From assembly GCA_015523195.1 (NCBI GenBank), contig WAKU01000025.1, positions 1-35,464 of the forward strand: 35,464 nucleotides of DNA, written 5' to 3'. The notes below the pieces were generated by a model that worked only from the letters and a program-made list of their open reading frames with translations, did not search any database and was not told the origin of the DNA. Positions 1 through 35,464 of this stretch are shown piece after piece. The DNA comes from Thermococcus sp. (GTDB lineage: Archaea > Methanobacteriota_B > Thermococci > Thermococcales > Thermococcaceae). Position numbers and translations under genes: made by a program. Within the stretch, counting starts at the first letter, position 1; every line of letters starts with the position of its first letter.

Positions 1-735
1 AAGGACGGAAGGAAGTTCATTGAGGTGGCGAAAAGGGTTACAAAGAAGAAGCCGGTCATAGCGCTAAAAGCCGGAAGGAGCGAGAGCGGAGCAAGAGCTG
101 CATCGAGTCACACGGGTTCTTTAGCAGGAAGCTGGAAGATCTACGAGGCGGCCTTTAAGCAGGGCGGTGTCCTCATAGCCGAGACCATAGACGACATGCT
201 CAGCATGGCGAGGGCCTTCACACAGCCATTGCCGAGAGGAAAGCGCGTCGCGATAATGACGAACGCCGGTGGCCCCGGAGTTTTGACGGCGGATGAGATA
301 GACAAGCGCGGGCTGAAGCTGGCGAACCTTGAGGAAAAGACGATAGAGGAACTGCGCTCCTTCCTTCCGCCCATGGCTGCTGTAAAGAACCCGGTCGACA
401 TGATAGCCTCCGCCAGGGGAGAAGACTACTACAGAGCAACAAAGGCCCTTCTGCAGGACAAAAACGTTGACATGCTCATAGCGATATGCGTCGTTCCAAC
501 CTTCGCGGGAATGACGCCGGCGGAGCACGCTGAGGGGGTCATCAGGGCCGTCAAGGAGGTAAACAACGGAAAGCCAGTTCTCGGCCTCTTCATGGCGGGC
601 TACGTCAGCGAGAAGGCCAAGGAACTGCTTGAGAAGAACGGAATCCCGAGCTACGAGAGGCCGGAGGATGTGGCAGCTGGAGCCTACGCCCTCGTCCAGC
701 AGGCGAAGAACGCCGGCGTTTTGGAGGAGGAGTGA
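1..735 (+). CDS. ADP-forming acyl/acetyl-CoA synthetase alpha subunit, C-terminal part (5' truncated by window)
   Basis: Reading frame is open to the window edge (KDGRKFIEVAKRVTKKKPVIALKAGRSESGARAASSHTGSLAG...). The ASSHTGS and TNAGGPGVLTAD motifs are typical of the NDP-forming acyl-CoA synthetase family. Confidence 0.9.
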   Translation, partial: KDGRKFIEVAKRVTKKKPVIALKAGRSESGARAASSHTGSLAGSWKIYEAAFKQGGVLIAETIDDMLSMARAFTQPLPRGKRVAIMTNAGGPGVLTADEIDKRGLKLANLEEKTIEELRSFLPPMAAVKNPVDMIASARGEDYYRATKALLQDKNVDMLIAICVVPTFAGMTPAEHAEGVIRAVKEVNNGKPVLGLFMAGYVSEKAKELLEKNGIPSYERPEDVAAGAYALVQQAKNAGVLEEE

Positions 736-774
736 CTTTCATTTTTTCATCACTCAGACGTGGGAGGTGTTTGA

Positions 775-2718
775 ATGGCGAAGGTTACCGACATAGTGTT
801 GTGGGACAAACCCGGGGAGAGGGTTCTCCTCCTCGGAAACCACGCGATAGCAAGGGGAGCGCTCGAAGGCAACATAGCGGTTTTTGCCGCCTACCCCGGA
901 ACGCCGAGCTCAGAGCTTACCGACACGATGGCGGCAGTTGCAAAGAAGGCCGGCGTTTACATGGAGTACTCAACCAACGAGAAGGTGGCATTTGAGACAG
1001 CTTTGGCAGCGGCCTGGAGTGGCCTTAGAGCAATGACGGCAATGAAGCACGTTGGCCTTAACGTCGCCATGGACAGCTTCATGACGGCAAGCTACATGGG
1101 CGTTGACGGCGGGCTAATAGTTATGGTGGCAGACGACCCGAGCATGTGGAGCAGTCAGAACGAGCAGGACACAAGGGCGATAGCCAAGAACGCCGGGATT
1201 CCAGTTTTGGAGCCTTCGAGCGTTCAGGAAGCAAAGGACATGGTGAAGTACGCCTTCGAGGTGAGCGAGAAGTACGGCCAGATGGTGATACTCAGAACGA
1301 CGACGAGGAGCTCCCACATGCGCGGCGACGTCGTTCTTGGAGAACTGCCCGAGGAGATAAGAAAAGCCAAGAGAAAGTTCGGGAACTTCAAGAAGAACCC
1401 CGAGAGGTACGTTGACATACCCGCCTTCCAGAGGAAGAAGCACCCCTGGTTGCTCGAAACGGTGGAGAAGTTCCGCGAGGAGTTTAGCGAGAATCCCTTC
1501 AACTGGATTGAGGGCGATGAGAACGCAAAGGTGGGTATAATCGCTCCGGGCCTCAGCTACGCCTACGTGAAGGAGGCCTTAGCATGGCTCGGCGTCGAGA
1601 ACGTTAAGTTGCTCAAGCTCGGGACACCTTACCCGGTTCCCTACGGCCTGCTTGAGAAGTTCTTCGATGGACTTGAGAGGGTTCTCGTCGTTGAGGAGCT
1701 TGAGCCGGTCGTTGAGGAGCAGGTGAAGGTCTGGGCCTACGACAAAGGCCTGAGAATCCCAATCCACGGGAAGGACATCGTGCCGAGAGTCTTCGAGATG
1801 ACAACGAAAAGGGCTGTAGAGGCCGTAGCGAAGTTCCTCGGCATGGAAACGCCGATAGACTTTGAAGAGATAGACAAGAAGTACGAGAAGGTCTCAAAGA
1901 TAGTCCCGCCGAGGCCACCGAGCCTCTGTCCGGCCTGTCCGCACAGGAACACCTTCTACGCCATAAGGAGAGCCGCAACTCCAAGGGCCATATTCCCGAG
2001 CGACATAGGCTGCTACACCCTCGGTGTTCTTCCGCCGCTCAAGACCGTTGACACGACCATAGCGATGGGTGGCTCGATAGGAATGGCCCACGGCCTCGAC
2101 GTTGCTTTGAACGGCGTTCCGGGCGAGGAGGAGAGAAAGACCGGCAAGGAGAAGAAGATAATCGTTGCCACCATAGGAGACTCGACCTTCTTCCACACGG
2201 GCCTGCCAGCTTTGGCAAATGCCATCTACAACCGCTCCAACGTTGTCATAGTAGTCCTCGACAACCTCGTCACGGCAATGACGGGTGACCAGCCGAACCC
2301 CGGAACTGGAGACACCCCACACGGGCCTGGTAAGAGGATACTCATAGAGGAAGTCGCAAAGGCGATGGGAGCCGACTTCGTTAAGGTCGTTGACCCCTAC
2401 GACATAAAGGCGACGGAGAAGGCGATCAAAGAAGCTCTGGCCGTTGAGGGCGTAAGCGTCGTCGTTTCAAGGCAGCCCTGTGCACTCTACAGGATAGGCC
2501 AGATGAGGCGCGCTGGAGAGAAGTGGCCCATCTACCACGTCATCGAGGACAAGTGTACCGGCTGTAAGATCTGTATCAACGCCTACGGCTGTCCGGCGAT
2601 ATACTGGGATGCCGAGGCAAAGAAGGCCAAGATAGACCCGACGATGTGCTGGGGCTGCGGCGGATGTGCTCAGGTGTGTCCGTTTGGAGCGTTTGAGCCC
2701 ATGGAGGAGGGTGAGTGA
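775..2718 (+). CDS. iorA: Indolepyruvate:ferredoxin oxidoreductase alpha subunit
   Basis: 647 aa; TPP-binding [19 protein letters not shown] motif and C-terminal ferredoxin-like Cys clusters ([28 protein letters not shown]). Confidence 0.95.
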
Positions 2719-2719
2719 G

Positions 2720-3328
2720 ATGAGAGAGTATAACATCGTTATCACCGGAGTGGGCGGTCAGGGAATTCTCACGGCAGCAAACCTGCTCGGCTGGGCGGCT
2801 TTGAGGGCTGGCTATAAAGTCCGCGTTGGGGAAGTTCACGGCATGAGCCAGCGCTTTGGGAGCGTTATCGCCTACGTCCGCTTTGGCGAAGATGTTTACG
2901 GCGCGATGGTTCCCGAGGGGAAGACCGACGTCATACTCTCCTTTGAACCCGTCGAGGCTCTACGCTACATCAACTACCTTAAGAAGGGTGGCCTGGTCTT
3001 CACGAACGCTCGCCCGATTCCACCGGTTCAGGTCTCTATGGGACTCGCTACCTATCCGAGCTTAGAGGAGATGAGGAAGATCATTGAGGAGGACTTTGAA
3101 GGCAAGTTCATGGCCTTCGACGCTGAAGAACTGGCCCTAAAGGCAGGGAACATCGTTACCACCAACGTCGTCCTCATCGGGGCTTTAACCCAGACGCCGG
3201 GCTTTCCGCTCTCGGCCGAGCACGTAAGGGAAGTTATCAAGGTAAGCGTCCCGCCGAAGACGATAGATGTGAACATGAAGGCCTTCGATTTAGGGGTTAA
3301 GGCCGCGAAGGAGATGCTGGGGCTTTGA
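2720..3328 (+). CDS. iorB: Indolepyruvate:ferredoxin oxidoreductase beta subunit
   Basis: [24 protein letters not shown]..., start 1 nt after the iorA stop; 2-oxoacid oxidoreductase gamma-type fold. The ORF-track start at 2666 is upstream and overlaps iorA. Confidence 0.93.
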
Positions 3329-3399
3329 GAGCTCTCTTGTCCCTTTTTCCTTCCCTTAGTTGAGCCCTTTACTGCCCTTTATCTCGCGAAACCCTTATA

Positions 3400-3417
3400 A
3401 CTTACCCCTGGGTAAGT
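3400..3417. repeat. Inverted repeat ACTTACCC-CT-GGGTAAGT (site 1 of CTTAC-N6-GTAAG)
   Basis: Perfect 8-bp arms read directly; immediately downstream of the TATA-like cccttataa at 3392-3400. Confidence 0.85.
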
Positions 3418-3437
3418 AACTTACGGTGGGGTAAGTT
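3418..3437. repeat. Inverted repeat AACTTAC-GGTGGG-GTAAGTT (site 2)
   Basis: Perfect 7-bp arms; runs into the TTG start codon (3436-3438) of the ATPase gene; centre is 19 bp from site 1. Confidence 0.85.
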
Positions 3438-4542
3438 GCTGTTCGACCTTCGCCCAAAAACCAAGCGGGCTGACCTGTACGATAGGGAGAAGGAACTGAG
3501 GGAGTTTCAGAGCGCAGTGAACCTGGGTGAGGACCTGATCCTCCTGCTCGGCATAAGGCGCCTCGGGAAAAGCTCCCTCCTAAACGTTGCGCTCGCGGAA
3601 TCGGGATTCCCGTATGCAAAAATCGACGTCCGCTCCCTCTACTTCACCCACGGCTCAATACCTCAAGGGATTCTTGCCCGAAAAATCCTTGATTCCCTCC
3701 TCGCAACTGTCTCGGGACGTAAATCACTAAGACTTAAGCTTGAAAAGGTTTTGAGCTCCATCCGCGGGCTGAGGGTTTCGGGCCTGAGCGTGGAGTTCGA
3801 GAGGAAACCCGACCTTGCAGAAATTCTTGAAAAGATAAGCTCATGGGCCGAGAACGAGAACCTAAGGGCGATAATTGCCTTCGATGAGGCCCAGTACCTC
3901 AGGCTTTCGGGGATTCGCTACGACGGCCTGATAGCTTATGGGGTTGATAGCCTTCCCGGGATAACCTTCGCGCTAACTGGCTCTGAGGTGGGAATGCTCC
4001 ACGACTTCCTTGGCCTTGAGGACCCCAAAAAACCCCTCTTTGGCAGATACGCGAGGGAGATAGTGCTTCAAAGGTTCAGGCGGGAGGAGAGCATGGACTT
4101 CCTCAGAAGGGGTTTCGAAGAGGTCGGCATCAAACCGAGTAGGCAAGAGATCGGGGATGCCGTTGGGAGGTTCGACGGCATAGTCGGCTGGCTCACGATG
4201 TACGGTTATCTCCGCGGGGTTAGAAAGCTTCCCCATGCCCAAGCTATGGACGAACTCTTCAACATGGCCGAAAAGCTAATCCGGGGGGAGCTTTCGTCCC
4301 TTATTAGGAACAGCAGGAGGTACGGGGTTATATTGAAGGCAGTCGCCATGGGAAACGTTAGGTGGAGCACCATAAAGGAGTACGTGGAGTTCAAGATGGG
4401 GCCCGTAAACGACGCAAAGTTCTCCGTCCTCCTCAAGAACCTCCTCAAGTACGGCTACCTTGAAAAGAAAGGAAACGAGTATTCAATCCCAGATCCGGTC
4501 GTTAAGGAAGTCGTGAAGAACCTTCAACTTACCCCCCGGTAA
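3436..4542 (+). CDS. Archaeal ATPase_2/STAND-like P-loop ATPase with C-terminal winged-helix-like region
   Basis: MLFDLRPKTKRADLYDREKELREF N-terminus, Walker A LGIRRLGKSSLLN, Walker B-like LRAIIAFDEAQYL; the family is expanded in Thermococcales and Methanocaldococcus. Confidence 0.85.
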   Translation: MLFDLRPKTKRADLYDREKELREFQSAVNLGEDLILLLGIRRLGKSSLLNVALAESGFPYAKIDVRSLYFTHGSIPQGILARKILDSLLATVSGRKSLRLKLEKVLSSIRGLRVSGLSVEFERKPDLAEILEKISSWAENENLRAIIAFDEAQYLRLSGIRYDGLIAYGVDSLPGITFALTGSEVGMLHDFLGLEDPKKPLFGRYAREIVLQRFRREESMDFLRRGFEEVGIKPSRQEIGDAVGRFDGIVGWLTMYGYLRGVRKLPHAQAMDELFNMAEKLIRGELSSLIRNSRRYGVILKAVAMGNVRWSTIKEYVEFKMGPVNDAKFSVLLKNLLKYGYLEKKGNEYSIPDPVVKEVVKNLQLTPR

Positions 4543-4543
4543 T
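4528..4543. repeat. Third CTTAC-N6-GTAA(T) inverted repeat, containing the ATPase stop codon
   Basis: CTTACCCCCCGGTAAT; inner arms TTACC/GGTAA are perfect; shares AACTTACCCC with site 1. Confidence 0.75.
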
Positions 4544-5545
4544 CTACAGCTCCCACCACTGCTCTTGTGCCTCTTTTACGGCCGAGACCGTCCTTAGAGC
4601 CTCATAGGAAGGTGTAACCGGGACTTCCCTTATCTCCCCCGACAGGTAGCCCTTGATGAATGCCGGCAGGCCTTTGTCGAGGCCTACTGAATAGCCGCCC
4701 TCGAAGATTACAGCGAGCGGATAGCGAGAGAGCGTTGAGCCGGCGTAGGCAAAGAAAACCTCGCTTAACCTGAGTGTCGTCAGGTTCTCGCCGAGAAAGC
4801 CGTCGAAGCCGGCCGAGATGACGATGAGCTCTGGCCTGAACTGGACTATCACCTGGAGGACGATTTCGTTCCATGCATAGATGTAGTCATCATCTCCGGC
4901 GTAGTGGGGCATCGGGATGTTGATCTTCGTCCCCTCTGCCCTCCTGCCCCCGACCTCGTATTCGTACCCGCTCATCGGGTAGATGTCGCGCTCGTGGAGG
5001 TCTATGTGAACGGCCTTTTCATCGTTCCACAGTATCTCCTGTGTGCCGTTGCCGTGGTGGGCGTCGAAGTCTATAACAAGAACCTTCCCGAGCTTCTCCT
5101 CCGCGATCTTGGCGGCGTAGGCAGAGTTGTTGAAGATGCAGAAGCCGAGCGTCGGTGCCCCCAAGGCCCTCCCGTTTCTGCCCGCGTGGTGTCCGGGAGG
5201 TCTGACAAGGGCTAAGTAAAGCCCTTTCCTCTCAACTGCCAGTTCAACTGCTCTTCTTGATGCCCCAAAGGCGGTGAGGGAAGCCTTCCACGTTCCTGGG
5301 GAAACGTAGGTGTCCGGGTCGAGGTGGGAGAAGTCCCTGCTCATATCCTTCACGAGCCTGACGTAGTCCTCACTATGAACCCTGAGCAGTTCATCCTCCT
5401 GAACCGGCCCCGGTTCGATCGGCTCCCAGAGGCCGGCGCTCTTAAGGGTGTTGACGGCCCTCAAAAGCCTCCCCGGGTTCTCGGGGTGGTACTCCTTTGG
5501 CCTGTGCTCGAGGAAAGCGGGTGAATAGAGGACTCCAAACCCCAC
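4544..5545 (-). CDS. Histone deacetylase-fold (HDAC/acetylpolyamine amidohydrolase superfamily) protein
   Basis: RPPGHHAG, DFDAHHGNGTQEI, SAGFDGF and FEGGYS motifs. Confidence 0.9.
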   Translation of the reverse strand: MGFGVLYSPAFLEHRPKEYHPENPGRLLRAVNTLKSAGLWEPIEPGPVQEDELLRVHSEDYVRLVKDMSRDFSHLDPDTYVSPGTWKASLTAFGASRRAVELAVERKGLYLALVRPPGHHAGRNGRALGAPTLGFCIFNNSAYAAKIAEEKLGKVLVIDFDAHHGNGTQEILWNDEKAVHIDLHERDIYPMSGYEYEVGGRRAEGTKINIPMPHYAGDDDYIYAWNEIVLQVIVQFRPELIVISAGFDGFLGENLTTLRLSEVFFAYAGSTLSRYPLAVIFEGGYSVGLDKGLPAFIKGYLSGEIREVPVTPSYEALRTVSAVKEAQEQWWEL

Positions 5546-6148
5546 TCAGAAGTACCCCCTGTCCTCCTCCTTCATGGACTTCTTTATCTCGTTCAGGAGC
5601 GCCTCCGCCTCCTCGGGCTTCATACCCACCTTCTGGGTCAGGAACTTTACTATCTCCTCCTCGCTTGCCCCTTTCTTGATGCGTTCTAAGACCATCAGGG
5701 CTATCCTCTCAAAAATGGCCTCGTTAAACTGCTCCGAGAGTCCGAGGGTATCCATCAGGACACCCATCCCGACGAGGAGGGCCGTGAGAGCGTCGTTGAA
5801 CTCGTCCTTTCCAAGGGTCTTCTCGTCGAGGTCGACACGGAGCGTGACCTCATCGTTCACACCGCTCAGGGTGAACTTTATGAGGTTCAGGCGCTCGTTG
5901 AGGACGAGGAGGGCGTGGTAGGTCTTGACCCTCTCCTCAAGGTTCATTGCTATCGTCTCGATCCCGGAGGGCACAGCGAGCCTCACGAAGCCGTCTGGAA
6001 AGAGGACGTTCAGCAGAAAGGGCACCTTTGGGTGTTCCGCCACGTACTGTCCCTTCCCCACCTCCTTGACGCTCCATGGTAGATCCACGGGGTCTTCCGC
6101 ATCGTCCCTTCCAGCCCTGAGCCACCCGAGCACGGTATCCTCTATCAT
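5546..6148 (-). CDS. Conserved hypothetical protein (200 aa)
   Basis: Start chosen at ATG 6148 (MIEDTVLGWLRAG...) with GGTGAT upstream; the longer ORF to 6571 overlaps the agmatinase gene antisense. Confidence 0.75.
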   Translation of the reverse strand: MIEDTVLGWLRAGRDDAEDPVDLPWSVKEVGKGQYVAEHPKVPFLLNVLFPDGFVRLAVPSGIETIAMNLEERVKTYHALLVLNERLNLIKFTLSGVNDEVTLRVDLDEKTLGKDEFNDALTALLVGMGVLMDTLGLSEQFNEAIFERIALMVLERIKKGASEEEIVKFLTQKVGMKPEEAEALLNEIKKSMKEEDRGYF

Positions 6149-6223
6149 GGAATCACCATGGGATGTAGGCTCAACCCCATAAAGTTTTTTTGCCCTTCGC
6201 CCTCTCATGGCCGGGTGGTGCAC

Positions 6224-7084
6224 TTGGATTTCCTGTACACGTATCGCACGTTCAGCCTTGAGCTCCCGCTCACGGAGCCTGAAAAAGCTCGCTTCGTAAT
6301 CCTCGGTGTTCCATTCGACGGCACGACGAGCTTCAAAGGGGGCGCCCGTTTCGGGCCGACTCTGACGAGGCACGCGACCCTGAACCTTGAGAGCTACGTC
6401 CTCGACTACGGCCTGGACATCGCCGACCTTCCCGTTGCAGATATCGGCGACATCGCGGTCGTAGCCGGGGATCCGAGGAGAACAGCCGACAGGGTGAGGG
6501 AGACCATAGGGGAGCTCAAAGCGGCCAACCCCAAGGCTGTGCCCGTACTCCTCGGAGGGGAGCATTCGCAAACGTTAGGGGCCGTCGAGGCGCTGAAGCC
6601 TAAAAGCTACGTTGTTTTTGACGCACACCTCGACCTGAGGGACAGCTACGGCGACAACCCCTACAACCATGCCTGCGTCGCCCGGAGGATAAGCGAACTG
6701 GGCGTTGGGGAGGTCATGTTCGGGATAAGGAGCGGAACTGGGGAGGAGGTGGAGTACGCGGACGCGAGGGGCATAAAGTGGGTTCACGCGAGAGATTACA
6801 GCTTCGATGCATTCATAGAGCTTGTCAGGCCCCTCCCAGAGCCGGTTTACCTTTCGATCGACGTTGACGTCTTCGACCTCGGCCTCGTTCCATCAACGGG
6901 GACACCGGAGGCCGGCGGCCTTTCCTTCTGGGATGTTGTGGAGGCTGTGGAGTGGCTGACCGAGAAGAAGTCCGTGGTCGGCGTTGACATAATGGAGGTC
7001 GCTGGTGAGGCCTTAGGGGATCCAACTGCCCTGACCGCTGCTAAGCTGCTCTTCTACCTCCTCGGGGCTATGGGCAGGCTGTGA
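6224..7084 (+). CDS. speB: Agmatinase-family ureohydrolase
   Basis: GGEHSQTLGAVEAL, VFDAHLDLRD, SIDVDVFDLGLVPSTGTPEAGG manganese-site motifs. Start probably TTG 6224 (LDFLYTYRTFSLELP) after GGGTGGTG; GTG 6215 is an alternative. Confidence 0.92.
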   Translation: MDFLYTYRTFSLELPLTEPEKARFVILGVPFDGTTSFKGGARFGPTLTRHATLNLESYVLDYGLDIADLPVADIGDIAVVAGDPRRTADRVRETIGELKAANPKAVPVLLGGEHSQTLGAVEALKPKSYVVFDAHLDLRDSYGDNPYNHACVARRISELGVGEVMFGIRSGTGEEVEYADARGIKWVHARDYSFDAFIELVRPLPEPVYLSIDVDVFDLGLVPSTGTPEAGGLSFWDVVEAVEWLTEKKSVVGVDIMEVAGEALGDPTALTAAKLLFYLLGAMGRL

Positions 7085-7267
7085 GCCGGCCCTATGGTTT
7101 GGCTTTCGTGTTTTCCTCTCCTTACCCCTTGATATTCCCGATCAGGCTTGATGAATGGGCCAGACCTCCATCGGCGTCTTGCAATGTACCCATTGTTTCA
7201 TCGGTGGACTTTCCTTTCCATAAACCCTTAAATAGGCCTTTTCCAATTATCACACCGGTGAGGTGTT

Positions 7268-7762
7268 ATGGGTCTCGAAGAAACCCTCGAAACCTTCCAT
7301 TCACTCAAGGTCAGGGCCGTAACCCCCAGACCGGACTCAATGCCGGTAGTTGAGGAGGGAACGGCTATCTTAGACATTCTCAAGATACTCAGGACGAGGC
7401 ACCACGTCTGGGTCGTTGAGGACAGGGAGACCATGAAGCTGACGGGTGTTATAAGGTACTTGGATGTCATAGACATCCTCCTCCCCCCCGAGGCGCACCG
7501 CTTCAGACTGGGGATGACGGGGAGAACAATGAAGTCGGCCCTCGGCGGCGCGAGCAGTGCCAGGGACGTTGCCGAGAGGCATCCCCTAACCATCGATGCC
7601 GATGCCACTGTTCTCGACGCCCTGATGAAGATGAAGAAGTACAAGATGCAGGTCTTGGCGGTCGTAGAGGACGGAAAGCTGGTCGGTGAGGTCAGCCTGA
7701 GGATACTGATAGATGAGCTGCTGAGGTTGAGCAGGGTGGGTGGTGCCCAATGGAAGCCGTAA
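7268..7762 (+). CDS. CBS-domain pair protein
   Basis: Two CBS-like repeats (VTPRPDSMPVVEEGTAILDIL..., HPLTIDADATVLDALMKMKKYKMQVLAVVEDGKLVGEV). Confidence 0.88.
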   Translation: MGLEETLETFHSLKVRAVTPRPDSMPVVEEGTAILDILKILRTRHHVWVVEDRETMKLTGVIRYLDVIDILLPPEAHRFRLGMTGRTMKSALGGASSARDVAERHPLTIDADATVLDALMKMKKYKMQVLAVVEDGKLVGEVSLRILIDELLRLSRVGGAQWKP

Positions 7763-9066
7763 CGTGGCTGCTCTTCACGATAGGCATCGCCCTCATCCTC
7801 GCCAAGATAGGGGACAGCATAATAGAGCGCTTTGAGCTTCCGGGCGTTTTAGGGGAGCTGATAATGGGTATGATACTTGGAAACCTCGTCTACTTCGGCC
7901 TCGTTTCCCCCCACTACCTGCCAATAGTGAGCGGACAGGGCTTTACAACAGACATAACCCAGATATCAGAGTTCCTTGCCAAGCTGGGCATAATCTTCCT
8001 GCTCTTCCTCGGTGCCCTCGATACCGACATCGATCAGCTTAAGAGCACCGGGGTCACGGCAACCGTCTCAACTGTTTTAGGCGTTTTCACACCCCTCATA
8101 ATAGCCTGGTACGCCCTCATGGCAATGGGCTACCCGAGCAGGGAGGCCTTCGCCGGCGGCGTCTTACTCACGGCCACGAGCATAGGCCTCACCGTTCGCG
8201 TCATGATGGATCTCGGGGTGCTCAAGAGTGAGGTTGGGGCGGCCTCCCTCAGCGCGAGCGTCATGGACGACTTCCTCGGCATAGCCCTCGTCATCTTCGC
8301 CGTCGGAACCGGGAGTCTGCTCAACCTGACGGTCAAGATAGTGGCGTTCTTTATAATAACAGGTGTAATCTGGTGGTACCTCGTTGACTACTACATCAAG
8401 TTCGCCGAAAGGCTTCACGTTGAGAAGGGCATCCTCGGGATGGCCCTCGGGATGATGTTCCTCTTCGCGGCTTTAGCTGAAGGCTGGTTTGCAGCTGCTA
8501 TTGAGGGCGCGTTCATGATGGGCCTGACCCTCTCAAAGCTCCCAGAAGGAAAGCGCATGATGGACGACGTTAGGGCCATAGGCTACGGCCTGCTTATACC
8601 GTTCTTCTTCGTGCACACCGGGGCAATGCTAAACCTCACCGTCTTCGAGCACAGGAACGCCCTCGTCCTCGCGACCGTGATGAGCATCATAGCGGTCATT
8701 GGAAAGATAATAGGCAGGGGATTCGGAGCCTGGATAACGGCCTGGGGGCGCGGAAGAAGCTTCCTCACGACGAGGGAGAACTTCTGGATGTCCCTGCAGA
8801 TGGGCATAGGCTCTATCCCGAGGACCGAGGTCGCGCTGGTTGACCTGATGGTCGCGATACAGGGGAAGGCCATACCACCGAAGGACGCACCGGACTTCAT
8901 AGCGGCAACGCTGATCTTCATAACGGTCTCAGTCCTGATAACGCCGCCTCTCCTCAAGTGGGCCTTCAAGGCGGAGATAGAGAAGGCGAAGAGGGCGAGA
9001 GCGGAGGAAAAGATAAGGCGCGTCAAGGAGACAAAGGAGAGGATAAAAGAACTCAAGGGGCGCTGA
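7750..9066 (+). CDS. Cation:proton antiporter (CPA2/NapA-KefB type membrane protein)
   Basis: Multi-pass hydrophobic protein; FELPGVLGELIMGMILGN and ASVMDDFLGIALVIFAVG motifs typical of Na+/H+ exchangers; overlaps the CBS gene by 13 nt. Confidence 0.9.
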   Translation: MEAVTWLLFTIGIALILAKIGDSIIERFELPGVLGELIMGMILGNLVYFGLVSPHYLPIVSGQGFTTDITQISEFLAKLGIIFLLFLGALDTDIDQLKSTGVTATVSTVLGVFTPLIIAWYALMAMGYPSREAFAGGVLLTATSIGLTVRVMMDLGVLKSEVGAASLSASVMDDFLGIALVIFAVGTGSLLNLTVKIVAFFIITGVIWWYLVDYYIKFAERLHVEKGILGMALGMMFLFAALAEGWFAAAIEGAFMMGLTLSKLPEGKRMMDDVRAIGYGLLIPFFFVHTGAMLNLTVFEHRNALVLATVMSIIAVIGKIIGRGFGAWITAWGRGRSFLTTRENFWMSLQMGIGSIPRTEVALVDLMVAIQGKAIPPKDAPDFIAATLIFITVSVLITPPLLKWAFKAEIEKAKRARAEEKIRRVKETKERIKELKGR

Positions 9067-9079
9067 GCCCCTCTCTTTT

Positions 9080-9550
9080 TCACCCGAAGAAGGCCCCCAT
9101 CATGTCCATCTGTTCCTCGCTCATGGACTTTATCCTGAACTCGGGTATCTGGGCCTTAAGCTTCTCGTACTCCTCCTCCGTTATCTCCTTGGCTTTTCCG
9201 TTCTCAACGAGGTAGAAAACCCCGTAGTCCGGGTCGCGGTAGGCAACGAGGAACTTCTCAACCTCGATGTCTTCAAAGTTCACGAAGATGACGTTTCCAC
9301 CTGTATAGGGTTTTCTGCACTTGAAGGGGAAGCTTGAGGAGTTGAGCATCGCATCGCCGAGGGCCTGGTTAGCCCTCTCGCCGTTTATCTCAGTCCAGAA
9401 CTTCCTCCCCTCGAAGTCGCCCTCAACGACTATCAGGAACCTCTGGCCGTCGAGCTCGACAACCGGGGCCCCTTTCTCGGTCAGTATCTTGAAGAGCTCG
9501 CCGATCGTCTCGGCGTTTCTAAGAGAAGCAACGAACCCCTCAACTTTCAT
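9080..9550 (-). CDS. Conserved hypothetical protein
   Basis: MKVEGFVASLRNAETIGELFKIL...; RBS-like cggtgaaa upstream of ATG 9550. Confidence 0.75.
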   Translation of the reverse strand: MKVEGFVASLRNAETIGELFKILTEKGAPVVELDGQRFLIVVEGDFEGRKFWTEINGERANQALGDAMLNSSSFPFKCRKPYTGGNVIFVNFEDIEVEKFLVAYRDPDYGVFYLVENGKAKEITEEEYEKLKAQIPEFRIKSMSEEQMDMMGAFFG

Positions 9551-9627
9551 GGCTTTCACCGCTACCCATTGAGAGGCTGGGTATAAAAGCTTAAGTATCG
9601 CCCACCCTATTTATTTGAGGGGCCGGT

Positions 9628-11346
9628 TTGGCCTGGGAAAAGCACTACGTCAGAAAGTGGACGGAGGTTCTCCTCTTCTCATTCCTCGCGGGCTTAGTTG
9701 GGGGACTGGGGGCCGTTGTTTTCAGGTTTCTCATAGCGGTCATTCATGGGTTCTTCTTTGGGAAGGTTCTGCCCCTCGTGACTCTCCAAGCTGGAAACTT
9801 TAACCTTGGCTACATCCTTCTTCCAGCAACTGGGGCCCTCCTCGTGGGCTTCATAGTCCTGAGGTACCCCGGGATCAAGGGCAACGGGATACCGGAGATA
9901 ATAGAGGCGGTCATCTTCAAGGGGGGCGACATCCCGGGGAGCTTTACTATAGCTAAGATAGTGGCAACCTCGATAACAATAGGCTCCGGTGGGAGCGCGG
10001 GCAGGGAGGGGCCGATTGGATTCATTGGAGCTTCCTTAACTTCCCTCTTCGCCAAGTGGTTCGGTCTCTCGAAGGAGATGAAGAAGCTCCTCGTTACCTG
10101 CGGCTTAGCTGCCGGAATCGCCGGAACCTTCAACACGCCCTTGGCTGGGGCGATGTTCGCCCTGGAAGTTGTCTATATGGGTGCCTTCTCGATAAACCTC
10201 GTTCCGATATTTCTCTCAGCTATAACCGGCAACGCCGTAACCCTCGCCCTTCTCAAGAGGGCCTTTGAGGTGGAGATACCAACGAACCTTGGAAACACCC
10301 TCGTGGAGCTTCCTTTCTTCTTTCTCTTAGGAATCCTTCTTGGCGTTATCGCGGCTTTCTACGCCCGCTTTCTCTATGGCATCTTTGACAGCTTTTCGGC
10401 TTCACGGGTTCCAGAATGGACCAAACCTTTCATCGGTGGGCTCGGGGTCGGGGTTATAGGATTCCTATTCCCTCGCTATGGCGTCTTCGGCATAGGCTAC
10501 AATGGGATGAGGCTGGCCTTCTACGGGAAGCTCGGGATAGTTCTTCTCCTCGTCCTCGCGCTCGCCAAAATGTTAGCGACTGCCCTAACTATAGGCTCGG
10601 GCCAGAGCGGTGGAATCTTTGCGCCGAGCCTCTACATAGGGACGATGTTTGGGGCGGCTTTTGGTGAAGTACTAAACCTTTTCCTCCCGTCAATTCACGC
10701 TAATCCCGCGGTTTATGCTCTGGCGGGAATGGCGGCCTTCTTCAGCGGGATGACGCAGGCACCGATAACCCAGATACTGATGGTCACAGAGCTAACGAGG
10801 AGTTACGCGATCCTGCCCGCGGTTATGACCTCCGCTACCATGGGCTTCCTAAGCGCGAGGTTATTCCTGAGGGGCGATTCCGTTTACACCATGAAGCTCA
10901 CGAGGAAGGGCTACCACATAAAGACGGGGAAGCCGGTCATCCTTGAGACCATCTCGGTGAGGGAGATAATGACGAGGGAGCCAGTTTACGTCACCGCCGA
11001 CATGACGCTCTTCGAGGTGGAACACCTAATAGCTGAAACCGGCCACGACTGCTTTCCAGTGGTGAACGAGGGGATGGAGGTCATTGGAGTTATCGGCGTC
11101 AAGGACATTCTGAAAAAGCCAACGTCCCTCAAAAGGATCAAAGTGGGAAGGGTTCTCGGCCAGGATTACGGAGTTACCTTTCCGGCCGAAACGGCCCAGG
11201 ATGCCCTCGAAAAGCTTGTGGCCTACAACCAGAACCTCCTCCCTGTGGTTGAGAGTCCCACCAACAGGAAGCTGCTCGGGGTCGTGACCAAAAGGGACAT
11301 ATACAAGGCCTACTACCGCGGACTGGAGGGCATGTACATAGACTGA
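9628..11346 (+). CDS. ClC-family chloride channel/transporter with C-terminal CBS pair
   Basis: GSGGSAGREGPIGFIGASL and GSGQSGGIFAPSLYIG motifs of ClC; C-terminal CBS repeats (REIMTREPVYVTADMTLFEVEHLI...). Confidence 0.95.
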   Translation: MAWEKHYVRKWTEVLLFSFLAGLVGGLGAVVFRFLIAVIHGFFFGKVLPLVTLQAGNFNLGYILLPATGALLVGFIVLRYPGIKGNGIPEIIEAVIFKGGDIPGSFTIAKIVATSITIGSGGSAGREGPIGFIGASLTSLFAKWFGLSKEMKKLLVTCGLAAGIAGTFNTPLAGAMFALEVVYMGAFSINLVPIFLSAITGNAVTLALLKRAFEVEIPTNLGNTLVELPFFFLLGILLGVIAAFYARFLYGIFDSFSASRVPEWTKPFIGGLGVGVIGFLFPRYGVFGIGYNGMRLAFYGKLGIVLLLVLALAKMLATALTIGSGQSGGIFAPSLYIGTMFGAAFGEVLNLFLPSIHANPAVYALAGMAAFFSGMTQAPITQILMVTELTRSYAILPAVMTSATMGFLSARLFLRGDSVYTMKLTRKGYHIKTGKPVILETISVREIMTREPVYVTADMTLFEVEHLIAETGHDCFPVVNEGMEVIGVIGVKDILKKPTSLKRIKVGRVLGQDYGVTFPAETAQDALEKLVAYNQNLLPVVESPTNRKLLGVVTKRDIYKAYYRGLEGMYID

Positions 11347-11356
11347 GGTGGTTTCC

Positions 11357-12613
11357 ATGCAGGTTGATGCCGACCTTCACATACACTCGCGCTACTCCAA
11401 AGCTGTTTCAAAGGCCATGACGATTCCAAACCTCGCTGAAAACGCCCGCTTCAAGGGCCTTGGCCTGGTGGGAACTGGGGACATACTGAACCCGAAGTGG
11501 GAGGAGGAACTGCTCAAATACGCCAAAAAGGTCGATGAGGGAACCTACGGGAGGAACGGAATCGGGTTTCTCCTCACGACGGAGGTCGAGGACAATAGAA
11601 GGGTTCACCACGTTCTAATCTTTCCAAACATAGAAACCGTCCGCGAGATGAGGGAGAGGCTGAGGCCCTATTCGAGCGATATTGAGACGGAAGGAAGGCC
11701 ACACCTGAGTCTCTCAGCTGGAGAGATAGCGGACTTAGCGAACGAGCTGGACGTTTTGATAGGCCCGGCCCACGCCTTCACTCCATGGACGAGCCTCTAC
11801 AAGGAATACGACTCCCTGAAAGAAGCCTACGGCAACGCAAAAATCCACTTCCTTGAGCTGGGCCTTTCAGCTGACAGTGAGATGGCGGACAGGATAAGGG
11901 CCCACCACAGGCTCACCTACCTCAGCAACAGCGATGCGCACTCACCGATGCCCCACCGATTGGGCAGGGAGTTCAACCGCTTTGAGGTGGAAGAGGTAAC
12001 TTTCGAGGAAATCAGAAAGGCAATCCTGAAGCGCGGCGGGAGGAGAATCGTCCTCAACGCAGGCCTCGACCCTCGTTTGGGTAAGTACCATCTCACCGCC
12101 TGCTCCCGCTGCCACACGAAGTACAGCCTTGAGGAGGCGAAGGCCTTTCACTGGAAGTGCCCGAAGTGTGGAGGCAGGATAAAGAAGGGCGTAAGGGACA
12201 GGATTCTTGAGCTTGCCGATACTGACGAGAGGCCGAAGGACAGGCCACCTTACATACACCTCGCCCCCCTCGCGGAGATAATAGCGATGGTCATCGGGAA
12301 GGGGGTTGAGACGAAGGCAGTGAGGATTGTATGGGAGCGCTTTTTGCGGGAGTTCGGGAGCGAGATAAGGGTTCTCGTTGACGTCCCGGTCGAGGCTCTG
12401 GCAGATGTCCATGAGGAGGTTGCAAAGGCTATCTGGGCCTACAGGAACGAAAAGCTAATAATCATCCCCGGCGGTGGCGGAAAATACGGGGAGATAAGAC
12501 TGCCCGAGGAGATACGGAAGGCTAAGATTGAAGAGCTTGAGAGCGTTGAGGTTGAGCTTCCCGAGGAGAAACCGAAACAGAGGAGCATAACGGACTTCTT
12601 GGGAGCTAAGTAG
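11357..12613 (+). CDS. Endonuclease Q (PHP-domain DNA repair endonuclease)
   Basis: PHP N-terminus DADLHIHSRYSKAVSKAM, Zn finger CSRCHTKYSLEEAKAFHWKCPKCGG, C-terminal PIP-box-like QRSITDFL. Confidence 0.88.
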   Translation: MQVDADLHIHSRYSKAVSKAMTIPNLAENARFKGLGLVGTGDILNPKWEEELLKYAKKVDEGTYGRNGIGFLLTTEVEDNRRVHHVLIFPNIETVREMRERLRPYSSDIETEGRPHLSLSAGEIADLANELDVLIGPAHAFTPWTSLYKEYDSLKEAYGNAKIHFLELGLSADSEMADRIRAHHRLTYLSNSDAHSPMPHRLGREFNRFEVEEVTFEEIRKAILKRGGRRIVLNAGLDPRLGKYHLTACSRCHTKYSLEEAKAFHWKCPKCGGRIKKGVRDRILELADTDERPKDRPPYIHLAPLAEIIAMVIGKGVETKAVRIVWERFLREFGSEIRVLVDVPVEALADVHEEVAKAIWAYRNEKLIIIPGGGGKYGEIRLPEEIRKAKIEELESVEVELPEEKPKQRSITDFLGAK

Positions 12614-12614
12614 A

Positions 12615-12715
12615 GTTGCCAGATGTGAGTGGCAAAATTTGACAAAAGTTGCTGAATAGGATAGACAAGATTTAACGAAAAATGCGGAATATGGGCTGCA
12701 AGATGGCAATGCACC
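12615..12715. repeat. Degenerate ~33-34 bp tandem repeat (about 3 units)
   Basis: GTTGCCAGATGTGAGTGGCAAAATTTGACAAAA / GTTGCTGAATAGGATAGACAAGATTTAACGAAAA / ATGCGGAATATGGGCTGCAAGATGGCAATGCACC. Confidence 0.45.
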
Positions 12716-12727
12716 GGAGGTGAAACC

Positions 12728-13663
12728 TTGAGGGAATCGGAAATAATCGGGCTGTTCCTCAAACACCTTAAAAGGCAGGGCGACCTTCCTCTCGGCGACG
12801 ATGCTGGAGCTATTAGGCTCGGCAATGAATGGCTCGTGGCTACAAACGATATGCTCGTCAGGAAAACCGACGTTCCAGATATGATGACTCCCGAGCAGGT
12901 CGGCTTCAAGGCGGTGACGATGAACGTGAGCGACGTTGCAGCTATGGGGGCAAAGCCCGTAGGTTTTCTCTTCTCCCTCGGCGTTCCCCGGGATGTGGGG
13001 AGGGACTACCTTGAAAGCATAGCGGAGGGAATTGAGAGGGCCCTTGAGTTCTATGACGTTCCTGTTTTGAGCGCCGATACAAACGAGGCGGACGACCTGA
13101 TAATAGACGGCGTTGCCCTCGGCGTTGCCGAAAGGCCGCTCACCCGCTCGGGGGCAAAGCCCGGTGACCTGGTATGCGTTACCGGGGATTTAGGGAGGGC
13201 CTTAGCGGGCTACCTCGTCTGGAGGAAAGGCCTTGAAGTGCTCGAGAAGACCCGTAAGGCACTCTACGAGAAGTTTCTTGAGCCCAAGGCAAGGGTGAGG
13301 GAAGGGATAAAGCTCAGCGGAATAGCCAGTTCTGCCATAGACGTGAGCGATGGCCTCGCCAAGGAGCTCCACCTCCTGGCGGGGATGAGCGGTGTGAAGA
13401 TAGAGCTCAGCTCTGAAAGCCTTCCGATAAGGGAAGAAGTCCTTGAGGTTGCCGGCCTTGTGGGGAGAAATCCCTTTGAGCTGGCCCTTTCGAGCGGGGA
13501 GGAGTTCGAGCTCGTCTTTACCGTCGAGCCTGAGAAGGCACCAAGTTTAGACTTCGACTTCTCGGTCATCGGGAGGGTTGAGGAGGGGAGCGCTGTTTAC
13601 ATCGATGGAAAGCCACTTCCCCCCCTCGGCTGGGAGCACATGGAACACATGAACGTTTATTAA
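12728..13663 (+). CDS. thiL: Thiamine-monophosphate kinase
   Basis: GDDAGAIRLGNEWLVATNDMLVRKTDVP, MNVSDVAAMGAKPVGFLFSLGVP, AIDVSDGLAKELHLLAGMSGVKIE motifs; TTG start with GGAGGTG RBS. Confidence 0.93.
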   Translation: MRESEIIGLFLKHLKRQGDLPLGDDAGAIRLGNEWLVATNDMLVRKTDVPDMMTPEQVGFKAVTMNVSDVAAMGAKPVGFLFSLGVPRDVGRDYLESIAEGIERALEFYDVPVLSADTNEADDLIIDGVALGVAERPLTRSGAKPGDLVCVTGDLGRALAGYLVWRKGLEVLEKTRKALYEKFLEPKARVREGIKLSGIASSAIDVSDGLAKELHLLAGMSGVKIELSSESLPIREEVLEVAGLVGRNPFELALSSGEEFELVFTVEPEKAPSLDFDFSVIGRVEEGSAVYIDGKPLPPLGWEHMEHMNVY

Positions 13664-13693
13664 GGATAGCGACAAATTGATACGGTGGTCGCC

Positions 13694-14071
13694 GTGAAGG
13701 TGGGGGAACTCCTCAAGACCGTGGATCCGGGGCAGAGGAGGAGCGTTGAGAAGTGCATGGAACTGTGCGATCTCAAGGATCCCAACCAGGAGATAGTGAG
13801 AGAGCTCAACGAGGACGTCGTGAGGTTCGTGAAGCTGCTCTCCAATAAGCTGCGCTTTCAGATACTCAGGATGCTCCTGGACAGGTGGCTCTGCGTGTGC
13901 CTCATAGCGAACGCGCTCGGTCAGGATCAAACGCTGATAAGTCACCATCTCCGGTCCCTGAAATCCCTCGACCTCTTGGAGGAGAGAAAGGAGGGGAAGC
14001 TGAGGCTCTACAGGGCCAAGAGGTCAGTGGTTGAGGAGTACCTCAACATGCTTTCCTCCGAGCTCCTGTGA
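13694..14071 (+). CDS. ArsR-family winged-helix transcriptional regulator
   Basis: LSNKLRFQILRMLLDRWLCVCLIANALGQDQTLISHHLRSLKSLDLLEERKEGKLRLYRA. Confidence 0.85.
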   Translation: MKVGELLKTVDPGQRRSVEKCMELCDLKDPNQEIVRELNEDVVRFVKLLSNKLRFQILRMLLDRWLCVCLIANALGQDQTLISHHLRSLKSLDLLEERKEGKLRLYRAKRSVVEEYLNMLSSELL

Positions 14072-14080
14072 GGTGTTCCA

Positions 14081-14356
14081 ATGAAACTCCAGGGGATGGT
14101 GGATGAATTCGTCCGCGGCTCAGGGGGCTACTGGGAGCCCTTTGAGATGTTCGCGGCATTGGTTGAGGAGGTCGGTGAGCTTGGAAGGGCACTCCTATCC
14201 AAGGAGGGCGTCAAAGGCTCCCCGGAAGCTTCAAACCTCAGTGAGGAAATGGGGGACGTACTCTTCGCCCTCGCGTGTCTGGCGAATTACTACGGTATAG
14301 ATTTGGAAAAAGCCCTCGCCAGCACCGTTGAGAAGTACCGGAGCCGAGAGATCTAA
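14081..14356 (+). CDS. MazG-like nucleotide pyrophosphohydrolase
   Basis: FAALVEEVGELGRAL...SNLSEEMGDVLFALACLANYYGIDLEKAL (EEVGEL / EE.GDVLFAL metal site). Confidence 0.85.
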   Translation: MKLQGMVDEFVRGSGGYWEPFEMFAALVEEVGELGRALLSKEGVKGSPEASNLSEEMGDVLFALACLANYYGIDLEKALASTVEKYRSREI

Positions 14357-14444
14357 TGCGGCCTTTCGATTTACGTGGAAATGAAGGTTTTTTAAGGCAC
14401 TCCCCAACATCCCTTGGCTGTCTACTACCGGCGGGGGCAAGATC

Positions 14445-15605
14445 ATGGAAACTTTAAGGGTTGCACTGGCATCGGACTGGTACTATCCCAAGATCGGCGG
14501 CGTCGCGGTTCACATACACAACCTCGCGATACACCTCTCCCGCCTTGGCCATGAGGTTGATATCATCACAAACGACGTGAAAACCGGTAAAGAGAGGGAG
14601 CTCGAAGAGCTTGGGATCGGCCTTTTAAAGGTTCCTGGGCGCGTTCTCAGTGGTTTAAGCCTTAACGTGGGCGTTTTTTCGAGGGGGGCCTCGGCCCTTG
14701 CGCCCCTCCTCAAGGACTACGACGTGATCCACGGGCAGCACGCCTTTACCCCCATCTCCCTGAAGGCTACGTCAGCCGCTAAGAAGATGGGTAAAGCGGC
14801 CCTCATAACCACCCACAGCGTTGACTTTGAGAACTCCAACGCCATCAAGCTCCTGGCCAGAACATCCTTCCCCTACTACAAGTACTACCTCGGGACCCCC
14901 CACAGGATAGTGGCGGTCAGCAAGGCCTCAAGGGAGTTCATCAAAAAGTTCACCAACGTTCCGGTTGAGGTGATCCCCAACGGCATAGACACGTCCTTCT
15001 TTCACGACGGTTGGAATAAGGAGGCCGTTAAGGAGGAGCTCGGGCTCTCCGGGAAGATCGTCCTCTACGTTGGCAGGATAGAGCCGAGGAAAGGCCTCAG
15101 CTTCCTTATATCGGCGATGAAAGATGTTGATGGAACGCTTTTGATAGCCGGAAAGGGCAGCACGATGCCCCTGCTAAGGGAGCGGGCGAGGCTCTTGGGT
15201 TTGAGGGATAAGGTTCGGTTCCTCGGCAACGTGGACTACTCCGAGCTTCCAAAGCTCTACGGGGCGAGCGACGTCTTCGTCCTTCCGAGTCTGAGCGAGG
15301 CCTTTGGCATAGTGCTCCTCGAGGCCATGGCCTCTGGCGTTCCAGTGGTCGGAACGTCCGTTGGAGGGATACCCGAGATAATAGACGGATGCGGTGTTGT
15401 GGTGCCCCCGGGGAGTTCGAAGGCCATTGCCCGTGCCCTAAACCTTCTCTTAACAGACGAGCGCCTCTCCAGGAGGCTCGGCACGCTCGGGAGGAAGAGG
15501 GCTGAAAGGCTCTACGACTGGAGTATGATAGCGAGAAAGGTCTCGAACCTCTACTTCCACGTCCTCGACGAGGTGGCTGCTAATGATGGTCACCCTCAGC
15601 TTTGA
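14445..15605 (+). CDS. GT4-family glycosyltransferase
   Basis: YYPKIGGVAVHIHNLA, VIPNGIDTSFF, YVGRIEPRKGLSFLI, PSLSEAFGIVLLEAMASGVPVVGTSVGGIPEII. Confidence 0.93.
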   Translation: METLRVALASDWYYPKIGGVAVHIHNLAIHLSRLGHEVDIITNDVKTGKERELEELGIGLLKVPGRVLSGLSLNVGVFSRGASALAPLLKDYDVIHGQHAFTPISLKATSAAKKMGKAALITTHSVDFENSNAIKLLARTSFPYYKYYLGTPHRIVAVSKASREFIKKFTNVPVEVIPNGIDTSFFHDGWNKEAVKEELGLSGKIVLYVGRIEPRKGLSFLISAMKDVDGTLLIAGKGSTMPLLRERARLLGLRDKVRFLGNVDYSELPKLYGASDVFVLPSLSEAFGIVLLEAMASGVPVVGTSVGGIPEIIDGCGVVVPPGSSKAIARALNLLLTDERLSRRLGTLGRKRAERLYDWSMIARKVSNLYFHVLDEVAANDGHPQL

Positions 15606-16299
15606 CGTTGAGCAGGACTGCCCACCCTTTGCATCGACCTTCAAAGGACTCCGCGAGGGCCTTCCCGAGGTTATGGACCTCCTCGAGGAGTACGGCATCA
15701 GGGGCACCTTCCTCTTCACGGGCCGGGCGGCCGAGGCCTTTCCCGAACTCGCGAGGAGGGCCGCGAAAAAACACGAGCTCGGCTGCCACGGCCTTGAGCA
15801 CGAGCGCTTTGACAGACTTACAGCCTCCGAGGCCGGGGGGCGCCTCCGCAAGGCCCTCTCCATACTGAGGCGCTTTGGAAGGGTAGTCTCCTTCAGGGCC
15901 CCCAACTTCCAGTTCCCTGACGGTTATTACCCCGTCCTTGAGAACCTCGGCATCCTCGTGGACTCGACCAAGGCCAGGCACAAGGGGTGGAGGGGGGGAG
16001 TCACTCCAATAGGCGGTCTGCTTGAGGTTCCGGCTTCGATGACGTCGATCGTTACCCGCCTCCCCTGGCGTATCCAGCTGAGGGTGCACGAAAAACTCGA
16101 GGAGCCCGCCGTTTACATCTTCCACCCTTGGGAGTTCGTTAGGATGCCGCGGAGCCTTAGGCCGGACTGCTGGTTCGGCACCGGAAAGCCCGCCCTCTCC
16201 AAGCTGAGGCACCTCATCGAGTACCACGTCGAGAAAGACGCCACATTCCTGACCCTCGCCGAGTACCTCGATGTCTACCAAAAGCTTAAACGTGGGTGA
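15583..16299 (+). CDS. Polysaccharide deacetylase (NodB/CE4-like)
   Basis: LSFDVEQDCPP...GIRGTFLFTGRAAE...HELGCHGLEHERFDRLT...SFRAPNFQ; overlaps the GT4 gene by 23 nt. Confidence 0.9.
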   Translation: MMVTLSFDVEQDCPPFASTFKGLREGLPEVMDLLEEYGIRGTFLFTGRAAEAFPELARRAAKKHELGCHGLEHERFDRLTASEAGGRLRKALSILRRFGRVVSFRAPNFQFPDGYYPVLENLGILVDSTKARHKGWRGGVTPIGGLLEVPASMTSIVTRLPWRIQLRVHEKLEEPAVYIFHPWEFVRMPRSLRPDCWFGTGKPALSKLRHLIEYHVEKDATFLTLAEYLDVYQKLKRG

Positions 16300-16322
16300 T
16301 GTGAGGTCTAACCGGTGAGACC

Positions 16323-17372
16323 ATGAGGGAGGCCATGTACTGGGAGCCCTTGGGGGACGGGAGGGTTCGCTGTAAGCTCTGTCCCCTCAACTGCATCATC
16401 AACGAGGGTCAGAGGGGCTCCTGCAGGGTCAGGAAGAACATCGGCGGCAAGCTCTACACCCTCAACTACGGCAAAGTTTCGGCCATTGGAGCCGACCCGG
16501 TCGAGAAAAAGCCCCTATTCCACTTCTGGCCGGGTTCCTGCGCCCTCTCGATAAGCACAGTGGGCTGCAACATGCACTGCAAGCACTGCCAGAATTGGGA
16601 GATAAGCCAGTCGGATGAGAGCTTCCCCTACCTCCACGACATGACGCCGGAGATGGTTGTGGAGATCGCAAAGCGCTACTCCTGCGAGAGCATAGCCTAC
16701 ACCTACAACGAGCCGGTGATCTGGTACGAGTTCGTCCTCGACACTGCGAAGCTCGCTAAGAGGGAGGGGCTCTACAACCTTCTCATAACCAATGGCTACA
16801 TAAACGAAGAGCCCTTCCGGGAGCTCGCGCCCTACATCGACGCCATGAACATCGACATAAAGGCCTTTGATGATAAATTTTACATGAAGATAGCGAGCGT
16901 CCCGAGCGGGGAGCCGAGCAGGAGGACCGCGGTGATAGCGAAGAAGGACTACGGGATTCACGTCGAGCTGACCTACCTGATAATCCCGACCCTCAACGAT
17001 AGGGAAGAAGAAATCCGCGCCTTCGCCCGCTGGGCTCTGGAGAACCTCGGCGACGACACGCCGGTGCACTTCTCGCGCTTCTTCCCCCACTACAAGCTCA
17101 CCCACCTCCCGCCGACCCCGGTGGAAACGATAGACATGGCTTACAGGGCCGCGAGGGAAGAGGGTCTGAAGTTCGTCTACGTTGGGAACGTTCCAGGGCA
17201 TCCCGGCGAGAACACCTATTGCCCCAACTGCGGCAGGCCGGTGATAGTCAGGCAGGGATTCGAGGTACTTGAATATCACCTCACAGAGGACGGAAGGTGC
17301 GAGTACTGCGGTGAGAAGATCCCTATCGTCGGGACGTACAGGGGAAAGAGGTACCCCGGGATGTGGTGGTAG
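16323..17372 (+). CDS. AmmeMemoRadiSam-system radical SAM enzyme
   Basis: GCNMHCKHCQNWEISQ (CxxxCxxC), N-terminal CKLCPLNCIINEGQRGSCRVR, C-terminal Cys pairs. Confidence 0.9.
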   Translation: MREAMYWEPLGDGRVRCKLCPLNCIINEGQRGSCRVRKNIGGKLYTLNYGKVSAIGADPVEKKPLFHFWPGSCALSISTVGCNMHCKHCQNWEISQSDESFPYLHDMTPEMVVEIAKRYSCESIAYTYNEPVIWYEFVLDTAKLAKREGLYNLLITNGYINEEPFRELAPYIDAMNIDIKAFDDKFYMKIASVPSGEPSRRTAVIAKKDYGIHVELTYLIIPTLNDREEEIRAFARWALENLGDDTPVHFSRFFPHYKLTHLPPTPVETIDMAYRAAREEGLKFVYVGNVPGHPGENTYCPNCGRPVIVRQGFEVLEYHLTEDGRCEYCGEKIPIVGTYRGKRYPGMWW

Positions 17373-18143
17373 GTGAGGGCGATCTTCTACGTTGAGGTTC
17401 TCGGCAGAACCCGCTGGGACGTGAAGGAGGAAGTGGAGAGAATAGTAAGCTACCTCAAGTGGAGGAACCTGAGGCCGAGGGAGGTTGGGGAGACCATCGA
17501 GGACGAGTCAATGGCGCCGGCAAAGTTCTCCGCGTACGTAGAAGCCGAACTCAGCGGCAGCCTCGGGGATCTCCTGAGCGCTGCGGTTGACCTCTCGCCC
17601 ACGATGGTTGAGGTTCTCTCACCGTCCAAGCTTGAGATCCCGGCGGGAGAGCTCTCGGGGATCCTTAGGGGAGTGGCTGATAGGGTAAGGGGGCTTATGA
17701 TGGAGCTCGGCTTCTCTCCCCTGATCCGGGACATACCAGACCTGCCAACGCCGGCAGTGGGCTTTGATGAGGACGAGCTCTGGGATCTCGTATACCAGGA
17801 CAGGAAGCTGCTCGTCAGGATGGGCTTGGATGTACCTGGGCCAGGGGAGGTGGAGCGGGCCCTCGTGAAGCTGCTCGCTATAGACGGCTGCGGTGTAAAC
17901 TCCATAAGCCGGAGCGAGGGGGCTCTGACGCTGGAAGTCATCGGTTCCTTCGAGTCCGTGCTCGGCTTTATCTCCAAGTATCCTCCAGCGGAGTTCGAGG
18001 TGCTTGAGCCGGCGGTTGTTGAGCTTACAGCCTACGAGCTCCAGAACGCGATGAGCGATCTGGGCGGCTTCCTCAGGGGGGTCAGGCAGAGGGACATCTT
18101 GGGTGAGGCCTATGAGAGCGACGCTTTCTCCTTTAAGCTCTGA
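17373..18143 (+). CDS. Conserved hypothetical protein
   Basis: 256-aa ORF starting at GTG directly after the radical SAM stop; no family recognised. Confidence 0.8.
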   Translation: MRAIFYVEVLGRTRWDVKEEVERIVSYLKWRNLRPREVGETIEDESMAPAKFSAYVEAELSGSLGDLLSAAVDLSPTMVEVLSPSKLEIPAGELSGILRGVADRVRGLMMELGFSPLIRDIPDLPTPAVGFDEDELWDLVYQDRKLLVRMGLDVPGPGEVERALVKLLAIDGCGVNSISRSEGALTLEVIGSFESVLGFISKYPPAEFEVLEPAVVELTAYELQNAMSDLGGFLRGVRQRDILGEAYESDAFSFKL

Positions 18144-18206
18144 ACGTCGAAAAGTATATAGAGGTGGAGGCGGAAGGGAGAGTAGTAAGCAACGGAGGGT
18201 ATACTC

Positions 18207-20081
18207 ATGAGAATTGGGGGAGTAATCAAGCTTTCGGCTCTGATCTTTGGGTTCCTCGTGCTTACGTCCATAGGGGCCTCGGCAGTGCCTTCCTACATAG
18301 TCCCAAGCGGCCTCCACGACATAAGCGAAGTTCCAAGGAGCTTTTTCGTCTCTCCGGACGGCAGCCCAAACGTTAAAATAGTCGTTGGCAGCTTTTCAAG
18401 CGCGAACGATGTTGCCAGCGCGGCAGATATAGCCGCTGCCCTCGGCAGCATCCTCTACCGGGAGGAAGAGGCTAAAGACATATCCGTTAGGCTGAGGAAA
18501 GCCGGGGACACAAGCGTTGTCTTCAGGCAGGTCATCTACCGCTACGACTACGACACCATGACCTCCGACCACAACCTCCCGTACAACGGCGGTCTCGTTG
18601 GCTGGGCCCGCTCCTACGATGAGCTCCCGGCCAACTACTGGTACAACGGCGTCAAATACACGGGCAACTACAGCACCTGGGCCAAATCCTTCCACGTCTC
18701 GCTCAGGGTCAAGAACGGGGACTCCGTGAACGGGAACTCCCTCTACGGATGGGACATAGAGGTCAAGGGGCTGTCCCTTCTCCCGCGCGACCCGGCAAAC
18801 TGGAACGGAACGGCACCCCCTAAGAAGGCCGACATCGGCATACCCCCAAGGGGGATTGAGGTGTCCGTTGATTACAGGCTCTACAACTACACCGTCACCT
18901 ACGAAAAGACCGTGAGAGAGGCCTACTCTGAGTGGGGTGTTCCTGCTGAGAGGGAAGTTGTCAACGAGACGAGGATAGGGAACCTCGTTGACGTTCTCGT
19001 CGACACCGGCGGCAACTCCAGCATAAACTCCGTTGTGAGCCCCGGCGTCCAGGCGGGGGACGAGTTCACCCTCCTTAGAACGAAGTACCACGTCTTCTCA
19101 GTCGGCGTCAACAACTTCACCGCCGGCGAAGTCCTCGGAACGGGCTGGTTCGCCCAGAACGAGACCAAACTCCTCGGGGACAGGTGGAAGATAACCCTCA
19201 TAGGTGCGGACCCCCTGGAGCAGAAGGCCATAGTCACGGTCGTCGACTCCAAGACAGGTGAGCTCTACGGGCCCGCGGTTTTGGAGCTCGGCCAGCCCGA
19301 GGACGTGGTCGTTAACGGAGATACCGTCGTGCTCCAGCTCAAACTCGACGCCATATCCGAGAACCTGATACTCGGCAAGATAGCCCAGATAAGCGGCTAC
19401 TCCAACATAAGAACCTACGCCAGCGGTGGGGAGGTGAGCTACGGCAACCAGGAGTGGTACATAACCGTTGACTCGGATGGGCAGTACATAAAGTCCATCG
19501 GCCTAACCAACGCCAACGAACTCGTGGGCAACCCCCTGGGGATACTCGGGGTCTACACCTTCAACTACTCCTTCGAGATGCGCTCCCTAAACGAGAGGGA
19601 CGTTGACTACGACATAAACCAGGACGGGAACGTAACTGACACGAGCTTCGTCGTTGCAAACGCCTCCATCACCATAACCGAGAACGCCCCGGTGATCCAC
19701 GAGGTGAGCGTCCCCGTGGGCGGGACCGTACCGGGAACGGACTACGTGATCGAGGGCGTTGAAGGGGTTAAGAGGATAATAATCCACACCCCAACCGAAC
19801 CCATAGCCATACTCGACAGGGAGGTCAACCTTGAGAACCCGACCTCCAACTACATCCTCGTGGGCTCCAGCGAGGACAACATCCTGACGGCCATGATCTT
19901 CGGCCACTATCACCTACCAGCCGACTTCAGGGTCTGGTTCGGCAACTATCCCGTCCTCGGCTACATACCGAAGTGCAGCCTGCTGAAGGGCAGGGGGGTC
20001 ATAGTAGTTGCCGGTTCGAGCCCAGAGGTGACGAGGAAGGCCGCAGTGATCCTGATGCGGTACATAGCCGGCCTCTCCTGA
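18207..20081 (+). CDS. S-layer protein
   Basis: 624 aa; N-terminal signal peptide-like segment (KLSALIFGFLVLTSIGASA), LSVxPDGSPNVKIVVGS-type N-domain, many NxS/T sequons, TATA-like aagtatata upstream. Confidence 0.85.
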   Translation: MRIGGVIKLSALIFGFLVLTSIGASAVPSYIVPSGLHDISEVPRSFFVSPDGSPNVKIVVGSFSSANDVASAADIAAALGSILYREEEAKDISVRLRKAGDTSVVFRQVIYRYDYDTMTSDHNLPYNGGLVGWARSYDELPANYWYNGVKYTGNYSTWAKSFHVSLRVKNGDSVNGNSLYGWDIEVKGLSLLPRDPANWNGTAPPKKADIGIPPRGIEVSVDYRLYNYTVTYEKTVREAYSEWGVPAEREVVNETRIGNLVDVLVDTGGNSSINSVVSPGVQAGDEFTLLRTKYHVFSVGVNNFTAGEVLGTGWFAQNETKLLGDRWKITLIGADPLEQKAIVTVVDSKTGELYGPAVLELGQPEDVVVNGDTVVLQLKLDAISENLILGKIAQISGYSNIRTYASGGEVSYGNQEWYITVDSDGQYIKSIGLTNANELVGNPLGILGVYTFNYSFEMRSLNERDVDYDINQDGNVTDTSFVVANASITITENAPVIHEVSVPVGGTVPGTDYVIEGVEGVKRIIIHTPTEPIAILDREVNLENPTSNYILVGSSEDNILTAMIFGHYHLPADFRVWFGNYPVLGYIPKCSLLKGRGVIVVAGSSPEVTRKAAVILMRYIAGLS

Positions 20082-20103
20082 TTTCATTTTTGGTGGGGTG
20101 CGG

Positions 20104-20742
20104 ATGAGGCGAAAGCTCCTGGCCCTCCTCTTTGTTCTTCTCCTCATCCCGCCTTACGTTTTGTACTCATGGTACTCCTCATACACGGCCCTTTTCACAA
20201 AAAAACCCGTTTCTGAGGTCTTCGTTAAGGGGCCCTCTGGGACGGTGGTGGTGGAGGGCTATAGAGACGATCCCCTGAGGGAGCTCAACCTGACGGTCTA
20301 CCATGTCTACGACAGGGTCATCATAGTCCCAGGTAGCGACGCGGTGAAATCCTATTGCGACAGGACCGGAAAGTGCCAGTACCTCCTGATGGCGGTCTCC
20401 GAGGTTTCCTGCACCTTGGGAAAGATTCTTGGTGCCCATTACTACGAGATCTCCAGGGAAGCCGGCAGCAACTCCTCCCGGGCTAAGATGATCGCCTTCG
20501 AAAGGGTCTCAAAGAGCGTTTCAACCCTCTGGCTCTCCCTGGGCTTTAAGCTCTCGCTCGGGAGGGGAAGCGCTGGGAACGGAAGGGTTCTGGTTGTCAT
20601 ATTCAGAGGGCCCTTGGACGGGGCTGAGGAAAACAGGATATACTCACCGAGGATGGGGGTTCTCGTCTTTGAGGGCAGGAGTTACAGGGATCTATACAAC
20701 GAGGCCCTGATCTTCGGGGCCCTGACTGGAATAAAATGTTGA
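20104..20742 (+). CDS. Hypothetical membrane-anchored protein
   Basis: N-terminal TM (MRRKLLALLFVLLLIPPYVLYSWYSSY), RBS GGTGGGGTG, follows the S-layer gene. Confidence 0.75.
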   Translation: MRRKLLALLFVLLLIPPYVLYSWYSSYTALFTKKPVSEVFVKGPSGTVVVEGYRDDPLRELNLTVYHVYDRVIIVPGSDAVKSYCDRTGKCQYLLMAVSEVSCTLGKILGAHYYEISREAGSNSSRAKMIAFERVSKSVSTLWLSLGFKLSLGRGSAGNGRVLVVIFRGPLDGAEENRIYSPRMGVLVFEGRSYRDLYNEALIFGALTGIKC

Positions 20743-20747
20743 GGGGG

Positions 20748-21323
20748 TTACCACTCCTCCTCTTCCTCTATGAGGCTGTATTTCTCCAGCTCCCGAATTA
20801 GCTTCTTGACGGCGTCCCATGCATCGCTTTCACTCTTTGCACCGGAGCAGACGATCTTTCCGGAGGAGAAGAGGAGTATGACGGCCTTGGGCTGCTTCAC
20901 GCGGTAGATGACACCGGGGAACTGCTCGGGCTCGTACTCGCAGTTCGGCAGGCTCAGGGCGACCGCATCGAGGTTGAACTCCATCCCTATGTCGCCGCTG
21001 AAGACCATGTTCTGGATGTCTATCTTGGGCGGTTTGGTGAACTTCGTCCCGACCTTCCTCTTGAGCATCTCGGTGAGCTTGCTAACTGCGTTCTCGATGT
21101 CCTCAACGCTCTTGGCTCCCGTGACGACGAGCTTTCCGGAGCTGAATATAAGCAGGGCCACCTTCGGTTTCTCAAAGCGGCATATGATCCCCGGGAACTC
21201 CTCGGGGTTGTACTTGGAGTTTGGACATATCTCTATTACCTTCTCAAGGTTCAGCTGCGCAAAGAGATCCACAGAAGCAACTATGTTTTCTATTCTGAGC
21301 TTAACGTTGCTCATGTTGACCAA
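20748..21323 (-). CDS. tbp: TATA-box-binding protein
   Basis: Two-fold repeated [19 protein letters not shown]...[30 protein letters not shown] / [13 protein letters not shown]...[33 protein letters not shown] start at 21323 with GGAGGTG upstream; MVxMSxVKLR N-terminus as in Pyrococcus TBP. Confidence 0.97.
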
Positions 21324-21451
21324 GGCTTACACCTCCGGCGGTGGGTTTAAAAACCCTTTATAAATGGGTTACACCACTTTTTAAGCTTTTAGGTCAAAAT
21401 CCCCGTTCCCCTTCGAGCTGCTTCCCGTCACTAAAGGAAAAGGATAAAGGA

Positions 21452-22300
21452 TCAGTGGCTCTCCTGCTTCGAGGGGTAGGGCATGAACTCGACGGTTCCC
21501 CTCTGCTTTATCGGCTGCTTGTAGAGATCCATGAGGGCGTAGACCTCCTTCGGGATGTCCGTGCTGACGTGGAGTCCGAGCTCCTTCGCGTGCTCGTATG
21601 TTATCGGGTAGTCGTGAGTCCACCTGCCCTCGGTCAGTATCTCCGAGAGCTCCTTGGCCTTCTCCTCGCTGTACCTGCCCTTGAGGAGGTTGTAAAGGAG
21701 CTCCTGCACCTGTTTTATTGCCTTTTCCGCGACGTCCGCAAGGATAAGGGTCTGATCGTCCACCTTCTCCGGGCCCTTCTTCTCCACTGCCTTCACAATG
21801 CTCGGGGCGGGGTACTGGCCGAGCTGGGGGTCAACGGGGCCGAGTACCGCATGGGGATCCATGATTATCTTGTCCGCGGCGAGCGCTATTAAGGTGCCGC
21901 CGCTCATGGCGTAGTGCGGCACTATGACCCTCGTCTCCGCGGGGTGATCCCTTAAGGCTTTGGCTATCTGGGTCGCGGCGAGCACGAGCCCTCCTGGTGT
22001 GTGGATTATCAGGTCAATGGGCTTATCCTTCGGGGCGCTCCTGATGGCCCTCAGAACCTCCTCGCTGTCTTCGATGCTTATGAACTTGTAGACGGGTATT
22101 CCGAAGAGACCTATGCTCTCCTGTCTGTGTATCATGGTTATTACCGTTGAGTTCCTCTTCCTTGAGAGGGCCTCCATGATCTTGGCCCTCGCGATCTGAA
22201 GCTGTCTGTACTGCATCTGCGGCCAAAGAGGCAGGAACAGCAGGTAGAGGAAGAACAGCCACCAGATCAGCGACCCCATCGAAACTCCCGCCGGGTTCAT
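21452..22300 (-). CDS. SDH-family ClpP-class membrane serine protease (DUF114-like)
   Basis: N-terminal TM; PIDLIIHTPGGLVLAATQIAKAL and PHYAMSGGTLIALAADKIIMDPHAVLGPVDPQLGQ catalytic-type motifs. Confidence 0.88.
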   Translation of the reverse strand: MNPAGVSMGSLIWWLFFLYLLFLPLWPQMQYRQLQIARAKIMEALSRKRNSTVITMIHRQESIGLFGIPVYKFISIEDSEEVLRAIRSAPKDKPIDLIIHTPGGLVLAATQIAKALRDHPAETRVIVPHYAMSGGTLIALAADKIIMDPHAVLGPVDPQLGQYPAPSIVKAVEKKGPEKVDDQTLILADVAEKAIKQVQELLYNLLKGRYSEEKAKELSEILTEGRWTHDYPITYEHAKELGLHVSTDIPKEVYALMDLYKQPIKQRGTVEFMPYPSKQESH

Positions 22301-22408
22301 GACACCACCTCCAGTTCTTATCCCGGCCTCCTCCCCTTTCCCAGGGGGATAAAGCCCTTAGCCTCCCAACCTTTAAAAGGCCTTCCCTCAACTTCCGCCG
22401 GTGGGAGG

Positions 22409-22828
22409 ATGAGAAACACGATAGTGCTCGTGAGGGCCGACAGCTTTCACAAGGCGAGTACAGCCCTATCAGACCTCGTGAGGTACGGCGGGATGGAGAT
22501 CAGGGGTGACCCGAGGATAATACCACCCTCCCTGTCTGAGTGGGCCTTTGAGAGTATAAGCGGTGAGAGGCCGAAGAAGAAGTTCAGGGCCCACGTGGTG
22601 GCGCAGGTAGACCTTCCACCTAAGAAGGCTATAGGGAGGCTGATGGACATTCATCCCCCTGCTCACGTCCTCGTAATCCCGCCTGGCACCGAGGCCTGGG
22701 AGGAGCTGCTGCGCCGGTGGAGGACGTTCGAGAAGCTCCGCGGCTTTCACCCGCCAAAGAGAACGAAGGTAGGGGAGCTGGGTAAAAAGCGCGAGAGGGG
22801 AAGAAGAGAGGGCTCAGAGAAGTTTTAA
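22409..22828 (+). CDS. Conserved archaeal protein (DUF356-like)
   Basis: MRNTIVLVRADSFHKASTALSDLVRYGGMEIRGDPRIIPPSLSEWAFESI; family assignment tentative. Confidence 0.65.
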   Translation: MRNTIVLVRADSFHKASTALSDLVRYGGMEIRGDPRIIPPSLSEWAFESISGERPKKKFRAHVVAQVDLPPKKAIGRLMDIHPPAHVLVIPPGTEAWEELLRRWRTFEKLRGFHPPKRTKVGELGKKRERGRREGSEKF

Positions 22829-22902
22829 GCTCTCTTTTCTGGCTGCATTTTTCAAGTTCCCTTCAAGGCTGCGACTCTTTCAATTTCATTCAGTCTAAAC
22901 CC

Positions 22903-23442
22903 TCACTTTTTCCGCTTCTTGATCCTGATGTTGGCTATCTCCCCCAAGGTCGGCTCGTAGTCCCTCGGGATGGTCTTCCTGCCCTCCAACGGCTCCTCCC
23001 CACCGCTTTCTATCAGCTTTATCCCGAAGTACCTCTCGAGCTTCTTAGCCTCCTTTATGGTGGGCTCGCGGTAGCCGTGGGATATGGAGCGTAGGTCGTT
23101 GACCGACAGCCCGACCTCGTGCGAGAGCTCCTCGTAACTCTTCCCGCTTCTCTGTATGGCCCTGTAAACCCTCTCGGCGTAGTCCTCGACGATCTCCTCT
23201 GTATAAAGCGGCCTTTCGCGCCTTGGTTTAGGCTCCCGCTTTGGCCTCGGGCTCGGCCTTGGAATCCTCCTCGGTTCCCTGCCGGTCGGCATTATGCTGA
23301 AGGTTCCCGGTTTCTTCTTCCCGTATTTCTCATAACAGCGATCGCAGACGAGAAGTTCCGTCCCCTCGATCCTTATCCTGTGTCCCGGGCCCTTTATCGG
23401 CGCCCCGCATATCTCGCAGTACCTGGGCTTCTTCTTCCCCAT
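22903..23442 (-). CDS. Archaeal multiprotein bridging factor 1 (aMBF1)-like protein
   Basis: N-terminal Zn ribbon CEICGAPIKGPGHRIRIEGTELLVCDRCYEKYG and C-terminal HTH IQRSGKSYEELSHEVGLSVNDLRSISHGYREPTIKEAKKLERYFGIKL. Confidence 0.9.
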   Translation of the reverse strand: MGKKKPRYCEICGAPIKGPGHRIRIEGTELLVCDRCYEKYGKKKPGTFSIMPTGREPRRIPRPSPRPKREPKPRRERPLYTEEIVEDYAERVYRAIQRSGKSYEELSHEVGLSVNDLRSISHGYREPTIKEAKKLERYFGIKLIESGGEEPLEGRKTIPRDYEPTLGEIANIRIKKRKK

Positions 23443-23510
23443 TTCCACCACCACTCGGCTGATTATCTTAAGGGCGAGGCTTTTTAAACTCCACGATCAG
23501 TCCCATACCG

Positions 23511-24014
23511 ATGAGCGGGGTCAGGATCGAGAGGCTTGAGAGCCTCGACCAGGAAACTCTTGAGAAGCTGGTGGAGATCTACATGCGCGGTTACGAGGGT
23601 ATGCGCGAGTACGGCGGCGAGGGGGAGGGCTACGCGAAGCGCTATCTCAGGTGGTGCTGGAGCAAAGCCAAAGACGGCTTCTTCGTGGCAAAGGTCGGGG
23701 ACGAGATAGTCGGCTTCATAGTCTGCGACCGGGACTGGTACAGCAGGTACGAGGGCAGGACCGTCGGGGCCATCCACGAGTTCGTCGTTGACAAGAAGTT
23801 CCAGGGGCACGGAATTGGGCACATGCTCATGGGAAAGTGCCTCGAATACTTGGGAAAATACAACGACAGGATAGAGCTCTGGGTCGGGGAGAAGAACTAC
23901 AACGCCATGAGGTTCTACGAGGAGTATCTCTTCAGGCGGGCGAACAGGAGCGGCATCTGGGTGAGGATGGTGAGGGACCTACGAAAAGATGATAAGGGTA
24001 GCCAGCAACTTTAG
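23511..24014 (+). CDS. GNAT-family N-acetyltransferase
   Basis: GAIHEFVVDKKFQGHGIGHMLMGKCLEYLGKYNDRIELWVGEKNYNAMRFYEEYLF. Confidence 0.9.
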   Translation: MSGVRIERLESLDQETLEKLVEIYMRGYEGMREYGGEGEGYAKRYLRWCWSKAKDGFFVAKVGDEIVGFIVCDRDWYSRYEGRTVGAIHEFVVDKKFQGHGIGHMLMGKCLEYLGKYNDRIELWVGEKNYNAMRFYEEYLFRRANRSGIWVRMVRDLRKDDKGSQQL

Positions 24015-24028
24015 TTGGGTGCAGGAAA

Positions 24029-24322
24029 ATGCCGTGCATAAAACCGGCCCAGCCGGAGAACGTGAAAGGGATAAACGAGGAGACCTTCATAAGGGAGGGG
24101 AAGGGAAAGCTCAAGGTCATGGTGGAGAGCGGCGACGAGACCCTTGAAACCACCATGAGCGGTTCCCTGAAGAGCGTTGAGGAGATTGCCGAGATGCTTG
24201 GAGTTGAAGCCAGGGACGGGAAGATAGAGGCCGTTGTTGACGGGGTTAAGGTCAGGATGCAGCGCGGGAAATTAGAGCTTGAGTTCGAGAGCGGGGACAG
24301 GATGAGGGTAGAAAAAGCATGA
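24029..24322 (+). CDS. Hypothetical protein
   Basis: 97-aa charged ORF with Thermococcales-like codon usage; start spaced behind ggtgcagg. Confidence 0.65.
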   Translation: MPCIKPAQPENVKGINEETFIREGKGKLKVMVESGDETLETTMSGSLKSVEEIAEMLGVEARDGKIEAVVDGVKVRMQRGKLELEFESGDRMRVEKA

Positions 24323-24554
24323 CACTAAAACCCTCTCGATTTTCGTTCCTCGGCGCTCCAGTATTACTGTGCTTCCAAGGAGCTTAAAGTGGTGGCCTGT
24401 CGTTAGGACTACCGCGTTGTATTTTCTTCTTTAAACTCGGGGGCGTTTCAGGCAATTCCGAGTAGCTTTGACCATGCCCCGCGTTTTTTCTTCCCCTGTG
24501 GAATCCTTCTGAGCTCTTTCCCGCTGACCGTAACTTAACCTCAAGAACCTCCAT
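24322..24554 (-). pseudogene. Frameshifted gene remnant(s), possibly an antitoxin-like plus PIN-like tail
   Basis: Protein-like segments in three frames of the same strand: MEVLEV; VTVSGKELRRIPQGKKKRGAWSKLLGIA*NAPEFKEEN; KYNAVVLTTGHHFKLLGSTVILERRGTKIERVLV. TATA-like ccttttaatg upstream. Confidence 0.45.
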
Positions 24555-24600
24555 TATTTACCCATTAAAAGGTTAAGAAGAAAAAGTAAAGGCTTGCGCC

Positions 24601-25005
24601 TCACTTCAAAACCGGCCTGAACTTGTAGGCGTAGAGGATTATGCCGTCCTCGTCGAACTCCCTGACCTTCCTCGTTACCATCTCGACCTCCATTCCGAAG
24701 TCTATCTGGTCGGGCTCGACGTCTGTGAGCTGTGCTAAGACGACAGGCCCCTCCTCAAGCTGAACCAAAGCGAGTGGGTAGGGCTTGTAGTACTCGAACC
24801 CGCTCGGCGGGTTCCTCACTATAGTCCAGCTTACCACCTTCCCCCTTCCGCTGAACTGGTAGTCCTCGACGTTTCTTGAGCCACAGACAGGGCAGACGGG
24901 CCTCTTTGGGAAGAAAACGTGACCGTTCTCGCACTTCCCGCCTATGAGGGCGTACTTCTCGCGGAAGTGCCTCCAGTGCCTGGCAACCTGCATCGGCTTC
25001 CCCAT
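24601..25005 (-). CDS. DUF35 Zn-ribbon/OB-fold protein of the thiolase/HMG-CoA synthase complex
   Basis: CENGHVFFPKRPVCPVCGSRNVEDYQFSGRGKVVSWTIV; third gene of the operon. Confidence 0.92.
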   Translation of the reverse strand: MGKPMQVARHWRHFREKYALIGGKCENGHVFFPKRPVCPVCGSRNVEDYQFSGRGKVVSWTIVRNPPSGFEYYKPYPLALVQLEEGPVVLAQLTDVEPDQIDFGMEVEMVTRKVREFDEDGIILYAYKFRPVLK

Positions 25006-25006
25006 T

Positions 25007-26173
25007 TCAGACCCTCCTCAATATGTTGACGGTTATGTTTGAACCAGTCCCACCTATGTTCTGGGTCAGGCCGATTTCGGCATTGGGAACCTGTATCCCG
25101 TCCGGCGCCTCCCCGCGGAGCTGGAGGACGGCTTCGACCGTCTGGTAAACGCCGGTCGCTCCAACGGGGTGTCCCCTGCTCTTGAGTCCGCCCATGGTCT
25201 GTATCGGGTAGTCGGCGTCTATCGCTATCTGTCCCTCCTTGGCCAACTTAGCTCCCTCACCCTTCTTCGCGACGCCGATGGCCTCCAAGCTTAAAGCCGC
25301 CATTACCGTGAAGGCGTCGTGAACCTCGAAGAAGTCTATGTCCTTTGGGGTTACCCCTGCCATCTTGTAGGCCTTCTCCGCCGCTACTTTAGCCGCCGTT
25401 AGCGTCAGAAAGTCCTCCCTGTTGGCGAGGTTGATCGTGTCTATCGCCCTCCAGAAGCCGGCCAGCTCGACCATCTTATCCTTCGGAACTCCAAGCTCTC
25501 TGGCCTTTTCCTTTGAGGTTATTATAACCGCCGCCGCTCCATCGCACATCGGCGCGGCGTCGAAGAGCTTTATCGGGTCCGCAACGTAGGGGCTCTTGAG
25601 GACGGTCTCAACGCTGACCTCCCTCTTGAACATGGCGTATGGGTTTTTGGCACCGTTTCTGTGGGCGTTTACTGAGAAGTATGCCAGGTCCTCCTCGGTG
25701 TAGCCGTAGGTCTTCATGTAGAGCCTCATGACGAGCGCGTTGAGGGCGACGAAGCTGGCCCCGTGGAAGAGCTCGTACTCCGCGTCCGCCGCGTATCCGA
25801 GGTACCGCGTCGCGTCGGTTGGCCAGGCGTCGGTCATCTTCTCGACGCCAACCACTGCAACAACGTCTTCGAGTCCGGCCATGACCGCCTTTGCACCCTC
25901 CTGAACCGCTGCACCACCGCTGCCGCATGCTGCTTCAATTTTGACGGCCGGGATGTGGCCGAGGCCGGCCCAGTCCGCTATGAGAGCCCCGAGGTTTTCC
26001 TGTTCTATGAAGGAGCCAGAGGCCATGTTTCCAACGTAGAGCGAATCGACCTTATCGATTCCCGCGTCATCCATCGCGTTGAGAAGGGCTTCCGTTGCCA
26101 TGTCCCTAAGGCTAACCCTCCAGTGCTCGCCAACGGGAACCATACCGGCACCTATGATAACGGGCTTCTCCAT
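25007..26173 (-). CDS. Acetoacetyl-CoA thiolase (thiolase family)
   Basis: AACGSGGAAVQEGAKAVMAG, FEVHDAFTVMAALSLEAIG, GGLKSRGHPVGATG; start at ATG 26173 behind GAGGTGAT. Confidence 0.93.
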   Translation of the reverse strand: MEKPVIIGAGMVPVGEHWRVSLRDMATEALLNAMDDAGIDKVDSLYVGNMASGSFIEQENLGALIADWAGLGHIPAVKIEAACGSGGAAVQEGAKAVMAGLEDVVAVVGVEKMTDAWPTDATRYLGYAADAEYELFHGASFVALNALVMRLYMKTYGYTEEDLAYFSVNAHRNGAKNPYAMFKREVSVETVLKSPYVADPIKLFDAAPMCDGAAAVIITSKEKARELGVPKDKMVELAGFWRAIDTINLANREDFLTLTAAKVAAEKAYKMAGVTPKDIDFFEVHDAFTVMAALSLEAIGVAKKGEGAKLAKEGQIAIDADYPIQTMGGLKSRGHPVGATGVYQTVEAVLQLRGEAPDGIQVPNAEIGLTQNIGGTGSNITVNILRRV

Positions 26174-26183
26174 CTCAATCACC

Positions 26184-27236
26184 TCAGACGATGTACTTCC
26201 TCCTCGCCTTTGCGTAGAGGGCGTAGTCTATGTACTTCTTCCTGTTCACGTAGTCCATGGTCTTTGGAGCTAAATCGCGCTTCTCCTCTATCGCGTCCTG
26301 GACGACAACGCTGAAGGCGTCGCTTCCTGCCCCTGAACCGAAAGAAACCCACAGAATCCTGTCTCCGGGCTTGGCTATGTCGAGAACCGCGGAGACGCCA
26401 ACCAAAGTTGCCCCGCTGTAGGTGTTGCCTATTACCCCGCTGAGGAGCCCGGGAAGCACCTTTTCCTTGGGGATCCCGAGTATCTTTGCAGCGGTAAGCG
26501 GGAACTTGACGTTGGGCTGGTGGAAGACCGCGTAGTCGAAGTCGTTCGGAGAGTAGTCGAGTTCCTCCATGAGGGTCTTGGCGGCGCTTATTATCTGGTG
26601 GAAGTAAGCCGGCTCGCCGGTGAAGCGGTTTCCGTGCCTCGGGTAGTGCTCGTGCTGCCTCCTCCAGAAGTCCGGGGTGTCAGTAACGTATGAGTAGCTC
26701 GCCTCGAAGTAGGCAACCGTTTCAGAGCTCTTGGGGGTGAGGATGTAAGCTGCCCCACCAGCCGAGGCGGTGAACTCAAGGTGGTCGCCGGGCCTCCCCT
26801 GGGAGGTGTCCGCTCCAATCGCCATAGCGTAGTCTGCCATTCCTGAGCCGACAAAGCCGATAGCGGCCTGTATCGCCTCGGTTCCGGCCTTGCAGGCGAA
26901 CTCAAAGTCGGCGGCGTTCAAATCGGGGGTTGCGCCTATGGCCTCCGCGACGACGGTTCCGCTTGGCTTTACCGCGTAGGGCTTGCTCTCCGTTCCGAGC
27001 CAGATGGCCCTTATCAGCTTGGGGTCTATTCCAGCCCTTCTGAGCGCGTTCCTTGCCGCTTCAATGCCGATCGTTATAGCGTCCTCGTCCAGCCCCGGGA
27101 CAGACTTCTCCTGGATGGGGAAGCTGCTTATGCCCCAGACCCTTCCTATCTCCTCTGCTTTGATTCTATACATCGGCACGTATGCACCGTAGCCGAGTAT
27201 GCCCACTTCGCGTTTCGGCTTCAGCAATTTTCCCAT
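26184..27236 (-). CDS. Hydroxymethylglutaryl-CoA synthase
   Basis: [58 protein letters not shown]; start near ATG 27236 behind GGTGATGG. Confidence 0.93.
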
Positions 27237-27407
27237 CGCCATCACCCGAAAAAGTTGAAAGTAACTTCGCCTAAGGTTGAAACGGCCCTTATAAAAGTCT
27301 TTCGGTGAAAGTGAAAGGGGACTTCGACGATTGGCTATCACCCGTCCATTAGACCATCGAAAGGCGTATAAGTCTATCCCCTGGAAAGTAAAATTGGGGA
27401 TGCCGTT

Positions 27408-28814
27408 ATGAGGAAAATCTACGCATCCGTGACCATATTAACACTTCTCGCTGGTTTTGTGCTTCTGCCGGGTGCATTTGCGGCCGAGGCCCCGTACTGG
27501 ATCGGGACGTACAGTGGAACGGTTTTGATCTCGCCGTCGCCTGTTCTCTCCTTCTCAGACGGAAGCGCGGTTTTTGTCTCGTACATTAAGGAGGATAACA
27601 TGGTGAAGTACAGCGTCCTGAGGAAGGTTGCGCCCAATGGGAGTGTGGAGTGGGCTGTGAAGTACGGGGGCGGGTTTATCGTAAGCGCCCTCTCCAAGAG
27701 CCCCGGCCGGGATATGGTGGCGGCCGGTGTCTGCCTGCCGAAAGGCCTTGCCAATCCAGACGGCTTTCTGATGAAGTTAGACGAGAAAGGAAGGGTTCTC
27801 TGGGCGAAGTGCTACGGCGGCAGCGGTACGGATTCCTTGACGGCCCTCACGGTCCTTGAGAACGGGGACATCTTGGCCGCTGGGATGACCACGAGCTTCG
27901 GGGACGGCAGGGGCGATGTGTGGCTTCTGAAAGCCGATGGGAAAGGGAACGTCATCTGGGAAAGGACTTATGGTACGGACTGGATGGATGAGCCGCTGAG
28001 CATCCTTGTGGAGCCGAACGGAGATATCCTCATAGGCGGGGTCTCAATCCACGACAACGTTCCCTACGGTTTGATCCTTGCCGTGGAGGGCAACGGGAAT
28101 CTGAAGTGGGCGAAGGAGTACCGGATTAGCACGGGGCTGGTTATCCGTGGCCTCTCCTACCTCAACGGTGACGTCTACGCTTCCGGCTACACCAACCCGG
28201 GCAACGACACCATCGCTGCAGTCTTGATGAAGCTCGATGGGACGGGGAACCTCCTGTGGAGCGGCTCCTACTACAGGAAGGGCTTCTTCCTGCTTGGGGG
28301 GAACGTGGTCTCTGACTCCAGCGGCCTTTGGATCCCCGGGGCCCTTGTGGGGTTTCTCAACGGAACTGCCTACTATGGGGTTCTCCTCCACGTCTCCAGC
28401 GGCACTCTCGTGGGGGTTAGGTCCTATGGGCCGGGCATGTCCTTCAGAGCCCTAAGGATAGCTCCCGATGGGAGCATTCTCGTCTCTGGGGTTATGGCGA
28501 ACAACGGGAGCGGCGGCCCCTTGCCGTTACTGGCGAGGCTTCCCGAGAACGGCAGCCTTCCCAACTGTAGGTACCTCGCGAACCTCACCGTTGAGGAAGG
28601 CACCCCGGAGGTCATGGTTTCTCCAATTAACCTGAGCACGGGTGAGCCAGAGTCCACCGTGGTGGATGCCTCGGTCGCGTCCAAGGAGATGACCGGCAGG
28701 GCATCGCTCATCTGCACCTACACGCCGCCGGTCGAGAAAGGAAAGGGTATATGCGGGCCGGGGTTTATCGCCCTCTTAGCCCTCTTCGCCGCCTTCTCGT
28801 CCAAGAGGCATTAA
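27408..28814 (+). CDS. Secreted beta-propeller-like protein with CGP-CTERM tail
   Basis: N-terminal signal peptide; repeated 'D..G.(V/I)(L/I)W...YGG...D....(G)DI(L/V)AAG' units; C-terminus [22 protein letters not shown]. Confidence 0.85.
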
Positions 28815-28823
28815 TCTTTCTTT

Positions 28824-29504
28824 TCATGGTTTTCTGACCACAAAGAGCGCGTGGTCCTTCTCGTAGGGTTCCAGCGAAAGCCTTTCAACGACTTCGAAGT
28901 ACGTCGAGAGCTCCTCCTCGACCTCCTCAAAGACCTCCTTCGGCTCCTTGGTGACGTCAATGCTTCTGCTCTTGACCGATATCATCCCGTAGCCGCCGTT
29001 CTTGAGGTAAACCTTAGCGTTGTCCATCAGGATCTTAGCCTGGGTGGGCTGGGCGACGTCCTCGAAGATCACATCTACCTTCGGAACGAGGGCGCGGTAG
29101 CCCTCGGGCTTGGTCGCGTCCCCTAAGATTGGCACTATGTTCCTCCTCTCCTCAACCAGAGGGACGAGCTCCCTCAGGACTCTCGGCGAGAACTCAACGC
29201 CGAAGACCTTTCCACTCCAGCCGACCACGTCGCTCACGTGGGAAGCGGTGGTTCCGCTCGCTATTCCGAGGTAGAGGACCGTTGAGCCTGGCCTTATCGG
29301 GAAGTTCTCCAGGCCGTTCAGTATGGCGGCGGCGAGCTTCGACCTGCTCGGGTTCCATATCCTGTATTCCTCCCCCTCGAACTTAACGACCCTCTCGCCG
29401 TAGACCCTCTGCCCTGGAACGAGGTTTTTGGTTGCTATCTTCTCACTCCCGTCCTCGTCAATGAAGACGTAGACGCCGGGGAACCTGCCCTTCTTAACCC
29501 TCAT
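28824..29504 (-). CDS. flpA: Fibrillarin-like rRNA/tRNA 2'-O-methyltransferase
   Basis: [49 protein letters not shown]...[15 protein letters not shown]. Confidence 0.97.
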
Positions 29505-29509
29505 CCCAA

Positions 29510-30778
29510 TCACCTCTTACCTCCCCTGGGCTTCTTTTTCTTTGACTTCTCCTTCTTTCCTTTCATGCCCCTGCCCTTCTCCCTCTTCTCGAACTTCCTG
29601 CCCTTCTTCTTGGCCTTGAACTTCTCCTTCTTTTTCTTCTCTGGCTTGGACTTCCTCTTCGGTGGGTTCGGGTACTTCTTCTTTATCTCCTCTATCCTCG
29701 CTTCCAGCTCTTTCTTCAGCTCCTCACCTATGTATTCGCCCGAGAAGTAGTCAACGCGCGCCGCTATGGCGAGCTTTCCGGCGAGGGCGCGGGCGATCTT
29801 GCCCCTCTGCCACCAGGGTGAGCGGTTTATCGCCGGGTACTGGAAGATGACGCCGTGCTTGGGCGGCTTGGCGCCGCTCCGGAGGTGCCTGAAGAGGGCC
29901 TTCTCCGCCCCGAGGACTTGGATGGTTGAGGCAGGCATCATCGCCAGCTCCCTCAGCCCTCCCGCGAGACTCAGGAGTCTTGCGCCGAGCTTCGCGCCGA
30001 CCAGGGCTTTGAGGTTCGGGGCGACCTCGGCCATCGCGTTCTCAAGGTAGTCCTCTATCTCCCCCCTGAGCCTGTAGAGGTCGATTATCTCCCCGGCGAG
30101 CTTCCTTATTATTTCGCTGTCGAACCTGCCCAGTCCTGCCCCCATTGACTTCTCCGCGGCCTTCAGGATCTTCTCCGCCTTGGCCTCCGGGAAGCCTAAG
30201 GATCTGAGTTTTTCGGGGGTTAGGTTCTCACGGGCCCCTATCTCAGCCACAAACGTCATGTACTGCTCGTGTTTTGGAAGGAGCTCATCGAGCTCCGGGA
30301 AGTGGAGGCCGTACCACTCCCTCAGACGGGAGACGAGGAGGTTCGTGACCTTGTCAATGTCGTCGAGGGCTTCTATTGCCTGGATTATCATCTTGTCCCT
30401 TGCACCGCTCTGCTCCTGTATGCGGAGCCTCGTCAGTGAAACCCCTATTCTGTAGTACTCCCCGAACCAGTTTTCACCGAGGAACTCCTCCGGGCTGGAG
30501 CGGAGCCTCTCCCCTGCGACGTTCGGAAACTCCGAGGTTGCGCTGTAGCCGAGCTCTTTGAGGCTCCTCGCGAGCTCTGAGTCCTCGACGACGAACTCAG
30601 TGTAGCCGGATGCGCTTAGCCCTTCGAGCAGCCCGGTGAGCTCATCAACGGGCTTTCCCTTCATGAGCCTGTCGATCTTTGCAGCCGGATCTCCGGTGAA
30701 GTGTGCGCTTGAAATCAGCCTGCCGTCCCCGTCAAAGGCGTAGACGCCCCTGACGTTCTCAGCTATGTAGGCCCTCAC
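29510..30778 (-). CDS. C/D box snoRNP core protein Nop5 (Nop56/58)
   Basis: Nop domain [83 protein letters not shown]; lysine-rich C-terminal tail. Confidence 0.97.
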
Positions 30779-30881
30779 CTTCTACCACCCCTACACTCTT
30801 TGCGGTGTTCGTATAAAAGCTTATAGATTTCCGAACCTTAACTTTAAGAGCCCCCGGGTCAACGGTCTGGGGGTGCTTGCT

Positions 30882-31943
30882 GTGAAGGGCAAAAAGTTCA
30901 TTTTGAAGACGCAGAGGGGCATGGAGGGTGTGGCGGCCGGCTACGTGAGGGACGTCCTACCGGACGCTTCCGTCTGGCCCTCCCCGATGGGGTACTCCGG
31001 GCTCGTGATAGTTGAGACCGCTGATGACTCCGCCATGGAAAAGCTCCTCGGAATACCGGAGGTCGAGAGGGTCATACCAGTTCTTGTGGAGACGGAGGCA
31101 GACATTGAAAGGATAGCCGGGGCTGCCGAGGAGATAGCCCGTCTGATAAAGGAAGACGAGACCTTCGCGGTGAGGACGAAGAGGCGTGGGAAGCACGACT
31201 TCTCGAGCATTGACGTTAACAGGGTTTTGGGGGAGAGGATGAGCGAGCTCACCGGGGCCGACGTTGACCTAAGCTGGCCCGACAAGGTCGTTCAGGTTGA
31301 GATAATAGGGGACAGGGCCTACATCTCGGTGCTTCCGGGGGATGAGTTCAGGAAGTACACTCCCGACAAGATAGACGCGAGGAAGCTTTTCCACAGGCTC
31401 ACCGTTGTCCAGATGCCCTATTGGGGGGACTACAAGGCCTGCCGCTCCTTTGGCGAGAAGATAGGTCGGGCCGCCCAGGCCTTTGAGGTGAGGGAGCTCA
31501 TAGTAGCGCCGAAGGAGAAAATGGACGCCTTCGAGCTCATGGAGTTTCTGCGCGGGCTTAAGGTCGGTCAGGAGAGCAGGTACGGTATACAGAGGGAGGC
31601 ATACCCCTGGAAAGTCGAGAAGGTGCCTGTCTCGGTCTGGGATCTCTATCAGGTCATCAGGGATAAGAGGAGGAACAAGAGGCTGATCATAATCACAGAT
31701 CCGAAGGGCCCCACCTTGGCGGAGGTTAAGGAGAGGCTCGTTAGGGACATGCACCATGCCAAGGAGATCGTGGTTTTCATAGGCTCCCGGGAGGGGATTC
31801 CGCGCGGGCTCTTCCGCTTCGCTGACTACGTCATCGACCTCGCGCCGTACATGACCTTTGCCACCGAACACGGCATTCCAGCGGCTCTGGTCTCGCTGTG
31901 GGAGGTCTATGAAGAGTTCCTCAGGGAGAATGGGGAAGGGTAA
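30882..31943 (+). CDS. THUMP/SPOUT-family RNA methyltransferase-like protein
   Basis: MKGKKFILKTQRGMEG...; C-terminal SPOUT-like segment IITDPKGPTLAEV...EIVVFIGSREGIPRGLFRFADYVIDLAPYMTFATEHGIPAALVSLWEVYEE. GTG 30873 is an alternative start. Confidence 0.8.
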   Translation: MKGKKFILKTQRGMEGVAAGYVRDVLPDASVWPSPMGYSGLVIVETADDSAMEKLLGIPEVERVIPVLVETEADIERIAGAAEEIARLIKEDETFAVRTKRRGKHDFSSIDVNRVLGERMSELTGADVDLSWPDKVVQVEIIGDRAYISVLPGDEFRKYTPDKIDARKLFHRLTVVQMPYWGDYKACRSFGEKIGRAAQAFEVRELIVAPKEKMDAFELMEFLRGLKVGQESRYGIQREAYPWKVEKVPVSVWDLYQVIRDKRRNKRLIIITDPKGPTLAEVKERLVRDMHHAKEIVVFIGSREGIPRGLFRFADYVIDLAPYMTFATEHGIPAALVSLWEVYEEFLRENGEG

Positions 31944-31950
31944 AACCTTT

Positions 31951-32009
31951 GGCGTCAGACCCTAAGGTCGTCCTCACCGGTCGGGAATCCGCCGTAATCA
32001 TCATCCGCC
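31951..32009 (-). ncRNA. Putative C/D box guide sRNA
   Basis: Minus strand: CGGCGG-ATGATGA(C)-TTACGGCGGATTC-CCGA(D'-like)-CCG-GTGAGGA(C')-CGACCTTAGGGT-CTGA(D)-CGCC; 50 nt from C to D, 13- and 12-nt guides, 3-nt D'-C' spacer. Confidence 0.7.
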
Positions 32010-32717
32010 GAGGAGGAAGAACGCCAATCCACCGGTTAAGCCCCCGATAACGGATGCTATGAGGTTCGTGGTGTTGTTGTCGGTTATTCCCTTGTTCTCA
32101 AGGGTCGCCCCGATGAGGCTGTCGGCGTTAACCCCGATGAGGCCTCCGAATCCCACTGCAAGTGCCATCTGGAGCCAGTGAGAGGTGAGCGGAAGGACGA
32201 AGGGCACGATCATGCCCACGCCCAAGAGGGCCGCGAGCTCCCCCTGAATGGTTATCCCGCCGTTTGTCCCGGGGCGGACTGGTTTCAGGTTCGTTATCAG
32301 TCTCGGCCTCTTCCCCAAGACCTTCCCGAGCTCACTCGCGAGGGTGTCCCCGTTGACGGTCGCTATTGCCGAGAAAGTAGCCGCCCAGAAAACGTCCCTA
32401 CGGGTAATCATTTCGATTATCAAGAAGAGGAGAACCCCAAGTCCGTTTCCGAGAACGTTCCCGGCGCTCCTGGTCTTCTCGTATCCCTGGGATGAGCCCA
32501 TCCTCACCTTCTCCCTGAACCTGTAGCGCGTGGCCGCAACCCCCGCCACGACGAACGTCACGAGTGCGAGGAAGGGGTATATGCCACCGAGGAGGAGAAC
32601 GAGGGATCCAATTACTATGGAAGCAGCGATTCCCTTGTCATCCAGTGCCCCCATCCTGTACGCTGCGGCGGCGAGGGCCGCTATGAGACCAAAGCCCACT
32701 TCTGTTGAAGCCTGCAT
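32001..32717 (-). CDS. DUF92 family integral membrane protein
   Basis: Hydrophobic; GNVLGNGLGVLLFLI, ATVNGDTLASELGKVLGKRPRLITNLKPVRPGTNGGITIQGELAALLG motifs. Confidence 0.9.
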   Translation of the reverse strand: MQASTEVGFGLIAALAAAAYRMGALDDKGIAASIVIGSLVLLLGGIYPFLALVTFVVAGVAATRYRFREKVRMGSSQGYEKTRSAGNVLGNGLGVLLFLIIEMITRRDVFWAATFSAIATVNGDTLASELGKVLGKRPRLITNLKPVRPGTNGGITIQGELAALLGVGMIVPFVLPLTSHWLQMALAVGFGGLIGVNADSLIGATLENKGITDNNTTNLIASVIGGLTGGLAFFLLGG

Positions 32718-32823
32718 ACATGGCACCCCGGCTTATTTTAATCGCCGGCCTAAGTCCGCTGTTGAACTTTATTACCCTTTCCCTCGACTATTAACGAAGA
32801 AAAGTTAGCCGTGAAAAGAAACG

Positions 32824-33273
32824 TCAGAAGATCTCGTGCTTGCAGTCCTCGGTTATGAACGTGACGTCTATGTGCTCTATTCCCGGTGTGTTCTTCGAGA
32901 TCTCGTTGATGATCCTCTGGATCTCCCTCATTTCCTTTGGAGCGATTATGTGGGCTACTATGTGGTGTGCCCCTAAGGCTTTCTGGACTATCTTGACGTC
33001 GTCCATCTTTGCGAGGGCCTTGGTTATCTCATCGACGTCAACCCCGGCCTTCAGAGTGATCCCGAGGACGACGTGTGAGTAGCCGAGCCTGTCGTAATCC
33101 GGCACTATGGTGTACTTTTTGATTATCCCTATGCGCTCAAGCTTGTCCATCCTCCTTGAAATCCTCTGCCTCGTTGTTCCAAGGGTCTCGGCGAGCTCCT
33201 TGTAGGTCATCCTCGCGTTCTTGGCAAGAAGCTCGATTATTTTAATATCGATCTTGTCCACCCTGTTTGCCAT
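32824..33273 (-). CDS. Lrp/AsnC-family transcriptional regulator
   Basis: VDKIDIKIIELLAKNARMTYKELAETLGTTRQRISRRMDKLERIGIIKKYTIVPDYDRLGY plus a RAM-type C-domain. Confidence 0.93.
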   Translation of the reverse strand: MANRVDKIDIKIIELLAKNARMTYKELAETLGTTRQRISRRMDKLERIGIIKKYTIVPDYDRLGYSHVVLGITLKAGVDVDEITKALAKMDDVKIVQKALGAHHIVAHIIAPKEMREIQRIINEISKNTPGIEHIDVTFITEDCKHEIF

Positions 33274-33335
33274 AACCATCACCCTACATATTGCATTAAA
33301 GTGGGAGAGGAGTTATAAAACTTTCGGAAAATTTT

Positions 33336-33345
33336 CAACATGTTG
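33336..33345. promoter_or_regulatory. Palindrome CAACATGTTG upstream of the Lrp-like gene promoter
   Basis: Perfect 10-bp palindrome ~15-20 bp upstream (minus-strand sense) of the TATA-like ttttataact at about 33310-33320. Confidence 0.4.
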
Positions 33346-33545
33346 TTATTAGCATATTATTGTCGTTCCTAAAAGTTTGAGTATTTTATTTAATAGGCCG
33401 TCTCTCTTAGATGTGGTGTCACATTATGTTACATGTTTTTGATGTGATTATTTTGAAAGGCCTTTATGTAGTCATTGCTTACATTTTCAAATCGTAACGG
33501 CTTAATTCTAAGACCATACATGAAAAGCCGGAAAAAATGGAGAAT

Positions 33546-35444
33546 TTAAGGAGACCAGAGCGGAAGTGCGGAACGTATTCTACCCAGGAGCTGCTGCTTC
33601 TTCGGGCTGTCAACGAGTGCTATTTCGAGCACTTCATCTATCCTTTCGACCGGGATGATCTCTATCTTCTCCGTCCTGTCCCTGCTCAGGAAGACGTCCT
33701 TCTCGTTGGACTTCGGGATTATAACGGTCTTGATGCCCGCCTCAATGGCGGCCTCTATCTTCGGCGTTGCGCCTCCTATCGGGAGAACTTCCCCTCGGAC
33801 ACTCAGGGATCCAGTCATCGCGACGTCCTGCCGGATCGGAATTCCCTCAAGGGTGGAGATGACGGCCGTTGCAACGCTTATGCTCGCCGAATCCCCCTCG
33901 ACCCCCTCGTAGGTCTGGAGGAACTGGACGTGTATATCGTACCTGCTGATGTCCTCCCCCTTATAGCGCTTTATTATCGCCGAGACGTTCTGGACGGCCT
34001 CCTTGGCAATCTCACCGAGTTTTCCAGTGACTATGATTCTCCCCTCCTCCCTGCTGGCTGAGGGGGCCACTATGGCCTCTATCGGGAGGACTATGCCGCT
34101 CTGCTCGCCTATGACGGCCAGGCCGTTCACCCTTCCTATCTCCCCTCCCTCAGTTTTTATCACCTGGTACTCCTTCTTGTTCTCGATGTACCAGTCTGCC
34201 AGCTGCTTTTCGAGCGGCTTTGCCATCTCCATTGCCTCAAGCACGTCCTCCCTCTCAACGTACTTCTTCCCCTTCTTGACGGCTATGTCGCCGGCTGCCC
34301 TCACTATCCCGCCGAGGTCACGGAGGCGCAGTGTGAGGTGCCCCTTCCTCCCGCCCCTTCTCTGGGCCTCCCTCACTATCTCCTCAACCGCATCGCGGGT
34401 AAAGTGCGGTATCTTTCCGTCCCTCTTTACCTCCTGTGCCACGAACTGGACGAGCTTGCGCCTGTTCTCCATCGTGTCCGGCATCGTCGTCCTCATGTAG
34501 ACCTCGTAGCCGTAGCCCCTTATGCGGGAGCGCAAGGCAGGGTGCATCTTGTCAACGGTGTCGAGGTTTCCGGCTGCGACGAGGATGAAGTCGCACGGCA
34601 CGGGCTCGGTTCTCACCATGGCCCCGCTTGAGAGCTCGCTCTGACCCGTTATTGGGAACTTCTTCTCCTGCATGGCCGTCAGCAGGTTCTGCTGCATCTT
34701 GAGGGTCAGCGTTGCTATCTCGTCTATGAAGAGAACACCTTTGTGGGCGCGGTGTATCATACCCGGCTCAACGCGCTCGTGGGCGGGCGTGCCGAGGCCG
34801 CCCGACTGGAACGGGTCATGTCTCACATCGCCGAGCAGTGCGCCTGCATGGGCCCCGGTTGCGTCGACGAAGGGCGCCTTGCCCCTCCCGCAGTTGTCGA
34901 CCAAGAGCTTCGGGACGAGGACGCTGGTCTTCAGACGCATGTTGGAGAGCACCATTATGGTGAGGATTATGACGAAGAGGCCCATCAGGAAGTTCGTCGT
35001 GTTGTACTGCATCATTACCGCTATCATTACCATGAACACTATCGCCATCAGGAGGTAGGACTTGATGTTCTCCTGGCTCTTAGCCCTCTCCCTGTATTTC
35101 TGGACGATCCTCTTCCCCTGGCAGGCTGGAACGGTCTTTATCTTGGGCATGTTCTCGTCCTCTGGGTTGGGGAAGACGAGTATGTCTTCAAGGCTCTCCG
35201 TCGGCAGGAGCTCCGCCATCGCCTGCCCGAGCATTGACTTCCCGGTTCCAGGCTCGCCGATGAGAAGAACGTGCCTCCTCTGCCCCGCGGCAGTCTTTAT
35301 GACCTCCACCGCATGCTCCTGGCCTATGACCTGATCTATGAGCCTCTCAGGAACTTTAATCTCCTCTGTTGTCTCAAAATCAACGCCCAGCTCAAGGGTC
35401 CCGCCCATTCCTTCGTCTGGCAGTGAGGGTTCCCTCTCACCCAT
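33546..35444 (-). CDS. Archaeal membrane-anchored ATP-dependent protease LonB
   Basis: Walker [20 protein letters not shown], two TM segments ([32 protein letters not shown]), protease-domain [14 protein letters not shown](T)[27 protein letters not shown]. Confidence 0.96.
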
Positions 35445-35464
35445 TTTATTTCCCTCTTCTCAAT

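Follow-up and report, generated by a model that had tools for sequence, protein, structure and literature searches.

Class-specific palindromes as putative self-operators of a STAND-like ATPase family in Thermococcaceae

In a 35,464-nucleotide stretch of a Thermococcus genome (contig WAKU01000025.1; hereafter the window), a gene encoding an ATPase_2-family protein lies between palindromes of the form CTTAC-N6-GTAAG, two ahead of its start codon and one at its stop. From comparisons of sequence across the family we propose, with a probability of roughly 0.8, that these palindromes are operators bound by the gene's own ATPase, which would repress its own transcription, and that each class of related ATPases uses an operator word of its own. 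We found no description of these operators or of such a system in the literature searched, an earlier report being possible among subscription papers, which lay mostly outside that search.

The ATPase gene and its palindromes

The first-pass annotation of this locus had described three palindromes, the upstream two centred 19 bp apart, the second running into the TTG start and the third containing the stop codon, with AACTTACCCC present at both outer edges and the ATPase stop lying 1 nt from that of the convergent HDAC-like gene; each of these observations holds, coordinates included (Table 1). The BRE/TATA promoter is kept in orthologues, while the DNA further upstream is not. The core of the inner 5′ dyad, GGTGGGG (3425-3431), also resembles a Shine-Dalgarno sequence, a layout repeated in paralogues; such double duty would explain why the inner core is asymmetric when the cores of the outer 5′ and 3′ palindromes are nearly symmetric.

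Table 1. Features of the ATPase locus, in positions of the window
Feature	Position	Strand	Basis or remark
iorB	2720-3328	+	Upstream neighbour; marks the site
BRE/TATA promoter, CGAAACCCTTATAA	3387-3400	+	Sequence; directly abuts the first palindrome
Outer 5′ palindrome (putative operator), CTTACCCCTGGGTAAG	3401-3416	+	Motif match
Inner 5′ palindrome (putative operator), CTTACGGTGGGGTAAG	3420-3435	+	Ends just before TTG at 3436
ATPase_2-family ATPase gene, 368 aa, TTG start	3436-4542	+	Pfam, AF2, fold match
C-terminal winged-helix domain, residues 294-350	4315-4485	+	Pfam and AF2
Predicted recognition helix, residues 326-339, first residue Asp326 (4411-4413)	4411-4452	+	AF2; covariation
3′ palindrome, CTTACCCCCCGGTAAT	4528-4543	+	One mismatch; includes stop codon TAA at 4540-4542
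HDAC-like gene	4544-5545	-	Convergent neighbour, ORF ending at 4544; marks the site

We tested the specificity of the palindromes by pattern search. CTTAC-N6-GTAA yields five strand-matches in the window against 0.07 expected, a number reached by none of 100 shuffles; with two mismatches allowed, the motif in the window is not significant (8 matches versus 10.3 expected). Allowing up to three mismatches, we find the tandem-pair pattern in 55 of 94 family genomes and, when it is reversed, in none, and a chance origin of the palindromes is rejected by the shuffled and reversed-pattern controls. In most orthologues the full unit carries two palindromes at each end, 19 bp apart, the 3′ pair beginning at the stop codon. 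A single 3′ palindrome with one or two mismatches is found in the window and in three close relatives (L070, L079 and L088); the window's 3′ site is a decayed single copy, in a clade that has lost one of its two 3′ copies. Two loci depart from the usual arrangement in other ways: one (L105, genome G016, 180-233) has a third 3′ palindrome, all three standing in tandem at a pitch of 19 bp, and in the other (L109, genome G090, 2634-4984) the orthologous ATPase gene is split by ~1.27 kb of inserted DNA and the palindromes are decaying.

The gene product is an archaeal STAND-like ATPase with the ATPase_2, or SSO1545-PABY2304, fold. It scores 41.7 bits (1.6e-10) against Pfam PF01637 (ATPase_2), above the curated cut-off of 33.2, and the Pfam search also detects an MCM_C winged helix (2.7e-8). 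Its AF2 model (mean pLDDT 94) is matched best, over its whole length including the C-terminal winged helix, by the solved folds 2qen and 2fna, followed by Orc1/Cdc6, RuvB and NB-ARC proteins. Invariant G39, G44 and K45 together with D150-E151 supply a P-loop and a Walker B motif in one chain with the winged helix, the combination expected of STAND NTPases, and NB-ARC proteins are among the fold matches. Pfam, the AF2 model and the fold search revealed no recombinase, transposase or nuclease domain in the encoded protein, and the PADLOC defence model PDC-S27 gave weak partial matches only (best 3.5e-5). The family is widespread in archaea, being present in 47 of 111 genera in a sample of one phylum, often in multiple copies, and we found no function for it in the accessible literature. 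Two homologues (L306 and L328) sit on contigs labelled as Thermotoga and Thermosipho MAGs, through either transfer or misbinning; L306 carries an operator-type palindrome pair.

Putative operator words and the predicted recognition helix

The Thermococcaceae homologues that we fetched fall into about twelve classes, with paralogues 36-54% identical. Nearly all of the large classes have class-specific dyads of ~16 bp between the TATA box and the start codon, which, as expected of operators, overlap the core promoter and start region and are conserved in orthologues. The half-site is CTTAC in class 0, to which the window's ATPase belongs, GTATC in class 1, CTTAY in class 2, ACTACT in class 3, CTTGC in class 5, GTAAC in class 6 and CTATC in class 7; class 4 has a single dyad, CACCAGTAACTGGTG. 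Classes 8-10 are small and fit more poorly, and in classes 4, 8, 9 and 10 one long palindrome or ill-fitting sites are found, not the 19-bp pair. Tandem dyads at 19-bp pitch occur at 67 of 81 Thermococcaceae genes and 16 of 43 other archaeal genes, compared with 3 of 805 control windows, and pitches other than 19 bp reach at most 5. The layout is common to homologues in Thermoproteia, Desulfurococcales, Hadarchaea, Bathyarchaeota, Thermoplasmata, Caldarchaeum and others.

Scanning all 8-residue protein windows of 43 representatives by partial Mantel test, with ATPase-domain divergence removed, we find that half-site identity is tracked best by windows in residues 323-332 (starts 325, 323 and 324; partial Mantel 0.32-0.35, 0 of 2000 permutations). 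The top-ranking combination among 1830 residue/base pairs joins residue 326 to the first base of the half-site: Asp or Glu accompanies C in 17 of 18 cases and Asn accompanies G in 13 of 13 (Fisher 7e-8). Because the code was discovered by scanning, the fair test is that of held-out loci, in which Asp goes with C in 10 of 11 and Asn with G in 14 of 14 (10 of 10 without near-copies), or 20 of 21 in all once near-copies of the first set are set aside. Relatedness among the sequences limits independence, and the independent pairs, concordant in four of four (p = 0.125), are too few for significance alone. Class 3 and one further locus (L370) obey the code only with a shifted register.

These patterns suggest how the system might work. 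The C-terminal winged helix of the ATPase would bind the palindromes flanking its own gene; since the 5′ pair fills the space from TATA box to start codon and so covers both the Shine-Dalgarno sequence and the expected start of transcription, such binding should make the ATPase a repressor of its own gene, with release perhaps governed by a nucleotide state or ligand sensed by the ATPase module. Each paralogue class would read its own word, which should keep the several copies in a genome from regulating one another, although the half-site alone does not explain the insulation of class 0 from class 2, both of which have CTTAC-like half-sites. Autoregulation by the product, one of two readings offered in the first-pass annotation, thus appears strongly supported by dyads that are class-specific yet fixed in place, by a geometry held across phyla and by covariation with the recognition helix; as that annotation required, the motif recurs in orthologues, and paralogues have it with half-sites that differ. 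Nor did convincing targets emerge elsewhere: a wider regulon is unsupported, the five exact CTTAC-N6-GTAAG matches inspected away from ATPase genes all being isolated single sites in seemingly coding sequence. A code as simple as one residue, 326, for the first base of the operator opens to experiment a family for which we found no assigned function, and its classes would form a natural collection of distinct, heat-stable DNA-binding switches.

It is common for archaeal repressors to bind dyads located downstream of the TATA box, a placement that would equally suit an unlinked regulator, of MarR or Lrp type for example, with the ATPase not binding at all. A separate protein, however, would not be expected to follow paralogue identity, and the half-site changes with ATPase class and recognition helix, held-out sequences included; we consider an unlinked regulator very improbable. 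It is barely credible that the palindromes are instead RNA hairpins, serving in a 5′ UTR or as a terminator. The inner palindrome could indeed fold into a stem whose loop holds the Shine-Dalgarno sequence, and the 3′ palindromes do come after the stop codon, but the outer palindrome, adjoining the TATA box, should be largely upstream of the transcript, no T-run is present downstream of the 3′ sites, and the conserved 19-bp pitch and the helix code are signatures of DNA binding.

3′ sites, scars and the question of mobility

Under the preferred reading, binding of the ATPase to its own operators, cognate 3′ sites at the stop codon may permit looping or act as a roadblock in the classes that have them, class 0 among these. 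Such a site is found at the stop in 22 of 27 class 0 genes against 15 of 1023 control windows, in 3 of 14 class 2 genes and in 3 of 8 class 5 genes; inspection by eye adds all ten class 4 genes (L137 with one mismatch) and loci L282, L349 and L350, and 3′ sites also occur in class 10 (2 of 2) and in one Bathyarchaeota locus (L345). None was found at the stop in classes 1, 3, 6 and 7, and the idea that 3′ sites are essential is rejected. At three class 2 loci (L125, L126 and L128) a gene of ~260 residues, for which no confident Pfam family was found, lies between the ATPase gene and the distal palindrome pair, as does a PIN-domain gene in L125.

Full units, scars and clean empty junctions are all observed between iorB and the HDAC-like gene. 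Empty sites, whose existence the first-pass annotation had left to be checked, are thus present, and most orthologues keep the 3′ copy. The inspected genomes of g13 and g14 in which iorB adjoins HDAC have clean junctions, G116 excepted, and the iorA/iorB tree implies at least 9 changes between full and scar and 7 between palindrome-bearing and clean. Two scars (L098 and L096) retain the promoter and outer 5′ palindrome, now joined to the 3′ spacer and the outer 3′ palindrome, and in L098 the left flank is 95% identical to that of a full locus (L080). Class 4 shows the same pattern, with the gene absent between two palindromes in a solo locus (L249) whose left flank is 96% identical to that of a full one (L143), and with at least six full/solo changes on the tree; solo palindrome pairs occur in class 2 as well. 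We compared scar contexts with the neighbouring genes in classes 0 and 4, and in less detail in class 2. The 3′ and 5′ sites would serve as direct repeats, and recurrent deletion of the gene between them would leave a palindrome behind as a scar: deletion at short direct repeats accounts well for the scars, and the gene appears to have been lost time and again at its own palindromes. Scars so precise and recurrent raise the question of why loss falls exactly at the operators.

Other genes are found at these homes too. A class 8-like ATPase gene occupies the class 4 home, beside a solo class 4 palindrome, at four loci (L193, L259, L261 and L265). In about ten genomes an McrBC-like pair, a restriction ATPase and a second gene, lies between iorB and the ATPase gene, so that this junction resembles a small defence hotspot; the pair was examined in detail in L070 alone (L070:1626-5001) and has the same place in other loci where iorB is ~4 kb from the ATPase gene.

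The other reading in the first-pass annotation was a compact mobile cassette with the palindromes as its ends. In such a cassette the paired palindromes would serve insertion and excision, with either the ATPase itself or, in trans, a recombinase of the host acting on them. Some observations point that way: three states at one site, scars that in two classes coincide exactly with the palindromes together with the repeated full/scar changes counted above, the gene in G116 within an otherwise empty clade, two further loci with class 0 copies in genus g12, and an ATPase tree in conflict with the iorA tree (G003 grouping with G061, and G024 and G077 with G005, G034 and G036). Against it, most classes keep one fixed chromosomal home, with a few other loci in use (relocated copies are those of g12 and parts of classes 2, 5, 7 and 8), and scars that retain an orphan promoter are explained by loss. 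Homology runs past the palindromes in G116 and g12, where the copies have no 3′ repeats, so the terminal repeats do not mark the boundaries of insertion; relative to the empty junction, G116 has ~60 bp extra upstream of the promoter. The predicted fold contains no recombinase or nuclease, nor does the protein include the transposase or recombinase of an insertion sequence, and carriage by plasmids or phages finds no homologue among those catalogued, apart from one partial viral contig. We therefore judge the cassette unlikely. Relocations and tree conflict together show transfer, with gains rare; Thermococcus is capable of natural competence and homologous recombination, which could explain it. 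Quite unlikely, too, is a single-gene excisable element, in which the ATPase would bind both ends of its gene, join them and promote its own excision with no recognised recombinase encoded in the element, possibly re-inserting at solo palindromes.

Comparison with known systems

The ATPases described here have their closest counterparts in SSO1545 (PDB 2fna) and PABY2304 (PDB 2qen) of PF01637, which share the full-length fold of the window's ATPase (TMq 0.82-0.83) and clear sequence homology; for neither did the literature searched yield a paper on operators, on autoregulation or on a recognition code. Cdc6/Orc1 initiators and NB-ARC STAND proteins (Roq1 and CED-4), the next-best folds, likewise carry a winged helix behind a P-loop module, and DNA binding has been demonstrated for an NB-ARC protein (PMC4599002). 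Whereas these proteins work at origins or serve as signalling switches, each paralogue class here has an apparent private site around its own gene. Stf76 of the Sulfolobus plasmid-virus pSSVx (PMC4027180) is an archaeal winged-helix protein that binds two sites in its own promoter but, at 76 residues and without an ATPase domain, differs from the window's ATPase. Type Ia ParA (PMC8465637), an example of the autoregulated DNA-binding ATPases, is an ATPase regulating its own operon at its own promoter, the role that we propose here; unlike ParA, the window's ATPase has no ParB-like partner gene noted beside it, and its family combines cognate sites at the 3′ end with distinct operator words for many paralogues.
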